Shown: piece by piece, positions 1 to 64,000 of the stretch
Position numbering within the stretch: position 1 is the stretch's first letter
Layout of the letters: each line of letters begins with the position of its first letter
The notes under the pieces: generated by a model
Told to the model about the DNA's origin: nothing
Seen by the model: the letters and a program-made list of their open reading frames with translations, nothing else
The model's database searches: none
Position numbers and translations under genes: made by a program
Source of the DNA: Fimbriimonadaceae bacterium
GTDB taxonomy: Bacteria; Armatimonadota; Fimbriimonadia; Fimbriimonadales; Fimbriimonadaceae
Assembly: GCA_019454125.1 (NCBI GenBank)
Contig: CP075365.1
Location: forward strand, 1,172,218 to 1,236,217
Length of the DNA stretch: 64,000 nt
Direction: 5' to 3'

Positions 1-406
1 ATTGGCTCTTGCCGTCCTTTTCGACCGTCACCGTGTTCGGGCCGGTGAGGCGGGCATAGCCTTCCATCGATTCGACGCCCTTCTTTTTGAACAGCATGCC
101 CACGCCGCCGCGCAGGGTCTTGACGATCTTATCGCGACGGTCCGACATCTTTTTGAAGTCAAAGCCGATGTCGCCCTTGATCTCGACGCCGAAATCGGCA
201 GCGTGCTTGACCGCGTGCAACCTCTCGACGCTCGCGATCATTGCCTTGCTCGGAATACAGCCCCAGTTGAGGCAGGTGCCGCCGTGGAACTCCTTCTCCA
301 CGCAGACCACCTTCGCTCCGAGGAGGGCGGCACGGATGGCGGCCACGTAGCCGCCCGGGCCAGCTCCGATCACAACGAGGTCGGTATCAAACTGCTCTTG
401 GGCCAT
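1..406 (-). CDS. lpdA: Dihydrolipoamide dehydrogenase (E3), N-terminal part, cut by window edge
   Basis: FAD flavoprotein that reoxidises dihydrolipoamide in 2-oxoacid dehydrogenase complexes or the glycine cleavage system. The first 135 residues are visible; the rest lies beyond base 1. They begin with the FAD-binding motif VVIGAGPGGYVAA and contain the redox-active disulfide motif GGTCLNWGCIPSKA, which is diagnostic of this family within the pyridine-nucleotide disulfide reductases. The ATG at 406 gives the usual family N-terminus (MAQEQFDTDLVV). The same frame stays open upstream to an ATG at 514, preceded by a G-rich stretch, which would add 36 residues resembling no domain I know. I prefer 406 but cannot exclude 514. 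Which complex it serves cannot be told because no E1 or E2 gene is visible. Confidence 0.93.
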   Translation of the reverse strand, partial: MAQEQFDTDLVVIGAGPGGYVAAIRAALLGAKVVCVEKEFHGGTCLNWGCIPSKAMIASVERLHAVKHAADFGVEIKGDIGFDFKKMSDRRDKIVKTLRGGVGMLFKKKGVESMEGYARLTGPNTVTVEKDGKSQ

Positions 407-635
407 GGGTTCCGTCTGTTCCTTCGTGCCGGGGATGTCGGCGATCTGCCGGATGAGGCTCTCGACGCCGGACTTTGGCAACACGGTGGGGCTTCCGGCA
501 ATCGCCTCGGTCATGTTCCCCCGCGCCCCGGCCGTCCCTGCGTCTTGCGGCACTTCGAAAGTGTACCGAGCGCGTTGGGCTGGGAGTAGTTCGGGACGGG
601 AACAAAGCCTGGGGCTCCGGGTCTTGACCCATCGC

Positions 636-2750
636 TTAACCGATAATGATCTCGATGTTTCCGGGTACCTCGAGAGTCTCACCCTTGGAGAGCTCTTTGC
701 CGTTGACAACTATCGAGGACCTTCGCTTCTTCGGGACGTACTTCACTTTGAACGTGCTCTTCTCGCTGCCGAGGGCTTGGAAACTTAGACGCCCTTTGCT
801 AGATTCCCTGCGAGCAAGCGGATACTCCGAAAAGAGCCATCCAAGGTCGTCCAGAAGAGGATGATACGCGAGTTTACAGAATAGGAAGGGCATGCCCGCT
901 CCATAGACTTCTTGTCCGACAGACCCCGCCGGGCGGCCATCGGCATAAAGGTCTTCCAATGGGATCGAAAGATACCGCATGATTTTTCCGTTACGGATCT
1001 CCGTCGCGAGCGCTTCCTTCTGAAGTTCATCGGGGAAGAACGAACGTCCGCGCGTCAGGCCATACTTGAAGAACTCGGCTGCTAGGTGGCGTGTGCTATC
1101 GCTCAAGGCTTCTGCCGATTCTTGGAGCATTTCTGCGAGCGCCTCGGTTGTTTCCGCGCACTCGTACGCGGCCATGTACGTGGCGTCTGAGAGGCAATGG
1201 ACTCCCAAGAATGTTTCGTAAGACTTTGCCGCTTTGAGATCGGAGCTCCAAATAACGGTGTTATGGAGGATGTTCGCGAAGAACCCATCCAAGACCTTAA
1301 GGAAATGCTGATCTTTGGTGTGGCGCCAGAGTTTCGCGCAAGCTACACAGCCTAAACTGGATAGGTTGGCCTGGTAGAGCAACTGGAATCGATACTGAAG
1401 AACCTTGTCTAAAGCCTTCCTGGCCTCCTCCAAATACCGGTCTTCACTGGTGAGTTCGTACGCTTGCACCATGACATAGGCATAGATGCCGCCTACGTCC
1501 GTCTGGCCAGGTTCGCCTTCCTTGCGGTTGTGATCGGTAACCTCGAGCGTCTTGAGGTTGTACTTCACGGGCCACTCGTACTTGAATTTGTGGGCCGCAG
1601 TTATCCCGAACTCGAGTCCTTGAAGGAACAAGGTTTTAGCCCATTCAACTCCGTCCAGCGCCATCCTTCCAAGGGACGAAAGGGGATGGTAAAGGTACCA
1701 AGCATCGACTTCGTCGCGGTCTTTGTCCTTGCCGACGTTCGGCAAGTATCGTCTAACCGTTCTCAGTTCATTATCGAAGAAGAGTCCGACGCCTTCTTGC
1801 AGAGCTTCATTGAGCTTGACAGGCTCGCCTCGCCAGCGACCGTAGTCATGAAGGGACCGGATTATGGCCAGCTGACTCATGCTGTCCGGATACTCGCTAT
1901 CTACGTACGGTCTTAGGAAGAGCTTGCCAAAATCGCGGCGCTTGACCTCTTCTGTATCTTCCAATGCCTTAAGAGTGTTCTGAGCCCTCTTCGGCCACTC
2001 CCCCGGGTTGGTCTCGGGCCGGTCTAGACGAGAGTAGACCTGCTCAGATAAAGCTAAGAAGCATCGGAAGACGTCAGCGGGACGATTCGAGGTCTTCTGG
2101 CCGAGCTGGACGTGCGTCGAGTACACAGCGTATTGCTTGCTGGGTTGCAACGTTTTGCTTTCGCTAGCAGGCGGGCGATAGCCAAGCTCCGGCCATTCGC
2201 CACCAACAGTATCGTCAGGGGAGGAATCTAAACGTTCGAAATACGGCTGTAAGGTCGTGTAGTCCTGAAAGTAGTAGAGGCAGAAGCCATTGGCGTCTAG
2301 GAACAGGGCACCCGCGCTAAGCCCCTTTTGGGAAGCGTGTACGACGCCTTTCGAAGATGCGGGCGAACCGTCCGGGCCGATGAGGAAGAGATCGCGGGGC
2401 CAATAGGGTAAAGCGATTTCGACTTTAGGGGTGAGCACAGTGTCGACAGTCAGCCCAAGATGCTCGGCCTGATGGATACGAAGTGTCACCTTTTGTTCAC
2501 CCAGATCAGACTGGATCGTGTAACAAAGAACCTGATCTTGCCAAGATTCGGTCGAGAGGGTATAGTCAACACCCCAAAGGAAAGAGGTGCGGAGAGCAAA
2601 TCCGCCCTCATTTGAGGGTTGGTAGAGAAGCCAGACACTCTCTTTTCCACACTTGAGAACGAGCGGGGCTGCCAACCCTTCGAATGGCTTTAACCTTTGC
2701 GCATCGCGTATATCTTCTCCAAAGGCCAGTAAGTTTGCGGAGAGAGTCAT
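636..2750 (-). CDS. Protein of unknown function, possible alpha/alpha-barrel carbohydrate-active protein
   Basis: A 704-residue protein with no signal peptide and no membrane segment that I can see. The N-terminal ~230 residues look beta-rich (alternating hydrophobic strands), the middle ~250-600 is helical with aromatic-rich hairpins (for example YEWPVKYNLKTLEV and TDVGGIYAYVMVQAYELT), and the last ~60 residues again look like beta strands. Beta domain plus helical toroid plus beta tail is the layout of many (alpha/alpha)6-barrel glycosidases, lyases and epimerases, so a carbohydrate-active role is a structural guess only; I see no catalytic motif. Its ATG overlaps the stop of the upstream SDR gene as ATGA, so the two are probably co-translated. 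Base composition is clearly less GC-rich than most of the window. Confidence 0.85.
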   Translation of the reverse strand: MTLSANLLAFGEDIRDAQRLKPFEGLAAPLVLKCGKESVWLLYQPSNEGGFALRTSFLWGVDYTLSTESWQDQVLCYTIQSDLGEQKVTLRIHQAEHLGLTVDTVLTPKVEIALPYWPRDLFLIGPDGSPASSKGVVHASQKGLSAGALFLDANGFCLYYFQDYTTLQPYFERLDSSPDDTVGGEWPELGYRPPASESKTLQPSKQYAVYSTHVQLGQKTSNRPADVFRCFLALSEQVYSRLDRPETNPGEWPKRAQNTLKALEDTEEVKRRDFGKLFLRPYVDSEYPDSMSQLAIIRSLHDYGRWRGEPVKLNEALQEGVGLFFDNELRTVRRYLPNVGKDKDRDEVDAWYLYHPLSSLGRMALDGVEWAKTLFLQGLEFGITAAHKFKYEWPVKYNLKTLEVTDHNRKEGEPGQTDVGGIYAYVMVQAYELTSEDRYLEEARKALDKVLQYRFQLLYQANLSSLGCVACAKLWRHTKDQHFLKVLDGFFANILHNTVIWSSDLKAAKSYETFLGVHCLSDATYMAAYECAETTEALAEMLQESAEALSDSTRHLAAEFFKYGLTRGRSFFPDELQKEALATEIRNGKIMRYLSIPLEDLYADGRPAGSVGQEVYGAGMPFLFCKLAYHPLLDDLGWLFSEYPLARRESSKGRLSFQALGSEKSTFKVKYVPKKRRSSIVVNGKELSKGETLEVPGNIEIIIG

Positions 2751-3478
2751 TCTTTCGCTTTACTCGGTTGGCATTGGATACGGATGACGCTACTGCGGCG
2801 CGGTTGGGAAAGAGCGAAGATGACGCACGCGGCGATGTCTTCGGTCTTGAGCATCTCATGCTTAGCCTGGAGTTCGGGAAACTCATCTTTCGAGAGAGAG
2901 TCCGTTGGCATTTCTGTTCCGACGAGGCCAGGCTCGATAAGCGTGACGCGAATATTGTCCTCCATAAGTTCACGCCGCAAAGAATCGGCGAAGCCATCTA
3001 TCCCAGATTTGGTCGCAGTATAGATGTCTGTGCCTTTTTCCCGGCCATGGGCGCTCATGGACCCAATGTGGACTATGTCGCCGTAGTCCTTCTGCTTGAT
3101 GCGCTTTACCGCTTCGCGGGTGCATTGCAGATACCCCAAAAGATTCGACCTCACGACGTAGTCGGCATCCTCATAGTCGGAATCGATGACGGAACCCGCG
3201 CCAATAGCGGCGTTGTTTACAAGAATATCAAGCGTTCCTAATTTTTCGTCGACTTCTCGAAAAATGGTTTCTATCCCTTCTTTCTCGGCTTGGTCCGCGA
3301 CAAAACCTTGGACACCCTCGCCGATCTCTTCCAACGCTTCTTTAAGCTCCTTTTCGTGACGGCCGTAGAGTAGGACTTTGCACCCTGCCTCAGCGAGCAT
3401 TTTAGCGGTCGTTCTCCCGATGCCTGTCGTCCCGCCAGAGACGAGCGCAGCCTTACCGTTTAAGCTTTCAGTTTCCAT
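2747..3478 (-). CDS. SDR-family NAD(P)-dependent oxidoreductase
   Basis: Short-chain dehydrogenase/reductase of 243 residues, the classical size. The cofactor loop SGGTTGIG is at about residues 14-21, the structural motif NNAA near 88, the catalytic Ser near 140 and the YxxxK pair as YTATK (Tyr153, Lys157), so the active site is complete. The C-terminal segment (FALSQPRRSSVIRIQCQP) is common in SDRs. Substrate unknown; a sugar or other alcohol is possible given the partner gene. I chose the ATG at 3478, which puts the Rossmann fold at the usual distance from the N-terminus; an in-frame TTG at 3508 would add ten residues. The next gene starts inside its stop codon. Both genes are lower in GC than their neighbours. 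Confidence 0.93.
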   Translation of the reverse strand: METESLNGKAALVSGGTTGIGRTTAKMLAEAGCKVLLYGRHEKELKEALEEIGEGVQGFVADQAEKEGIETIFREVDEKLGTLDILVNNAAIGAGSVIDSDYEDADYVVRSNLLGYLQCTREAVKRIKQKDYGDIVHIGSMSAHGREKGTDIYTATKSGIDGFADSLRRELMEDNIRVTLIEPGLVGTEMPTDSLSKDEFPELQAKHEMLKTEDIAACVIFALSQPRRSSVIRIQCQPSKAKE

Positions 3479-3619
3479 GCGACTAACACCCAGAGGATAT
3501 AACGACAAACGCGCGTTCGCCCGTGGTCCGGTGGCACCGTCCGATTTTCAGCGTGGAGCTGCCGGAGTTCGGCGAAGTCGACCCGCTTCTGCACTCCCAC
3601 CTGGTCGAAATTCTGGGAC

Positions 3620-3625
3620 CATAAT
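3620..3625 (+). promoter_or_regulatory. -10-like box CATAAT six bases before the aldolase start
   Basis: CATAAT is followed by six bases and then the ATG at 3632, so a transcript starting at the usual distance would begin at or next to the start codon. No ribosome binding site lies in between and no good -35 box is visible. Inferred leaderless promoter. Confidence 0.45.
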
Positions 3626-3631
3626 AGAGCC

Positions 3632-4714
3632 ATGCCAGCCACGCTCTCGCGAAGCCTCGACAAGATCGTCGAGATTCTCGGTGGAGACAGCCTCTTAGAG
3701 CACCAGTGCCGCACCATCGATAAGTCTCTGTTGCACCTGCCGGGGCCGAACTACGTCGACCGAGTCTGGATGCAGACCGATCGCAACCCCCAGGTCATGC
3801 GCAGCCTGCAGCAGTTGTTCGACACCGGTCGTCTGCGTGGAACGGGTTACCTGAGCATCCTCCCGGTCGACCAAGGCATCGAGCACAGCGCCGGCGCGAG
3901 CTTTGCAAAGAACCCGGCGTACTTCGATCCGGAGAACATCGTCCGGTTGGCGCTCGAGGGCGGGTGCAACGCGGTCGCCTCGACCCTTGGCGTGCTGGGG
4001 GCGTGCAGCCGCAAGTTCGCGCACCGGATCCCGTTCATCGTCAAGCTCAACCATAACGAGCTCTTGACCTACCCGAACAAGTTCGACCAAATCCTCTTCG
4101 GCCAGGTCGAACAAGCCTGGGAGATGGGTGCGGTCGCGGTCGGCGCGACGATCTACTTCGGAAGCGAGGAGAGCGGCCGGCAGATTGTGGAGGTTAGCGA
4201 GGCGTTCGCACGGGCCCATGAACTCGGAATGGCGACCGTCCTCTGGTGCTACCTGCGGAACAATGCGTTTAAGAAAGACGGCACAGACTTCCACACTGCT
4301 GCCGACTTGACGGGGCAGGCCAACCACTTGGGCGTCTCAATCCAGGCTGACATCATCAAGCAGAAGATGCCTGAAACGAACGGCGGCTATAAAGCACTGA
4401 ATTCGGGCAACTCCAGCTATGGAAAGTTGGACGAACGGATCTATACGGAGCTGACGAGCGACAACCCGATCGATCTGTGCCGGTACCAGGTGGCGAATTG
4501 CTACATGGGTCGTTCCGGGCTCATCAATTCGGGCGGGGCCAGTGGCGCGAACGACTTGCGGGACGCCGTCACGACCGCGGTGGTGAACAAGCGGGCGGGC
4601 GGCATCGGCCTCATCTCTGGACGAAAAGCCTTCCAGCGTCCGATGCACGAAGGCATCGAAATTTTGAACGCGATCCAAGACGTCTATCTATGCGAAGACG
4701 TCACAGTCGCCTGA
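3632..4714 (+). CDS. fbaB: Class I fructose-bisphosphate aldolase (FbaB/DhnA type)
   Basis: Cleaves or forms fructose 1,6-bisphosphate in glycolysis and gluconeogenesis by a Schiff-base mechanism. The 360-residue TIM-barrel protein carries the family motifs [14 protein letters not shown] (about residues 75-88), VKLNHNELL (about 138-146), [13 protein letters not shown] (about 166-178) and [10 protein letters not shown], in which Lys243 is the likely Schiff-base lysine. Length and motif order fit the bacterial FbaB/archaeal-type class I aldolases rather than the zinc-dependent class II enzymes. It is monocistronic, divergent from the SDR gene and closed by a strong hairpin at 4724-4759. Only a -10-like box, with no Shine-Dalgarno, precedes the ATG. 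Confidence 0.95.
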
Positions 4715-4723
4715 ACGCGAAAA

Positions 4724-4759
4724 GCAGGCGGGCCTGCGGTTGCTAACCGGCCCGCCTGC
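4724..4759. terminator. Hairpin between convergent genes
   Basis: Perfect 11-bp inverted repeat (GCAGGCGGGCC at 4724-4734, GGCCCGCCTGC at 4749-4759) with a 14-base loop, followed by CTTCT. It lies between the ends of the aldolase (plus) and the lipoprotein gene (minus), so it can serve both. Confidence 0.8.
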
Positions 4760-4776
4760 CTTCTAATAGCGGCGCT

Positions 4777-5247
4777 TTACTTGCGGGTGAAGGTGACCGT
4801 GCCCTGGCCCGAATCCCCGACGAACTTATCGTTGCCTTCCCACTTGATCGTGCTGGTCTTGTTCGTCTGGGCCTGGGCGAGGAACTGGTCCTCCGTCTGC
4901 TTCTTCACCATCGACCAGTTCTGCTTGGCGAACCCGGTCAATCCGCTCTCTGTGGCTTCTGCCGTAGAGACGTCGATGGTGAGCTTGTCGCCTTCCAATT
5001 TGTACTTCCCGTCGATCTTCAGGTTGATGGTCGCCCCTTTGCCTATGCCCAGGGCCGATTGCTGGCCGTCACCGGTGACGACCACGTTCATCGTCACTCG
5101 GTCCGGTTGGGCAAAGGTCGCGGTGGCCGTTGCGCCCTGCTGCTGCATCTGCGGGGCCGACATGTCCCAAGTCCCAGCGATGGAGGGGCCGGTCTGACAG
5201 CCGAGGACGGCGAAAATCGGGAACAAGATAAGGACGCCGGAGCGCAT
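4777..5247 (-). CDS. Small lipoprotein of unknown function
   Basis: A 156-residue secreted protein with a lipoprotein signal: a basic start (MRSG), a hydrophobic core and the lipobox AVLGC with Cys17 as the likely lipidated residue. The mature part starts IAGTWDMSAP and then has regular beta-strand alternation (NLKIDGKYKLEGDKLTIDVS, TIKWEGNDKFVGDSGQGTVTF). This resembles small lipocalin-like or THAP4-like beta-barrel lipoproteins that open with GTW, but I cannot assign a ligand. A TAGAAT box lies six bases before the ATG with no ribosome binding site between, so translation may be leaderless. Confidence 0.85.
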   Translation of the reverse strand: MRSGVLILFPIFAVLGCQTGPSIAGTWDMSAPQMQQQGATATATFAQPDRVTMNVVVTGDGQQSALGIGKGATINLKIDGKYKLEGDKLTIDVSTAEATESGLTGFAKQNWSMVKKQTEDQFLAQAQTNKTSTIKWEGNDKFVGDSGQGTVTFTRK

Positions 5248-5253
5248 CTTGAC

Positions 5254-5259
5254 ATTCTA
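5254..5259 (-). promoter_or_regulatory. TAGAAT -10 box six bases before the lipoprotein start
   Basis: On the minus strand TAGAAT is followed by GTCAAG and then the ATG at 5247. The spacing places the transcription start at the start codon. The same arrangement (TAGAAT, six bases, start codon) recurs before the MATE gene at 48548. Confidence 0.55.
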
Positions 5260-5352
5260 ACCCGTTCCGCCGAGCCGGTCACGCCGCGGCATATGCCCGT
5301 ATTTGCCGCTCCCCCGAAACTTCAAAGGGGTCTGAAGGGTACTTACTAAAGT

Positions 5353-5371
5353 GCCGACGTCTGGCGTCGGC
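5353..5371. promoter_or_regulatory. Palindrome before the efflux operon
   Basis: Perfect inverted repeat GCCGACG-TCTGG-CGTCGGC ending 16 bases before the ATG at 5388. It could be an operator for a repressor of the efflux operon or a 5' leader hairpin. No regulator gene lies next to it. Confidence 0.45.
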
Positions 5372-5387
5372 TAAGGCTTTATAGTTG

Positions 5388-6683
5388 ATGCGACCCAGAA
5401 CCTGTGCCGCCCTCGCGCTCGCTTGCCTCGCCCCGCTCGCGGCTGCGCAAGAGGGCCGGTTGGATCTTTCCCAAGCCCTGCGGCTCGCGCGAATCGGAAA
5501 CGGGAACGTCCGTTCGGCCCGCCTGAGCGTCGAAGCGGCCCGTGCCAACGCCCGCGCCGCGAACGCCGATTACTTTCCGACCGTCACGCCGACGCTGCGG
5601 CAGCAGTACGGCCGGCTTGAACAGCGGACCGGCCGCTTCGCTGGAGGCTCGGACCTCCAGTCCCGCGACGCGAGCCTCACCGCTTCCTGGCTGCTGTTGG
5701 ACAATGGCACCCGGCGGCTGAACGTGCGGCGGAGCGAGACCAGCCGCGACGCCACCTTTTACACGGCGCTGGAGACGTACCGCGGCGTCCTCTTCGATGT
5801 CCACACCACCTTCTACAACGCGCTTCGGACGCAGGAGCTCTTGCGAATCCAGCAAGCGGGCGTGGACCGGGCGAAGAAGCTGGTCGAGCGGGCCGAGCTC
5901 CGAGAGGAAGTGGGTGCCGGCCCGAGGAAGGACATTTTGCAGGCGCAGGCCGACCTGGCCAATGCCCAAGTCAACGAACTATCCGCGGCAAGCAACGTCA
6001 CCACGAGTGAGGCGAACTTGAAGGCTGTGATCGGATGGCCGGAAGACGATCTACCTCCGCTGGAAAAGCCGGCGACCAGTGACTTGACCATGCAGGACGT
6101 GGCCTTGGGAGCCTTAGAAAGCGAGGCGCTCGCGAACCGCCCTGCCCTCATCGCGTCGCGCAAACGGCTAGAGAACGCTCGGTACAACGTTGACGCGGCC
6201 CGGCTGAACGCTGGCGTCACGTTCAGTGCGCGCGCGACGTACGACCGGTCCTTTGCCGAGGACGTGGCCGACCAGTCCCTGCTCGTCCTCCAAGCCAGCC
6301 TGCCGCTCTTCGACGCTTCCCGCTCCCGCGAGGAAGTGCGGAGCGCCCGGTTCACGGCCGAAGCCCAGGCCGCCGACCTGCAGCAGCAAGAGCGCGACGT
6401 GCTTGCCGACGTGGAGTCCGCCTTCCAGGACTACCGCCTCAACGTGCCTCGCTACGAGGCCGCCCAACTCGCACTTCGGGCCGCCCAACTGAACTATGAA
6501 GCCGCATCAGGCGCCTTCGACGAGGGGGCTGCCGACCTGATCGAGGTGCTGACGGCACAGGTCAGTTTGACTACGGCGGAGACAAACGCGATCCAAACGT
6601 TGTATGACTTATTAGTCTCCGAGGTTCGGTTGCGACTCGTGACGGGCCGCCCACTGCCCGGAGAACTCGATTCGGATGAATAA
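5388..6683 (+). CDS. TolC-family outer-membrane efflux channel
   Basis: A 431-residue protein with a Sec signal peptide (MRPRTCAALALACLAPLAAAQ) and two repeats of long amphipathic helices rich in Ala, Arg and Glu, starting with LDLSQALRLARIGN, the entry motif of the outer membrane efflux protein family. It is expected to form the trimeric channel through which the MacAB-like pump below exports its substrate. A TTG directly precedes the ATG in frame (5385); I chose the ATG. Its stop overlaps the adaptor gene by eight bases, so the four pump genes form one translationally coupled operon. Confidence 0.93.
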   Translation: MRPRTCAALALACLAPLAAAQEGRLDLSQALRLARIGNGNVRSARLSVEAARANARAANADYFPTVTPTLRQQYGRLEQRTGRFAGGSDLQSRDASLTASWLLLDNGTRRLNVRRSETSRDATFYTALETYRGVLFDVHTTFYNALRTQELLRIQQAGVDRAKKLVERAELREEVGAGPRKDILQAQADLANAQVNELSAASNVTTSEANLKAVIGWPEDDLPPLEKPATSDLTMQDVALGALESEALANRPALIASRKRLENARYNVDAARLNAGVTFSARATYDRSFAEDVADQSLLVLQASLPLFDASRSREEVRSARFTAEAQAADLQQQERDVLADVESAFQDYRLNVPRYEAAQLALRAAQLNYEAASGAFDEGAADLIEVLTAQVSLTTAETNAIQTLYDLLVSEVRLRLVTGRPLPGELDSDE

Positions 6684-8454
6684 ACTTCTTGTCGGTGGAG
6701 GCGTGGTCCTGCTTGGTGGCATCGCGTGGTATGCCATGGCTAGCGGCACCCGCGGCGGCGCCGATGTCGAATACCGCTATGGCGCGGTGGAACGCGGCGA
6801 ACTAGTTCGTTCGCGATCGTCGACGGGCGTCCTTGTCCCCCTCACCCAGGTCGACGTCAAGTCGAAAGCGGGCGGTCGAGTGATCGAACTGCGGGTCGAG
6901 GAAGGCAGCGTCGTGAAGAACGGCGACGTCATCGCCGTGATCGATCCGGAAGACACCCGCTCCGCCTATGAGCAGGCCGCGGCCGACCTGACCTCGGCCC
7001 AGACCCGCGTCTCGCAAGCCCGAGTGACGGCCGAGATGGAGGGGAAGAACGCCTCGATCCGGGTCCGCGACGCCCAGATCGCCCTCGACCTGGCCCGCAT
7101 CAACCTTGCCAAAGCAGAAGAGCGGAACCGGGCTCAGCCCACCCTGACCGAAGCGGAGGTCAAGACCGCGGAAGCGGCCCTCGCCTCGGCCCAAGAGAAC
7201 CATCGCCTCATCCGGGAGGTCACCAACCCGCAGGGGAGACGCCAGGCGGAGACGGACTTGGCCCGCGCCCGCGCCGCCCTCGCCACAGCGGAATCCGAGA
7301 TGGAGCGGCAGCAGCGGCTCCTTGAGCGCGGGTTCGTCGCGCAAAGCGCCGTCGAACAGCAACGGGCGACGCTCGAAGCGGCGCGTAGTTCCGAGAGGGT
7401 CGCGCAGCAGCGGATGGACACGCTCCAAGCGGAGCTTGACGCCCAGCTCCGAGCGTCCCAAGCCAGGGTAAACCAAGCTGAAGAAGCCTTGCGCCAGGCA
7501 CGCGCCAATACCAACCAGGTGACGCTCACCAGCCGCGACCTCGACCAAGCCCGCAAAGCGGTCGAACAGGCGCGGATCGACCTCGAGAAGGCGAGGTCGG
7601 ACCAGGCGAACGTCCAACTCCGGCGCAGCGACGTCGTGAGCGCCCAGGCGAGCGCGGTTCGAAGCAGGGTGGCGGCCCAGAACGCCCGCGTCCAGCTCGA
7701 GAGCACCACTGTCGTCGCCCCCCGCGAGGGCGTCGTCACCCTGAAGTACCTGGAAGAGGGCACGATCATCCCGCCGGGAACCTCGACCTTCGCCCAGGGG
7801 ACCAGCCTTGTCCAACTCAGCGACGTGACCCAGATGTTCGTGGAGTGCGCCGTCGACGAGTCGGACATTTCCAGCGTCAAGCTTGGCCAGCGCACCCGTG
7901 TCATCGTGGAAGCCTATCCTGGGAAGCCGCTGGACGGTCTGGTCCGGAAGATTTACCCCGCGGCGGAGACGACCCAGTCCTTGACCACGGTCAAAGTCCG
8001 GGTGGAGATCTTGCCCCAAGCGCTGCGCAGGGCGGAAGCCGAGAACCGCCCGCTTCGGCCGGGCATGAACGCCACCTGCGAATTCTTGGAACTCGACAAG
8101 AAGGACGTTCTCATCCTTCCGCAACAGGCGATCCAGCGTGAAGACGGCAAGACTTTTGTCAAGGTCAAGGGTGCCGACCCAATGGCTCCCATACGCCGTG
8201 AAGTCCAACTCGGCGAAAGCGGCAACGAAGGCGTCGAAGTGCTCTCCGGACTCAACGAGGGCGATGAAGTCGTTGTCGCCGAGCTGGACCTGAAGGCCAT
8301 GCGCGAGCGCCAAGAGCGCATGACGCAGGCCGAGCAAGGCGGCGGTCTGGGCTCCCAAGGGAGAGGCGGCCCCTCCCAGTCGCGGTCTACTGCCGGTGGC
8401 GGCGGCCGTGGCGGTGGGGCCGGTGGTGCGGGAGGAGGCGCGCGGGGCCGATGA
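6676..8454 (+). CDS. MacA/HlyD-like periplasmic adaptor with long coiled coil
   Basis: Membrane-fusion protein of 592 residues. One N-terminal membrane anchor (residues 4-23) is followed by the first lipoyl half (VDVKSKAGGRVIELRVEEGSVVKNGDVIAVID, about 54-86), a very long alpha-helical hairpin (about 90-340, heptads rich in Ala, Gln, Arg and Glu), the second lipoyl half (STTVVAPREGVVTLKYLEEGT) and a beta-barrel plus membrane-proximal domain. The hairpin is longer than in E. coli MacA (about 370 residues in all), suggesting a deep reach to the channel. The last ~40 residues are Gly/Arg/Ser-rich (ending GGGARGR) and are probably disordered. The ATG lies inside the end of the channel gene; the stop overlaps the permease start as ATGA. 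Confidence 0.93.
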   Translation: MNKLLVGGGVVLLGGIAWYAMASGTRGGADVEYRYGAVERGELVRSRSSTGVLVPLTQVDVKSKAGGRVIELRVEEGSVVKNGDVIAVIDPEDTRSAYEQAAADLTSAQTRVSQARVTAEMEGKNASIRVRDAQIALDLARINLAKAEERNRAQPTLTEAEVKTAEAALASAQENHRLIREVTNPQGRRQAETDLARARAALATAESEMERQQRLLERGFVAQSAVEQQRATLEAARSSERVAQQRMDTLQAELDAQLRASQARVNQAEEALRQARANTNQVTLTSRDLDQARKAVEQARIDLEKARSDQANVQLRRSDVVSAQASAVRSRVAAQNARVQLESTTVVAPREGVVTLKYLEEGTIIPPGTSTFAQGTSLVQLSDVTQMFVECAVDESDISSVKLGQRTRVIVEAYPGKPLDGLVRKIYPAAETTQSLTTVKVRVEILPQALRRAEAENRPLRPGMNATCEFLELDKKDVLILPQQAIQREDGKTFVKVKGADPMAPIRREVQLGESGNEGVEVLSGLNEGDEVVVAELDLKAMRERQERMTQAEQGGGLGSQGRGGPSQSRSTAGGGGRGGGAGGAGGGARGR

Positions 8455-9668
8455 CGCTCAGCGACTCGTTCGAAAGCGCTCTGCGGGCGATTTCCGCGAA
8501 CAAGCTGCGGTCGGCGCTGACGATGCTGGGCGTCGTGATCGGCGTCGGCTCCGTGATCGCGATGATCGGGATCGGCGAGGGGACGAAGCAAAAGTCGCTC
8601 GCCGAGCTCGAGATCACGGGCGCCAATCGGATCTCGGTAATGCCGAACCGTGGTCGTGCGAGAGACGTCGGTTCAGCGAGCACCTTGCGCACAGAAGACG
8701 TTACAAGGCTGCAGAAAAGTGTGCCTCTGATCAAGTACATAACCGGCGTGGTTTCCAGTCGGTTTAGCGGTCAGACGGTCGTAAAGTTTGGGAGTAGCAA
8801 CGCGCGGACGAGCGTGACGGGCGCCGAGCCGCAAATCCGTTTCATCGAGAACGCCAATAAGATGCACTCGGGGCAGTGGTACGATGAGATGGATGAGGCC
8901 ATGGCGAACCGAAAGGCCGTGCTCGGATATACGGTCTACGACAACCTCTTCGCTGGCGATAACGCGATAGGCGCGACCATAAAGGTTAACAACCAGAACT
9001 TTGAGGTCGTCGGCGTTGTCGACTATAAGGGAGGCAGTGGTTGGAACAATCCGGACGACCAAGTCTACATCCCCCTGCACACGGCGCAGACGAGGTTGCT
9101 GGACTCTAAAGACCGGGTGAACTACATCACCATGCAAATTTCGAGGAGCGACCTTTTGCCGCTCGCCCAGGGCCAGGTGGAAGACACTCTTTACGCCACA
9201 AGGCGTAGCGCGACTGGGGAAGAGTTGTTCCGCGTCTTTAACCAGGCTGAGGCTTTGCAGACGATCGAGACCCAGTCAACTTTGCTTTCGCTTTTGCTCG
9301 CCGGCATTGCGAGCGTTTCGCTGCTTGTCGGCGGTATTGGAATCATGAACATTATGTTGGTCTCAGTTACTGAAAGGACAAAAGAGATTGGACTGAGAAA
9401 AGCCATAGGCGCCCAGAAGAACACGATCCTCACGCAGTTCCTTCTGGAAAGTGTCGTCATGTGCGTGCTCGGCGGCACAATAGGCATAATCCTAGGCGCC
9501 GTTGCAGTGCAGTTCGTGGCAAAAGCCCTCCAAGTGCCGCAAGTCATTAACTTAACGGCTGTGGGAATGGCGTTCGCCTTCTCGAGCATCGTCGGCGTGT
9601 TCTTTGGGCTTTATCCGGCCATCCGGGCGAGCAACCTTCAACCGATCGAGGCCCTGCGCCATGAGTAA
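8451..9668 (+). CDS. MacB-type ABC transporter permease (FtsX fold)
   Basis: A 405-residue permease with one N-terminal membrane helix (about 20-42, [20 protein letters not shown]), a large periplasmic MacB-core domain (about 45-270) and three C-terminal helices (about 280-390) including [28 protein letters not shown], the hallmark of the MacB/LolC family. In E. coli MacB the ATPase is fused to this part; here it is the next gene. Together with the adaptor and channel it should export a substrate from the periplasm. The interior of the gene (about 8640-9600) is visibly less GC-rich than its ends and its neighbours. Confidence 0.94.
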
Positions 9669-10431
9669 CCAGGTCGTTGAGGAGCGCGTTCCTGTGCCGT
9701 CGGACGTTGCCGTCATCTCCGTGAGCGGTCTTTCAAAGGACTACGTCATGGGCGAAAACGTGGTGCACGCCCTTCGCTCGGTGGATATCGAGATCAAGGC
9801 GGGCGAGTTCGTCGCCATCATGGGCCCTTCCGGCTCGGGCAAGTCCACGTTCATGAACCTCGTCGGTTGCCTGGACAGGCCCACGAGCGGAACTTACTAC
9901 TTAAACGGCGACGAGGTGAGCAGGATGGGTGATAACCAACTCGCCGAGATTCGAAACCGCTACATCGGCTTCGTCTTCCAAACCTTTAATCTTCTGCCCC
10001 GCACAAGCGCCCTGAAAAACGTCGAACTTCCCCTCATGTACGCCGGTGTGAAGAACCGGGTCGAGAGGGCAAAGGAGGCGCTGGCCAAGGTCGGGCTGGG
10101 CCAGCGGGCCCACCATAAGCCCAACGAGCTTTCAGGGGGCCAGCAGCAGCGCGTCGCCATCGCGCGGGCCATCGTTAACGACCCCGTCTTGATCCTCGGG
10201 GACGAGCCCACCGGGAACCTGGACACCCGAACCGGCGAGGAGATCATGGCGCTCTTCCAGGAGCTCAACCGAGCCGGTAAGACGGTGGTGGTCGTCACGC
10301 ACGAGGACGACATCGCCCACCACTGCAAGCGTGTCATCCGGTTCCGCGACGGGCGGGTCGAGCGCGACGAGATCATCGAGAAGCCCACCGACGCCCGCGA
10401 GGTCCTCGCTACGCTCGGAACGGCTGAATAG
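9661..10431 (+). CDS. MacB-type ABC transporter ATP-binding protein
   Basis: A 256-residue ATPase with Walker [10 protein letters not shown] (about residues 57-65), Q-loop [11 protein letters not shown], signature [15 protein letters not shown], Walker [14 protein letters not shown] and the switch His in VVTHED. Sequence type and context fit the LolD/MacB class that powers periplasmic mechanotransmission rather than import. The ATG at 9661 overlaps the permease stop by eight bases (ATGAGTAA). It is the last gene of the pump operon. Confidence 0.95.
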
Positions 10432-10461
10432 CGTAGAAAATTGCCGAAAAACAGGGAGTCC

Positions 10462-10477
10462 GGCTTTTCATAAAGCC
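10462..10477 (+). terminator. Short hairpin after the efflux operon
   Basis: GGCTTT-TCAT-AAAGCC is a perfect 6-bp stem with a tetraloop, flanked by ACAG/CTGT that can extend it, followed by a T/C-rich stretch. It may end the efflux operon or form part of the chemoreceptor leader. Confidence 0.4.
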
Positions 10478-10520
10478 CTGTGTCTCTTGCTTGCGCTTTC
10501 CGAAAAGGAAGTGAGGCGTA

Positions 10521-12122
10521 ATGCCAAGAGGGAATGAGAGCGTGCTTTGCCGACATTTTGGAACCGACGACCGGGAGCGATCCGCCCGGCTCATCATGAA
10601 TCGGATCGATGCTTCCGACCGCCAAGCGATCCGAGACCTTAAGCCAGTTTTTGACCGAATCATCGACTCTGTGGTGGATGAGTTTTACAGCCACCTGCAG
10701 CAGTTTCCCGATGCCATTGCCGTGGTTCTTGGCGCCGGGAGCAGCATCGAAAAGCTTAAGAAAACGAACCCGCGCTACTTTGCGGACATGCTCCGTGCAG
10801 AGTTCGACGAGTCCTACTTCGAAAGCCGCTACTTTATCGGCAAAGTCCATGCACAGATCGGGCTTGAGCCGAAGTGGTTCTTCGCTGCGATGAGCACCTA
10901 CTACGACACCATTTTCCCCGCGATCGTTAACGCGTACAAGTTTAATCCGGGCAAGCTGGGCAAGGCTCTCGCGGCGTTGCAGAAGGTCTTCAACGTCGAC
11001 CAGGCGCTCATCATGGAGGCGTACGTCGAGTTCGGCTTCGTCGCCGAGCTTCGCGACGTCGTCGACAAGAGCCTTGCCGTGAGCGAGCACCTTTCGACGA
11101 CCAGCCAGCAGCTCCGCTACGCGAGCGAGGAGTCGGGCCGGGCCACCACCGAGCTGGCCCACGTCAGCGAGCAACTCGCCCAGACCGCGACCTCGCAGGC
11201 CGAGGCCGGGCAGAACGCGGCCGGCAGCGCCAGTGAGCTCAGCGGATCCAGCCAGAAGATCGCGGACGGCGCCAACCGCCAGGCGGCGGCAATCGAGAAG
11301 GCCGCGGCCGCCATCGAAGACGTCCAGGAAAGCATCACGACGATCAACCAGCAGGCCGCGACTTGGGAACAGATCCGCGAGCGGATCGCGGCGATGGAGC
11401 GGGTCCGCCAGACCGTCCTGGAAACGGCAGACCGCGTCGGCGAAATGAACAAGTCTTCGGACGAGATCGGACGGATCGTCCAGACGATCGAGGACATCGC
11501 CGCCCAGACCAACCTCCTCGCCTTGAACGCCGCCATCGAGGCTGCGCGCGCCGGTGAGGCGGGGCGGGGCTTTGCGGTCGTCGCGGACGAAGTCCGCAAG
11601 CTCGCCGAGCACTCCTCGACCGCCACAAAGGAGATCACGAACCTGATCTCTGCCGTGCAGTCCGGCAGCCACCAGGCTTCCGAGTCGATGAAGCGCACGA
11701 TCGAGGACGTCGAGGGCGCCGCCTCGGTGACCCTAGAGGCGGCGGGTTGCTTGGAGCAGATCCACCAGGTCGCCAACTCGACCTCGAAGCAGAACAGGGT
11801 GTTGACGGAGTCGATGTCCGTCGTGGACGACGTCACCCGCTCGAACCTGGAACTCCTGAAGGTGATGCGGAACGAGATCGAGAGCCTCAACGGGGTCATC
11901 GAGAGCGTCGCCGCGATCGCCCAGGAGAACTCGGCTTCGACCGAGGAGATGAGCGCCAGCACCCAAGAGATGAGCGCCCAGGTCGAAGAGCTGGTCGCCT
12001 CGGTTCAGGAGGTCGACCATCAGGTCAGCGAACTCCGCGACATCGTCGGCCAGGCGCAGAAGGTCATCGCCAAGGCGCGACGGAACCAGGCAAACCTAGA
12101 GGTCCCGCGGCTCGCCGCCTAA
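10521..12122 (+). CDS. Soluble globin-coupled methyl-accepting chemoreceptor (HemAT-like)
   Basis: A 533-residue sensor. Residues ~25-185 form a sensor globin (protoglobin type): His110 in [12 protein letters not shown] is the proximal haem ligand, in the context seen in HemAT and other globin-coupled sensors. After a helical linker, residues ~200-520 are a methyl-accepting signalling domain with the conserved hairpin tip ([20 protein letters not shown], then [14 protein letters not shown]). There is no transmembrane segment, so it should be a cytosolic gas or redox sensor passing its signal to CheA/CheW; no che gene lies in the window. GAGG four bases before the ATG is a good ribosome binding site. 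A hairpin at 12139-12173 follows. Confidence 0.93.
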
Positions 12123-12138
12123 TGGCCGTGCAATTGGA

Positions 12139-12177
12139 GGCTGGCGATTTCGCTAGGTCGCAAACCGCCAGCCTTAA
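12139..12177 (+). terminator. Rho-independent terminator after the chemoreceptor
   Basis: Inverted repeat GGCTGGCG (12139-12146) and CGCCAGCC (12166-12173) followed by TTAA, 16 bases after the stop codon. Confidence 0.7.
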
Positions 12178-12287
12178 ATTGCCTCAGATCGGCACCGACT
12201 ATGCTATCATGAATCGTGTCGGGCGCGGCATCGCGGCCGCGAGATTTGCCCCCTTTGCGGGGTTGCCCCAAGGATAGGAAGGACACG

Positions 12288-12959
12288 ATGGCGAACGGCG
12301 TAACGGAGACCGTGCCTTTGGCCAATCAGCGGTTGGTCGAGGTTGAACCTCGCGTCATCACCTATCGAAAGCGAAAGCGGATCTTGGACATCTTTGGCTC
12401 CGGCACACTCCTCGTCCTGCTCTTTCCTCTCATGCTGGTCGTGGCGATCTTGGTCTACCTGCAGGATCGCGGGCCGGTCTTTTACGTCTCCAAGCGCGTC
12501 GGGCGAGGGGGCCGGGTCTTCCCGTTCTACAAGTTTCGGTCCATGTACGTCGACGCGGACAAGCGGCTGGCCGATCTGAAGGCTAAGAACGAGAAGGAAG
12601 GGCCCATCTTTAAGATGAAAAAGGACCCCCGGATCACTCCGGTCGGCCGGTTCATCCGGAAGTACAGCTTGGACGAGCTGCCCCAGCTCTTAAACGTGTT
12701 CAAGGGCGACATGAGCCTTGTCGGCCCGCGCCCGCCGATCCCCGCAGAGGTCGTCCAGTACAACGACTTTCAGAAGGAACGGCTGTCGGTCCGCCCGGGG
12801 CTCACCTGCTATTGGCAGATCATGGGCCGCAGCGATCTTAGCTTCGACGAGTGGATGGAGCTGGACCACCGGTACTTGCGTGAGATGAGCGTTTGGACGG
12901 ACCTGAAGATCCTCATCAAGACCCCCATCGCGATCCTGAAAGGCGACGGGGCCTACTAG
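12288..12959 (+). CDS. Polyprenyl-phosphate sugar-1-phosphate transferase (priming glycosyltransferase)
   Basis: A 223-residue member of the bacterial sugar transferase family that moves the first sugar phosphate from a nucleotide sugar to undecaprenyl phosphate, starting repeat-unit assembly of an exopolysaccharide. One membrane helix (about residues 33-57) is followed by the family motifs GPVFYVSKRVGRGG, PFYKFRSM, SLDELPQLLNV and SLVGPRPP, then RPGLTCYWQIMGRS. It corresponds to the catalytic C-terminal half of WcaJ/WbaP proteins; the long multi-helix N-terminal half is absent. AGGAAGG is placed well before the ATG at 12288. It opens the exopolysaccharide locus. Confidence 0.95.
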   Translation: MANGVTETVPLANQRLVEVEPRVITYRKRKRILDIFGSGTLLVLLFPLMLVVAILVYLQDRGPVFYVSKRVGRGGRVFPFYKFRSMYVDADKRLADLKAKNEKEGPIFKMKKDPRITPVGRFIRKYSLDELPQLLNVFKGDMSLVGPRPPIPAEVVQYNDFQKERLSVRPGLTCYWQIMGRSDLSFDEWMELDHRYLREMSVWTDLKILIKTPIAILKGDGAY

Positions 12960-13023
12960 GCTCGCCGGAGTCCCCAGCCTCCGACCTCGGAGCCCGGCAC
13001 GGGCGTCAGAACTCTACTAGCCG

Positions 13024-14106
13024 ATGCCCGAGCTTCCGCGAAACCCCAGGGGCGAGGTGCGACTCCAACCCGACGCCGTTTACTCTTGGGACAGGGCCGA
13101 GCCCTGGACCTTGGGGGAGGACGTCCGGGTCGTCGGCAACGGGGCAAGGATCATCGACGAGCGTGTGGACCGGCCGACGATGGTCTTGGTCGGCGAAGGC
13201 AACCGATTGGAAGATTTCATCCTTATCGGCAGCCCGCCCGGCCCCCATCTGACGCCGCTTTCCTCCGGCCTGGGCAAGGTGTTCGATGGGACGGCGAGGC
13301 CGCGGCTCCTGGCCAGCGCCTCGCACCACGACGTGAGCCAAGCGAGGATCGTGATCGTCGGGGTCGAGACGGCCTTGAAGGGCCTGACTGTGAGGAGCGC
13401 GACGGGCGTCGTCTTCCTGGCCCGGCCCAGTGGCCTCAGCGCACGGGGCAACTCCGTCACGGATTGCCGCTTCGAGGACTACCGCTTCGCGGTGCTCGCC
13501 AGCGCCCAGGAGCGGATCGCCTTCTCCCGCGTCCGGGGGCGGGCAAAGGTCTCCACGACCTTTCCGCCCGGGCACCTCATCTATTTTAACGAGAGCCGAC
13601 TGGGCACCGAGTACCTCCGGTCGCGGGAGATCGAGATTCGCGATTGCCGCGACGACACGGACGATCTCGGCGGGCTCGACCATTGCACGTTCAAGTTCAA
13701 GGGGGTTGATGCGTTGCGCCTGACGGATTGCGTGACGCACAACCCGTGCGGGGCGCTGGACGCCTGGGACTCCAGCGGCACCATCCTGCGGCTCTCGATG
13801 GACTCGGACGGGGAGGGCCAGCCCAACCCGGTCTTCGGCGCCTTCCGGATCGGGTCCGATATGCCGAGGTACGGAGTCCCCACCGACACGCTCCTGCTGG
13901 AGAACTGCTCCTTCGACGTCGGCCGGACGACCGCGCCGGTCTATCGGGTGGAGACCCCCAACGTCCGGTTCAAGGACGTGATGGTGCGCGGCGGGGCCGA
14001 TGCGGTGGTGTGGGAAGGTTGCTCCGATGCCGGGGTCCGGCGGGCGGAGGAGATTTTTGGCCTCGCGAGCAGGCTGCCGTACCCGAACGCCTCCCAGGGT
14101 TCCTGA
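13024..14106 (+). CDS. Predicted right-handed beta-helix protein, function unknown
   Basis: A 360-residue protein whose sequence falls into about ten turns of 20-25 residues with short strands and Asn/Cys-rich corners (NSVTDCRFEDYRFAVLAS, REIEIRDCRDDTDDLGG, DTLLLENCSFDVGR), the look of a pectate-lyase-like beta-helix. No signal peptide is seen, so it may act in the cytoplasm or leave by another route. Such folds in polysaccharide loci are often lyases or epimerases, but I see no catalytic motif that decides this. It lies between the priming transferase (64 bases upstream) and the exosortase. The ATG at 13024 has no Shine-Dalgarno. Confidence 0.85.
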   Translation: MPELPRNPRGEVRLQPDAVYSWDRAEPWTLGEDVRVVGNGARIIDERVDRPTMVLVGEGNRLEDFILIGSPPGPHLTPLSSGLGKVFDGTARPRLLASASHHDVSQARIVIVGVETALKGLTVRSATGVVFLARPSGLSARGNSVTDCRFEDYRFAVLASAQERIAFSRVRGRAKVSTTFPPGHLIYFNESRLGTEYLRSREIEIRDCRDDTDDLGGLDHCTFKFKGVDALRLTDCVTHNPCGALDAWDSSGTILRLSMDSDGEGQPNPVFGAFRIGSDMPRYGVPTDTLLLENCSFDVGRTTAPVYRVETPNVRFKDVMVRGGADAVVWEGCSDAGVRRAEEIFGLASRLPYPNASQGS

Positions 14107-14243
14107 AGGTCGCTACAGTAAAAGAACCGGTTTCGCCACGCTTAGGCGGGACAAATCCGGGATCGGACGGGCCAAACATGGCACTGTTGCGCTGAAAACC
14201 CGGGTGGTTCGGCACGAAAATCGCATAATAGGCGGAAGGAACC

Positions 14244-14278
14244 CCCTTCGGTACCAGATCGGAACGATCTGCGAAGGG
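14244..14278 (+). promoter_or_regulatory. Strong leader hairpin upstream of the exosortase gene
   Basis: Nested perfect repeats: CCCTTCG (14244-14250) pairs with CGAAGGG (14272-14278), and CAGATCG (14255-14261) pairs with CGATCTG (14265-14271), with a GAA loop and a four-base bulge GTAC on one side. The hairpin ends 25 bases before the ATG at 14304. It is not followed by a T run, so I read it as a possible leader or mRNA-stabilising element rather than a plain terminator. The rest of 14107-14243 shows nothing I recognise. Confidence 0.5.
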
Positions 14279-14303
14279 CGCACGTTTCCGAAAAGGAGTA
14301 CTC

Positions 14304-15224
14304 ATGTCGTTGCCGGAATCGACCGCTCCCGCGTTCGAGGCCCCAATTGCCGACGTAAAGGCCCCCCAGGCTTCTGAGCGTCGGGCTTTCAATTGGCAGG
14401 CCCTCCTCACGAACAAGGTCTTTTTGGCCTCGATCCTTGTTCTCGCTGCCGTTGTCTTCTGCTTCGCGCCCTTGATCCCCGAGATCAAGAAGCGGTGGCT
14501 GGACATGGACGGCTACTACGCCCACGGCTTGCTGATCCCGCTCTGTGCGGCCTACTTGATTTGGGACAAGTGGGACCGGATCAAGGAGATCCCGGTCAAG
14601 GGCGTCCTCTGGATGCTCGTGCCGATGGGGGTCGTCCTCTACATCTCGATGGCCGCAGCCCGCGCCATCATGCCCTCGGCCCTGTCGGTGCTCCTCGTGA
14701 TCGCCCTCGGGCTCAGCGTGGTCTTCCTGGCCGGCTGGCGATGGCTCTGGGCCACCCTGCCGTCGCTGCTCTTCCTCCTCCTCGGTTTCCCCGTGTTCGA
14801 CCGGGTGATCGACTCGTCCACGATGCCGCTTCAGATCAAGTCGACCTCGGTCGCCTATTACATCTTGAAGGCCGTGGGATTGAACCCCTTGCGGCTTGAC
14901 CCCACCGTCATCCACCTGGACAACTTCGACTTGAACGTGGCCGCCGCGTGTAGCGGCCTCAAAACGACGATCGCGGTCTCGGCCGCAGTCATCTTCTTCA
15001 TGCTGATCGCGAAGCTTCGGTGGTGGGCCAACTTGCTCCTGGCCGCGATCGCCATCCCCTTGAGCCTCATCATCAACGGGGTCCGCATCTCGATGATCGG
15101 CATGGTCGGGAACTCGTACGGGCATGACGCCGGCATGCAGTTCCACGACTACAGCGGCTACATCGCCCTTGCCATGTGCTTCCTCATCCTTGGCTGGATC
15201 ACGAAGAAACTAGGATACAAATAA
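14304..15224 (+). CDS. Exosortase (EpsH-family membrane transpeptidase)
   Basis: A 306-residue polytopic membrane protein with about eight helices. The three catalytic features of exosortases are present in order: Cys216 in AAACSGLKTT, Arg261 in NGVRISMIG and His281 in HDYSGYIAL (His274 is a nearby alternative). Exosortases recognise a C-terminal PEP-CTERM-like signal and transfer secreted proteins to the envelope or matrix, and they are typically encoded within exopolysaccharide loci as here. GGAG lies well placed before the ATG. The next gene, one base after the stop, encodes the EpsI partner. The subtype cannot be told without a profile search. Confidence 0.92.
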   Translation: MSLPESTAPAFEAPIADVKAPQASERRAFNWQALLTNKVFLASILVLAAVVFCFAPLIPEIKKRWLDMDGYYAHGLLIPLCAAYLIWDKWDRIKEIPVKGVLWMLVPMGVVLYISMAAARAIMPSALSVLLVIALGLSVVFLAGWRWLWATLPSLLFLLLGFPVFDRVIDSSTMPLQIKSTSVAYYILKAVGLNPLRLDPTVIHLDNFDLNVAAACSGLKTTIAVSAAVIFFMLIAKLRWWANLLLAAIAIPLSLIINGVRISMIGMVGNSYGHDAGMQFHDYSGYIALAMCFLILGWITKKLGYK

Positions 15225-15225
15225 G

Positions 15226-15891
15226 ATGGTCGATAAGAACTTTTACATCCGGGTAGGCGTCCTCGTGGCGCTCTTCGGCACCTTCGGGGTCGTGAACAAC
15301 GTCAACGCGTTCAGCACCGCCGGCCGCCCGCCGGAGTCTTGGCTCGAGAACATGGCGCCCGCCACCTTCGGCGACTATGAGCTCGTGCCCGAAGTCCCCG
15401 GCAGCAAGGTCTCATACAAGATGGACAAGCTCACCTATGATGAGCTGAACCCCATCGGCATCTGCGCCCAGAAGTGGAAGAAAGGGATCGAATCTTACGA
15501 CGTAGTCATCATCGCGGGCGACCAGATGGAATCGTTCCACGATCAGCGCTGGTGCTTCGTCGCCCAGGGCTGGACCCTAGACCAGGAGAAGGTCATCAAG
15601 TTCCCGACCAAATCGCACGGCGACATCCCGGGCTACTTAGTTCAGATCGAGCGTCCCGGCATCCCTAAAACGTGGGCCCTCTTCACGTTCCAGGGGCCGA
15701 ACGGCTTCCGCGCGACCACGCCGGAAGCCTCGAAGGACTACTTCATGCACGAGATCACGACCGGAAAGCGCTTCACCGGTTTCTCCTACCGCTTCATCCC
15801 GCAGTGGACAGGCGCCACCGCGGAGCAGGTCTTGAAGTTCGCAGGCGACTTTATCGACCGGGCGAACGAGACGAGCAAAGGAATCCTCTAA
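15226..15891 (+). CDS. EpsI-family exosortase-associated protein
   Basis: A 221-residue protein with one N-terminal membrane anchor (about residues 7-26) and an extracytoplasmic domain containing FHDQRWCFVAQGW (about 105-117), which occupies the place of the conserved Cys-containing motif of EpsI (DUF3485) proteins. EpsI regularly follows or fuses to exosortases; its exact job is not settled but it works with the polymer-export and sorting system. The start lies one base after the exosortase stop, so the pair should be co-translated. Its last four bases overlap the convergent prenyltransferase gene. Confidence 0.85.
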   Translation: MVDKNFYIRVGVLVALFGTFGVVNNVNAFSTAGRPPESWLENMAPATFGDYELVPEVPGSKVSYKMDKLTYDELNPIGICAQKWKKGIESYDVVIIAGDQMESFHDQRWCFVAQGWTLDQEKVIKFPTKSHGDIPGYLVQIERPGIPKTWALFTFQGPNGFRATTPEASKDYFMHEITTGKRFTGFSYRFIPQWTGATAEQVLKFAGDFIDRANETSKGIL

Positions 15892-16769
15892 TTCTCGAGG
15901 AACGGGAGCCGCGCCCCGCTGAGGGCGGTGAGCGCGGCTGCCACAAAGAGGACGATGCTCCCCCAGATGTGGGGGTCGCCAAACAGGATGTCCGCCGGCT
16001 CGCCGCCCTCGTCCTGCTTCAGGACTATCCACAAGTAGCGCGTGACCGCATAAAAGACGAACGGCGCCGTCAGGAGCAGTGCAGGATAGCGGTGGGCAGT
16101 CCGGCTCTCGATCGTATAGATGCCGTAGCACAGTGCGGCTGCTGCCGCGAAGAACGTGACAAGCCCGTCCAGGGCCTTCAGCGAGTAATCGGCCAGGCTG
16201 GCACGGCTCGCGGCCCGTTGGTCGCCCATCGCGATGAACTCGTTCCGCCGCTTGGCGAAGCCCAGCATAAGCGCCAAGGCCCCCGTGCAGAAGAGCAGCC
16301 ACGACGAGATCGTAACGGGGATGGCGGCTGCCCCGAGCACGGCCCGGAGCACAAAGCCGGTCGAGATGAAAAAGACGTCGAGCACGGCCACCGACTTGCC
16401 CCGCAAGTTGTAGATCAGTTGGATGACGAGGTAGGCCACGATCAGCGCCAGGCTCGTCTTGTTGAGATAGAAGCCCAAGGCGGCGGCGCCGAGGACCAGG
16501 ACGACCGCGAGGACCGCCGCGACCGAGACCGGAACCTTGCCGGAAGCGATGGGCCGGAGCCGCTTTTTCGGGTGGACACGGTCGCTCTCGACGTCCAGGA
16601 TGTCGTTCCAAACGTAGACGCCGGAGCTCGCCAGGCACATCGCCACGAAGGCGATCAGCGCCCGGATCAAAGAATCGGGGTCTCCGGCCTTACCTGAGAA
16701 GATAAGAGCCCCGAAGATTAGGAGGTTCTTGGACCACTGTTTCGGTCGCAAGAGCTGAAGGTAAGGCAT
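15888..16769 (-). CDS. UbiA-family prenyltransferase, decaprenyl-phosphate phosphoribosyltransferase-like
   Basis: A 293-residue integral membrane protein with eight to nine helices. The first Asp-rich motif NDILDVESDRVHPKKRLRP and the start MPYLQLLRPKQWSKNLLIF match the branch typified by decaprenylphosphoryl-5-phosphoribose synthase (Rv3806c), which transfers phosphoribose to polyprenyl phosphate. In mycobacteria this makes the arabinose donor; in a polysaccharide locus it may provide a polyprenyl-linked pentose. It runs against the flanking genes. AGGA lies three bases before the ATG. Confidence 0.88.
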   Translation of the reverse strand: MPYLQLLRPKQWSKNLLIFGALIFSGKAGDPDSLIRALIAFVAMCLASSGVYVWNDILDVESDRVHPKKRLRPIASGKVPVSVAAVLAVVLVLGAAALGFYLNKTSLALIVAYLVIQLIYNLRGKSVAVLDVFFISTGFVLRAVLGAAAIPVTISSWLLFCTGALALMLGFAKRRNEFIAMGDQRAASRASLADYSLKALDGLVTFFAAAAALCYGIYTIESRTAHRYPALLLTAPFVFYAVTRYLWIVLKQDEGGEPADILFGDPHIWGSIVLFVAAALTALSGARLPFLEN

Positions 16770-16846
16770 GTGTCCTAAGCCGACCTGTCGGAGCGGAGCG
16801 AGTCTACCAGGGAGTGCCGGTATCCTCTGCCAGCAGCCGGGCGCGA

Positions 16847-18235
16847 ATGGGTGACACGCAAGGAAATCCTGGGATCCTGACGCGCTTCGCGTCCGGTGTG
16901 GCCGCGAACGCCTATTCGCAGGGCCTCACCCTGATCATCCAGCTTGTGATGATCCCTTTGTTGCTGGGCAACTGGGGCGCCGAGCTCACCGGCGAGTGGT
17001 TCATCCTCAGCGCGATCCCCGTCTACCTGGCCATGTCCGACCTGAGCTTCGGGACAACGGCCGGCAGCCAGATGACGATGCTGGCGGCCCGAGGGGACTA
17101 TATCGGGGCGCTGAAGGTGGTCCAAAGCGCATGGGTCTTGGTCACGGCCGTTTCCGCGGCGTTGTTCTTGGTGTTCCTGGGCCTCACCGCCGCTTTGCCG
17201 CTGGCCTCCATCCTGAACCTGCACCTGATGTCAGACCCGGAGGCGAAGGCCATCATGGTCGTCCTCCTCTGCCAGGTCTTCGTCGCCCAGCAGGGCGGCA
17301 TCATTGAATCGGCTTATAAAGCCTCTGGCCACTACGCCCGCGGCACTTTTTTCCTGAGCACGCTTCGACTGGTGGAGTTCCTCATCGGTGTCGGGTTGCT
17401 GCTGATGGGCGCGGATCCCTGGCTCTTCGCCATGGCCGGCTTGGCGGCCCGCGGCGTGATCTACTACCTTCTTTGGATGGACATCCGCCGACTCTGCGAC
17501 TGGCTCTATCCCGGCTTCACCCACTGCCACCTCGACCTGATGAAGCCGCTCTGGGGGCCGGCCATCAGCTTCAACGCCTTTCCCCTTGGCTACGCTTTGA
17601 GCATCCAGGGCTTTGTCATCCTGGTCGGGGTTTCGCTGGGCCCGGCCGCGGCCGCGCTCTTCAACCCGATGCGGACCATGTCCCGGGCGGTGAACCAACT
17701 GGCCAACGCGATCGGCCTTACGGCCTGGGTGGAACTCTCCCGCGCCCTTGGCCGGGACGACTACGAGTTCGCCCGTCACCTTCACCGGCGTGTGACCCAG
17801 ATCGCGATCTGGGTCGTGGGCGGGACCATCCTGCTCCTCGCCTTGTTCGGTGGGGCCATCTTCCAGTTTTGGACCCACGGCCGTCTCGTCTTTGAACCTG
17901 ACACCTTTGCCTTGCTCCTGGTCGCGTCCCTGATCGGAAGCCTCTGGGGCGTAAGCTATGTCGTTGCGCTTGCCATCAACAGACACCAGAAACTCGCCGT
18001 GCTGTTCATCATTTCGGCCGGTCTGGGCTTGGGGGTGGGCGCAGCGCTGATCGGTACGTTAGGACTCAAGGGGGTCGTCTTTGGCATCATAGTGACCGAA
18101 ACATTGATGCTCGTGGCTACATTTAACACCTCGATGCACATCCTGCAAGACGACTTCAAAGACTTTCTACCGGCGGTCGTGAAGCCGCCGACCGACCTTC
18201 TCGCCAAGCTATGGAGAAGGATCCACGCTTCTTAG
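16847..18235 (+). CDS. Polysaccharide flippase (Wzx/MATE-like)
   Basis: A 462-residue protein with 12-14 predicted membrane helices and few charged loops, starting with the typical amphipathic entry (LTRFASGVAANAYSQGLTLIIQLVMIPLLL). It fits the polysaccharide-biosynthesis branch of the MOP superfamily that flips polyprenyl-linked repeat units to the outer leaflet. The ATG at 16847 is chosen; a GTG at 16814 in frame would add 11 polar residues. It lies in the same direction as the next six exopolysaccharide genes and is followed after 15 bases by a glycosyltransferase. Confidence 0.9.
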   Translation: MGDTQGNPGILTRFASGVAANAYSQGLTLIIQLVMIPLLLGNWGAELTGEWFILSAIPVYLAMSDLSFGTTAGSQMTMLAARGDYIGALKVVQSAWVLVTAVSAALFLVFLGLTAALPLASILNLHLMSDPEAKAIMVVLLCQVFVAQQGGIIESAYKASGHYARGTFFLSTLRLVEFLIGVGLLLMGADPWLFAMAGLAARGVIYYLLWMDIRRLCDWLYPGFTHCHLDLMKPLWGPAISFNAFPLGYALSIQGFVILVGVSLGPAAAALFNPMRTMSRAVNQLANAIGLTAWVELSRALGRDDYEFARHLHRRVTQIAIWVVGGTILLLALFGGAIFQFWTHGRLVFEPDTFALLLVASLIGSLWGVSYVVALAINRHQKLAVLFIISAGLGLGVGAALIGTLGLKGVVFGIIVTETLMLVATFNTSMHILQDDFKDFLPAVVKPPTDLLAKLWRRIHAS

Positions 18236-18250
18236 ACAAGACCTCGACTT

Positions 18251-19396
18251 ATGCCGCCAAATCCGATCCGCGCCGTCCTCTCTTCGCCGTCGAAGTTCCA
18301 CTTCTTCGACTTGGCGAGGGAATTGCTGCGCCGGGGCAGCTTGAGCGCGGTCATAACGGGTTATCCGATCACCAAGCTTCGCGGGGAAGAGATTCCGCTC
18401 AACCTCATTAAAAGCTATCCCTACTTCCACCTCATTTACCGAGGAATGATGGCTTTGGGGATCGACTTGGAGTATTACGACAAGGCGGTCTTCGACCAGT
18501 TCTCGGCGCGTGCCTTGCCGCAATGCGACGTCTTTATGGCCATGGCCGGATCCGCCTACAGGACCGGGTTAACGGCTAAGAAAAGAGGGATCCGTTTCGT
18601 TTTGGACCGGCCCTGCAGCCACATTGAGACCCAGAACGCCCTGCTCCGCGAGGAGGGGGAACGGGAAGGCATCCCATTCAAGGGAATTGACGCGGGTGTG
18701 ATCCGCCGTGAGCTCAAAGAGTACGACGAAGCGGACCTGATCACGGTGCCGTCCACGTTCGCGCTCAATTCGTTCTTGGAGCGTGGCTTTGACAGAAACC
18801 GGCTCAGGTTGATCCCGTACGGCATCGACCTGAGCAAGTTTTTCCCGACCGAACCCCCTGACCCCGAACGGTTCGACGTCATCTTTGTGGGCGGCGTGAT
18901 GCTGCGCAAAGGCGTGCCGCACCTTCTTAGGGCTTTCGAGAGGGTTAGGCACGACCGAAAGAGCTTGACTCTAATCGGCAATATCAACAAAGAGATGCAG
19001 CCTTTGTTGAACGAATATGCCTCAAAGATGTCCGTCGTCGCGACGGGGCACATCAAGCAGTCGGAACTGAAGGACCATATGAGCAAAAGCCATGTCCTCG
19101 TGCTTCCGAGCATCGAAGACGGCTACGGCGTCGTCATGAGCCAAGCAATGGCTTGTGGAACTCCCGTCATCGCGACCGACCACACGGGGGCCGCGATGCT
19201 CTTCGAGGATGGTAAGGAGGGCTTCATTGTTCCGGTTCGCGACGATGAGGCCTTGACATATCGGTTGCAGACGCTGGCCTCCGACCACGGCCTCCAGCGC
19301 CAAATGGCCCAGGCTGCGCAGACTCGAGTCGCCCAGATTGGGGGTTGGACCAAATACGGGGACGACATTGAAGCGATGTTTAGGGAGATAATCTAA
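18251..19396 (+). CDS. GT4-family glycosyltransferase
   Basis: A 381-residue GT-B enzyme that adds a sugar to the lipid-linked repeat unit. The C-terminal nucleotide-sugar domain contains IPYGIDLSKF, FVGGVMLRKGVPHLLRAF and the donor-site segment SIEDGYGVVMSQAMACGTPVIATDHTG. In the usual E-x7-E motif the second acidic residue appears to be Gln here (E...SQ), which is uncommon and could affect retention of activity or sugar choice. The N-terminal domain (LSSPSKFHFFDLARELLRRG) is the acceptor side. Acceptor and donor cannot be named. Confidence 0.9.
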   Translation: MPPNPIRAVLSSPSKFHFFDLARELLRRGSLSAVITGYPITKLRGEEIPLNLIKSYPYFHLIYRGMMALGIDLEYYDKAVFDQFSARALPQCDVFMAMAGSAYRTGLTAKKRGIRFVLDRPCSHIETQNALLREEGEREGIPFKGIDAGVIRRELKEYDEADLITVPSTFALNSFLERGFDRNRLRLIPYGIDLSKFFPTEPPDPERFDVIFVGGVMLRKGVPHLLRAFERVRHDRKSLTLIGNINKEMQPLLNEYASKMSVVATGHIKQSELKDHMSKSHVLVLPSIEDGYGVVMSQAMACGTPVIATDHTGAAMLFEDGKEGFIVPVRDDEALTYRLQTLASDHGLQRQMAQAAQTRVAQIGGWTKYGDDIEAMFREII

Positions 19397-19434
19397 CCGG
19401 GTCGCGCAAGCGGCCCGAGTAAACTAAGGAGCGA

Positions 19435-21006
19435 ATGGCACAGGTAGCCGCAGAGGCTATTCCAACTGTTCACAGAGGAATAGGGCGCGTAACCCCATGG
19501 GCTATGGGTGTTTTCGGCTTCTCCTTAGTCCTTTGTGCCTTTCAGATTATCACGGGCACCGACATCCTTTTCGCGCTTATGGTCATGCTCTTCGTATGGC
19601 TATCTGGCGCGACCATAGGCGTTCTGGGCGGTGTCTTTAACCTTCTAGGGCTCAGCGTCTTTATTCTCGCAGCCCAGCAGGTGGTCGTGTCCCAGATCGC
19701 CAAAGCCTGGTTCTTACAACCAGCCGACGTTCCTCTGAAATGGCCGATCGAAACCATGGGCATGTACTGCCTGGGGATGTTGGGCATTCTGCTGGGAGCC
19801 CTAACCTTTAAGGCCTTACGGATCGACCGGGCGCGGCCGCTGTTCCCTCCTATAACAGATGGGCGTACGCTTATCGTCTTGGCCTGGATACTGACGCTGA
19901 TCGCCTTCGCTCGATTCTTCATCCTTGCCCGGTTCGGCGTCTATGAAGGGGCTTCGGGCGGTGTTTACGTCGGCGGCTTCGTCGGCCCGCTGAGGACCCT
20001 TACTTTCCTACCGACCCTCGCCGTGGCCTGCGGGACGGCGGCGGTCATCGTCAGGTCTGAAGGAAAGCGGTGCGTCGGATGGGTCAATGCTATCGCGATC
20101 CTTGTACCGATCTTGGCCGGGATCATCACTGCGATTCGCGCGGACACAGCCAGCGCGCTTGTCACATTTGGCTTGACCCTCTTAGCGTTCAGGTTTAAGT
20201 TAAAAGTCAAACACTACGTGATCGCCCTCTTGGCCGCATACGCCTTCCAGTTCATCATCTTCCCGTATTCCCTTTATGCTCGCGGCGAGGGTAAGGTCCG
20301 CATCGGCACGCTGGACCAGCGCATTGCCAAAGCTTTCTCGACGCTGTTCGACGTTGCCGTCGACCCTATCAAGTACCAATCGGAAACGACCAAGCCAAAT
20401 CCTAGCGAACCTTGGAGTATTACAAGGTTGCGGTACTACGGTCAACCTCTACCAACTTTGGAAAGGTACAGCCAGATCATCTTTAACGACGAGATCGTCG
20501 ACGCTACGATCCGCGGCCGGACGACCGGTTGGGAGACCACGGAAGCAGGGTTCGTCATGATCTTGCCGCGTATCCTTAACCCGCGCAAAGAAGCTTTCGG
20601 CACTTCGAACTCCATTGCCCATCGGGGAGAGGGCATCGTCGGCAAGACTGACTACTACACCCAGATCACCCTGAGCTTCATGGTCGATGCTTTTGGCAGT
20701 TTCCGGTTCCCAGGCGTCTTCTTCTTCTCGTACTTTATCGCGCTTGCTTATTTCACCGTGTATTCGTTGATGTTCAACACCAACCTTTGGAGGAACATTT
20801 ACGTCGCATCGCTTGCCTTTACGACGACTTGGATTTTCTCTGAAGGTACGATTCAAGCGCAAATCCTTAACGTCGTTCAGAACCCGATCTACTTCATTCT
20901 CGTCACGTTACCCTTGGTGTTGATCGCCCGGACGCTTACCAAGCGGCTGCGTGAGGCCCCGTTCGTCTACGAGAAACCCAACCTGGCTCTTAGCAAGGAA
21001 CAGTGA
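19435..21006 (+). CDS. Wzy-like repeat-unit polymerase
   Basis: A 523-residue integral membrane protein with about 12 helices and one large hydrophilic loop (about residues 285-415, with RGRTTGWETTEAGFVMILPR) before the last three helices. This topology is that of Wzy/oligosaccharide repeat-unit polymerases, which are poorly conserved in sequence, and the position between flippase and glycosyltransferases supports it. AAGGAG is well placed before the ATG at 19435, and a TAAACT box sits just ahead of it. The gene overlaps the next one by four bases (GTGA). Confidence 0.8.
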   Translation: MAQVAAEAIPTVHRGIGRVTPWAMGVFGFSLVLCAFQIITGTDILFALMVMLFVWLSGATIGVLGGVFNLLGLSVFILAAQQVVVSQIAKAWFLQPADVPLKWPIETMGMYCLGMLGILLGALTFKALRIDRARPLFPPITDGRTLIVLAWILTLIAFARFFILARFGVYEGASGGVYVGGFVGPLRTLTFLPTLAVACGTAAVIVRSEGKRCVGWVNAIAILVPILAGIITAIRADTASALVTFGLTLLAFRFKLKVKHYVIALLAAYAFQFIIFPYSLYARGEGKVRIGTLDQRIAKAFSTLFDVAVDPIKYQSETTKPNPSEPWSITRLRYYGQPLPTLERYSQIIFNDEIVDATIRGRTTGWETTEAGFVMILPRILNPRKEAFGTSNSIAHRGEGIVGKTDYYTQITLSFMVDAFGSFRFPGVFFFSYFIALAYFTVYSLMFNTNLWRNIYVASLAFTTTWIFSEGTIQAQILNVVQNPIYFILVTLPLVLIARTLTKRLREAPFVYEKPNLALSKEQ

Positions 21007-22124
21007 AGTCCAAGGCGGAGCTGAAGGTGATGCTTGTCGGCAACTATGTGCCGGACAAGCAGTACAGTATGTTGGGCTTTTACGACTGCCTCATTCAGAA
21101 CCTACCTGGGTTTAATGTGTGCGTCGTTGCGAGCCAGCCCAAGCCGCGCTTTGGCCTTAACCCCGGAAAGACCGCGAAGTGGCGCGGATATGTCGATAAG
21201 TTTATTCTCTATCCGCGCGAACAAAGGTCGTTGGCCAAGCGTGTAGATGTCGTGCACATCTGCGACCAAGGGAATGCGATGTACCTCGCCCATGCGGGCG
21301 GAAAACCTTCGGTTCTGACTTGCCACGACGTCTTGCCCATCCGTGCGGCAATGGGACAGATAGAAGGGTGGGTCGTCGGCCCGACTGGGCAGAAACTGCA
21401 AGCATGGATAAAAAAGTCAATACCATTGGCCACACATATCGCATGTGCCTCAGAGGCCACCCTTGAAGACCTCCTCGGATTGAACATCGTAAGGGACGAC
21501 CAAGTGTCTGTACTTTTGAACGGTTTTTACCGGCCACTTTTCGACATGACGAGGGAAGCGGCCAAAGCCGATCTTGCCAGGCTTAAGATCCCGGCCGACA
21601 AACCCTATATCTTGCATGTCGGCGGGAACTCGCCCTATAAGAACAGGGTCGGCTTTGTCTCGATCGCTCGTGAACTTTCGCGAAGGCCGGGATTCGAAAG
21701 CATGCGGTTCCTCATGGCTGGCCATGCGTTCGATGAAGAGCTCCAAGGCCATGTCCACAAGCTGGGCATGGAGACGTGCCTGTTCGAGGTGGTACGGCCG
21801 ACGGACGAGACCGTCGCGGCCCTTTACGTTTGTGCAGACGCTCTGGTCTTTCCGTCGTTGCAGGAGGGCTTTGGCCTTCCGATCATCGAGGCCCAAGCGT
21901 ATGGCTGCCCTGTCTTCACCTCGAACAAAGCACCAATGACCGAGGTCGGTGGCGACGCCTGTGTGTACTTCGATCCCCTAGATCCGGTAAGGGCCGCTGA
22001 ATATATTACGGGCAATTGGTCCGAAAGAGAGACTTTGCGTGAGAAAGGTAGCCAAAATGCAAAGCGGTTCGCTACCGAACGCATGGTTGGGGACTATGTG
22101 ACTCTGTATGGGTCCCTGGCCTGA
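21003..22124 (+). CDS. GT4-family glycosyltransferase
   Basis: A 373-residue GT-B enzyme. The C-terminal domain carries ILHVGGNSPYKNRVGFVSIA, LVFPSLQEGFGLPIIEAQAYGCPVF (with the complete E-x7-E pair) and the closing segment TEVGGDACVYFDPLD, close to the mannosyl- and galactosyltransferases of O-antigen and capsule loci. It starts with GTG inside the stop of the polymerase gene, so translation is probably coupled. Sugar specificity is not readable. Confidence 0.92.
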   Translation: MKSKAELKVMLVGNYVPDKQYSMLGFYDCLIQNLPGFNVCVVASQPKPRFGLNPGKTAKWRGYVDKFILYPREQRSLAKRVDVVHICDQGNAMYLAHAGGKPSVLTCHDVLPIRAAMGQIEGWVVGPTGQKLQAWIKKSIPLATHIACASEATLEDLLGLNIVRDDQVSVLLNGFYRPLFDMTREAAKADLARLKIPADKPYILHVGGNSPYKNRVGFVSIARELSRRPGFESMRFLMAGHAFDEELQGHVHKLGMETCLFEVVRPTDETVAALYVCADALVFPSLQEGFGLPIIEAQAYGCPVFTSNKAPMTEVGGDACVYFDPLDPVRAAEYITGNWSERETLREKGSQNAKRFATERMVGDYVTLYGSLA

Positions 22125-22145
22125 CTCACTGACTCTAATTCAGGT

Positions 22146-22151
22146 TACAAT
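22146..22151 (+). promoter_or_regulatory. -10-like box TACAAT before the amidotransferase gene
   Basis: TACAAT lies 17 bases before the ATG at 22169 in the 44-base gap, with GAGG just behind it. The CTGACT at 22121-22126 is a weak -35 candidate at 19 bases. Possible internal promoter of the exopolysaccharide operon. Confidence 0.35.
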
Positions 22152-22168
22152 CGAGGGCTAAAGATTGC

Positions 22169-23968
22169 ATGTGCGGGATCGCTGGTTATTTTGTCTTTAG
22201 GGCTTCCGGTGAGAAACTCGGAACAGAACCCTTGCAGGCAATGTGCAAATGCATGGCCGTGAGAGGTCCGGACGGTGAGGGCATCTGGACGTCGCCTTCT
22301 GGTTCCACCGGCTTCGGTCACCGCCGCCTCGCGATCATCGACCTGTCCCAGAATGGCAGCCAGCCGATGTCTTGGCCGGAAGAAGGCTTGACGATCACCT
22401 ATAACGGCGAGATCTACAACTATCGAGAACTGCGCTCAGACCTTGAATCGCGCGGACATGTGTTCGTTTCAGATAGCGACACCGAGGTTCTGCTCCATCT
22501 CTATTCGGTCTACGGCCGGGAGATGTGCGACAAGTTAAGGGGCATGTTTGCCCTGGCTATTTGGGATGAGAAACGCCAGGGATTATTTATCGCCCGGGAC
22601 CATTTCGGCATAAAGCCTCTGTACATTGCGAGGTTGCAGGACAAGATCGTTTTTTCTTCCCAAGTCAAAGCGCTTCTTGCATCGAACCTCGTGCCGACCG
22701 ACCCGGAACCCGCAGGCCACGTCGGCTTCTTCCTGTGGGGAAATGTTCGCGGGCCCTTCACGCTTTACAAGCACATAAGGGAACTGCAACCGGGAAAGTC
22801 TCTATGGGTCGACCAGTATGGGCCGCGCGAAGAAGTCACCTTTTTCTCATTGCCGTTAGAGATGGGAAGGGCAGAGGGCACGGCTCGCGAGAAAGATCCT
22901 GATGCGATGCGCGAATGCCTCCGCGTCGCGCTCCTGGATTCCGTCCGCCACCACTTTGTTTCGGACGTCCCGGTGAGCGTCTTTCTCTCGGCTGGCAGGG
23001 ACTCTGCGACCCTTCTGGGACTCTCGACGGAGGTCAATCGTCAGCCTCCTACAGCACTGACGCTAGCTTTCCAGGAGTATTCGGGCAAGCCCGAAGACGA
23101 GGCGCCGCTCGCTTCGAAAATCGCCGAGCACTATGGGGCGCCGCACATCTTGCGCGAGGTCGTCGGGCGAGACTTTCGGGATGACTTGAGCAACATCTTT
23201 GAGGTGATGGACCAGCCGTCCGTGGATGGTGCAAACACCTACTTTGTGAGCAAGGTCTCGAAAGAAAGTGGGATCAAAGTCGCCCTAAGCGGATTGGGCG
23301 CCGACGAGCTGTTCGGTGGCTACCCTTCTTTTGAGCAAGTCCCTTACATTGTAAGCAAACTAAGGCGTTGGAAATCCATTCCTGTCCTAGGGGTCTGGTT
23401 CAGAATTGTCTCGGGACGTATTATCCCGCACTTCACTTCGCCAAAATATGCGGGTTTGCTGGAGTATGGGACAAGTTTCCCCGGGGCTTATCTCTTAAGA
23501 CGAGGGCTCTACATGCCCTGGGAGTTGCCGTCACTCCTTGACCCCGATATGGTCCGCATCGGATGGTCTGAGCTCCAGTCTCTAGCCCGGCTAGAGGAAA
23601 CAATCTCACCTGCCTCTAGCGCTCGGACGCGCATGACGTTGTTAGAGACGACGTGGTACATGAAGAATCGACTTCTGCGGGATAGCGATTGGGCGGGAAT
23701 GGCGCACTCTATTGAAATTCGAGTTCCGTTCGTTGACGTCAAGCTGTTCCGATCCATGGCCCCGTACTTTGGGACGCCGGCGGTTCCGACCAAGGACGAT
23801 ATGGCCCGGACACCCTGCAATTCGTTGCCGGACGAGGTGCTTAACAGGCCGAAGTCCGGGTTCATGATCCCGGTTCGGGAATGGCTGCAGGGGCAGCAAC
23901 AAGGCGGAGGAGAGCGGTCGCTCCGTGGCTGGGCCCGTCTGATCTATAACGAGTTCGTCAAACCTTGA
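22169..23968 (+). CDS. asnB: Asparagine synthase-like glutamine amidotransferase
   Basis: A 599-residue two-domain enzyme. Cys2 of MCGIAGYF is the nucleophile of the N-terminal class II glutaminase domain (with YNGEIYNYRELR), and the ATP-dependent synthetase domain follows from about residue 250. The ATP pyrophosphatase loop, usually SGGLDS, reads SAGRDS, so one Gly is Ala and the variable residue is Arg. Enzymes of this kind in surface-polysaccharide loci probably amidate uronic acids or other sugar acids rather than make asparagine; that is inference. Forty-four bases separate it from the preceding glycosyltransferase. Confidence 0.9.
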   Translation: MCGIAGYFVFRASGEKLGTEPLQAMCKCMAVRGPDGEGIWTSPSGSTGFGHRRLAIIDLSQNGSQPMSWPEEGLTITYNGEIYNYRELRSDLESRGHVFVSDSDTEVLLHLYSVYGREMCDKLRGMFALAIWDEKRQGLFIARDHFGIKPLYIARLQDKIVFSSQVKALLASNLVPTDPEPAGHVGFFLWGNVRGPFTLYKHIRELQPGKSLWVDQYGPREEVTFFSLPLEMGRAEGTAREKDPDAMRECLRVALLDSVRHHFVSDVPVSVFLSAGRDSATLLGLSTEVNRQPPTALTLAFQEYSGKPEDEAPLASKIAEHYGAPHILREVVGRDFRDDLSNIFEVMDQPSVDGANTYFVSKVSKESGIKVALSGLGADELFGGYPSFEQVPYIVSKLRRWKSIPVLGVWFRIVSGRIIPHFTSPKYAGLLEYGTSFPGAYLLRRGLYMPWELPSLLDPDMVRIGWSELQSLARLEETISPASSARTRMTLLETTWYMKNRLLRDSDWAGMAHSIEIRVPFVDVKLFRSMAPYFGTPAVPTKDDMARTPCNSLPDEVLNRPKSGFMIPVREWLQGQQQGGGERSLRGWARLIYNEFVKP

Positions 23969-23992
23969 CAGCGGCGGTCAGCGTGCCAGAAT
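23965..23992 (+). promoter_or_regulatory. Promoter TTGACA-N16-CAGAAT directly before a glycosyltransferase
   Basis: A consensus -35 box TTGACA (23965-23970) overlaps the asnB stop codon; 16 bases later CAGAAT (23987-23992) and eight more bases lead to the ATG at 24001. A transcript from it would be leaderless. The basic-protein gene at 63076 has the same layout. Confidence 0.6.
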
Positions 23993-24000
23993 CTGGGTAG

Positions 24001-25152
24001 ATGCGGATTCTTCACGTCATCTGGTCGGTTAACCCAGCGGGCGGCGGGCCCGTTGAGGGAGTGAAACAACGTGAAGCCGTGCTGCGACCCATGGGCCATG
24101 TCATCGAGATCGCTTCGCTAGACGGTCCGGATGACGAGTGGGTCAAAGACTGCCCGGTTAAAGTCTATGCGCTCGGGCCCGGTAAGGGAACTTACAGCTA
24201 TGCGCCTGGCGTGGTCGAGTGGATCCGTGACCACGCGGCCGAATACGACGTCGTTATCGTAAACGGCATTTGGCAGTACCATAGCTTCGCCGCTTGGAAG
24301 GCTCTAAGGGGCAAAAGCACTCCATACTATGTGTTCACCCACGGGATGCTCGATCCTTGGTTCAATGCCACTTATCCACTAAAAAAATTGAAGAAGGCAC
24401 TCTACTGGCCTTGGGCCGAGTACCGAGTCTTACGCGACGCACGGGCGGTCTTCTTCACCTGTGAAGAGGAGAAAGTGTTGGCGCGCGGATCCTTTAAGCC
24501 GTACAAAGTGAACGAGATTGTCGTCAACTATGGCACGGCGGGTCCAGACGTCGACCTGAGCGACGCGCGCACGAAGTTCTTAGAGAAATTCCCGGAGCTG
24601 GAAGGGAAAAGGATTCTCCTCTACCTTTCTCGGATCCATGAGAAGAAGGGCATCGACCTCTTAATCGAGGCTTTCACAAAGGTCTCGGATAGCGATCCGT
24701 TGCTTCAACTTGTCGTTGCCGGGCCAGATAAGACGAACCTTATGCCGAAGCTCAAGGAGCAGGCCAAGCGCTTGGGCGTCGACAATCGTGTCTTCTATCC
24801 CGGCATGTTGACCGGCGAGCTGAAATGGGGCGCCTATGCGGCCTGCGAGGCATTTGTCCTGCCTTCGCACCAAGAGAATTTTGGCATCGTGGTGGCGGAA
24901 GCTTTGGCTTGTGGCCGTCCGGTGCTGATCTCGGACAAGGTGAACATTTGGCGGGAGATCGAGGCCGACGGGGCGGGACTGGTCGAACCGGACGACGGCC
25001 CCGGAACGACCAGGCTCTTGCAGAGATGGCTGGCAATGAGTCCGGCAGAAAAGGAACGGATGGCGGACAACGCGATAGAGTGTTTCCGCGATAAATTTGA
25101 GATTACGAAAGCAGCGGAAAGTTTGCTTGAAAAGCTGGAGGCAACTCGTTGA
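24001..25152 (+). CDS. GT4-family glycosyltransferase
   Basis: A 383-residue GT-B enzyme starting MRILHVIWSVNPAGGGP, with an acceptor-domain motif VFTHGMLDPWF common in colanic-acid-type transferases. The donor domain contains LLYLSRIHEKKGIDLLIEAF and LPSHQENFGIVVAEALACGRPVLIS, the complete E-x7-E signature. It probably adds one sugar of the repeat unit. It has its own promoter-like sequence overlapping the end of asnB, and its stop overlaps the TTG start of the acetyltransferase. Confidence 0.93.
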   Translation: MRILHVIWSVNPAGGGPVEGVKQREAVLRPMGHVIEIASLDGPDDEWVKDCPVKVYALGPGKGTYSYAPGVVEWIRDHAAEYDVVIVNGIWQYHSFAAWKALRGKSTPYYVFTHGMLDPWFNATYPLKKLKKALYWPWAEYRVLRDARAVFFTCEEEKVLARGSFKPYKVNEIVVNYGTAGPDVDLSDARTKFLEKFPELEGKRILLYLSRIHEKKGIDLLIEAFTKVSDSDPLLQLVVAGPDKTNLMPKLKEQAKRLGVDNRVFYPGMLTGELKWGAYAACEAFVLPSHQENFGIVVAEALACGRPVLISDKVNIWREIEADGAGLVEPDDGPGTTRLLQRWLAMSPAEKERMADNAIECFRDKFEITKAAESLLEKLEATR

Positions 25153-25769
25153 AGGTCGGGAAATTCGACGTTATTGAGGGTGCAGACTTCTACACGGGGC
25201 CAAGCTTTAGCCTTGAGAACCGAAAACGAAGACTTGTCTGGATGATCGCCTACCGTCTCTTGTTCCGATGGACCCCAAGGCAGCTCAAAGGGTGGCGCAT
25301 CACGGTCCTCAGATGGTTCGGCGCCAAGATCGGGGAAGGTTGCAACGTTCGATCCCGTTGCCAAATCTGGGCCCCATGGAACCTTGAACTAGGCGATTAC
25401 GTGGTGGTCGCCGACGACGTCAACCTCTATTCCATGGCGACAATCAAGCTCGGTAACCGCGCCATTGTCAGCCAAGGTTCACACCTTTGCGCAGGGACGC
25501 ACGACTATACGACACCGAACTTTCAGTTGGTCGCGAAGCCGATCACAGTCGGCGAGCGGGCTTGGCTGGCGGCGGAGTGCTTTGTTGGGCCGGGGGTCAC
25601 CATCGGCGATGGCGCCGTCATTGGTGCCCGGTCGGTGGTGGGGAAGGATATGCCCGCTTGGACCGTGTGTGCGGGAAACCCGTGCCGACCGCTAAAGGAG
25701 CGCGTCATCACGGGAGAAGGAAACGAGCCCGGAGCCGAAGCTCCGGGCTCAGTCGCGCCGCCGAGCTGA
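25149..25769 (+). CDS. WcaF-like sugar O-acetyltransferase (left-handed beta-helix)
   Basis: A 206-residue hexapeptide-repeat enzyme. From about residue 65 the isoleucine-patch hexads (IGEGCNVRSRCQI, LGDYVVVADDVNLYS, IKLGNRAIVSQGSHLCAGTHDY, ITVGERAWLAAECFVGPGVTIGDGAVIGARSVV) match colanic acid acetyltransferase WcaF, including the catalytic His in AGTHDY. It should transfer acetyl from acetyl-CoA to a sugar of the polymer. It starts with TTG overlapping the previous stop (TTGA). The last ~16 residues are encoded by a strong inverted repeat at 25725-25750, so they are probably not functional protein. Confidence 0.92.
   Translation: MKVGKFDVIEGADFYTGPSFSLENRKRRLVWMIAYRLLFRWTPRQLKGWRITVLRWFGAKIGEGCNVRSRCQIWAPWNLELGDYVVVADDVNLYSMATIKLGNRAIVSQGSHLCAGTHDYTTPNFQLVAKPITVGERAWLAAECFVGPGVTIGDGAVIGARSVVGKDMPAWTVCAGNPCRPLKERVITGEGNEPGAEAPGSVAPPS
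25725..25750 (+). terminator. Hairpin inside the 3' end of the acetyltransferase gene
   Basis: Perfect 10-bp repeat GAGCCCGGAG-CCGAAG-CTCCGGGCTC that ends 19 bases before the stop codon. No T run follows. It probably marks the end of the exopolysaccharide transcript, and the convergent gene starts its stop codon directly at 25770. Confidence 0.55.
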
Positions 25770-27938
25770 TCAGGGGCGACGGGTTCTGCGGTAACCGTGG
25801 TCTTCGGACCGCATGAACGTGTCGTTTTGCACGCCGACCCAACTCTGCAGGATCGTTCGATAGCCTCGGCGCGGGAGGTCGTTCCCGGCGACGGCGGTCA
25901 GGTCGCCCATGGGTTCGTTGCGGAAGGGGCTGACCATCGTGCCCATATTGTCGGCGACGGTGCAGTTCTTTGGATCTTGGTTGACGCCCCAGATCTCGAG
26001 GATGCCCCAAAGCCTCTTCGAGACGTCCGTTCGGCAGCGCAGGAAGACGTTCGCCTTGATTTGGTTGCCCGTCGGGGTCCGATAGTCGGCCGCGGTCAGG
26101 ATCTTGAAGACGTTGGGGTAGCGGCGCTTCCAGGGCGAGCCCTGCCAGGGAACCCTATTAGCCAGCGTTCGGGGCCAATCGAACCATTCGGCCGGCATCT
26201 GGAGGCCGCGGTCGTCGATCCGGATACCACCGACGCAATCGATCATCACGTTGAAGCGGACAATGTTGTAGTGGCCCGCGCCGACTTGGATCGGCTGCTC
26301 CATGTCCCGGAAGATGTTCCGCTCCACGATGGTGTTGCTGAGCATGTCGTCCAGGTAGATGCCGTGGTTGATGTGGTAACCCGTGATGCGCTTGCTGATG
26401 TTGTAGAGCAGGTTCTCGCGGATCACGTTGCCGCCGTAGGTGAAGTCGCGGGTGCCATAGATGGCGGCCGAGTCCAAGGCGTCGCGGACGCTATCGTAAA
26501 TCTCGTTCCGCTCGATCCGGTGGTCGTTGCCCTCGAAGTAGATGGCCTGGTGGTCCATGCCATGGATCGTGTTGTTCTTCACCCGGCAGCCCATGCCAAG
26601 GATCTCGACCCCAGGGCGATAGAACGGGTTGTTCCGCCCCGTTTCCCAGATGTGGCAGTTGAGGACCTGGTTGCCGCTGCTCTTTAGGAGGGCCCTGTCC
26701 CCGCCCGAGAGGGAGACACCGGTCTCACCGACGCCGGTGACCCGGCAGGAGCGGACCGTGACCGCCCGGCCCTGCGTGACCCGGATCCCGTACCCGCCAC
26801 AGTTCCGGACGGTCAGGCCGTACACCTGGGAGCCCATGGAGTTGCTCAGGCGCACGCCATCCTGACGGCCGTTCTGGATCGTGAACCCTTGGATGGTGAC
26901 GTAGTCCGCGGACGTCACGCCGAAGACCGGTTGGGTCGCCATCGTGAGCACGGCATCGGTCGGCGCCTCTTGCTGGAGCGGATAGTAGTAAAGGAAGTTG
27001 CGGTTGCGGTCGATGTAGTACTCGCCAGGCGTATCGAGCTCGAAGAGCGAGTTGACCAGGACCCAGCGCCCGGGACTTTCCGGGTCCCAGAGAGCCCGGC
27101 GGGCAGGGTCGTTCATGTCGCCGCCTTGGAGGACGGCTTGGAGCGTCCGGGTCGAGCCGCTGATCTTGGCCACCCGTTCCTGCCAGATGGAGAAGAGCCG
27201 GTGGTTCGGTGCCCACCGCACCCAATAGTCTTGGTCGAAGTCCTGTTCTCCGTTGCCGACATAGGCCGGGGTCCGCGCTTGGTCGATCTCCGTGACGATC
27301 GCGGGCTTGCTGTTAGTGCTATCGGGCGCAACCGCCTCTTGGCGGGCCCAACGGCCATTCGGATAGCGGGCCAAGGTCATGGCCTGATCGTTCACCACCA
27401 GTTCCGCGGCCGTCGGGGTGGCATCCCAGTTCGAGGCGAAGTGGGACATGAATCCGGTCTCCGTAATTCCGCTCTTGGAGAGGTCTGCGACCCAGACGTT
27501 AGCCCGGAGGTCTTCCCGGACTTTGTTCAACTGGGGGCCCACCCCCCGGACCCAGTTGGAGACGGGGAGCCCGCCGTCCAAGATCGCCTTGCCTGGGACT
27601 TCGGACCTCCACACCATGCGGCCTTTGTTCGTGCCGCCGTCGAGCGAGGTGAGGCTGAGCCCTGCCGGCATGACGTATCGGCCAGGCGCCACCGTGACGC
27701 AGACTCCCTTTGGCGAGAGCTTCCCGACGCCCCTCAGTTGGCGGATGGTTGTCCGGGCCCCGATCAAGGTCGCTTTCGGGCCTACCGTGCCGCCCTTATA
27801 GGTCTTGGAAGTTCCGTCCCAGCTGTCGTTCCCGTCAGGGGACACAAAGAGGCGGTCTTGCGAGTAGGCGTGGGTGAATGCTCCGAGCGCCAGGGCGAGA
27901 AGCAAGGTAGCGCGAAATTGATGGTTCCGTGCCTTCAT
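25770..27938 (-). CDS. Secreted right-handed beta-helix repeat protein
   Basis: A 722-residue exported protein with a Sec signal peptide (LLLALALGAFTHAYSQ, cut near residue 26). The start of the mature chain, RLFVSPDGNDSWDGTS, followed by a segment on GPKATLIGARTTIRQL, is typical of PL- and GH-like beta-helix proteins of the alginate-lyase/NosD type. From about residue 345 turns of the helix are obvious (YVTIQGFTIQNGRQDGVRLS, NTIHGMDHQAIYFEGNDHRIERNEIYDS). It may cut or modify the matrix polysaccharide of the locus, but no catalytic residue can be fixed by eye. It is convergent with the acetyltransferase and divergent from the chain-length kinase. Confidence 0.9.
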   Translation of the reverse strand: MKARNHQFRATLLLALALGAFTHAYSQDRLFVSPDGNDSWDGTSKTYKGGTVGPKATLIGARTTIRQLRGVGKLSPKGVCVTVAPGRYVMPAGLSLTSLDGGTNKGRMVWRSEVPGKAILDGGLPVSNWVRGVGPQLNKVREDLRANVWVADLSKSGITETGFMSHFASNWDATPTAAELVVNDQAMTLARYPNGRWARQEAVAPDSTNSKPAIVTEIDQARTPAYVGNGEQDFDQDYWVRWAPNHRLFSIWQERVAKISGSTRTLQAVLQGGDMNDPARRALWDPESPGRWVLVNSLFELDTPGEYYIDRNRNFLYYYPLQQEAPTDAVLTMATQPVFGVTSADYVTIQGFTIQNGRQDGVRLSNSMGSQVYGLTVRNCGGYGIRVTQGRAVTVRSCRVTGVGETGVSLSGGDRALLKSSGNQVLNCHIWETGRNNPFYRPGVEILGMGCRVKNNTIHGMDHQAIYFEGNDHRIERNEIYDSVRDALDSAAIYGTRDFTYGGNVIRENLLYNISKRITGYHINHGIYLDDMLSNTIVERNIFRDMEQPIQVGAGHYNIVRFNVMIDCVGGIRIDDRGLQMPAEWFDWPRTLANRVPWQGSPWKRRYPNVFKILTAADYRTPTGNQIKANVFLRCRTDVSKRLWGILEIWGVNQDPKNCTVADNMGTMVSPFRNEPMGDLTAVAGNDLPRRGYRTILQSWVGVQNDTFMRSEDHGYRRTRRP

Positions 27939-28042
27939 GTCCGTGTGGTTCCACTTCCCCCTTTTTGCCGTCTATAGCAGTGGTGCTGGCAACGGCCGAA
28001 CCCCAAGAACCATGCGGGTGCGGGACGGGTCGTAAGGCTCGG

Positions 28043-28071
28043 GTATAAAATCGAGGGAGCCCTATAGGGCT
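28043..28071 (+). promoter_or_regulatory. Putative promoter and palindrome before the chain-length kinase
   Basis: TATAAAAT (28044-28051) is a good -10 candidate. It is followed at 28058-28071 by the perfect 14-base palindrome AGCCCTATAGGGCT, which would sit at the transcription start and so could be an operator. No convincing -35 box is seen. The ATG follows at 28116 after AGGTAGG. Confidence 0.45.
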
Positions 28072-28115
28072 TGCTGGGGCCAGGGATTTAGGCCGATACA
28101 GTACTAGAGGTAGGA

Positions 28116-30203
28116 ATGAATAAAGAGCAGATGCAGTCGGCGACCTTGACCGACCTATCGATCAAGGAGCTCCTTGCTCTCTTCCGGCGTCGCCGAGGTT
28201 TGGTCATCGGCATGGTGGTTCTCGGGCTTGCCGTGGCCGGCCTGGTCTCGCTTCTTATGCCTCCGGCCTATCAGCACATTTCCTTGGTGCTCGTCGACGG
28301 CCCGACCCAGGCGAACCCGAACCGGCCCGACGACATTGTTGGAGCGATCGCACAGTCGAACTTTAGGTACGACGTCCTCACCCAGATCGCCATCATGGAG
28401 AGCTTTGACCTTCGCTACAAAGCCCTCACCCGGATCAACTACCCCTTGCCCAAAGTTTTGACCCAGGAGGAGTTCGACCGGCTCCCGCAGGTCACCGTCA
28501 CCCAGGTGCAGACTACGAACAACGTCCTCATCGCGGTCGAGGCCGAGGACAAGGATGTGGCCCGCGCCCTCGGCGAGGCCCTGCCGGTCGTTTACGCGGA
28601 GTACGTCGAGGAACAGCAGAAAGACCAGGTGAGCAGAACCGTGACGTTCATCGACGGCCGTCTCGAAGAAGAGCACCTGCGACAGCGAGAAGCCGAGCAG
28701 CAGTTCGCCGACTTCCGGTCCCAGAACCAGATCGGCGACAGCAAGACCGAATCGGACGTCCGTGTCGGTCAGTTGGCCGAGGCGCAACGCAAGCTCTCGG
28801 AAGCCCAAGCCGGCTACGATGGCGCACAGGCCGCCCTGATTCAGGCCCGAGAGGCGTACAACTCCACTTCGCCCACCGTCGCCAATCCGACAACTTTGAC
28901 GCGGGTCGAGGCGATCGAAAGGGCGGAGGACACCCTCACCCAGCTTAACAATGCCCGGGACGCCCTCCTCGTCAACAACTATGAGGACAGCGAGCGGATC
29001 AAGCGCTTGGACGCTCAGATCTCCGCTCAGCAAGCGAGGCTGAAGGAAGTTCGCGAAAACCGCAAAGTCTCGGCCGACACGAACACCCGGAACCCCCTTC
29101 GCGACGAGTTCGAGAGGTCTATGCGGACTTCGCAAGCCGTCGTCGACGCTTCCCGCGCCCAGGTCGAAAGATGGGAGCAAGTCGTCGCCCAACGTGAGGA
29201 TGCCGTTCGAAACCTCGGCCCGCTGCTCGCCAAGCTTCGTAGCCTGGAAACGAGGATCGGTGAAAGCCAGTTGGTCGTCCAGAGGCTGCTTGAGACTCAG
29301 AACGCGATCCGTTTGCGCAGCAACGACCTTCCGAAACCCATCACAAACCTGACCGGTAAAGCCCCGGCGCGATTGATCCGACCGAACATCGTCCTTAACA
29401 TGGTTCTCGGCCTCCTCGGTGGCATCGTCCTCGGCGTCGCCGCAGCCTTGATCCGCGACACCCAGCTCGATAAGGTCAACACCACGGAGGAAGCGGTCGC
29501 GATCGCTGAGAAGGATATTCTCGGCCGCGTGCCGATCCGCTCGTCCTCTCGGGACCCGCTCATTTCGGACCCGCAGAAGGCAAGGGCGTTTGAGGCGTAC
29601 CGGGTCCTCAGGAACAGCATTGTCCTGATGGGCGGAGACGCCCCAGGCGGCAAAGCCTACGTCGTGACAAGCTCCGTGCCCCGGGAAGGTAAGACGACCG
29701 TGGCCGGCAACCTTGCCGTCGCGATGGCGCTGGAAGGAAAGCGGACCGTGCTCATTGACGGCAACGTCCGCAATCCGGGAATCCACAAGCTCTTCAAGAC
29801 CGCCCGTGAGAAGGGTCTGACCGAGGTCCTCGAAGGCAAGATCACGGCCGACGAGGCGCTGAAGACGACTGAGATCGCCAATCTGGCCGTCATCACGGCG
29901 GGCGCGGACGCGGCCAATCCGACAGAGCTCATCGCTTCCGAACAGATGAAACAGCTGGTCGAAAAGCTGAAGGGCCAGGTGGACTACGTGCTGATCGACG
30001 CGCCCTCCTCCTTCGGTCTCGCCGACGCCCAGTCCCTGGTCCACGCGGCCAAGGACGTGGTCTTCATCACCCAGCTCGAAGGGCCGTCCAAGACGCAGAT
30101 GCGCGAATCGGTCGGCATGATCGACTTCGCCGGCGGCAATATCGTGGGTGTCGTGATCAACAAAGACAGGTTGGCCACCTCCCGAGCCCGGGCCGCGATC
30201 TAG
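28116..30203 (+). CDS. Wzc/GumC-like polysaccharide co-polymerase with CpsD-like kinase domain
   Basis: A 695-residue inner-membrane protein controlling polymer chain length and export. Layout: helix at about 30-52, periplasmic Wzz domain with long coiled coil (about 55-425), second helix (about 432-452), then a cytoplasmic P-loop kinase domain with Walker A SSVPREGKTTVAGNLA, Walker A' VLIDGNVRNP and Walker B YVLIDAPSSFGLADA. In bacterial tyrosine kinases Walker A' is usually DxDxR; here the second Asp is Asn. The C-terminus (RLATSRARAAI) has no tyrosine cluster, so autophosphorylation of a tail is unlikely. GmhAB follows after three bases. Confidence 0.92.
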   Translation: MNKEQMQSATLTDLSIKELLALFRRRRGLVIGMVVLGLAVAGLVSLLMPPAYQHISLVLVDGPTQANPNRPDDIVGAIAQSNFRYDVLTQIAIMESFDLRYKALTRINYPLPKVLTQEEFDRLPQVTVTQVQTTNNVLIAVEAEDKDVARALGEALPVVYAEYVEEQQKDQVSRTVTFIDGRLEEEHLRQREAEQQFADFRSQNQIGDSKTESDVRVGQLAEAQRKLSEAQAGYDGAQAALIQAREAYNSTSPTVANPTTLTRVEAIERAEDTLTQLNNARDALLVNNYEDSERIKRLDAQISAQQARLKEVRENRKVSADTNTRNPLRDEFERSMRTSQAVVDASRAQVERWEQVVAQREDAVRNLGPLLAKLRSLETRIGESQLVVQRLLETQNAIRLRSNDLPKPITNLTGKAPARLIRPNIVLNMVLGLLGGIVLGVAAALIRDTQLDKVNTTEEAVAIAEKDILGRVPIRSSSRDPLISDPQKARAFEAYRVLRNSIVLMGGDAPGGKAYVVTSSVPREGKTTVAGNLAVAMALEGKRTVLIDGNVRNPGIHKLFKTAREKGLTEVLEGKITADEALKTTEIANLAVITAGADAANPTELIASEQMKQLVEKLKGQVDYVLIDAPSSFGLADAQSLVHAAKDVVFITQLEGPSKTQMRESVGMIDFAGGNIVGVVINKDRLATSRARAAI

Positions 30204-30206
30204 TCG

Positions 30207-31322
30207 GTGACGGCCGTGGACCGGGCCGAAACTGTGCTGTCTCGAGCGCTTCGCCTCCACCGCGAAGCGCTCGATGCTTTGCCCCCGGAAGAGGCAGTGG
30301 CCCTCGTCGGGGACCGCATCCGGTTGGCCGTGCAGTCCGGTGCCAAAGTCCTCTTCTGCGGGAATGGCGGCTCTGCGGCCGATGCCCAACACCTCGCCGC
30401 GGAGTTCGTAGGGCGCCTTCGACAAGACCGTCCCGCCTTGTCTGCCGTCGCCCTCACGGTCGACACGTCGGTGCTCACGGCCGTCAGCAACGACTATGGG
30501 TTTGAACACGTTTTCGCACGTCAAGTCGAAGCTATCGGGAATCCGTGCGACGTGCTCGTGTGCCTCAGCACAAGCGGGTCGAGCCCGAACGTCCTCGCGG
30601 CCTGCGAAGCGGCGAAGGCAAAGGGGCTTACAACGGTCGCGATGACGGGGGCAGCGCCGAACCCGCTCGCCGAGCAGGCCGACCTGTGCCTTGCGGCCCC
30701 GGGCGCCAGTTCCGCTCAAGTCCAAGAAATGCACATTTTTCTTGGCCATATCCTTTGCGAGATCGCCGAAACCCCGTTGCCCAGTTCGCCTTTTCTGGGC
30801 AGGCCAGGCTGCCCGGCGGAACCCCTGAAAACGGCCCCTCAGCTAAACCGCAAAGCTCTGTTCCTGGATCGCGATGGCATCATTAATGTGGATAAAGGTT
30901 ACGTATTCAAACTTGAGCATTTCGAGTTCATGCCTGGCATTCACGAGACCGTCGCAAAGGCAAAGGCTTCGGGTTATGCGGTTGTGGTCGTCACCAATCA
31001 GTCCGGCGTGGCGCGGGGGCTCTATCGCGACCAAGATGTACGCGCGCTGAGCCAATGGATGGCCGAACACTTGGATCTTGACGCGGTCTATTACTGCCCC
31101 CACTTGGACCATCACCAGTGCCCGGCGCGTAAGCCGGGGGCCGAAATGATAAACACCGCAGTTCAGGAACTTGGACTTATCAAAGAAGGATCTTTCCTCA
31201 TTGGCGACCGCCAAAGGGATATTGACGCCGCGCATGCCGCGGGGATCGACGGTTACCTATATGAGGGCGGTTCGATCTTAGAGCTCTTCGAAACGATCAA
31301 CCTGGGTTTGAAAACTTCCTGA
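30207..31322 (+). CDS. GmhA-GmhB fusion: heptose-7-phosphate isomerase and heptose-1,7-bisphosphate phosphatase
   Basis: A 371-residue fusion of two heptose enzymes. Residues ~1-195 are a SIS domain with FCGNGGSAADAQHLAAEF and STSGSSPNV, as in sedoheptulose-7-phosphate isomerase GmhA. Residues ~218-371 are a HAD phosphatase with FLDRDGIINVD, VVTNQSGVARG and LIGDRQRDIDAA, as in GmhB. The GmhB zinc loop is altered: CPHLDHHQCPARKP keeps Cys-x-His and one Cys but has Ala where the last Cys of CxCRKP is expected, and the loop is short. The kinase/nucleotidyltransferase that would act between or after them is not adjacent, though a guanylyltransferase gene is convergent. Start is GTG; a GTG at 30216 is an alternative. 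Confidence 0.9.
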   Translation: MTAVDRAETVLSRALRLHREALDALPPEEAVALVGDRIRLAVQSGAKVLFCGNGGSAADAQHLAAEFVGRLRQDRPALSAVALTVDTSVLTAVSNDYGFEHVFARQVEAIGNPCDVLVCLSTSGSSPNVLAACEAAKAKGLTTVAMTGAAPNPLAEQADLCLAAPGASSAQVQEMHIFLGHILCEIAETPLPSSPFLGRPGCPAEPLKTAPQLNRKALFLDRDGIINVDKGYVFKLEHFEFMPGIHETVAKAKASGYAVVVVTNQSGVARGLYRDQDVRALSQWMAEHLDLDAVYYCPHLDHHQCPARKPGAEMINTAVQELGLIKEGSFLIGDRQRDIDAAHAAGIDGYLYEGGSILELFETINLGLKTS

Positions 31323-32355
31323 CCTCTTGTGCCCTGTCCTTCGGACAGACCATGACGATCCCGTTTGTCACGACCACGGCGAGCCCCTCGACGCCCAACA
31401 GGCAGACTTCGTGTGTCTCGGACTCGTTGTAGACGACGGAGTCTTTCACCTCGATCAGCCGCTGGCTCCCGAGGCCGACGTTGCCCTGCTCGTCGGCGTC
31501 GTAGCTGCGAGAAAGCGAGTCCCAAGCGCCGAGGTCGTCCCAGTCGAAGTCGGCCGCCACGACCCAGACCCGCTCCGCCTTCTCCATGAGGGCGTAGTCG
31601 ATGGAGATGCTCGGCAGGGACTCAAAGGCCGCGACCGCCGCATCATTCTCACCCTTGCTCAGGTGCCCCGCAATTTTGCGGATTACCGCGGCGATCTCGG
31701 GTTGGGCGCGCTCCATTTCCGCCATGAAGGCGGGGACGGTCCAGAAAAACATGCCCGAATTCCACAGGAACCGCTCGCTCGAAACGAACACGATCGCGGT
31801 CTTAGCGTCCGGCTTTTCGCGGAAGCTCTCGACCTGGAAGGCGTCGCCGTCGGGTTCGCCCACCTCGATATAGCCATACCCCGTTTCCGCGCGGGTGGGG
31901 CGGATGCCAATCGTCACGAGGCCCCCCGTCCGCTCCGCCGTCTCAAGGGCGGTCGTGACTGTCTTGTGGAAGGCGGCCGGGGGCGAGATGCGATGGTCGG
32001 CCGTGAGCACCGCCATGGAAATGTCCGCGCCCGCTTCGGGCGATTGGGCGATCAGGTTCGCCACGACCCAGACCAAGCAACCCGTGGTGTTGCGCTTGGC
32101 GGGTTCGGCCAGCACGTTGGTGTCGGCAAGAGACGCGCACTCGGCCCGCGAGGCCTCCGCGAGGTGCAGCCCGGTCGCGATGATGGTGTTCTCCACCCCG
32201 AAGAGCTCGCTCGCCCGGTCGGCCGCCTCTGCGAGCAGGGACTTCTCCGGCGACGTCAGCCGCAGAAACTGCTTTGGACGGCTTTTGGTCGAGACGGGCC
32301 AAAAGCGCTCGCCCGAGCCACCCGCCATGATCACGCCTATACGCTTGAAACTCAT
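31297..32355 (-). CDS. manC: Mannose-1-phosphate guanylyltransferase (or related hexose/heptose-1-P guanylyltransferase)
   Basis: Makes GDP-mannose from mannose 1-phosphate and GTP. The 352-residue protein has the nucleotide-binding motif AGGSGERFWPVSTKSRPKQF at the N-terminus, the metal-binding region VLTADHRI, GYGYIEVG, FREKPD, and NSGMFFW, all in the order of the ManC family. It lacks the C-terminal isomerase domain of bifunctional ManC/AlgA. The ATG at 32355 is preceded by TAGGGT seven bases upstream on its strand and has no ribosome binding site. Its 3' end overlaps that of gmhAB by 26 bases. GDP-mannose could feed the epimerase at 44953. Confidence 0.93.
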   Translation of the reverse strand: MSFKRIGVIMAGGSGERFWPVSTKSRPKQFLRLTSPEKSLLAEAADRASELFGVENTIIATGLHLAEASRAECASLADTNVLAEPAKRNTTGCLVWVVANLIAQSPEAGADISMAVLTADHRISPPAAFHKTVTTALETAERTGGLVTIGIRPTRAETGYGYIEVGEPDGDAFQVESFREKPDAKTAIVFVSSERFLWNSGMFFWTVPAFMAEMERAQPEIAAVIRKIAGHLSKGENDAAVAAFESLPSISIDYALMEKAERVWVVAADFDWDDLGAWDSLSRSYDADEQGNVGLGSQRLIEVKDSVVYNESETHEVCLLGVEGLAVVVTNGIVMVCPKDRAQEVRKFSNPG

Positions 32356-32362
32356 CACGCCT

Positions 32363-32368
32363 ACCCTA
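32363..32368 (-). promoter_or_regulatory. TAGGGT box seven bases before the guanylyltransferase start
   Basis: Minus-strand TAGGGT, then AGGCGTG, then the ATG at 32355. With the nth box on the other strand it forms a compact divergent promoter region of only 60 bases. Confidence 0.4.
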
Positions 32369-32402
32369 TCTTTACGCCGACCACGCTTACGGGCCGGGAG
32401 TG

Positions 32403-32408
32403 TATCCT
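32403..32408 (+). promoter_or_regulatory. TATCCT box seven bases before nth
   Basis: TATCCT, TGGAGCG, then the ATG at 32416. GGAG is only three bases from the ATG, too close for a normal ribosome binding site. Suggests a leaderless nth operon transcript. Confidence 0.45.
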
Positions 32409-32415
32409 TGGAGCG

Positions 32416-33123
32416 ATGCCGAAGACGGCGAACCGGCGTCCAAAGGCCCCTTACCGGGGAAGTGTGATCCCGACCCAAGAACTCTTGGAGACGCTGGAGT
32501 CCCTTTACGGGCGCTCGCGCTTCGTGCCCCGCTTCGACCCGCTTGAAGAACTGGTGAGCTGTATCTTGAGCCAGCACACGGCGGACGCGAACAGTTTTCC
32601 GACTTTCACCCGCCTCCGGGCCGCCTATCCGGACTGGGCGGAGGTCGAGGCGTTGGGACCGGAAAAGCTGGCCGGGGTCATACGCCAGGCTGGGCTCACG
32701 AACCAGAAGGCAAAGAGCATCTGCGGGTGCCTGCGCACGATCCGCGAGCGGTTCGGCGGTTACACCCTGGAGCCGCTAGAGTCCATGTCCGACCTGGCCG
32801 CTCGGGACTGGCTGCTGAGCCTGCCCGGCGTCGGGCTCAAGACCGCCTCCATCGTGCTCTGTTTTAGCTTTGGGCGGCACCTGATCCCGGTCGACACCCA
32901 CGTCCACCGGGTCTCGACGCGGCTCGGCCTCCTGCGTCCCGGGAGGACGGCCGACCAAGCCCACGACGATCTGCTCGCGATCGTGCCGCAGGGGGTCTCC
33001 TTTCGGTTCCATATCGCGCTCATCCAGCACGGCCGCATCCTTTGCCAGGCGAAGGCGCCGCTCTGCGGAAAGTGCCCTCTCCAAGACCGGTGTCCTTGGT
33101 TCGCGGAGGTGACTCTGGCATGA
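32416..33123 (+). CDS. nth: Endonuclease III (DNA glycosylase/AP lyase)
   Basis: Base-excision repair enzyme removing oxidised pyrimidines. The 235-residue protein has the helix-hairpin-helix LPGVGLKTASIV with the catalytic Lys, the catalytic Asp in PVDTHVHRVSTRLGL, and the four-cysteine [4Fe-4S] motif C-x6-C-x2-C-x5-C near the C-terminus (CQAKAPLCGKCPLQDRC). The reading frame is open upstream for 1 kb only because it shadows the opposite guanylyltransferase gene; the true start is the ATG at 32416. The stop overlaps the next ATG (ATGA). First gene of a six-gene overlapping operon. Confidence 0.94.
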   Translation: MPKTANRRPKAPYRGSVIPTQELLETLESLYGRSRFVPRFDPLEELVSCILSQHTADANSFPTFTRLRAAYPDWAEVEALGPEKLAGVIRQAGLTNQKAKSICGCLRTIRERFGGYTLEPLESMSDLAARDWLLSLPGVGLKTASIVLCFSFGRHLIPVDTHVHRVSTRLGLLRPGRTADQAHDDLLAIVPQGVSFRFHIALIQHGRILCQAKAPLCGKCPLQDRCPWFAEVTLA

Positions 33124-34409
33124 GCCATTTCCGCGACGAAGAGGCCGCGTCCGCGGTCTTCGCCCGATTCGCCCGACTGGCACCCCGAGATTGGGGCCGC
33201 CTCTTCGCACAATGGACGGACTGCGCCCCCGACCCGGACGCTTCCTTGGCAAACTTGGAACGCTATCTCCGGATGGTCGCCGAACCTGTTCGGGTGGTCG
33301 ACCAATTGTGCGCGTCGAGCGACCTTGGTCGGTTCGCAGGCACCTTGGCAGCCGCGAACGCCGCAATGGCCGCTCGCTTTGCCGCCCGCCCGCAGGACCT
33401 GGGCGAGTGTCTCGAGGCGGCCCTCCCGGGGATGCGGTGCCAAGTTGCGGGGGAAGGGGCGCCCGGCCTCGCCACCGTCGTCGGGCATGCCCCCGTGTTG
33501 ACGGGCGGGCTCGCCACCCGGCCCGATCTCGTCGCGGCCCTGGCGGAGGAGCGTCCCGTCCTGGCGACGGACTGGTTCACGGCCACGGTCAAGTGGATCG
33601 TGCGGCCCGAAGGGGAACTTGGCCCTCTCATCGCACCCTGGCTGGACCAGCCGTTAAAGTCGCTCGGTCTGCCGGGCCTGTTTGCCATCGCGAGTTTAGC
33701 GGCGAGGGAAGCGGTGCCGAACCGGGGATTGGAGGCTGCGTTCGCGGGGACAAACGCGCCGAGCGAGGAGCTGCGCGAGGCGGTGCTGGAGTGCCTGGGG
33801 CCCCTCTTTCCGCTGGCACGGACCGAGGTCGGGCTCGCGGGCGGGGTGGCGCGAGCGTTCCTGGAGACCCCCTTGCCGATGCCCGGGCTCGAATCGCAAG
33901 AGGCTGCCCTCTTGGCCGTCACCCGGTCGCGAGCGATCGGTGACGCGCCTGTCGCGCAGTTGCGGTTGCCCGGCTTCCAGGCCACGACGACCGATTGGAT
34001 GCACCTGAAGCGGCACCACGAATCTGCCGTGCCCGCGCAGCACCGGCACCGCCATGTGAACCTGACCGACATCGACTGGTGCGTGACCCTGCCCTTCCTG
34101 CGCTCGCCCCTGCCGGAAGTCGGACCGGCGACGATCGAGCGCCTCAACGTCCTGCTGGAGCACGACCTCCTTTCTCCGCTCGAACACGAGGCGATCGTGG
34201 ACGCGCGCGCCTTCCTCATCGAGACACGGACCCGGCTCGCCCTATTGGGGCACGAACTCGATATCGTGCCCGAGAACCCGGATAAACTTCGCCGGCTAGC
34301 GGCATCCTTTGGGATGAGCGACGGCAATTCGTTCCTGGCCGCATTCGAGGGCCACAACGAACTGGCGCGCGCGGTCTCAGAGTCCGTCTTGGCACGCCTC
34401 GGAAGTTGA
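33120..34409 (+). CDS. Degenerate GlnE-like protein lacking the nucleotidyltransferase motif
   Basis: A 429-residue soluble protein. By eye it parallels one half of glutamine-synthetase adenylyltransferase GlnE: the N-terminal helices (SLANLERYLRMVAEPVRVVD, then CASSDLGRFAGTL) resemble the start of GlnE, and the C-terminal ~120 residues (VNLTDIDWCVTLPFL, ATIERLNVLLEHDLLSPLEH, FLIETRTRLALLGHELDIVP) resemble the GlnE helical domain with its DIEF, leucine-rich and HxLP segments. Between them no G-S...DxD nucleotidyltransferase motif can be found, so it is probably not an active adenylyltransferase. It may be a binding or regulatory relic. Starts inside the nth stop; its own stop overlaps plsY by one base. 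Confidence 0.75.
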   Translation: MSHFRDEEAASAVFARFARLAPRDWGRLFAQWTDCAPDPDASLANLERYLRMVAEPVRVVDQLCASSDLGRFAGTLAAANAAMAARFAARPQDLGECLEAALPGMRCQVAGEGAPGLATVVGHAPVLTGGLATRPDLVAALAEERPVLATDWFTATVKWIVRPEGELGPLIAPWLDQPLKSLGLPGLFAIASLAAREAVPNRGLEAAFAGTNAPSEELREAVLECLGPLFPLARTEVGLAGGVARAFLETPLPMPGLESQEAALLAVTRSRAIGDAPVAQLRLPGFQATTTDWMHLKRHHESAVPAQHRHRHVNLTDIDWCVTLPFLRSPLPEVGPATIERLNVLLEHDLLSPLEHEAIVDARAFLIETRTRLALLGHELDIVPENPDKLRRLAASFGMSDGNSFLAAFEGHNELARAVSESVLARLGS

Positions 34410-35113
34410 TGGTCTTGATCCTCGCCTATATCGGTGCCTACCTTATCGGCGCCGTGCCTTTCGGATACCTTGTCGCGAGAGCGCGCGGGGTCGACATCAC
34501 TGCGACGGGCAGCGGAAACATCGGGGCCACCAATGTCGCCCGCGTCCTTGGCCGCGAGCTCGGGATCCTCGTCTTCTTGCTCGACGTGCTGAAGGGCGCA
34601 CTGCCCCCGATGCTCGCCCCGATTGTGCTGGCGGGGCAGCCGCTGGGCGTTCTTGGGCTGCGGGACCACGCCCTCTTGCTCGGCGCGACCGCGATCGTCG
34701 GCCATTCGCTCTCCCCCTTCATCGGGTTCAAGGGGGGCAAGGGAGTGGCGACGGGCTTTGGCTCACTGCTTGGTCTCGCGCCTTTGGTCGGCCTCGGCGG
34801 GTTCGGCATGTTCCTGCTGAGCTTCGCCTTCACGCGGATCGTGAGCCTTTCGAGCCTCGTCGGTTCGGGGAGCGTCCTGGTCCTCGCCGTCCTGACCCGC
34901 CAGACCCCGCTCTTCCTCGCCGTCTACACCGTCCTCGTCGCCTACGTCTGGTGGAAGCACAAGGCGAACATCGGCCGCTTGCTCAGGGGCGAAGAGCCGA
35001 AGCTGGACATGAAGAACGCGGGCAAGTCGGAGTCGTCCGCCGAAACGAACGGAAAGCCGGCGGAAGCCCCGGCCATCGAAGAAACGGAAGGGCTGCCGGT
35101 CGAGAAGGGCTGA
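34409..35113 (+). CDS. plsY: Acyl-phosphate:glycerol-3-phosphate acyltransferase
   Basis: Membrane acyltransferase of the first step of phospholipid synthesis, using acyl phosphate. The 234-residue protein has five to six helices and the three PlsY motifs: GSGNIGATNVAR (about residues 34-45), GHSLSPFIGFKGGKGVAT (about 94-111) and the later WWKHKANIGRLLRGEE. The last ~40 residues are a charged Glu/Lys/Ala tail not typical of PlsY. The ATG shares one base with the previous stop (TGATG); an adjoining TTG at 34406 is less likely. Confidence 0.95.
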   Translation: MVLILAYIGAYLIGAVPFGYLVARARGVDITATGSGNIGATNVARVLGRELGILVFLLDVLKGALPPMLAPIVLAGQPLGVLGLRDHALLLGATAIVGHSLSPFIGFKGGKGVATGFGSLLGLAPLVGLGGFGMFLLSFAFTRIVSLSSLVGSGSVLVLAVLTRQTPLFLAVYTVLVAYVWWKHKANIGRLLRGEEPKLDMKNAGKSESSAETNGKPAEAPAIEETEGLPVEKG

Positions 35114-35922
35114 TGTTCGTCGAGAGGCTTTCGTCGGATCCGTTGGCGGCGCTTCTCGCCTGCATCGTTTGGATCCCGATCGCGATCTGGATCGTCTCGC
35201 TGGTGGGCTGGCTGGTTCAGGGCGATATCGACGGGTTCAGCGGGATTGTGGGGATCGGCATGGGGCTTGGACTCGGCGTCTTGACGGTCGTGCCGCCCGC
35301 CCCTTGGCTCCCCCCTCTGATCTTCTGCGGGGTGGTGGTCACGATCGTCTTCTTCCCGTTCGTCCGAGTCTTTACCCACCGGCACGCCATGGCGTCCATC
35401 GCGCTGGAGCAGGTCGACAAGTACATGGAAGCGATCGACAAGCACCCGGACAACGTCTATGCGCGATTTCGTCTCGCAGAGCTACTGGTCGAGCGGGGTA
35501 TGACGGGGCATGGCATCCGCATCGTCGAAGCCGTCCTCCCCAGCATGCCCCTGAGCCTCTTTCGGCGCGAGCACTCCCTGCTGAACGCGTGGAGGTCCGG
35601 CGCGAGCGATCCACGCCTGTTCCGCGCGGAGGGCTGTCCCTCCTGCGGCACAATGAATCCCGCAGGCGAGCTTTATTGCAAAGGGTGCCGCCGGCCCTTC
35701 GCGGCGGCTTTGGCCAGGGGCCGGTGGTTGCCGCACGGCAGTGGTCGCAGGCTGATCGCGGTGTGGCTCACGGCCCTCATCGTGATCGTCGGGCTTCCGA
35801 CGGCGGTGGCCCTCAGCCAAATCTCGCCCCCGCTTTCGGCTTCGCTCGTGCTCGTCCAAGTCGGGCTTGGCGCGTTCATGCTCATCAGGTCGTTCGTAGG
35901 GACGGTGGGGAGGGAAGCCTGA
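35113..35922 (+). CDS. Membrane protein with zinc ribbon and TPR-like segment, unknown function
   Basis: A 269-residue protein. Three N-terminal membrane helices (about residues 10-80) are followed by a TPR-like helical segment (EAIDKHPDNVYARFRLAELLVERG), a four-cysteine zinc ribbon (CPSCGTMNPAGELYCKGC, about 177-194) and two C-terminal helices (about 215-260). I recognise no family. Its overlap with plsY (TGATG) and with the LptF/G-like gene (CTGA) suggests an envelope-related role, perhaps in lipid or LPS assembly. Confidence 0.85.
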   Translation: MFVERLSSDPLAALLACIVWIPIAIWIVSLVGWLVQGDIDGFSGIVGIGMGLGLGVLTVVPPAPWLPPLIFCGVVVTIVFFPFVRVFTHRHAMASIALEQVDKYMEAIDKHPDNVYARFRLAELLVERGMTGHGIRIVEAVLPSMPLSLFRREHSLLNAWRSGASDPRLFRAEGCPSCGTMNPAGELYCKGCRRPFAAALARGRWLPHGSGRRLIAVWLTALIVIVGLPTAVALSQISPPLSASLVLVQVGLGAFMLIRSFVGTVGREA

Positions 35923-36992
35923 AGACGCTCGACCGGTACGTCGTGCGCGAGTTGTCCGTGCCGCTCTTCATCGGGACGATCGTCATCGCGCTGCTTTTCG
36001 TGGCGAACGACATGATCGCCCTTTTCAAGACGTTCAATCTGGAGAGCATCCCCCCGCTCGCGATCATACAGCTCTTGCTGTTCAAGCTCCCCCAATGGCT
36101 TTCGATGACGCTGCCGGTGGGGGCCGCGCTCGGCGCGTCGCTGGCGATCAGCCGGCTCGCGCGAGAGAGTGAGATCACGGCGATGCGCGCGGCCGGCGTC
36201 CGAGTGCTCCGCGTTTTCCTTCCCGTGCTCGTTTGCGGGGCGGTCGTCGCCGCCTGCAATTTCCTGGTGGTGGACAGGCTCGTCCCTCCGGCCGCGAAGG
36301 CTTACACGCGCTTGATCAATGAAGTCGGGCTCTTGGGCGCGGCGCCCCAGTTCCGGTCCAACGTGGTGCTTGAGATCGACCGGTTCACTGCCAGCTTTGG
36401 GACCGTCTCCCGGAGCGATCAGGGCACGATCCTCCTCACGGAGATCCTCCTTATCGAGCGCCCACGGCAGGGCGAGACCATCCTCTACTGGGCAAAATCC
36501 GGCGAGTACAAGGACGGTGTTTGGCGCATTCTCGCCCCGACCATTTACCACCTTAGGGGCACGACCCTGACCGCGGCGGAGACGAAGAAGGAAGTCCCCA
36601 TTAACGAACCGATCCGCATCGCCGACCTCTTCGCGCCTCCCACTCCGGACCAGGAGACGGTCGCCTCGCTACAGGAGGCGATCCGATCCCGGCGGGCCGC
36701 GTTGCAATCCACGACCGCGCTCGAAATCGCGCTCCAACAGAAGTTCGCGGTGCCGTTCTCGTGCCTCGTCTTCAGCCTCACGGGGGCCGTCTTCGCCATG
36801 CTCTTTGCGCGTGCGGGACCGTTCATGGGCGTGCTGGTGAGCCTCGGCCTCGTCTGGCTGTACTTCAATTTGTACGTCATCTCCGGGGAGATCTTTGGAC
36901 GCAACCACTGGGTGAGCCCTATGGTCGCGGCCTGGCTGCCGAACCTGCTGTACCTGTTCGTCGGTCTGATCCTCGTGAGGAGGCTTGAGTGA
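35919..36992 (+). CDS. LptF/LptG-family LPS export permease, apparent CTG start
   Basis: A 357-residue inner-membrane permease of the ABC system that extracts LPS from the inner membrane. Three helices at each end flank a periplasmic beta-jellyroll (about residues 120-260); the N-terminal LDRYVVRELSVPLFIG and ARESEITAMRAAGVRVLR segments are typical. Homology of the N-terminus (K-T-L-D-R-Y) points to the CTG at 35919 as start: it overlaps the previous stop as CTGA and has GGGAGGGAAG directly upstream. The only other nearby candidate, GTG at 35943, would remove the conserved start. A single LptF/G-like gene is seen here; the partner and the ATPase LptB are elsewhere. Confidence 0.9.
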   Translation: MKTLDRYVVRELSVPLFIGTIVIALLFVANDMIALFKTFNLESIPPLAIIQLLLFKLPQWLSMTLPVGAALGASLAISRLARESEITAMRAAGVRVLRVFLPVLVCGAVVAACNFLVVDRLVPPAAKAYTRLINEVGLLGAAPQFRSNVVLEIDRFTASFGTVSRSDQGTILLTEILLIERPRQGETILYWAKSGEYKDGVWRILAPTIYHLRGTTLTAAETKKEVPINEPIRIADLFAPPTPDQETVASLQEAIRSRRAALQSTTALEIALQQKFAVPFSCLVFSLTGAVFAMLFARAGPFMGVLVSLGLVWLYFNLYVISGEIFGRNHWVSPMVAAWLPNLLYLFVGLILVRRLE

Positions 36993-39250
36993 GGCTTTGG
37001 AGGGCGGCGGCCGCCTGCCTTCTCCTGCTCGCGACGGCACCCAGCTTTGGGCAAACGAACATCTTTCCCGGCCTCAGCCGGGCGCTGCGCAGCCTGCCGA
37101 CGCGCGACGCCAGAGAGCTTCCAGAGCCAAAGCCTCGCGGCGAAGAGACGTTCAAAGTCCGCGGAGCCCGCACGGCGCGGACACGCGGCGACGTTACCGT
37201 GCTCGAAGGCGACGTCTGGGCGAGCTACAAAGGCTATGAGCTCCGAGGCGACCGCGTCACCTTTGACCGGGTCTCGGAGATCGGCACGCTCGAGGGCAAC
37301 GCCAAGCTCGACGGAGACTCTGAAACGGTCACGGGTGAGAGCATCACCGTCGATTTCAAGCAACGCACGTTCGCCTTTACCAATTCAAGGGCGCGGCTGG
37401 AGCCGGACGCAGTCCAGAAGCGCACGACCGGGGAGATCTATCTCCGGGGCGACGGCGGCGGCGGACGCCAGCGGGATTTCACCGTCAGGGACGGCAGTTT
37501 CACGACCTGCGACTTGGAGCACCCCCACTATGCGCTGGACGCCGAGGGCATCCGCATCCTGCCCGGGCGCAGGGCGGAGCTCCGCGACGTGCGCCTCTCC
37601 GTGCTCGGCAAGACCGTCATAGGCATCCCGTACTTGGTGGTGCCGCTGGAGCAGCGCAGCGAACGGTACTTGCCGGAAGTGGGGCAGAGCCCCGACGAAG
37701 GCTATTACGTGAAGACGCGGTTCGGCTCCCCCTTGCCGGGAGAGAGCTACCTGGACTACCGTGTCGACCTCATGTCCAAGCTTGGCGCGGGTCTGGGCGT
37801 GGACTACAACTACAAGGCTGCCGGGCTGGACGGCGTCCTGACCGCGTACCAGCTCACCGGTTCGCGGAAGAGCACGGTGGTCACGAGCCGCCACTCGCAG
37901 AAGATCTGGGACGGCCAGCTTAGCGTGAACGGGGCGTTCCAACGCGAGAACTACCTCACCTCGCCCAATTCTACCTTGTGGAACGTGCTTGCCCAATATG
38001 CGACTCCGTTCCTAGGGGGCAACTCGCGACTGGGCTATACGCTCACGCGGAGCGAGTCCACGGGCTTCAAATCCGTCTCCCAGTCCACGAGCATCAACGA
38101 CGATCGCCGGATCGGGCCGCTCAACCAACACCTCGACCTGACCCTGACCCAGTACGACTCGCAATACTCGGGGGGGAACCTCTCCAAATCGGAACGCATC
38201 GACTTGCGCTATACCGCGCTCGCCCCGATGCGCTCGCTGGACGCGGACCTGCTCTACCAGCGTGCGATCCCGGTGAGCAGCAGCCAAGACTTCTTCGCTC
38301 CGACCGATACCACGCCCATGCTCACGCTGCGGTCCGACGCCGGGCGGCTCATCGATTCCCGGTGGGGCCGGGTTTGGCCGTTCACCTTTGCGGCGTCTAT
38401 CGGCGAACTGGTGGATGCCTCGAGTCGCGACCGCGTCACCCGGATCAACTTCGAGACGGGGCTGCGCCGTCGCCTGGCCGTTCCCAGGGGACGTTCCGAG
38501 GCGAACCTAGGCGTGCAGTTCCGCCAGGGGCTCTATAGCGACGACACCGCGCAGTACGTGATCGCGGGGGACGGCGACTGGCGCTACGGCTTCGCGCGCG
38601 ATTCCGGGTTGCGGGTGAGCTATCGGTACCTGCGCCCCTTCGGCTTTACGCCGCTCGCCATCGACTCGACGGGCCGGTCTGACGCCTTCAACTTTTCTCT
38701 CGACTACCGGGCATCGAAGGCCGTCCTCTTGAGCGGTCAGACGGGCTACGACCTTCTCTCAGCGGACCGTGGCGTCGTCCCTTGGCAGTTTGTCTACCTG
38801 CGGGGGCGCTGGAACACGGGGAACAAGCTGGACGCGGGCGTGCAGCTTTCCTACGACACGTTCCGGCAGGTTTGGTCGAACCTCCGGTTCGACACGAACC
38901 TGGACTGGGGCGGGACCCGGTTCGTGATGGCCGCGCGCTATGACGCCCAACGATCGACGTGGGCGGGGCTCTCGGCGCAGATCGACGGGTTGCGGCTCGG
39001 CAAGATCGGCGCGAACATCTTGGTCGATTACAACGGCTACACCAGCCGCTTCGAAGCCCAGCACTATCAGCTGACTTACGACCTCCACTGCACGGAAGCC
39101 GTCTTGGAGGTCATCGACAATTCGGTGGGATTCCGGTCTGGCCGGACGGTCGCGTTCTTCTTCCGGATCAAGGCGCTGCCGATGCAGGACCTCTTCGGCT
39201 TTGGGCGTCGCGGCCAGGTGGTGGGCGGCGGGTTTGGGTTCGGCAACTAA
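36989..39250 (+). CDS. lptD: LPS-assembly protein LptD (OstA domain plus outer-membrane barrel)
   Basis: A 753-residue outer-membrane protein inserting LPS into the outer leaflet. A signal peptide (LWRAAAACLLLLATAPSFGQ) precedes an OstA/LptA-like jellyroll (about residues 55-190; ARTARTRGDVTVLEGDVWAS, YELRGDRVTFDRVSEIGTLEG) and a long C-terminal beta-barrel of alternating aromatic strands ending in FGFGN. Of the four E. coli cysteines that form the inter-domain disulfides, one remains in the N-terminal part (TTCDLEH) and one near the end (YDLHCTEAV, where E. coli has CC). It starts with GTG inside the permease stop (GTGA). Confidence 0.92.
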   Translation: MRLWRAAAACLLLLATAPSFGQTNIFPGLSRALRSLPTRDARELPEPKPRGEETFKVRGARTARTRGDVTVLEGDVWASYKGYELRGDRVTFDRVSEIGTLEGNAKLDGDSETVTGESITVDFKQRTFAFTNSRARLEPDAVQKRTTGEIYLRGDGGGGRQRDFTVRDGSFTTCDLEHPHYALDAEGIRILPGRRAELRDVRLSVLGKTVIGIPYLVVPLEQRSERYLPEVGQSPDEGYYVKTRFGSPLPGESYLDYRVDLMSKLGAGLGVDYNYKAAGLDGVLTAYQLTGSRKSTVVTSRHSQKIWDGQLSVNGAFQRENYLTSPNSTLWNVLAQYATPFLGGNSRLGYTLTRSESTGFKSVSQSTSINDDRRIGPLNQHLDLTLTQYDSQYSGGNLSKSERIDLRYTALAPMRSLDADLLYQRAIPVSSSQDFFAPTDTTPMLTLRSDAGRLIDSRWGRVWPFTFAASIGELVDASSRDRVTRINFETGLRRRLAVPRGRSEANLGVQFRQGLYSDDTAQYVIAGDGDWRYGFARDSGLRVSYRYLRPFGFTPLAIDSTGRSDAFNFSLDYRASKAVLLSGQTGYDLLSADRGVVPWQFVYLRGRWNTGNKLDAGVQLSYDTFRQVWSNLRFDTNLDWGGTRFVMAARYDAQRSTWAGLSAQIDGLRLGKIGANILVDYNGYTSRFEAQHYQLTYDLHCTEAVLEVIDNSVGFRSGRTVAFFFRIKALPMQDLFGFGRRGQVVGGGFGFGN

Positions 39251-39258
39251 ACCCGTCG

Positions 39259-39264
39259 TATACT
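39259..39264 (+). promoter_or_regulatory. TATACT box seven bases before the GT-C-like gene
   Basis: A near-consensus -10 box TATACT, seven bases, then the ATG at 39272, in the 21-base gap after lptD. No Shine-Dalgarno intervenes. Inferred leaderless start. Confidence 0.5.
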
Positions 39265-39271
39265 GCGGCCC

Positions 39272-41230
39272 ATGACCGAGGCGCTTCCCACGCTGGCGTT
39301 CGCCTTGTTGGCGACGATGGCGGGGCGGGGCGTCCTTGCCCGCTTCACGCCGCGCCTGGACCCGGCCGAGCAGTGGGGCGTCGGGGGGCTTCTCGGGCTT
39401 GCCGTAGTTGGTCTCCTCACCCTCTTCGTCGGCCTCGTCCCGGGCTCGTTGGGATGGTGGCCGCTCGCGGTGTGGCTCGTGCCGATCTTGGTCTCGGCGC
39501 GATATTGGAGCGCGCCCGCCCCCTTGCCGCGCCTCGGCTGGCAGGAGACCGCCTCCTGGCTCGTGGTCGGGGTGACGTGCGCGTTTGCGTTCCTGGCCGT
39601 TTTGACCCCGAGCGACGCCCGCGACTGGGACACGCTCGCCTACCACCTCGCCGTGCCCAAGATCTGGTTGCACGAGGGCCAGATCGGGTTCGTCCAGAAC
39701 ATCCACCACTCGAACTTCCCGTTCACGATCGATAACCTTTACGTGCTCGGCCTGCGGTGGGGCGGCGAGCCGGGCGCCAAATCCTTCGCCTGGACCTTCC
39801 TGCCTCTGGGGGCCTTGGCCCTCTTCGGTCTTGCCCGCCGCTGGTATGGGGGCGCGGCCGGAGGCTGGGCCGCGTTGGCCTTCGCCGCGGTGCCGGTCGT
39901 GGCGTGGGAATCGGGCACGGCTTACATCGATGTGGCGCACGGGCTCTTCGCCGGCTTGGCGGTCTGCTATGCCGCTGGCTCGCTGGTGCGCGGCGACGCT
40001 TGGGCATGGCCGCTGGCTGGCCTTTGCCTCGGATTCACGCTCGGATCAAAGCACACCGGGCTGCAGGTCGCGCTCGCGCTCGGCGCGGTCACATTGGGCT
40101 GGCTCCTGCGGGGGCCGGACGTGCCGCCTTCGGACGAAGGACCGCAAGCCAGGCGTTTCCGGGGCGCGATCTTGGCGGGGGCCTTGGCCCTCGTCCTTGC
40201 CTTTCCTTGGTATGCGAAGTCGGTGGCCTATACGGGCAACCCGGTCTATCCCTTCCTGCCCGGCATCTTCGGCGGCCGCGAGTGGGACAAGTGGCGGGCC
40301 GACCTCTACGCGGGCGAACAGGCGACCTTCGGGGTGGGGAAGTCCCCGCTACACGTAGGCCACGCGGTCTTCGGCCTTGCTTATAACCCAGGGCGTTACG
40401 TGAACCCAGGGCAGACCGAAGGGCGCGGCTTTCCGACTGGTTCGATTGGTTTTGCGGGCCTTTTCGTGGGCCTGCTCTGGCTGGCGCGGGGGCGCGGCCC
40501 GGGTGGACTGGCGCTCCGCGAAGGGTTCATCCTCGCGACGCTCGGCGTCCAGTTCGCGATGTGGTTCTTACTCAGCCAGCAAAGCCGCTATCTGACGATC
40601 GTCGCGGTGCCGCTCGCCGTCTTGGCCGGAGGCGCGATCGTGCACGGCAGGTGGAAGCAAATGGCGAAGGGTGCGGTCGCGCTCCAGGCTGCGAGCACCC
40701 TCGCGATCCTTTGGTTGTGGCAGGTGCCGACGGACTGGCAGGTCGTGACCCAGGGGCGCCAGGCCGAATACCGGAGACGGGCCGTGCCTTTCGCGACCGC
40801 GGCCGAGACGATCAATGCCCTGCCCAAAGGCACCAAGGTCGCGCTCTACGACGAGGTCTTCGGCTACTTCCTTGACGTGGGCTACATCTGGGCGAATCCT
40901 GGCCACTCCAGTTGGATTCCCTACGAGGCGATGGAGAGCGGCTCGGACTACGCCCGCATGATGCGGGAGAAGGGGTTCACCCACGCATATTTGAACTTCT
41001 CGCCGGGAATCGTCGACCCGAAGCTCACGCGGCGCTGGATGGAGGCGGCGGGGCTCGCCCCCGGCGATCCTTACGGCCCGGTCGAAGCGGACCTCATGCA
41101 TTCCGACCTCAACCTTTGGTGGCGATACTTGACAGCTGACGCGGTGCGCCGAGGGGAACTGCGGCCAATGCAGGCCTTTGGGTCGAACGACGGTCTCCCC
41201 CGCGCACTGCTGTTCGAGTTCGCTAGGTAA
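39272..41230 (+). CDS. Predicted GT-C-fold membrane glycosyltransferase
   Basis: A 652-residue protein with about 12 membrane helices. The first extracytoplasmic loop holds DARDWDTLAYHLAVPKIW, an acidic motif with aromatic and His residues of the kind that carries the catalytic Asp in GT-C enzymes using polyprenyl-phosphate sugars (GT39/ArnT-like), and the last ~150 residues form a soluble domain. It may glycosylate lipid A, proteins or a polymer outside the cytoplasm. The polyprenyl-phosphate pentose of the UbiA-family gene at 15888 would be a possible donor. That link is speculative. Confidence 0.82.
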   Translation: MTEALPTLAFALLATMAGRGVLARFTPRLDPAEQWGVGGLLGLAVVGLLTLFVGLVPGSLGWWPLAVWLVPILVSARYWSAPAPLPRLGWQETASWLVVGVTCAFAFLAVLTPSDARDWDTLAYHLAVPKIWLHEGQIGFVQNIHHSNFPFTIDNLYVLGLRWGGEPGAKSFAWTFLPLGALALFGLARRWYGGAAGGWAALAFAAVPVVAWESGTAYIDVAHGLFAGLAVCYAAGSLVRGDAWAWPLAGLCLGFTLGSKHTGLQVALALGAVTLGWLLRGPDVPPSDEGPQARRFRGAILAGALALVLAFPWYAKSVAYTGNPVYPFLPGIFGGREWDKWRADLYAGEQATFGVGKSPLHVGHAVFGLAYNPGRYVNPGQTEGRGFPTGSIGFAGLFVGLLWLARGRGPGGLALREGFILATLGVQFAMWFLLSQQSRYLTIVAVPLAVLAGGAIVHGRWKQMAKGAVALQAASTLAILWLWQVPTDWQVVTQGRQAEYRRRAVPFATAAETINALPKGTKVALYDEVFGYFLDVGYIWANPGHSSWIPYEAMESGSDYARMMREKGFTHAYLNFSPGIVDPKLTRRWMEAAGLAPGDPYGPVEADLMHSDLNLWWRYLTADAVRRGELRPMQAFGSNDGLPRALLFEFAR

Positions 41231-41239
41231 AACGGGTTT

Positions 41240-42187
41240 GTGCATTATCGTCGTCTCGGTCGTTCGGGGGTGCGCGTCAGTGAGGTTGCCCTTGGCGGCT
41301 GGCTCACCCAGGGCCGCACTTTAGACTCGTCGGCCACGGCCGCCATCGTCAGACACGCGTTTGAACTGGGGGTCAACTTCTTCGATACGGCCGACGTTTA
41401 CAACCTCGGCGAGGCGGAGAAAGCGCTCGGGCACGCGGTCAAAGACCTGCGACGACGAAACCTCTTCATCGCGACGAAGTGCTACTTCCCGATGAGCGAA
41501 GCCCCGAACGACCGGGGCCTGAGCCGAAAGCACATCGTCGAGTCCTGCAACGATTCGCTCAAGCGGCTCGGGCTGGACTACATAGACCTCTACCAGTTCC
41601 ACCGCCACGACCCGGAATCGCCGATCGAGGAAGTCGTTCGTGCAGTGGACGACCTTGTGCGCCAGGGGAAGGTGCTCTACTGGGGCGTCAGCATGTGGCC
41701 GGCGGGCGCGATCGTCGACGCGTGCCGTGTCGCCGAGTCCTGGCGGTGCACCCTTCCCGTGAGCAACCAGCCGGTTTACAACCTCCTCCAGCGCGAGATC
41801 GAGAGCGCGGTGATCTCCGCGAGCGAGCAGGCGGGCGTCGGCCAGGTCGTGTTCTCTCCGCTGGCGCAGGGCATCCTCACGGGCAAATACAGGCCGGGCC
41901 AACCGCCGCCCGCCGGCAGCCGCGGAGCGGACGACTCATCGAACCAGTTCATGTCAAGGTTCTTGGAAGACGCGGAGTTGGAGCGCATCCAGGCACTTGG
42001 GCCGATCATCGAGGAGGCCGGTTGCACTTGGGCCCAGTTCGCACTCGCCTGGTGCCTGCGCCAACAGAACGTGAGCAGCGTCATCGTCGGCGCGAGCCGC
42101 CCCGAGCAACTGGACGACAATGTCGCCGCCTCGGGCCTAGCCATAGACCCCGAACTCTTCAAGCGGGCGGAGGCGTGCGTAGCGTGA
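41240..42187 (+). CDS. Aldo/keto reductase
   Basis: A 315-residue TIM-barrel NADPH-dependent oxidoreductase of the Kv-beta/YghZ-like branch. The start MHYRRLGRSGVRVSEVALGG, the catalytic Asp and Tyr in FDTADVYNLGEAE, the Lys in FIATKCYFP, the His in YQFHRHDPES and the C-terminal cofactor motif SSVIVGASRPEQLDDN are all present. Substrate unknown. GTG start; the stop overlaps the GTG of the ACT-domain gene, so four genes from here to folP are coupled. Confidence 0.93.
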   Translation: MHYRRLGRSGVRVSEVALGGWLTQGRTLDSSATAAIVRHAFELGVNFFDTADVYNLGEAEKALGHAVKDLRRRNLFIATKCYFPMSEAPNDRGLSRKHIVESCNDSLKRLGLDYIDLYQFHRHDPESPIEEVVRAVDDLVRQGKVLYWGVSMWPAGAIVDACRVAESWRCTLPVSNQPVYNLLQREIESAVISASEQAGVGQVVFSPLAQGILTGKYRPGQPPPAGSRGADDSSNQFMSRFLEDAELERIQALGPIIEEAGCTWAQFALAWCLRQQNVSSVIVGASRPEQLDDNVAASGLAIDPELFKRAEACVA

Positions 42188-42702
42188 GCGCCGATTCGCA
42201 GGCTCCCTTCCGCCGAGAGATGACGGCGGAGTTCGACCCGGGCGCCGTCTCCGAGACGGAGTTCGAAAAGCGCCGTGGGGTGAACCGGGTCGAGGTGCGC
42301 TCTGGCTTCCTGTCGGTGCATGTGAGCGGCTTCGACGCGGGATCGGACCGGGCCATGGCGGTTCTCACGGCCCTGGCGGAAGCGGGGGTCAGCCTCGACT
42401 TCCTCAAGCTGACGAGCGGCGGACTCTCGTTCCTCGCGCCCGACGCGGCCGAGTCCGCGATCCGCCGGGCGCTGGAAGGGATCCAGGCGGAACACAAGGT
42501 GCGCCCGGGCCTCTCCGTCGTGCTGGTGCACGCGGTGAACATGCGCGACGAGGAAGGACTGATCGCGCGCATCGTCTCCGAGACCATTGCGACGGGAGCA
42601 GAGATCGACCACCTGGGCGACATGCACGACCGCGTGCTGATGGTCGTCTCGGCCGAGGACGCCGAAGCCATCCGGGCCCGGCTCGAACCGGAGGGCGCAT
42701 GA
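42184..42702 (+). CDS. ACT-domain protein coupled to aspartokinase
   Basis: A 172-residue protein with two segments of ACT-like beta-alpha-beta-beta pattern (VEVRSGFLSVHVSGFDAGSD and LSVVLVHAVNMRDEEGLIAR). It overlaps the aspartokinase ATG as ATGA. A freestanding regulatory subunit that binds lysine, threonine or methionine is a reasonable inference, although the kinase has its own ACT domains. GTG start inside the previous stop. Confidence 0.75.
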   Translation: MSADSQAPFRREMTAEFDPGAVSETEFEKRRGVNRVEVRSGFLSVHVSGFDAGSDRAMAVLTALAEAGVSLDFLKLTSGGLSFLAPDAAESAIRRALEGIQAEHKVRPGLSVVLVHAVNMRDEEGLIARIVSETIATGAEIDHLGDMHDRVLMVVSAEDAEAIRARLEPEGA

Positions 42703-44048
42703 AAATCGTCGTGATGAAGTTCGGCGGGACGAGCGTCAAGACGCGCGAGGCGCGTTCCGCCGCCGCCCTCCGGGTCCTTTCTGCCCGCGAGCAAGGGTTC
42801 CATCCGGTGGTGGTCGTGAGTGCGATCGGCCGACGGGGCGAGCCGTACGCGACCGACACCCTTGTCCAGCTCCTGCGCGATGTGGACGCGACCGTGGAGC
42901 CGGAGCCGCGCGAAATGGACCTCCTGATGAGCTGTGGCGAGATCCTTTCGAGCGTCGTCTTCTCGCATACCCTGACCGCCCTCGGCCAGCCTGCGATTTC
43001 TCTGCGCGGTGGCCAGGCCGGCATCCGCACCGACGGGGTTTATGGGAACGCGCGCATCCTGGGCGTAAACCCGATCGGCATCCACGAGGCCCTCCGCCGA
43101 GGGCTGACCCCGGTGGTGTGCGGCTTCCAAGGCGTCTGGACGCAGGGTGGGCTGCCCGGGGCCGAGCTCACGACGTTGGGCCGGGGCGGGTCGGACACGA
43201 CGGCGGCGGCGCTTGGCGCGGGGCTCAGAGCCGACCGCGTGGAAATCTTTACGGACGTCGACGGCGTCAAGACGGCCGACCCTGACTTCGTGCCGGAGGC
43301 GCCGACCCTGCGGAAGGTCACCTATGACGAGGTGGCGGAGATCGCCCACCTGGGCGCGAAAGTCCTGCACCCAAGGGCAGCGGAGATCGCCATGCGGTTC
43401 GCCATCCCGCTCTGGGTGAAGAACACCTTTAGCGAGGACGAAGGGACGGAGATCGTGCCGCGCGAGCGCTTCCCGGGACGCCGGGTGACAGGGGTCACCC
43501 ACTCCGGCAAGCTGGTCCACGTTCAGACCAGCCTCTCTGACCTGGTGCCCGAACACCGACGGCTCTTCGCGGAAAAGCTGTACGACATCCTCGCCCGGCA
43601 CATGATAAACCTCTTCATGATCGACCTGAGCCCGGGCAGCATCGGCTTCGCCGTTCCCCGAGAACAGTTCGCCGACTTCAGGAGCGTTTGCGATGGACTT
43701 GTCATTCCTTTGGTGGACAAAGAAACTGCAATCTATGTGCTCCAGGTAGGCACGAATCCTAGCCACGGTGTGCAGAGCCAAATGGAACTTTTGCGCGGCT
43801 TTGGTCGACAAACGACCGTGCGGATGCACATCGAGGAAGGTTGTACTATGGTCTCACTGGTCGGGCATGATTACATGCAGCAACCGGGGGTCTTCCTTCG
43901 GGTCCTCACCACCTTGCAGGGCGAGCAGATTCCCGTGCTTCAAACTTCGGACAGCGACTTCTCGATTAGTTGCCTGATCCCGGAGTCGGAGTTGAGGAAG
44001 GCGGTGACAACATTGCACGATTCCTTCGGGCTTAAGGAGGCGCGGTGA
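42699..44048 (+). CDS. Aspartate kinase
   Basis: Phosphorylates aspartate, the first step to lysine, threonine, methionine and diaminopimelate. The 449-residue protein has the kinase motif VMKFGGTSVKT at the N-terminus, LGRGGSDTTAAALGAGL and FTDVDGVKTADP in the middle, and two ACT domains in the last ~150 residues (VSLVGHDYMQQPGVFLRVLTTL). Length and layout match monofunctional, allosterically controlled aspartokinases; the N-terminal half is closest to the B. subtilis DapG type. Its stop overlaps the folP ATG by one base. Confidence 0.95.
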   Translation: MKIVVMKFGGTSVKTREARSAAALRVLSAREQGFHPVVVVSAIGRRGEPYATDTLVQLLRDVDATVEPEPREMDLLMSCGEILSSVVFSHTLTALGQPAISLRGGQAGIRTDGVYGNARILGVNPIGIHEALRRGLTPVVCGFQGVWTQGGLPGAELTTLGRGGSDTTAAALGAGLRADRVEIFTDVDGVKTADPDFVPEAPTLRKVTYDEVAEIAHLGAKVLHPRAAEIAMRFAIPLWVKNTFSEDEGTEIVPRERFPGRRVTGVTHSGKLVHVQTSLSDLVPEHRRLFAEKLYDILARHMINLFMIDLSPGSIGFAVPREQFADFRSVCDGLVIPLVDKETAIYVLQVGTNPSHGVQSQMELLRGFGRQTTVRMHIEEGCTMVSLVGHDYMQQPGVFLRVLTTLQGEQIPVLQTSDSDFSISCLIPESELRKAVTTLHDSFGLKEAR

Positions 44049-44887
44049 TGTACCAGTTGCCCCCGGACCGGCCCGCAATCATGGGCATCCTCAACGTGAC
44101 CCCGGACAGCTTCAGCGACGGGGGCAACTATTTGTCCCCTCGCGACGCCGTCTGCCGCGCAGAAACCATGGTCGAGGAGGGGGCGGAGATCATCGATGTC
44201 GGCGGAGAATCGACGCGGCCCGGGGCCGATCCCGTCCCCCTGGACGAAGAATTGCGGCGCGTCGTGCCCGTGGTCGAGGAACTGTCGAGCCGGGGCTATG
44301 TCGTTTCGATCGACACCTCCAAGCCCGCGGTGGCGGCCCGTTGCCTGGAAGCCGGCGCGAAGGTCGTCAACGACGTGACAGCCCTCCGGAACGCGGATAT
44401 GGTGGACGTGTGCCGCGAGTGGGGTTGCCCGGCCATCCTCATGCATATGCAAGGCGAGCCTCGGACCATGCAGGAGTCGCCCTCCTATCAAGATGTGGTC
44501 ACGGAGGTCGGCGAGTTCTTGGGCAGCCGGGCTCGGGCCGTGATCGAGAGCGGGCTGAAGGAAGAGCAGATCTGGATCGACCCCGGGTTTGGGTTCGGCA
44601 AGACTTATGAGCACAACCTCCAACTGATGCGGGGCCTGGACTGGCTCTCTAAGAAGGGCTATCCGCTGGTCGTTGGCCTGAGCCGTAAGCGGTGGATCGG
44701 AACGGCGACAGGGCAGGAAGCCCACCACGACCGGTTATGGGGCACGCTGGCCGCCCAAGTCCTGGCCGTGGCGGCCGGGGCACGGGTCGTGCGTTGCCAT
44801 GATGTTGCGCCAGCGGTCCATGCCCTGCGGCTCGTGAACGAAGTTTTAGCCCCCGTGAAGGATCGCCAGCAGGCCCATTCCGCATAA
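44048..44887 (+). CDS. folP: Dihydropteroate synthase
   Basis: Joins pterin pyrophosphate and p-aminobenzoate in folate synthesis; the sulfonamide target. The 279-residue TIM barrel carries MGILNVTPDSFSDGG, GAEIIDVGGESTRPGA, SIDTSKPAVA, NDVTAL, MHMQGEPRTMQ, DPGFGFGKT and GLSRKRWIG in the usual order. AAGGAGG lies seven bases before the ATG at 44048; a GTG at 44045 is also possible. Last gene of the aldo/keto reductase operon. Confidence 0.96.
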   Translation: MYQLPPDRPAIMGILNVTPDSFSDGGNYLSPRDAVCRAETMVEEGAEIIDVGGESTRPGADPVPLDEELRRVVPVVEELSSRGYVVSIDTSKPAVAARCLEAGAKVVNDVTALRNADMVDVCREWGCPAILMHMQGEPRTMQESPSYQDVVTEVGEFLGSRARAVIESGLKEEQIWIDPGFGFGKTYEHNLQLMRGLDWLSKKGYPLVVGLSRKRWIGTATGQEAHHDRLWGTLAAQVLAVAAGARVVRCHDVAPAVHALRLVNEVLAPVKDRQQAHSA

Positions 44888-44939
44888 AGAGCCGTGCCAT
44901 CCCGTAGGCTTGCGGGCAGGAGCCGAAAACCGGCCATGG

Positions 44940-44945
44940 TAAGCT
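44940..44945 (+). promoter_or_regulatory. TAAGCT box seven bases before the epimerase gene
   Basis: TAAGCT, AAATCTC, then the ATG at 44953. No ribosome binding site in the seven bases and no clear -35. Weak leaderless candidate. Confidence 0.35.
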
Positions 44946-44952
44946 AAATCTC

Positions 44953-45936
44953 ATGGCCGGAAAAGTTCTGGTGACTGGGGCAGGCGGTTTTATCGGCGGT
45001 CACCTGGTCGACTACCTTCATAAAGAGCACGGCGCAGAGCACGTCGTCGCCGTGGACAAGAAGCCGTTCGACGAGTGGTACCAGGTTCACCCGTACGCCG
45101 AGAACAAGATCCTCGACCTCCAAGAGTTGCCGGCTTGCCAAGAGTCGGTCCAGGGCGTCGAAACGGTCTACAACCTCGCGGCCGATATGGGCGGCATGGG
45201 CTTCATCGAGAACAACAAGGCCCTCTGCATGATCAGCGTGCTGATCAACACCCACATGCTGATGGCCGCCAAGGACGCTGGCGTCCAGAACTTCTTCTAC
45301 AGCTCTTCGGCCTGCGTCTATGCCGCGGACAAGCAGACCACCGTCGACAACCCCGGTTTGAAGGAAGAAGACGCCTACCCGGCGATGGCCGAGGACGGCT
45401 ACGGTTGGGAGAAGCTTTTTAGTGAGCGGATGTGCCGCCACTTCCGCGAGGACTTCGGCCTGCGCACCCGCGTGGCCCGGTTCCACAACGTCTACGGCCC
45501 TTGGGGCACCTATGACGGCGGCCGCGAGAAAGCCCCCGCCGCAATGTGCCGCAAGGTCATCCAGGCCAAGCTTTCCGGTGACCACAGCATCGAGATCTGG
45601 GGCGACGGGCAACAGACCCGCAGCTTCATGTACATCGACGATTGCACCTACGGCTGCTGGCGGATCATGACCAGCGACATCCTTGAGCCGATCAATCTGG
45701 GCAGCGCCGAGATGGTCTCGATCAACCAACTCGTCGACATGGTCGAGGACATCGCCGGGATCAAGCTGGACCGCCGGTACAACCTCGACGCGCCGAAGGG
45801 CGTTCGGGGCCGCAGCAGCGACAACACCCTGATCAAGCAACTCATGGGCTGGGAGCCCTCCATCTCGCTCCGCACGGGAATGGAGAAGACCTACGCCTGG
45901 ATCTATGACCAGATGACTTCTAAAGTCCCGGCATAG
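44953..45936 (+). CDS. GDP-mannose 3,5-epimerase-like NAD-dependent epimerase
   Basis: A 327-residue extended SDR. The Rossmann motif TGAGGFIGGHL, the segment NLAADMGGMGFIENNKA, the catalytic Ser and Tyr/Lys (YSSSACVY, then YGWEK) and NVYGPWGTYDGGREKAPAA are those of GDP-mannose 3,5-epimerase, best known from plant ascorbate synthesis, where it makes GDP-L-galactose and GDP-L-gulose. Here it probably supplies an unusual hexose for the surface polymer, using GDP-mannose from the ManC-like enzyme. A terminator at 45962-45989 follows. Confidence 0.9.
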   Translation: MAGKVLVTGAGGFIGGHLVDYLHKEHGAEHVVAVDKKPFDEWYQVHPYAENKILDLQELPACQESVQGVETVYNLAADMGGMGFIENNKALCMISVLINTHMLMAAKDAGVQNFFYSSSACVYAADKQTTVDNPGLKEEDAYPAMAEDGYGWEKLFSERMCRHFREDFGLRTRVARFHNVYGPWGTYDGGREKAPAAMCRKVIQAKLSGDHSIEIWGDGQQTRSFMYIDDCTYGCWRIMTSDILEPINLGSAEMVSINQLVDMVEDIAGIKLDRRYNLDAPKGVRGRSSDNTLIKQLMGWEPSISLRTGMEKTYAWIYDQMTSKVPA

Positions 45937-45961
45937 GAAACCGATAAATCCATACAATTGG

Positions 45962-45989
45962 GGGCCTGTCAATAAAGACAGGCCCTTTT
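45962..45989 (+). terminator. Rho-independent terminator after the epimerase gene
   Basis: GGGCCTGTC-AATAAA-GACAGGCCC followed by TTTT; 9-bp perfect stem. The next gene begins 12 bases later, so it must be transcribed from inside this region or by read-through. Confidence 0.9.
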
Positions 45990-46000
45990 GCTGAGAGACC

Positions 46001-47203
46001 ATGCGAATCCTCGTCCACGATTTCTCCGGGCACCCGTTCCAGGTGGAACTGAGCCGATCCCTCGCCCGCCGCGGGCACGAGACCGTCCATGCGTTCTCCA
46101 GCTCGTTCCTCACGCCAAAAGGGGCGCTTGCCCGCCGCGAGGACGACCCAGCCATGTTCCAAAGCTTTCCCATCACCCTGCCCGGCGGCTTCGACAAGAC
46201 GGACATGAGGAAGCGTCGCCAGGCCGACATCGAGCACGGACGAAGGGCCGTGGCCAAGATCGAGGAGATGCGGCCCGACATTGTTCTCTGTGCGAACACC
46301 CCTCTCGACGCGCTTGTCCCGATGCAGAAGGCCACCCACCGCGTCGGGGGCAAGTTCGTCTTCTGGGTGCAAGACCTAATCGGCGAAGCGGTGAAGCGTC
46401 TGCTCGGCGCGAAGATCCCGGTCGTCGGGGGCCTCGTAGGGGACTACTACATCAACATGGAGAAGACCGCCCTGCGGAAGAGCGACGCGGTCGTCGTGAT
46501 CTCCGAAGACTTCCGCCCGTTCATCCCGGCCGAGCCATCGCGCGTCCATGTGATTGAGAACTGGGCGCCTTTGGCCGATATGCCCGTCCGCGACCGGAAG
46601 AACCCCTGGGGCGCCAAGCACGGCCTTGCGGACACGACGAACGTGCTCTATAGCGGCACGCTCGGCATGAAGCACAACCCCGAACTTCTCATCCAGCTTG
46701 CGCTGCGGGCGCAAGAGCAGCCGGACGTGCGGGTGATCGTTGTTTCCGAGGGGGCGAGCGTGGAGTTTCTAAAGAAGCGCATCGGGGAGACCGGACTGAA
46801 GAACGTGGTCTTGCTGCCTTTCCAGCCCTTCGAGGACATGCCGGACATGCTGGGGACCGCCGACGTGTTGGTCGCGATCCTGGAGCCGGACGCGGGGGTC
46901 TTTTCGGTGCCTTCGAAAGTCTTGACCTACCTCTGCGCCGCCCGCGCGCTCCTGCTGGCGGTGCCGCCCGAGAACCTTGCCGCGAGGATCGTTAAGGAGA
47001 ACAATGCCGGATTCGTCGTCAGTCCCCTGGACCAAGATGGCTTCGTCGCAGCCTCGCAGGAGCTGCTCTCGGACCGCGCGGGGCGCGAGGCAAAGGGCTT
47101 GAACGCCCGTGCCTATGCCGAACGAACGTTCGACATCGAACGGATCACGGACCTGTTCGAGAAGGTGCTCACACCGTTGTCTCCTTCCAGCGCCCGATTC
47201 TGA
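46001..47203 (+). CDS. WcaI-like GT4 glycosyltransferase
   Basis: A 400-residue GT-B enzyme starting MRILVHDFSGHPFQVELSRSLARRGHE, with FWVQDLIGEAVKRLLG and the donor region LYSGTLGMKHNPELLIQLA, as in the colanic-acid fucosyltransferase WcaI group. The donor-site segment DAGVFSVPSKVLTYLCAARALLLAVP replaces the classical E-x7-E pattern in this group. Together with the epimerase upstream it probably forms a satellite of the main exopolysaccharide locus. The 3' end overlaps the convergent MATE gene by 35 bases. Confidence 0.9.
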   Translation: MRILVHDFSGHPFQVELSRSLARRGHETVHAFSSSFLTPKGALARREDDPAMFQSFPITLPGGFDKTDMRKRRQADIEHGRRAVAKIEEMRPDIVLCANTPLDALVPMQKATHRVGGKFVFWVQDLIGEAVKRLLGAKIPVVGGLVGDYYINMEKTALRKSDAVVVISEDFRPFIPAEPSRVHVIENWAPLADMPVRDRKNPWGAKHGLADTTNVLYSGTLGMKHNPELLIQLALRAQEQPDVRVIVVSEGASVEFLKKRIGETGLKNVVLLPFQPFEDMPDMLGTADVLVAILEPDAGVFSVPSKVLTYLCAARALLLAVPPENLAARIVKENNAGFVVSPLDQDGFVAASQELLSDRAGREAKGLNARAYAERTFDIERITDLFEKVLTPLSPSSARF

Positions 47204-48548
47204 AGAGCCAGATCGCGGCGAGCCCGTGGATCGCCTGCGAGACCGACATCGCGAGCCAGCAGCCCTCCGCGCCCATAGCGAGTCCGAATGGAAGGGCGAA
47301 GACGAAGGCCATCGGCACGCGCAGCCCCCACATGGACAGCAGCGTCAACCAGAACGGGCCGCGCGTCTCGCCCGCGCCCTGCATCGCGCCGACCATAACC
47401 GCGCCATAGCCAAAGAGCGTCTCCGTCGCCCCGACGTAAATGAGGAAGCTGGCGACCAGCTTCGCGACTTCGGGTTGGTTTGGCAGAATGAGACCCGCCA
47501 ATTGGTGCGCACCGAAGACGAGGACCAGCGACATGAGGATGCTGATGCCCCCTGCTTGGTGCGCCGCCGCCCAGGCCACGCGTTCTGCCCGGTCTGGCCG
47601 GCGCATGCCGAGACTCTGTCCCACCAGCGACGAGGCGGCGAGGGAGACGCCAAAGGCCGGCATGAAGGCGATCGACTCGATGCCGATCGCGGGTCGCATC
47701 GCGGCGATGGCGGCGCTGGATTGGGGCACAAGCTTGAGGACGTAGGTGAACGCCATGAGCGAGGTCACCCGAAGCAACGACATAAGCGCGGCCGGCGAGG
47801 CGATGTTGAGGATGCGCTTGGCCCAGTCCATGCCTGGCCAGGCGAAGCTCAACCTGGTCTTCAGCGGGGCGCGGCGCGACCACACCAGGTAGACCAAAGC
47901 GGCCAGGAACGCACTGATCGTGAGGCCAAGGGCCTCGCCGACCAGTCCGAGCCCCGCGCCGGGGATCGTGAAGCCGTTGACCTGACGGGCGGGGAAGATG
48001 AGCAGGATGTTCAGCGCGATGTGCAGCAGGATTTGGCCTCCGCTCACCACCATGGGGCTGCGCGTGTCGCCCGTCCCGCGCAGCGACCCGGCCAAGATCT
48101 GGATGACGAAAATGGGCGGCAGCGAGAAGGAGAACACGCCCAGATAGCGCACCATGAGCGCGCGCGCTTCCGTGTCGGTGTCCGGAATCAACATGGACGC
48201 GGCAGCGGGCGCGCTTGCGAAGCACACCACAGCCAAGATCAACCCAGCAAAAATGCCTACGCTAAGCACCTTCTGGTTCGCCTCCCGGTACTGTTCGACC
48301 TCACCCTCGCCGAAGCGCCGGCTGACGATCGCCGTGGCCGCGACCCCGAGAGCGAAGCTGAGTGAAACGAAGAGGAAGAGGATCGAGGTCGAAGCGCCGA
48401 TGGCGGTCAGGTTCGCCTGCGGCAGACCCTCAAGGAACACGCTGCCGAGCAACGAATTGACGGTCTGTAGCGCGTTCAGCGTGACGGAAGGCCACGCCAG
48501 ATCCCAGACGACCCTTGAAAGGTTTTCTTCCTTGGGCACCTTGGACAC
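47169..48548 (-). CDS. MATE-family multidrug/metabolite exporter
   Basis: A 459-residue transporter with 12 predicted helices in two homologous halves; each half begins with an amphipathic segment and a helix pair (LAWPSVTLNALQTVNSLLG; NIASPAALMSLLRVTSLM). GVAATAIVSRRFGEGE and SLAASSLVGQSLGMRRPDRAE are the MATE signature loops. Expected to export organic cations or metabolites using Na+ or H+. GTG start at 48548, six bases after a TAGAAT box on its strand. Convergent with the glycosyltransferase. Confidence 0.93.
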   Translation of the reverse strand: MSKVPKEENLSRVVWDLAWPSVTLNALQTVNSLLGSVFLEGLPQANLTAIGASTSILFLFVSLSFALGVAATAIVSRRFGEGEVEQYREANQKVLSVGIFAGLILAVVCFASAPAAASMLIPDTDTEARALMVRYLGVFSFSLPPIFVIQILAGSLRGTGDTRSPMVVSGGQILLHIALNILLIFPARQVNGFTIPGAGLGLVGEALGLTISAFLAALVYLVWSRRAPLKTRLSFAWPGMDWAKRILNIASPAALMSLLRVTSLMAFTYVLKLVPQSSAAIAAMRPAIGIESIAFMPAFGVSLAASSLVGQSLGMRRPDRAERVAWAAAHQAGGISILMSLVLVFGAHQLAGLILPNQPEVAKLVASFLIYVGATETLFGYGAVMVGAMQGAGETRGPFWLTLLSMWGLRVPMAFVFALPFGLAMGAEGCWLAMSVSQAIHGLAAIWLFRIGRWKETTV

Positions 48549-48554
48549 CCGAAA

Positions 48555-48560
48555 ATTCTA
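48555..48560 (-). promoter_or_regulatory. TAGAAT box six bases before the MATE start
   Basis: Minus-strand TAGAAT, TTTCGG, then the GTG at 48548. Same spacing and same box as before the lipoprotein gene at 5247. Confidence 0.5.
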
Positions 48561-48613
48561 GCGCGGTCGCGCAAACCCTAAGCCGTCGTACCCGGCGCTA
48601 CTTAGGTGCTTGG

Positions 48614-48619
48614 TATCCT
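48614..48619 (+). promoter_or_regulatory. -10-like box TATCCT before thrS
   Basis: TATCCT lies 42 bases before the ATG at 48662, allowing a short leader with GGGGGG ahead of the start. No clear -35. Confidence 0.35.
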
Positions 48620-48661
48620 ATGGGTTCACAACTTTTCCGCATTGTCTGCGGGGGGACTTTC

Positions 48662-50443
48662 ATGAGCTACGAACAAAGTCAGCTTTACAAACTTCGACAT
48701 AGCGCCGCGCACCTCATGGCGCAAGCGGTGACCGAGCTCTATCCGGGGGCCAAGCTCTCTATCGGCCCACCCATCGAAAACGGCTTCTACTACGACATCG
48801 AGTTTCCCGCCCCGATCAAAGAAGAGGAGCTTGAGCGGATCGAGGGTCGTATGCGCGAGCTCGCGAAGTTGCGCCAACCCATCGTCAAACGGCTCGCCGC
48901 TTCTCGGGACGATGCGCGTCGCATCATCCTGGAAGAAACGACCCTGGGCCAAGGTGAAGAGACCGCCCTCTACAAGCTTCAGCTCCTTGACGCAATCCCA
49001 GAAGGTGAAGAAGTCAGCTTCTATGAGCAAAAGGCGACCGGTAAAGATGGACAAAGCCACCTCTTTATCGACCTCTGCCGAGGCCCTCACGTCGAGAACA
49101 CGGGGGAGATCAAGCACTTCAAGTTGATGAGCATCGCCGGCGCTTACTGGCGTGGCGATGTGCACAACAAAATGCTAACGAGGTTGTACGGAACGGCCTT
49201 TGAAACGGCCGAGGATCTTGAGGCATACCTCTATCAACTTGAGGAGGCGAAGAAGCGGGACCATCGCGTCTTGGGCCGGGAACTCGGCCTCTTCATGTTC
49301 TCTCCGGTCGTCGGACAGGGGCTCGCGCTGTGGCTTCCTAAAGGGGCGACGCTACGCGAAGTGCTCACCGATTTCTTGAAGGAAGAGCAGTTGAAGAGGG
49401 GGTACAAGCCCGTCGTCACGCCGAACTTGGCGTCGATAAAGCTCTATGAAAAGAGCGGGCATATCCAAACTTATCGCGACAAGATGTTCCCGTTCATGGA
49501 GGACGAGGAGAAGGAAACATTTGTCCTCAAGCCCATGAACTGCCCGTTCCACATCGAGATCTATGCCTCGGCGCTTCACAGCTATCGAGACTTGCCGATT
49601 CGCTACGCTGAATTTGGCACGGTCTATCGGTACGAGCAGAGCGGCGAGCTCGCCGGGATGTTGCGTGTCCGTGGCTTTACGCAGGACGATGCGCACCTCT
49701 TCGTACGCCCGGACCAGCTGCTTGAAGAGTTCAAGGGGGTCGTGGACCTTATGCTTGTCGTCCTGGACAAACTTGGGCTTAAAGACTACCGCGTAAGGGT
49801 TGGCACTCGCGACACGGAAAGCGACAAGTACGTGGGACACGACGAGAACTGGAAGCTCTCGGAGTCCGCGATCGTCCAAGCTTGCGACGAGTTGGGCCTG
49901 GAGTATGAGGTCTCGGTTGGTGACGCCGCTTTCTACGGTCCCAAGCTCGACCTTATCATTAAGGACGCTCTGGGACGAGAATGGCAGATGGGCACAGTCC
50001 AGGTGGACTACAACCTCCCCGAAAGGTTTGACCTGGAGTACATCGGTGAGGACAGCAAACCCCACCGTCCGATCATGATCCACCGGGCGCCCTTCGGCTC
50101 CCTGGAAAGAATGATCGGCCTGCTTACTGAGCAGTACGCAGGAGCGTTCCCTTACTGGATGGCGCCGGTACAAGTCATGGTGCTTCCGATAGCGGACCGA
50201 CACAACGAGGCTGCCAATGAAGTCGTCGCAAAACTGCGTGAACAGAAAGTGCGCGCAGAGGCCGACGAGCGCAGAGAAACCTTGGGGAAAAAGATTCGTG
50301 AAAACCAGCGGCAGAAGGTGCCTTATATGCTGGTCTTAGGCGATAAGGACATTGAAGCGGGGACGGTCAGCGTCCGTTCGCGAGAGGAAGGGGACTTGGG
50401 TGGAATGACGCTCGAAGCCTTCCTGCAAAAAGTAAACGGCTAG
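48662..50443 (+). CDS. thrS: Threonyl-tRNA synthetase without TGS domain
   Basis: Charges tRNA-Thr. The 593-residue protein begins directly with the editing domain (LRHSAAHLMAQAV with its His pair, then DLCRGPHV), followed by the class II catalytic core (motif 2 YRYEQSGELAGMLRVRGFTQDDAH, zinc-ligand Cys in KPMNCPFH, motif 3 MIHRAPFGSLERMIG) and the anticodon-binding domain from about residue 490. The N-terminal TGS domain of E. coli ThrRS (about 60 residues) is missing; the frame upstream does not encode one. Class-defining residues are intact. Confidence 0.96.
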   Translation: MSYEQSQLYKLRHSAAHLMAQAVTELYPGAKLSIGPPIENGFYYDIEFPAPIKEEELERIEGRMRELAKLRQPIVKRLAASRDDARRIILEETTLGQGEETALYKLQLLDAIPEGEEVSFYEQKATGKDGQSHLFIDLCRGPHVENTGEIKHFKLMSIAGAYWRGDVHNKMLTRLYGTAFETAEDLEAYLYQLEEAKKRDHRVLGRELGLFMFSPVVGQGLALWLPKGATLREVLTDFLKEEQLKRGYKPVVTPNLASIKLYEKSGHIQTYRDKMFPFMEDEEKETFVLKPMNCPFHIEIYASALHSYRDLPIRYAEFGTVYRYEQSGELAGMLRVRGFTQDDAHLFVRPDQLLEEFKGVVDLMLVVLDKLGLKDYRVRVGTRDTESDKYVGHDENWKLSESAIVQACDELGLEYEVSVGDAAFYGPKLDLIIKDALGREWQMGTVQVDYNLPERFDLEYIGEDSKPHRPIMIHRAPFGSLERMIGLLTEQYAGAFPYWMAPVQVMVLPIADRHNEAANEVVAKLREQKVRAEADERRETLGKKIRENQRQKVPYMLVLGDKDIEAGTVSVRSREEGDLGGMTLEAFLQKVNG

Positions 50444-50468
50444 CGGCTCAAAGCCGCCAGCCGTTTAC
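50432..50468. terminator. Strong hairpin between thrS and the convergent gene
   Basis: GTAAACGGCT and AGCCGTTTAC enclose GCGGCT-CAA-AGCCGC with a single A/C mismatch, a 16-bp stem in all. It starts inside the last codons of thrS and covers its stop (50441-50443). The opposite gene ends at 50476, so it can act in both directions. Confidence 0.8.
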
Positions 50469-50475
50469 AGGGTGG

Positions 50476-51897
50476 TTAGCGGCCGATGGTCCAGCTAACC
50501 TGGTCGGCGTCCACGCACCAGAGCGAGACGCCGGCCGGGCCGGTCTGCCGAACTTGGTAGCGCATGCGGACGAGGCCGCTCGCGCCGATGTAGCGGGTGA
50601 ACGCCGCGGTGCCGACGACGCTGCGGGTGGCCTTCGTCGTGTTGACGCTGTAGGTGGTGTTATTCACCCAAGCGTTATTGGCGAAGTCGCGGAGCTCAAG
50701 GATGAGCTGGAACGAACCCGTGTTGACCATTTTGCCGATCCACTTGCACTCGAAGCTGGACGGGTTGGCGACCGTGGTCGTACCCTCGACCTCGACATTG
50801 ACCGGCGGGGTCACCTGGTTCGGGACGATGAACTTGCAGACGCGCAGGAAGTTGTTGTCGTCCTGCTGAAGGCTGGCTAGGTTGCCCGAGTCGAGGCGGC
50901 CAAGGGCGACGCGGAAGCCGCTCGGCGTGATGGTCTCGAAGCCCGTCGGGCCAGGGACAGTCGTGAGGCCGCGGAAGCGGCGGTTGGCGGACGCGGTGGC
51001 GACGGTGGTGAAGGGATCGAAGCCGGTGCCGTTGTCCTTCGTCTTGAGGATCTGGGCGCCGTTGCTGCTGGTGACGTAGATGTCGTCGCCGACGCGGGCG
51101 ATGCTGTTCACGCCGGTTCCGCCCAGCTGATAGGCAAGGCTCCAGGTGTTGGTGAGCTCGTTGCGGACGATCTTCATCAGGCCCTGGCTACCGGTCGAGG
51201 TGCAAAGGTAGACGGTGTTCTTGTCCTTGGCGAACCAGTTGCGGCTGCTCGCACCGTTCGGGGTCTCGAACAGTTCGACCTGGTTCGTGCCGTCCCAGGA
51301 GGCGAAGCCGTTGCCGCCGAAGTAAGCGTCAGAGCCGTTGAACCAGAGGATGCCGTCGACCATGTGGACGTTGCGGGAACTCGTAAGGTTCGGAAGGACC
51401 TGCGCGGGCGCGGAAGCGAAGGTGCCGTCGAGCAGGCCAGCGTCGCCGCCGGTGACCACATAGCGGTTGCCGTCCGGCGACCAGAGGCCGCGCATGCCGT
51501 CTCCGGCAGCGGGAACGAACGTCACGGAGTAGCTGATCGCGTTGGTGGTGAGGTCGTACCGGCCGATGACACGGGGGGTGCCGAGGGTATTGAAGCCCGG
51601 GTCGCGCGGGGCGATGTCATAACCCGCGAACACCATGAACTTGTTGTCGTCCGAAAGCTCGAGGCTGCCCTCGCTGGTCTCACCGTAAGTCACGCTGCAG
51701 AAGCGGCCGCCGGTGGCGAGATTGACCTCGCTGCCGACCGGTGCGCCGGCCGTGGTGTACTCCTGGAGGAAGGTGCCCTGCGGCTCAGTCGTGTTGACGC
51801 CGTCGCCAACGATTCGAACAACGAGGTTGCCCGGCGTAAAACCTGCGAACGCCAAACTGGAAATTGCTGCGCTCAGTGCGAGAAGAGTCTTTTTCAT
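50476..51897 (-). CDS. Secreted protein of unknown function, propeller-like
   Basis: A 473-residue exported protein with a short signal peptide (MKKTLLALSAAISSLAFA). The mature part shows repeated strand pairs with acidic turns (GSLELSDDNKFMVFAGYD, RVIGRYDLTTNAISYSVTFVP, GDDIYVTSSNGAQILKTKDNG), suggesting a beta-propeller of about six blades to residue ~340, then a ~130-residue beta domain ending in two aromatic strands (LWCVDADQVSWTIG). There is no PEP-CTERM tail, no lipobox and no membrane anchor at the C-terminus. An ATG at 51912 in frame would add MAETS before the signal; I prefer 51897. Confidence 0.85.
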   Translation of the reverse strand: MKKTLLALSAAISSLAFAGFTPGNLVVRIVGDGVNTTEPQGTFLQEYTTAGAPVGSEVNLATGGRFCSVTYGETSEGSLELSDDNKFMVFAGYDIAPRDPGFNTLGTPRVIGRYDLTTNAISYSVTFVPAAGDGMRGLWSPDGNRYVVTGGDAGLLDGTFASAPAQVLPNLTSSRNVHMVDGILWFNGSDAYFGGNGFASWDGTNQVELFETPNGASSRNWFAKDKNTVYLCTSTGSQGLMKIVRNELTNTWSLAYQLGGTGVNSIARVGDDIYVTSSNGAQILKTKDNGTGFDPFTTVATASANRRFRGLTTVPGPTGFETITPSGFRVALGRLDSGNLASLQQDDNNFLRVCKFIVPNQVTPPVNVEVEGTTTVANPSSFECKWIGKMVNTGSFQLILELRDFANNAWVNNTTYSVNTTKATRSVVGTAAFTRYIGASGLVRMRYQVRQTGPAGVSLWCVDADQVSWTIGR

Positions 51898-52110
51898 GGA
51901 AGTCTCAGCCATCTTCGGCTGGCATCCTTTTAGACCCTTAAGGTTATCCCTGTGTTAACAAACCGCCCTTTCTGGGACTGGCAAACTCGCTAGTAGAACC
52001 CTTCTGGGACCAGCGGTCCACTACACTTCTCGCGGTGCGAGCACGTACTAATGCTAGTTACAATGGAGGCAGCTGATGTGGAACTTGAACGTTGAGGATC
52101 AGTTCTGGCG

Positions 52111-52434
52111 ATGAAAGCGTCTCGCGGTTTCACCCTAGTAGAAATAATGATAGTCGTGGTGATCATCAGCATCTTGGCTGGGATCGCCGTGCCGCACTGG
52201 ATCGGTGTCCGGAAGCGCACTTGGACGAATTCGTGCTATGCCAACCAAACGAGGATCGATCAGGCTAAGCAGCTGTGGGTCATGGAAGAAGGCAAGGGGA
52301 GCAGTGAGGTGCCGACCTTCGACGACTTGGTTCCCAAGTACTTAAAAAAGCAGCCGGTGTGTCCGACTGGTGGGACTTACGATATTGGGGATAACGCGAC
52401 CCATTGCACATGTAGCGACCACCCGCATCAGTAG
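52111..52434 (+). CDS. Small type IV pilin-like protein
   Basis: A 107-residue prepilin. SRG-FTLVEIMIVVVIISILAG is a class III signal: prepilin peptidase would cut after Gly and methylate Phe, and Glu5 of the mature chain is present. After the hydrophobic helix comes a short soluble domain with three or four cysteines (SCYANQ, PVCPTGG, HCTCSDHP). Length and helix (CYANQTRIDQAKQLW) resemble the small ComGC/type II pseudopilins seen across many phyla. It stands alone between two minus-strand genes. Confidence 0.88.
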   Translation: MKASRGFTLVEIMIVVVIISILAGIAVPHWIGVRKRTWTNSCYANQTRIDQAKQLWVMEEGKGSSEVPTFDDLVPKYLKKQPVCPTGGTYDIGDNATHCTCSDHPHQ

Positions 52435-52436
52435 AG

Positions 52437-53642
52437 CTACTCATTACGCAGGGATACGACAGGATCCTGTCGTGCCGCCTTCATAGCCGGTAAGAGCCCG
52501 AAAACCCCGCCAACGCCGACGCCCGTCGCAAACGCAAGCAGAACTGTCTCTGGAGTCACAAGGGGTTTGATCCTTGTGTTAGAGGTTAAAAGCCAGCAAA
52601 CCACGAGGCTTACGGCCAATCCCAAGGTCACTCCCAAGACGCCGATGAGCACGCTTTCGGTTAAAAACTGCGTGAAGATATCGCCTCGCCGGGCTCCGGT
52701 CGCCTTCCTCACCCCGATCTCCTTCTGTCGCTCGTTCACAGCCATAAGCATCACCGTCATGATGCCGACGCCGCCGACGAACAGGGCGATGCTCGTAAGG
52801 CCGACGACAAGGGTCGAGAGTATGCCGATGACTTGGTAAATCAGTCCGAGAAGATCTTCCTGTGTAAGAACGCTGAACTGGGATCGGTCAAGTCGCTTTC
52901 CTAGAGCTTGATCCAACCGGGACACCAAGGACTTTGGCTCGACGTCTGGGCGCGTCTTCACCATGAAACGGTCGATTTGCGCCGTCGGCGAGACTTTTTT
53001 AAGACTGGAAAAGGGGATGTAAGCGACGTTCTCCAAACTTTGGGTAGCAAAGAGGCTCTGTTGCTTCTTAGCGTCTTCCGTGACCCCGATGACCTTGTAG
53101 TCGTGCTTATTGATGGAAACGACCTTGCCAATCGCATCTTCGTCTCCGAAGATTTGCTTCTTCGCGATGCCGCCCAAGACAACGACAGGCGCCTCCTTGT
53201 CCGAGGCAGAGAACAGACGGCCCGCGTTGAGCTCGACCGGATGCATCTGGAACCACTCCGGCGAAGCCGCGACGATAAAGGGATAGGCTTCTTCTTTGGC
53301 GTAACGTAGTCCGCCGCCCGCAAAGGTTAGACTTGCGACTGTCTCAACCCCATTGACGGAACGAATGAGATCAGCGTCCGATTCTTCAAACCAACTTTGA
53401 CCACCCAAGTTCGGATTAAAGCCGCCTGAAAGCTGAACCCTGCCCGGCAGGACGATGACAATATTCACGCCAAGGTCTTCGACTTGAGAGCCGACATCCT
53501 TTTGCACGCCAAGGCCGATGCTTACGAGCAAAATGATGGCGATGGCACCTACCATAACGCCGAGCGCACTCAAGAATGTCCTTTGCCAGCTCTCCCTGAG
53601 ACTGTCGAGAGCCGCCTTTACGTTTGCCACCAGAGTCTTCAA
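52437..53642 (-). CDS. MacB-like ABC transporter permease
   Basis: A 401-residue FtsX-fold permease: one N-terminal helix (about residues 23-46), a MacB-core periplasmic domain and three C-terminal helices with GGVGIMTVMLMAVNERQKEIGVRKATGARRGDIF. Same family as the pump permease at 8451 but clearly diverged. No ATPase, adaptor or channel gene lies beside it, so its partners must be elsewhere. TTG at 53642 gives the usual N-terminus; a GTG at 53630 is possible. It follows the helicase gene by 38 bases on the same strand. Confidence 0.9.
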   Translation of the reverse strand: MKTLVANVKAALDSLRESWQRTFLSALGVMVGAIAIILLVSIGLGVQKDVGSQVEDLGVNIVIVLPGRVQLSGGFNPNLGGQSWFEESDADLIRSVNGVETVASLTFAGGGLRYAKEEAYPFIVAASPEWFQMHPVELNAGRLFSASDKEAPVVVLGGIAKKQIFGDEDAIGKVVSINKHDYKVIGVTEDAKKQQSLFATQSLENVAYIPFSSLKKVSPTAQIDRFMVKTRPDVEPKSLVSRLDQALGKRLDRSQFSVLTQEDLLGLIYQVIGILSTLVVGLTSIALFVGGVGIMTVMLMAVNERQKEIGVRKATGARRGDIFTQFLTESVLIGVLGVTLGLAVSLVVCWLLTSNTRIKPLVTPETVLLAFATGVGVGGVFGLLPAMKAARQDPVVSLRNE

Positions 53643-53680
53643 CGCGGCCGGTGGCCTTTCGTCTCCCTTGTCATAGTCCC

Positions 53681-55030
53681 CTAGTCGCTTTCGGAGATCC
53701 CGGCCATGCGCTCGAACTCCCAGACCCGATCGTTCACCACAAGGTCGGTGGGCTTAATTGGCCGGGCCAGGGCGAGCCCGTCCAGGGACCGGCACCGGGA
53801 GAGCGCCACATAGACCTGCCCGTGGGCAAAGGCGGGGCGGTCGAGATCGACGACCACCCGATCAAAGGTGAGGCCCTGAGCCTTGTGGATAGTGACGGCC
53901 CAAGCCAGTCGAAGCGGGAATTGTACATATTCGCCCACGATTTCTTTACCAATTCGGCTAGAAGCGCCGTCCCAGGCATAGCGGACTTTTTCCCACTTCT
54001 CGCGAGTCACCGTTAATCGTTCGTTACCGTTGACGGTCACTTCGATCTCGTCGTCGCCGAGAGCGGTGACTTGGCCGATCGTGCCGTTCACCCATTGCCT
54101 CCCATTTTTTACGAACATGACCTGGGCGCCAAGGCGCAACCCGAGGCGAGGATCGGCGGGGAACTCTCGCACGAAGTCGCCCTCCGTCGAACCCGCATAG
54201 AACCGGGTCGGCCCCGCAAGCTGGCTGAGCCGGCGCTGGTTGATGGAATCGGCCCGTCCGTTCGTGGCCGTGAGGGTGACGGTGTCGCGGTCTTCTAATG
54301 TGACGCCAACCCGCTGGTTGAAGAGGTTGAGCTCGGAGCAGTCGCCGCGGCGAAGCCGGTTAAGGGCGAAGATGAAGTCGGGATCGGCCTGGCGATGGAC
54401 CTCCGTGAGATGGACCACGTCCAGGCCTGCTTCCACGACGACCCGGGCGTCGAAGAAGAAGGCGGAGGCGTACCGGTCCCCGATCATCTCGGCATCGGCA
54501 CCGCCCGTGACCACAGGCTCCAACTGCCAGAGGTCGCCAAAGCCCACGACGCGGACGCCACCGAAGGGCAAGTCGCTGTCGCGGTTCTGGCGCAGCGAGA
54601 AGTCGATAGCGTCAAAGACGTCCGCCCGCACCATCGACGTCTCGTCGATCACCACCACCTCGAGCCGCTCGATCAGCCGCCGCTTCGCGCCGCCCTTTCG
54701 AAAGGTCGGGACGAGATCGGGGCTGTTGGTGAGGGGGCCTAGGGGAAAGTTGAAGAAGCTGTGGATCGTCTGGCCGCCGACTTGGATCGCGGCGAGGCCG
54801 GTCGGGGCCAAGACCACGCATTTCTGCTCCGTCGCTTCGATGAACCGCCGCAGCACGGTGGATTTTCCGGTGCCCGCCTTGCCCGTGACCAACGTCAGGC
54901 AGCCCAGGGCCGCGCCGAACTCCACCACCTTGAGGGCTTCGTTCTGTTCCGCGGTGAGTTCGACCCGGCTGGCTAAAGGAGCGGCAGTGGGAACGGTGGG
55001 TTGCATCTGCCAAGGGTTGGGCTGGGGCAT
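53681..55030 (-). CDS. Pif1/RecD2-like superfamily 1B DNA helicase
   Basis: A 449-residue 5'-3' helicase. Walker A GKAGTGKSTVLRRF (about residues 49-62), motif Ia LAPTGLAAIQVGGQTIHSFF, motif II VVVIDETSMV, motif III GFGDLWQLEPV and motifs V/VI TIHKAQGLTFDRVVVD and GQVYVALSRCRSLDGL match the Pif1 group, including the compact size of bacterial Pif1. Such enzymes unwind G-quadruplexes and stalled forks. TAACCT stands eight bases before the ATG on its strand. Confidence 0.93.
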   Translation of the reverse strand: MPQPNPWQMQPTVPTAAPLASRVELTAEQNEALKVVEFGAALGCLTLVTGKAGTGKSTVLRRFIEATEQKCVVLAPTGLAAIQVGGQTIHSFFNFPLGPLTNSPDLVPTFRKGGAKRRLIERLEVVVIDETSMVRADVFDAIDFSLRQNRDSDLPFGGVRVVGFGDLWQLEPVVTGGADAEMIGDRYASAFFFDARVVVEAGLDVVHLTEVHRQADPDFIFALNRLRRGDCSELNLFNQRVGVTLEDRDTVTLTATNGRADSINQRRLSQLAGPTRFYAGSTEGDFVREFPADPRLGLRLGAQVMFVKNGRQWVNGTIGQVTALGDDEIEVTVNGNERLTVTREKWEKVRYAWDGASSRIGKEIVGEYVQFPLRLAWAVTIHKAQGLTFDRVVVDLDRPAFAHGQVYVALSRCRSLDGLALARPIKPTDLVVNDRVWEFERMAGISESD

Positions 55031-55038
55031 CTCCGCCT

Positions 55039-55044
55039 AGGTTA
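55039..55044 (-). promoter_or_regulatory. TAACCT box eight bases before the helicase start
   Basis: Minus-strand TAACCT, eight bases containing GGCGGAG, then ATG. It could be a leaderless promoter or simply a ribosome binding site near the start. Confidence 0.3.
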
Positions 55045-55109
55045 CACCCTGGTCCATCTACCAATGAACCACCGGCAGAGATGCGGAAGAAAGATTCTCG
55101 GGTGGCACG

Positions 55110-55835
55110 ATGCGGGCACTTCTTTTAGCTTCACTCCTTGGCTTTTCGGCCGCGGTCGCTACGGCACAGGCTCCTCCGAACCATGGCCGGCGCGAGACGA
55201 GGGTGCCGATGCGGATCCTCGCGGTGGGAGATTCGATCACGGCGGGCGCGGGTTCTCCGGGCGGTTATCGAACGATCCTGCAGCAGCGGCTGGGCCGGGC
55301 CGACCGTCCCTTCGATTTTCTTGGCGACGTGAACGAAAATTCGGCCGGGATGGCGTACCCCCAGCATGAGGGACATGGCGGCTGGACGATTTCCGACCTG
55401 GCCGATGGCAACCCGTCGGACCTCGGTGCGGGCAACGTCGTGACATGGATGCGCAGATACCAGCCGACCCACGTGCTGGTGATGGCGGGCACCAACGACA
55501 ATCCTTTCATGGACCGCCAGACCTTGACCGGCCTTTACGAGAGACTGCTTGACCGGATCTTTTCCGTGAACCGGAACGTGAAAGTGGCCCTGGCCTGCAT
55601 CCCGAAGTCCCGCCAATCGGTCACGAAACGGCAAGCCTATGAGCGCATGGCTTGGGAAGTCGTGCGGACCGTCGTCGTGCGACGCCGGGTGCAGGGCTAT
55701 CAGATCAGTTTCGCAAACTGCTATTCGCCGATCGACCCGAACCGCCACTTGGCGGACAATTACCACCCGAACCGGGACGGTTACGTGCGCATCGCGCTGG
55801 CGTTCGAAGCGGCATTGAGGGCGCTGGACCGCTAG
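55110..55835 (+). CDS. Secreted SGNH/GDSL-family hydrolase
   Basis: A 241-residue exported esterase-like protein with a signal peptide (LLLASLLGFSAAVATAQ). Block I is AVGDSITAG with the catalytic Ser, block II Gly lies in GGW, block III is AGTNDN, and the Asp/His pair is in DNYHPNRDGY. Complete active site of the SGNH family; it may deacetylate a polysaccharide or cleave another ester, and the WcaF-like acetyltransferase shows that O-acetyl groups are likely made by this cell. Tail to tail with the tRNA gene. Confidence 0.92.
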   Translation: MRALLLASLLGFSAAVATAQAPPNHGRRETRVPMRILAVGDSITAGAGSPGGYRTILQQRLGRADRPFDFLGDVNENSAGMAYPQHEGHGGWTISDLADGNPSDLGAGNVVTWMRRYQPTHVLVMAGTNDNPFMDRQTLTGLYERLLDRIFSVNRNVKVALACIPKSRQSVTKRQAYERMAWEVVRTVVVRRRVQGYQISFANCYSPIDPNRHLADNYHPNRDGYVRIALAFEAALRALDR

Positions 55836-55841
55836 AAGGTT

Positions 55842-55917
55842 TGGCCCGGACGAAGGGACTCGAACCCCCGACTTCCTCCTCCGGAGGGAGGCGCTCTATC
55901 CACTGAGCTACGTCCGG
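55842..55917 (-). tRNA. tRNA-Arg (CCG anticodon)
   Basis: Folds as a complete cloverleaf on the minus strand: acceptor CCGGACG/CGTCCGG, TA at 8-9, D arm GCTC...GAGC, anticodon arm CCTCC-CTCCGGA-GGAGG with CCG at 34-36, five-base variable loop AAGTC, T arm GGGGG-TTCGAGT-CCCTT (two G-T pairs), discriminator G. CCA is encoded (55842-55844). Reads the CGG arginine codon. Confidence 0.95.
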
Positions 55918-55969
55918 GCTTAGAAGGGCATAGTACCCCGCCATTGGGCGGGGCTCCTTGTCCCGAGGG

Positions 55970-57298
55970 TCAGACACTGACGGGGCGGGCCCATCGGGGC
56001 GAAAGAGCCCGCGCGGGGGCCGTGTCGACCATCGAGCGGCCGTTCTTGATGTAGTACTCGAACTCCTCGGGGAAGACCTTCAGCGCGGCCGCAACGGGCC
56101 AGGCGGCGGCATCGCCAAGGCCACAGAACGACCTCCCGTCGATCTGCTTCGTGATGTCCATCAACAGGTCCATATCGCCCGGTTGGCCATGGCCGCGGAC
56201 GATCCGCTCAAGGATCTGCAGCATCCACTTCGTCCCCTCCCGGCAGGGCGTGCACTTGCCGCAGGACTCCTCCGCATAGAAGCGGGCGGTGCGCCAAGTG
56301 AACTCGACGATGTCGGTGTGCTCGTTGAGGAACATGCACCCGCCGGAACCGACCATCGAGCCGACCTCCCACATCTCCTCGTAGGCGATCGGCGCGGTCA
56401 GGGTCTTCTCAGCGTTCAGGATCGGGACGCTGCTGCCGCCCGGGACGCATGCCTTGAGGGCCCCGCCCTTCATGCCGCCCGCCAGTTCGAGCAGTTCACC
56501 GAGGGTCGTGCCGAATTCAACCTCGTAGTTTCCGGGCCTGTTCACGTGGCCGCTCACCGAGAAGATCTTTGTTCCGCGCGAGTTCTTCGTGCCGGCTCCC
56601 AGCGTGGCGTACCATTCGCCGCCCCGATCGATGATGAACGGCGCACAGGCGTAGGTCTCGACGTTGTTAATGATCGTCGGTCGGTCCCAAAGGCCGGCGA
56701 CAGTGGGCAGGGGAGCGTGGGGGAACTTGAGCCGGGGCATGCCGCGCTCACCCATCAGGCTGCTCATAAGGGCGCTCTCCTCGCCGCATTCATAGCTCCC
56801 GGCGCCCAGGTGGATGTCCAGCTCGAAGTCCCAGCCGCTGCCGAGAATGTTCTTCCCCAGCAGCCCGGCGGCATAGGCTTCGTCCAGCGCCTTGCGAAGG
56901 GCCTTGGCCGCGTCGACGAACTCGGCGCGGATGTAGATGTAGCCGTGGTCGCCCTGGGTGGCCCAGCCCGCGATCGTCATCCCTTCGATCACGAGGAAGG
57001 GGGTCTGCTCCATGAGCTGTTTGTCCTTAAAGGTGCCGGGCTCGCCCTCGTCCGCGTTGCAGACGATGTAGTGGGGCGCGGTCTTTACCTTTTCGATGCC
57101 GTTCCACTTGATCCAGGTGGGGAAGCCGGCGCCGCCCCTCCCGCGCAGGCCGCTGGCCTTCATCTCATCGATGACGGCCTGCCGTTCCATGCCGACCGCC
57201 TTTTCGAGGGCCTTGTAGCCGCCCTTTGCCCGGTAGCCGTCGAGGGTCCGGTAGGCGGGGTCGTGAGCGTGTTCCAGCAGCAGCTTCTTTTCAGCCAT
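55970..57298 (-). CDS. nuoF: NADH-quinone oxidoreductase subunit F
   Basis: The NADH- and FMN-binding subunit of respiratory complex I, on the cytoplasmic arm. The 442-residue protein has GRGGAGFPTWIKW and CNADEGEPGTFKD (FMN site), GAGSYECGEESALM (NADH site), the SLBB domain (about 245-335) and the [4Fe-4S] motif ESCGKCTPCREGT with the distal Cys in GRSFCGLG. It should pair with NuoE, whose gene lies 5 kb upstream on the same strand beyond the prepilin array. TAGAAT stands 11 bases before the ATG. No nuoG follows; the tRNA-Arg gene is next. Confidence 0.96.
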   Translation of the reverse strand: MAEKKLLLEHAHDPAYRTLDGYRAKGGYKALEKAVGMERQAVIDEMKASGLRGRGGAGFPTWIKWNGIEKVKTAPHYIVCNADEGEPGTFKDKQLMEQTPFLVIEGMTIAGWATQGDHGYIYIRAEFVDAAKALRKALDEAYAAGLLGKNILGSGWDFELDIHLGAGSYECGEESALMSSLMGERGMPRLKFPHAPLPTVAGLWDRPTIINNVETYACAPFIIDRGGEWYATLGAGTKNSRGTKIFSVSGHVNRPGNYEVEFGTTLGELLELAGGMKGGALKACVPGGSSVPILNAEKTLTAPIAYEEMWEVGSMVGSGGCMFLNEHTDIVEFTWRTARFYAEESCGKCTPCREGTKWMLQILERIVRGHGQPGDMDLLMDITKQIDGRSFCGLGDAAAWPVAAALKVFPEEFEYYIKNGRSMVDTAPARALSPRWARPVSV

Positions 57299-57352
57299 GG
57301 ACTTTGTCCATTCTACATCGTGGAGGCTGGAATGGTCGGCGCGGTAAAGAGA

Positions 57353-57386
57353 AGACCGGCCCGAGAACTAGGTTCCGGGCCGGTCT
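57353..57386 (-). terminator. Terminator after the small lipoprotein gene
   Basis: Perfect 10-bp repeat AGACCGGCCC (57353-57362) and GGGCCGGTCT (57377-57386); on the minus strand it is followed by TCTCTTT. It separates the lipoprotein gene from nuoF. Confidence 0.8.
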
Positions 57387-57409
57387 GCATTTCCGATTAT
57401 CGGTCGATG

Positions 57410-57589
57410 TTAGTCGATGGTGGCTTTCGGCATGTTTGCCGCGCCGGCCGCCTTGCCTTCGCCCGCGCCTTCCGTCGCGGTCTTAACATCCCCACCAACC
57501 GGCGCGGGCTCTTCCGAGGCGCAGCCGACGACGAAGAATGCGGCAAGGGCTAAGCCCAGGATGACGAGCACGTGATGCTTCTTGAGCAT
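57410..57589 (-). CDS. Short lipoprotein, 59 residues
   Basis: Small gene encoding MLKKHHVLVILGLALAAFFV followed by VGC, a clear lipoprotein signal with lipobox VVGC (Cys23). The mature peptide is only 37 residues, rich in Ala, Gly, Glu and Lys, and looks disordered. Codon use agrees with coding (third positions mostly G or C). GAGG lies upstream of the ATG, and a strong terminator follows the stop. Function unknown; it might be an entry or anchor lipoprotein for the neighbouring pilin-like proteins, but this is only context. Confidence 0.8.
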   Translation of the reverse strand: MLKKHHVLVILGLALAAFFVVGCASEEPAPVGGDVKTATEGAGEGKAAGAANMPKATID

Positions 57590-57622
57590 AGTCGCTTTTT
57601 ACCTCGTGTTCCCCGGTATGGA

Positions 57623-58597
57623 CTAGCCACCACCGAAGTCGCACTGCTGGGCAGAGTAGTTGAACTCACTGTCCGGGCGGTAGAAGCCAGGATAGTAGAC
57701 GTTGGTACCCGGAGCCTTGGTACCACCAGGCTCGACGCAGTCGGTCATCCAGTACGGGCTGCCAGCGGGGCCGGCTGGGTCGAAGGAGCTCCAGGCGCTG
57801 GTGTTGACGTTCTCAGCGTACTGGGGCCACTTCGGCGCGTTCATCTGGATGAAGCGCGCGCTGGTGTCCGAGCTGATGAAGGCCATGCCGCGGCCATAGA
57901 CCCAGACCGTGAAGTTTGCGGCGTCGGTCTGGAGGAACCAGACGTAGCCGTAACCCGCGCCGTATTGGCAGTTAGCCGAACCCGGGTTCGCGCCAGAACG
58001 GAACTGGCAGGCCGTACCCGTCGTTCCACAGCAGAGCTGCGGCATCGAGATCATGAAGCCCTTCTCGTTCTCCTTATAAGCCTCGGTGAAGAGGGGGAGC
58101 TTGGAAGGCTGGTTGACGGCGGTGGCGGACCAGGCATGCAGCATGCCGTTGAAGGCCGCGTTCATGAAGGCCGGGCCGGGGCCGCCCGCTTTCTGAACAC
58201 CACCGAGGTCGCGGTTCGGAAGGCCCGCGCCCTGCCAGATGCCGTAGTTCTTCATATACGGCTGCATCGAGTTGTAGACCGTGGCCATTTCCTCGGACTT
58301 GCGCGGCTCGACGTCGCGAAGGCCAGTGGTGGTCCAACCGCTCGGGACGCTGGTGAAGGCATTGGCGCGCCAGCCGTTCAGGTTGGTCGCATAGCCCATG
58401 GCCAGCGGGAACGTGTCATCCGAGTCGGTGATGTAGATGTTGGCGGCCGTGCCCAGCTGCTTGAACTGGGACAGGGTCTGCGTCTTCTTCGCGGCTTCCT
58501 TCGCCTGGGCGAAGACCGGGAAGAGGATGGCCGCCAGGATCGCGATGATTGCGATTACGACGAGCAGTTCAATGAGAGTGAACGCATTACGTTTCAC
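57623..58597 (-). CDS. Prepilin-like secreted protein, array copy 1
   Basis: A 324-residue protein with a class III prepilin signal ([22 protein letters not shown], Glu5 present) and a long C-terminal domain. After the helix comes [13 protein letters not shown] and a segment [15 protein letters not shown] shared by all copies; then [28 protein letters not shown]...[35 protein letters not shown] and the terminal CDFGGG. Six or more cysteines recur in all copies and may form disulfides outside the cell. The short MKR-type leader contrasts with the 300-residue head, as in the DUF1559-like prepilins of Planctomycetes and Armatimonadota. GGAGGT precedes the GTG start. Confidence 0.92.
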
Positions 58598-58781
58598 GAT
58601 GAGTGACCTCCGGCAGGTGGGTCTTCGGCTGTGCGCTCTGGACCTAATTGCCTAATCCGTTATGATGGCTGGATCGGTTAGAGATGTTCGCGCAAAAGTG
58701 CCCGAATATCGAAAATCCCAGTAATTACACCTGCATGCGCCCCTCCGCCCTTGATGGGACTAGCGCAAAGTGCCTAGTAAG

Positions 58782-58809
58782 GTTGCTGGGCGGAAATCCG
58801 CCCAGCAAC
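58782..58809 (-). terminator. Terminator after prepilin copy 2
   Basis: GTTGCTGGGCGGA and TCCGCCCAGCAAC, a perfect 13-bp palindrome with a two-base centre, 16 bases behind the stop codon on the minus strand. Confidence 0.85.
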
Positions 58810-58825
58810 TGGTCAGAGGGACGGA

Positions 58826-59803
58826 CTAGCCGCCGCCGAAGTCGCACTCGCGAGACGTGTAGTTGAACTCGCTGTCCGGGCGGTAGAAGCCCGCATAGTA
58901 CATGTTGGTCGGCGGGTTCTTGGCGACGCCGGGAGCGCCGCAGTCGGTCATCCAGTACGGGCTGCCAGCGGGGCCGGCTGGGTCGAAGGAGCTCCAGGCG
59001 CTGTTGTTGACGTTCTCAGCGTACTGGGGCCACTTCGGCGCGTTCATCTGGATGAAGCGCGCGCTGGTGTCCGAGCTGATGAAGGCCATGCCGCGGCCAT
59101 AGACCCAGACCGTGAAGTTTGCGGCCTCGGTCTGGAGGAACCAGACGTAGCCGTAACCCGCGCCGTAGTACTGGCAGTTCGCGGGGCCGGGGTTCCCGCC
59201 CGCGTTGAACTGGCAGGCCGTGCCCGTGCCCGAGCAGCAGAGCTGCGGCAAGGAGATCATGAAGCCCTTCTCGTTCTCCTTGTAAGCCTCGGTGAAGAGG
59301 GGGAGCTTGGAAGGCTGGGCGACGGCGGTGGCGGACCAGGCGTGAAGAAGGCCGTTGAAGGCCGCGTTCATGAAGGCCGGCTGGGGGCCGCCCGCGACGG
59401 GGACGCCCTGGAGGTCGCGGTTCGGGAGGCCCGCGCCCTGCCAGATGCCGTAGTTCTTCATATACGGCTGCATCGAGTTGTAGACGGTGGCCCGCTCTTC
59501 TGAAAGGCGGGGCTCGACGTTGCGGAGCCCGCTGGACGTCCAGCCGGCCGGGACGCTGGTGAAGGTGCCCAGGCGCCAGCCGCCGGTGGCCTGGTTAAAG
59601 CCGATGCCGAGCGGGAAGACGTCGTCCGAGTCGGTGATGTAGATGTTGGCGGCGGTGCCCAGCTGCTTGAACTGGGACAGGGTCTGCGTCTTCTTCGCGG
59701 CTTCCTTCGCCTGGGCGAAGACCGGGAAGAGGATGGCCGCCAGGATCGCGATGATTGCGATTACGACGAGCAGTTCAATGAGAGTGAACGCGTTACGTTT
59801 CAC
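58826..59803 (-). CDS. Prepilin-like secreted protein, array copy 2
   Basis: A 325-residue paralogue of copy 1 with the same signal, the same cysteine pattern and the same CDFGGG end. Differences concentrate around residues 60-85 ([22 protein letters not shown]), 115-135 and the stretch after QLCC ([20 protein letters not shown]). The first ~165 coding bases differ from copy 1 at only two or three sites, all silent or nearly so. GTG start at 59803 after GGAGGTTAAATATC; the open frame upstream of it is non-coding. Own terminator at 58782-58809. Confidence 0.92.
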
Positions 59804-59951
59804 GATATTTAACCTCCAGATCGAAAGCCTAACGAGATAAGGACTTCCGACCTGTTTGGCCATGATAATCCAGGTTCAACCGAAAGTTCGCAATTAGTGC
59901 CGCTATTGTCCAACATCAAGTATATTTACGAGAGCGAATCCACTAAAATGA

Positions 59952-59983
59952 GAACCCCGCGCCGAGATGACGGCGCGGGGTTC
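59952..59983 (-). terminator. Terminator after prepilin copy 3
   Basis: GAACCCCGCGCCG-AGATGA-CGGCGCGGGGTTC, a perfect 13-bp stem, followed on the minus strand by TCATTTT. Confidence 0.9.
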
Positions 59984-60006
59984 CCGTGCGACGGTTTCAG
60001 GAAGGA

Positions 60007-60984
60007 CTAGCCTCCGCCGAAGTCGCACTGCTGGGCAGTGTAGTTGAACTCACTGTCCGGGCGGTAGAACCCGGGGTACCAAGTGGCGGAACCCTTGGTG
60101 CCGCCCGGCGCGACGCAGTCGCTCATCCAGTACGGGCTGCCAGGAGGGCCTGCCGGGTCGAAGGAGCTCCAGGCGCTGGTGTTGACGTTCTCAGCGTACT
60201 GGGGCCACTTGGGCGCGTTCATCTGGATGAAGCGCGCGCTGGTGTCCGAGCTGATGAAGGCCATGCCGCGGCCGTAGACCCAAACGGTCTGGGCCTCGGC
60301 GCTCGTCTGGAGGAACCAGACGTAGCCGATGTTCACGCCGGGATAGTAGGAGCAGGAGCCGCTCCCCTGGGGCGGGCCGCTCGCGTTGAACTGGCAGGCG
60401 ACGCCCTGGTTGGTGCAGCAAAGCTGCGGCAGGGAGATCATGAAGCCCTTCTGGTTCTCCTTATAAGCCTCGGTGAAGAGGGGGAGCTTCGAAGGCTGGG
60501 CGACGGCGGTGGCGGACCAACCGTGGAGGATCCCGTTAAAGGCCGCGTTCATGAACGCCGCCTGAGGGCCGCCCGCGACCTGGACGCCCTGGAGGTCGCG
60601 GTTCGGAAGGCCCGCGCCCTGCCAGATGCCGTAGTTCTTCATGTACGGCTGCATCGAGTTGTAGACCGTGGCCATTTCCTCGGACTTGCGCGGCTCCACG
60701 TTGCGGAGGCCGCTCGAAGTCCAGCCGCTCGGGACGCTGGTGAAAGCGTTCGACCGCCAAGTGTTCAGGTTGGTGGCGAAGCCCATGGCCAGCGGGAAGA
60801 CGTCGTCCGAGTCGGTGATGTAGATGTTGGCGGCCGTGCCCAGCTGTTTGAACTGGGACAGGGTCTGCGTCTTCTTCGCTGCTTCCTTCGCCTGGGCGAA
60901 GACCGGGAAGAGGATGGCCGCCAGGATCGCGATGATTGCGATTACAACGAGTAGTTCAATGAGGGTGAAAGCATTTCGTTTCAA
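60007..60984 (-). CDS. Prepilin-like secreted protein, array copy 3
   Basis: A 325-residue paralogue. Head region matches copies 1 and 2, with local variation after QLCC ([21 protein letters not shown]) and [22 protein letters not shown]. All cysteines and the C-terminal CDFGGG are kept. The start is TTG at 60984, directly giving the [11 protein letters not shown] signal, with GGAGGTTATTCCCC before it; the longer open frame upstream lacks a signal and is rejected. Own terminator at 59952-59983. Confidence 0.92.
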
Positions 60985-61120
60985 GGGGAATAACCTCCAG
61001 ATCAGAATACTCGAGAGAGCTCCGACCTTGGCTCTATCATAGTCCACCGGAGACACGAGCGTTTCAAAGAAAGCAGGCTTTTCTCGAGGTGTCCAGTATT
61101 TGTTCCTGTAAATAAACGCA

Positions 61121-61149
61121 TTGCCCCGCGCCAAGATGGCGCGGGGCAA
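61121..61149 (-). terminator. Terminator after prepilin copy 4
   Basis: TTGCCCCGCGCC-AAGAT-GGCGCGGGGCAA, a perfect 12-bp stem, followed on the minus strand by TGCGTTTATTT. Its core (CCCCGCGCC) matches the copy 3 terminator, so the terminator was probably duplicated along with the gene. Confidence 0.9.
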
Positions 61150-61174
61150 ATTGAGGGCCTGTAAAAGGGCTGGT

Positions 61175-62152
61175 CTAGCCGCCGCCGAAGTCGCACTCCT
61201 GAGACGAGTAACTGAACTCGCTGTCAGGTCGGAAGAAGCCGGGGTACCAGGTGCCGTTGCCCTTTGTGCCGCCTGGTGCGACACAGTCGCTCACCCAATA
61301 GGGGGCGCCGTCAGGACCATCCGGATCAAAGCTGCTCCACGGGCTGTTGTTGACGTTCTCGGCGTATTGGGGCCACTTCGGCGCGTTCAACTGGAGGAAG
61401 CGCGCGCTGGTGTCCGAACTGATGAAGGCCATACCGCGGCCGTAGACCCACACGGTTTGGTTGGCCGGGTCGGTCTGCTGGAACCAGACATAGCCGATGT
61501 CCACGCCAGGATAGTAGGCGCAACTTCCGCCAGCCTGCGGGGGACCGCTCGGACTGAACTGGCACGACGTCCCGGGGTTGCTGCAGCAGAGCTGCGGCAG
61601 GGAGATCATGAAACCCTTCTGGTTCTCCTTATACGCTTGCACGAAGAGCGGCAGCTTCGATGGCTGCGCGACCGAAGTCGCCGACCACCCGTGCAAGATC
61701 CCGTTGTAGGCGGCGTTCATGATCGCGGGCTGGGGGCCACCGGCCACCTGCACGCCCTGAAGGTCGCGGACCGGGAGGCCAGAGCCTTGCCAGATGCCGT
61801 AGTTCCTCATATAGGGCTGCAGAGAGTTGTAGACCACCGCGGCCTCTTCGCTGCGGCGAGGCTCTTGGTGCCGCAACCCGGAGCTCGTCCAACCCACCGG
61901 AACCCCGGTGAAGGCGTCCACCCGCCAGGCGTTTGTGAGCTGGTTGTAGCCCATGGCCAGCGGGAAGACGTCGTCCGAGTCGGTGATGTAGATGTTGGCG
62001 GCGGTGCCCAGCTGTTTGAACTGGGACAGGGTCTGCGTCTTCTTCGCGGCCTCCTTCGCCTGTGCGAAGACCGGGAAGAGGATGGCCGCCAGGATCGCGA
62101 TGATTGCGATTACGACTAGAAGTTCAATGAGGGTAAATGCACTGCGTCTCAT
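61175..62152 (-). CDS. Prepilin-like secreted protein, array copy 4
   Basis: A 325-residue paralogue, more diverged than copies 1-3 ([44 protein letters not shown]) but with the same prepilin signal ([16 protein letters not shown]), cysteines and CDFGGG end. ATG start at 62152 after AAAGGAG. Lies directly downstream of nuoE (121 bases) on the same strand, but its own ribosome binding site and terminator suggest a separate unit. Confidence 0.92.
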
Positions 62153-62273
62153 AGCGAAACTCCTTTAAGAGCTACGTGCAAATGCGCCGCGGCCCGGAAA
62201 GGATGCAGGGAGTAGACGCAATAAAAGAACTATTTCGTTGAAAGACCCAGTGTTTTTATGAGGAGCTCTTAGG

Positions 62274-62915
62274 TCAAATGTCGGATGCGCGGAGCTGTGC
62301 TTGCACAATCGAGTCAGCGAGTTGCACGACCGTGGAATCCGGGTTTGCCCTCAGGCTCTCGACCAACTGCTCGGCCCAAGCGCGCATCTTCGCCTCGCCG
62401 TCCGCGTCTTGCATGGTCGCCCCGGGATCCAAGTACGCGTCGCCGACTTGGACGACCGGCGCGCGATCGCAGGCGTCCAGGCATTCGACCTCATGGAGGG
62501 TGATCGCGCCGTCCGGCGTCGTGCCGCCCATCGGGACGCCTAGGATCTCTTCGAGCATGTCCGCCAAGCGGTAGGCGCCGCACATGTGGCAGCTCAGGCA
62601 CGTGCAGACCTCGATCATGTGCAGGCCCGGTCTGTGGGCCGTGTTGTACATGGAATAGAAGGTCGCGACCCCTTCGATCTCGGCATAGCTGCGCTCGAGC
62701 CGCACCGCGACTTCGGCGATGGCTTCCGGCGGCAAGTGGCCGCCGTATTCCCGCTGGCTGATCCAGAGCGCGGGCAGGATGCAGCTCTTGAGGTCCGGAT
62801 AGTGCCCCTTCAAACCTTCCAACTCCCGAACGGCCTTCTCGCTCCATTTCAGGGTCAGGTCTTCTGGTCGGGGCGCCTTGGGGCGGGTAGCGCCGATCTG
62901 GATGAGCTCGCTCAC
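62274..62915 (-). CDS. nuoE: NADH-quinone oxidoreductase subunit E
   Basis: The [2Fe-2S] thioredoxin-like subunit of complex I that works with NuoF. The 213-residue protein has the helical N-terminal part (DLKSCILPALWISQREYGGHLP, then EGVATFYSMYNT) and the exact ligand spacing C-x4-C-x35-C-x3-C (Cys104, Cys109, Cys145, Cys149). Two extra cysteines (106, 112) lie within the first pair. I take GTG at 62915 as start although no ribosome binding site is evident; the frame upstream runs through a C-rich non-coding stretch. nuoF lies 5 kb downstream beyond four prepilin genes and a lipoprotein gene. Confidence 0.93.
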   Translation of the reverse strand: MSELIQIGATRPKAPRPEDLTLKWSEKAVRELEGLKGHYPDLKSCILPALWISQREYGGHLPPEAIAEVAVRLERSYAEIEGVATFYSMYNTAHRPGLHMIEVCTCLSCHMCGAYRLADMLEEILGVPMGGTTPDGAITLHEVECLDACDRAPVVQVGDAYLDPGATMQDADGEAKMRAWAEQLVESLRANPDSTVVQLADSIVQAQLRASDI

Positions 62916-62939
62916 TGAGAGGAATTGTGGCACGGGCGG

Positions 62940-63040
62940 TTTGGGGTCGTTCGGGTTTGACGGCAAGCCCCTTGAAAACGGCTCCCGACTCAAGCTAATC
63001 CGAACAACCCCAAACCAACCCGACCACCCCCAAACGACCC
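62940..63040. repeat. Imperfect inverted repeat with G-quadruplex motif upstream of nuoE
   Basis: Plus-strand GTTTGGGGTCGTTCGGGTTTG (starting at about 62940) is mirrored by a C-rich stretch at about 63008-63040. On the minus strand that stretch reads GGG-N6-GGGGG-N5-GGG-N7-GGGG (G tracts at 63038-63040, 63027-63031, 63019-63021, 63008-63011), which satisfies the usual four-tract quadruplex rule. It lies between the divergent starts of nuoE and the basic-protein gene. Confidence 0.6.
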
Positions 63041-63067
63041 TGACAACAGCCGTCCCCATGCCACAAT
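63040..63067 (+). promoter_or_regulatory. Promoter CTGACA-N16-CACAAT before the small basic-protein gene
   Basis: CTGACA (63040-63045), 16 bases, CACAAT (63062-63067), eight bases, ATG at 63076. Same box distances as before the glycosyltransferase at 24001. Predicts a leaderless message. Confidence 0.5.
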
Positions 63068-63075
63068 AGCGGATC

Positions 63076-63198
63076 ATGCCCAGGAAGTCCGGCCCGAAGC
63101 TTATCCGCCGCAAGAAGCTCATCTTCAGTGCGAAGCGGGTCAAACGCAAATATCGCGCCCTGAAGCGCGGCCAGACGCCAGATCTGCGCAAGCACTGA
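63076..63198 (+). CDS. Small highly basic protein, 40 residues
   Basis: Encodes a 40-residue protein starting MPRKSGPKLIRRKKLIFSAK and ending in TPDLRKH, with 17 Lys/Arg. Third codon positions are G or C in about 33 of 39 codons, strong evidence of coding. Composition is that of a small ribosomal or nucleic-acid-binding protein (compare bacterial THX- or bS22-like peptides), but I cannot match it to one. It is the only plus-strand gene among the minus-strand nuo and prepilin genes and has a promoter-like sequence directly ahead of the ATG. Confidence 0.7.
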   Translation: MPRKSGPKLIRRKKLIFSAKRVKRKYRALKRGQTPDLRKH

Positions 63199-63259
63199 CG
63201 ATCCACGGTCTACGGTCCACCGTCTCCGATTGAACCGTAACCGAGTGTCTTAGCTCAAG

Positions 63260-64000
63260 CTATCCGCCCCCGAAATCGCACTCCAGCGAAGAGAACGCGA
63301 ACTCGTTGTCGGGCCGAAAATAGCCGGCGTAGAACGGGGCGTTGTTGGACTTGGGCTGTCCCGGCGCTTTGCAGTCCGTCATCCAGTAAGGCGTCCCTGC
63401 GGGGAGAGTAGGGTATGGATCGTCCGAGCTCCAAGGAGACGTGTTCGCATTTTCCGCGTACTTGGGCCACAACGGGGCTCGGTGGCGAATGGCGTGGACC
63501 GACGTGTCCACGGCCACAGTCAGCATCGCCTTCCGTTGGACGTACACCGTGAAGTTCTCTTCGCTCGTCTGCATGAACCAGACATAGCCATAACCGGTCG
63601 TGTAGCTACAAAGACGAGCTTCTCCAGGCATTCCTTGTGGGTTGAATTGGCATGTATTGCCGATGCCTGAACAACAGAGTTGCGGGTAGGAGAGCATGAA
63701 TCCTAGCTGGTTTTCCCGGTATGCCTGGGTGAAGAGGGGGAGGCGCGACGGTTGTGCGACGCCGCCCTCGGGGAATGCGTGCAACTGGCCGTTCATACTG
63801 ACGTTCACGGGGACCGGATCCAGGTCGGCCCGTTTCGACTTAGCGACCTTCAAGTCTCGGGTCGGGACGCTCCGGTTGGTATAGAGCGACGTGTCCTTCA
63901 CGTAGGGGCGCAGGGCGTTCAGCACAAAGGAGGCTTCCTCGGACTTGCGCGGCTCGACATCCCTGTTGCCAACCGAAGTCCAGCCGCTTGGGACCGACGT
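63260..64000 (-). CDS. Prepilin-like secreted protein, array copy 5 (N-terminus beyond window)
   Basis: The visible 246 C-terminal residues of a fifth, most diverged paralogue. It keeps [48 protein letters not shown], the PYWMTDC segment and the terminal CDFGGG, but reads AVDTSVHAIRHRAPLWPKYAENANT where the others have SSDTSARF. The prepilin signal lies past base 64000. It is separated from copy 4 by nuoE and the basic-protein gene, so it was probably the older neighbour from which the array grew, or an independent copy. Confidence 0.88.
   Translation of the reverse strand, partial: TSVPSGWTSVGNRDVEPRKSEEASFVLNALRPYVKDTSLYTNRSVPTRDLKVAKSKRADLDPVPVNVSMNGQLHAFPEGGVAQPSRLPLFTQAYRENQLGFMLSYPQLCCSGIGNTCQFNPQGMPGEARLCSYTTGYGYVWFMQTSEENFTVYVQRKAMLTVAVDTSVHAIRHRAPLWPKYAENANTSPWSSDDPYPTLPAGTPYWMTDCKAPGQPKSNNAPFYAGYFRPDNEFAFSSLECDFGGG

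What the first reader, a model, noticed from the sequence alone, without database searches (positions are those of the whole stretch)
14304..15891. Exosortase-EpsI pair without a visible sorting substrate
All catalytic residues of an exosortase are present and EpsI follows by one base within an exopolysaccharide locus. No protein in the window carries a PEP-CTERM-type tail (short motif, membrane helix, basic end); the secreted proteins at 25770, 50476 and 55110 lack it. Substrates must be elsewhere, or this subtype uses a different signal.
Basis: partly seen in the sequence, partly recalled or inferred. Interest (0 to 1): 0.55.

Follow-up and report, generated by a model that had tools for sequence, protein, structure and literature searches.

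The report
Ordinary exosortase, its substrates elsewhere
The window carries a bacterium's exosortase, an enzyme thought to sort secreted proteins to the cell surface, and the targets that seemed to be missing are simply elsewhere in the same genome, so this is an ordinary system in a little-studied phylum.

Summary
The exosortase (14304-15224, +) and the EpsI-like gene one base behind it (15226-15891, +) are real and lie in a polysaccharide locus. No PEP-CTERM tail was found in the 64 kb. The same 2.65 Mb genome holds 39 PEP-CTERM matches over the TIGR02595 cut-off and 39 over the PF07589 cut-off. I read 44 of the 46 places in the union; 42 encode proteins ending in PEP, a hydrophobic stretch and basic residues, 41 of the 42 with a signal-peptide-like start. 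The nearest lies 5.5 kb before the window. With 42 tails placed at random, a 64 kb window would be empty with a chance of 0.36. It is the only exosortase found in the genome. In 59 family genomes, exosortase and tails are both present in 52 and both absent in 7; in a second family sample two draft genomes have tails but no exosortase found. Mildly new: the enzyme and its EpsI fall below every named NCBIfam subtype cut-off.

The parts
14304..15224 (+). Exosortase (EpsH family), 306 aa, with Cys216, Arg261, His281; subtype not assigned by NCBIfam
   Evidence: only exosortase found in the genome
15226..15891 (+). EpsI-like protein (DUF3485 relative), 221 aa, with the FHD...CF motif that is invariant in 20 aligned homologues
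   Evidence: directly downstream of the exosortase on the same strand in 30 of 30 loci
12216..12959 (+). Sugar-phosphate transferase (Bac_transf), polysaccharide locus
   Evidence: PF02397 227.6 bits; TIGR03025 293.8 bits, just under its cut-off of 295.55
18251..19396 (+). Glycosyltransferase, polysaccharide locus
   Evidence: PF00534 99.8 bits
21003..22124 (+). Glycosyltransferase, polysaccharide locus
   Evidence: PF00534 63.9 bits
24001..25152 (+). Glycosyltransferase, polysaccharide locus
   Evidence: PF00534 103.3 bits
28116..30203 (+). Wzz-type chain-length determinant with AAA domain, polysaccharide locus
   Evidence: PF13614 48.8 bits, PF02706 34.3 bits

Best explanation
An ordinary PEP-CTERM/exosortase system. 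[quoted passage not shown] The single exosortase cuts the tail at the PEP site with its Cys/Arg/His residues and releases or transfers the protein to the cell surface or polysaccharide matrix, with EpsI as an accessory. Shown here: the genes, the tails, their number, the pairing with EpsI, and the co-occurrence of enzyme and tails across genomes. Inferred from the known family: cleavage, the acceptor, the destination and the role of EpsI.
For: 39 TIGR02595 and 39 PF07589 matches over cut-off in the genome, none in the window; 42 of 44 places read have the three-part tail; one exosortase found in the genome; conserved Cys/Arg/His; 251 phylum genomes: 192 with both, 35 with neither, 10 tails only, 14 exosortase only; 59 family genomes: 52 both, 7 neither; EpsI directly downstream in 30 of 30 loci; substrates Thr- and Asn-rich and poor in Cys and Lys/Arg compared with 23 window genes, as Haft et al. 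2006 describe. G241, whose exosortase has an internal stop, has only 4 tails.
Against: Tails without a detected exosortase occur: 10 of 251 phylum genomes and, in the second family sample, G268 (160 contigs, 98% complete, 80 tails) and G257 (68% complete, 11 tails); assembly gaps may explain these but were not excluded. 14 of 251 have an exosortase and no tail at E<=0.01. At E<=10, 2 of 14 control genomes also give a TIGR02595 match over cut-off, so single matches are not proof. No processing was observed.
Confidence: 0.95

Rival explanations
1. The exosortase uses a different, unrecognised C-terminal signal, and the PEP tails belong to something else.
For: The enzyme is below all named subtype cut-offs; 14 of 251 phylum genomes have an exosortase but no TIGR02595 tail.
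Against: 42 classic tails in a genome with one detected exosortase; 52 of 59 family genomes have both and 7 of 59 neither.
Confidence: 0.03
2. The pair is a relic without present function.
For: The window's EpsI alone scores below the Pfam and NCBIfam cut-offs.
Against: Both frames are open, the Cys/Arg/His residues are kept, 42 tails are maintained, and the pair stands together in 30 of 30 loci.
Confidence: 0.02

Closest known systems
PEP-CTERM/EpsH (exosortase) system, Haft et al. 2006 (PMC1569441; abstract and sections 5 and 6 read)
   Same: EpsH-family protein with Cys-x-Gly, Asn-x-x-Arg, His-x-x-x-Gly; EpsI directly behind it; polysaccharide locus; dozens of signal-peptide proteins with PEP-helix-basic tails scattered in the genome (the paper reports up to 65)
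   Different: Armatimonadota instead of the phyla listed there; the PrsR/sigma-54 control described there for Proteobacteria was not found
Exosortase subtypes XrtW (NF038142) and XrtA (TIGR03109)
   Same: Best-scoring subtype models, 137.8 and 122.5 bits
   Different: Far below their cut-offs of 425 and 208 bits; the 494-position XrtW model is matched only over positions 3-231, and EpsI is a separate gene here
EpsI families: DUF3485 (PF11984), EpsI type B (NF045609), XrtU C-terminal domain (NF033780)
   Same: 20 of 20 family homologues match each of the three at E<=0.1
   Different: The window's own protein is below each cut-off: 16.9 of 26.1, 17.5 of 220, 26.6 of 40 bits

Membership tests
PEP-CTERM/exosortase system | EpsH-family membrane protein over the general cut-offs | tested here: met
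   PF09721 164.2 of 25.7 bits; TIGR02602 124.8 of 105.55 bits
PEP-CTERM/exosortase system | Conserved Cys-x-Gly, Asn-x-x-Arg, His-x-x-x-Gly | tested here: met
   Present; Cys, Asn, Arg, His kept in 29 of 30, last Gly in 28 of 30 family sequences
PEP-CTERM/exosortase system | Several PEP-CTERM proteins with signal peptides in the same genome | tested here: met
   42 kept of 44 read of 46 places; 41 of 42 with a signal-peptide-like start by a simple heuristic
PEP-CTERM/exosortase system | Enzyme and tails occur together across genomes | tested here: met
   192 both, 35 neither, 10 tails only, 14 exosortase only of 251; 52 both and 7 neither of 59 in the family; two further family drafts, G257 and G268, have tails only
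PEP-CTERM/exosortase system | Polysaccharide gene neighbourhood | tested here: met
   Sugar transferase, glycosyltransferases, Wzz-like protein
PEP-CTERM/exosortase system | Cleavage of the tail by the exosortase | not testable with these tools
   Needs an experiment
EpsI (DUF3485 / TIGR02914) | Own protein over the family cut-off | tested here: not met
   16.9 of 26.1 bits; no TIGR02914 match at E<=0.01 in the own genome, while the other 15 of 16 genomes searched have one
EpsI (DUF3485 / TIGR02914) | Homologous to EpsI through intermediate sequences, and encoded directly behind an exosortase | tested here: met
   20 of 20 homologues match DUF3485, best E 3.9e-13; 14 of 20 match TIGR02914; 30 of 30 loci
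Named exosortase subtypes (XrtW, XrtA, XrtD, XrtV and others) | Subtype model over its cut-off | tested here: not met
   Every subtype model listed is below its cut-off; the same for 10 homologues (two of them the same sequence) among models with E<=1e-20

The most novel reading that the evidence does not exclude
The Fimbriimonadaceae exosortase and its EpsI form a distinct, unnamed subtype with its own EpsI type and its own, not sigma-54-based, regulation, acting on ordinary VPEP tails.
Probability: 0.35. Interest if true: 0.25.

Novelty: new member of a known kind. Interest (0 to 1): 0.1.

Why it matters
It documents a standard PEP-CTERM sorting system as a common trait of one Armatimonadota family, and it shows that a sorting enzyme without substrates in a 64 kb window is expected when the substrates are scattered over the genome. 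Its practical use is as a simple case (one exosortase found, one EpsI, about 42 candidate substrates) in an under-studied phylum. I found no paper on it in the held library.

Tried and rejected
PEPxxWA-CTERM (NF035944): 19 weak matches in the genome, none over cut-off; 18 of the 19 are places already found with TIGR02595. A second exosortase: none found. A shared upstream motif of the substrates: in 41 upstream stretches of up to 300 bases the commonest 7-, 8- and 9-mers stay within the range of 20 shuffles, and a strict sigma-54 pattern occurs in 0 of 41 (start codons chosen by a heuristic). PrsR (TIGR02915): best match 386.3 bits, below the cut-off of 502.6; PrsK and PrsT were not searched. 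A conserved link to the UbiA-type prenyltransferase beside EpsI: directly beside EpsI in 5 of 30 loci and elsewhere in the locus in 2 more; the loci are short, so absence is weak evidence.

Rows dropped before counts. Of 46 places in the union, 2531058 (11.8 bits, under cut-off) and 372188 (13.8 bits, one stop) were not read. Of the 44 read, 578379 (no PEP, under cut-off) and 1897859 (VPEPAT followed by a long basic extension; over the TIGR02595 cut-off) were dropped. Of the 42 kept, 41 pass at least one cut-off; 2584578 passes neither but reads IPEP, hydrophobic stretch, RRR. The 41 upstream stretches leave out 1926219, whose frame is short. One search scored at most 32 candidates per genome, so its counts are lower bounds. 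In one search loci were given for the best 30 matches only, from 57 of 61 family genomes. No structure prediction and no exosortase tree were run.

That holds for the 59 genomes, but the second sample has two genomes without an exosortase match, G257 and G268, that do have tails.

Full report
Observation. The exosortase scores far over the Pfam cut-off and over the general exosortase cut-off TIGR02602, but under every named subtype listed. Its Cys-x-Gly, Asn-x-x-Arg and His-x-x-x-Gly motifs are those described by Haft et al. 2006 (PMC1569441; abstract and sections 5 and 6 read). Cys216, Gly218, Asn258, Arg261 and His281 are kept in 29 of 30 family sequences, the exception being cut short by a stop; Gly285 is kept in 28 of 30. 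Sugar transferase, glycosyltransferase and Wzz-like genes surround the pair. No PEP-CTERM tail was found in the window.

Where the substrates are. The window is bases 1172218-1236217 of a 2,652,248-base, single-contig genome, 97.1% complete. TIGR02595 gives 42 matches at E<=10, 39 over cut-off; PF07589 gives 43, 39 over cut-off. None lies in the window; among the 42 places kept the nearest are 1166674, about 5.5 kb before it, and 1280535, about 44 kb after it. Controls: at E<=10 two of 14 control genomes give a TIGR02595 match over cut-off and none of 14 a PF07589 match over cut-off; at E<=0.01 TIGR02595 rings in none of 14. I read 44 of the 46 places of the union and kept 42: 38 are VPEP followed by A, T, G or V and then T or S, 2 VPEPSL, 1 TPEPAT, 1 IPEPGL. 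In all 42 PEP begins 20 to 28 residues before the end and the last 8 residues hold at least 2 basic ones; 41 of 42 have a signal-peptide-like start by a simple heuristic. In their alignment only P-E-P is invariant. Few have known domains: at E<=0.001, 35 of 42 match the Pfam PEP-CTERM motif, 3 DUF4394, 1 CHRD, 1 trypsin (and two related peptidase models, 1 member each), 1 CBM_4_9. Compared with 23 window genes they are rich in Thr (8.9 against 5.4%) and Asn (7.3 against 3.4%) and poor in Cys (0.25 against 1.04%) and Lys+Arg (5.2 against 11.0%), the pattern reported by Haft et al.. If 42 tails were placed at random, a 64 kb window would miss all of them with a chance of 0.36. The missing substrate is therefore not surprising.

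One enzyme and its partner. TIGR04178 and PF09721 each find one exosortase in the genome, this one. In 251 genomes of the phylum, 192 have both exosortase and at least one tail, 35 neither, 10 tails only and 14 exosortase only; asking for at least 3 tails gives 168, 39, 6 and 38. In the 59 family genomes of that sample 52 have both and 7 neither. Related genomes are not independent, so I give no weight to the Fisher values printed there. Against this: in a second family sample (57 of 61 with an exosortase match) four lack one. Two of them, G181 and G185, also lack tails. The other two have tails: G268 80 and G257 11, with no exosortase at E<=10; both are fragmented (160 and 190 contigs; G257 is 68% complete). 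G241, whose exosortase frame holds a stop, has only 4 tails, as if enzyme and tails decay together. An EpsI relative lies directly behind the exosortase on the same strand in 30 of 30 loci examined, the window's own included. The window's EpsI alone is under the Pfam cut-off, but 20 of 20 homologues match DUF3485, and F104, H105, D106, C110 and F111 are invariant in the 20.

Organism. The one named relative found is a Fimbriimonadaceae MAG (60% identity over the exosortase), phylum Armatimonadota. That the window belongs to this family is inferred from this match and from the same sequence turning up as a same-family genome (L101).

Mechanism. As in the known model, the signal peptide exports the protein, the tail holds it in the inner membrane, the exosortase cuts at PEP, and the protein moves on to the surface or the polysaccharide. 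Cutting, destination and the role of EpsI are inferred, not shown. The sigma-54/PrsR control reported for Proteobacteria (abstract of PMC1569441) was not seen here, so regulation is open.

Verdict. A standard PEP-CTERM system; the refutation condition in the finding is met. The small remaining novelty is that neither the exosortase nor its EpsI reaches a named NCBIfam subtype, and that I found no paper on the system in this phylum: Armatimonadetes and PEP-CTERM, 1 listing on LuxI/LuxR; Fimbriimonas and exosortase, 0; Armatimonadota and exosortase, 0; 14 listed, none with PEP-CTERM. These searches cover only the held open-access library. Of PMC12188702 (cyanoexosortase B) I saw the listing and one passage of the abstract, of PMC9850573 (floc formation) the listing.

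Noticed in passing
15888-16769 (-): UbiA-type prenyltransferase convergent with EpsI; passes the NCBIfam cut-off for decaprenyl-phosphate phosphoribosyltransferase (246.7 of 234 bits). It lies directly beside EpsI in 5 of 30 loci.
   Followed up: partly
   Followed up: no
Genomes G123, G181, G185, G200, G212, G243, G249 (same family): Seven family members that lack both exosortase and tails; five are of one genus (g2) whose other sampled members have both, suggesting joint loss.
   Followed up: no
L118 (G241:C22:16220-17050): Exosortase frame with an internal TAG stop in a genome with only 4 tails, possibly a decaying system.
   Followed up: partly
G268 (same family): 80 PEP-CTERM tails but no exosortase match at E<=10 in a 160-contig draft rated 98% complete; assembly gap or another enzyme, not resolved.
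   Followed up: partly
G000:C1:1255129-1256235 (+), about 19 kb after the window: A response regulator that scores 386.3 bits on the PrsR model TIGR02915, below its cut-off of 502.6.
   Followed up: no
window 13024-14106 (+): A 360-aa reading frame just before the exosortase with no Pfam or NCBIfam match at E<=0.01.
   Followed up: no
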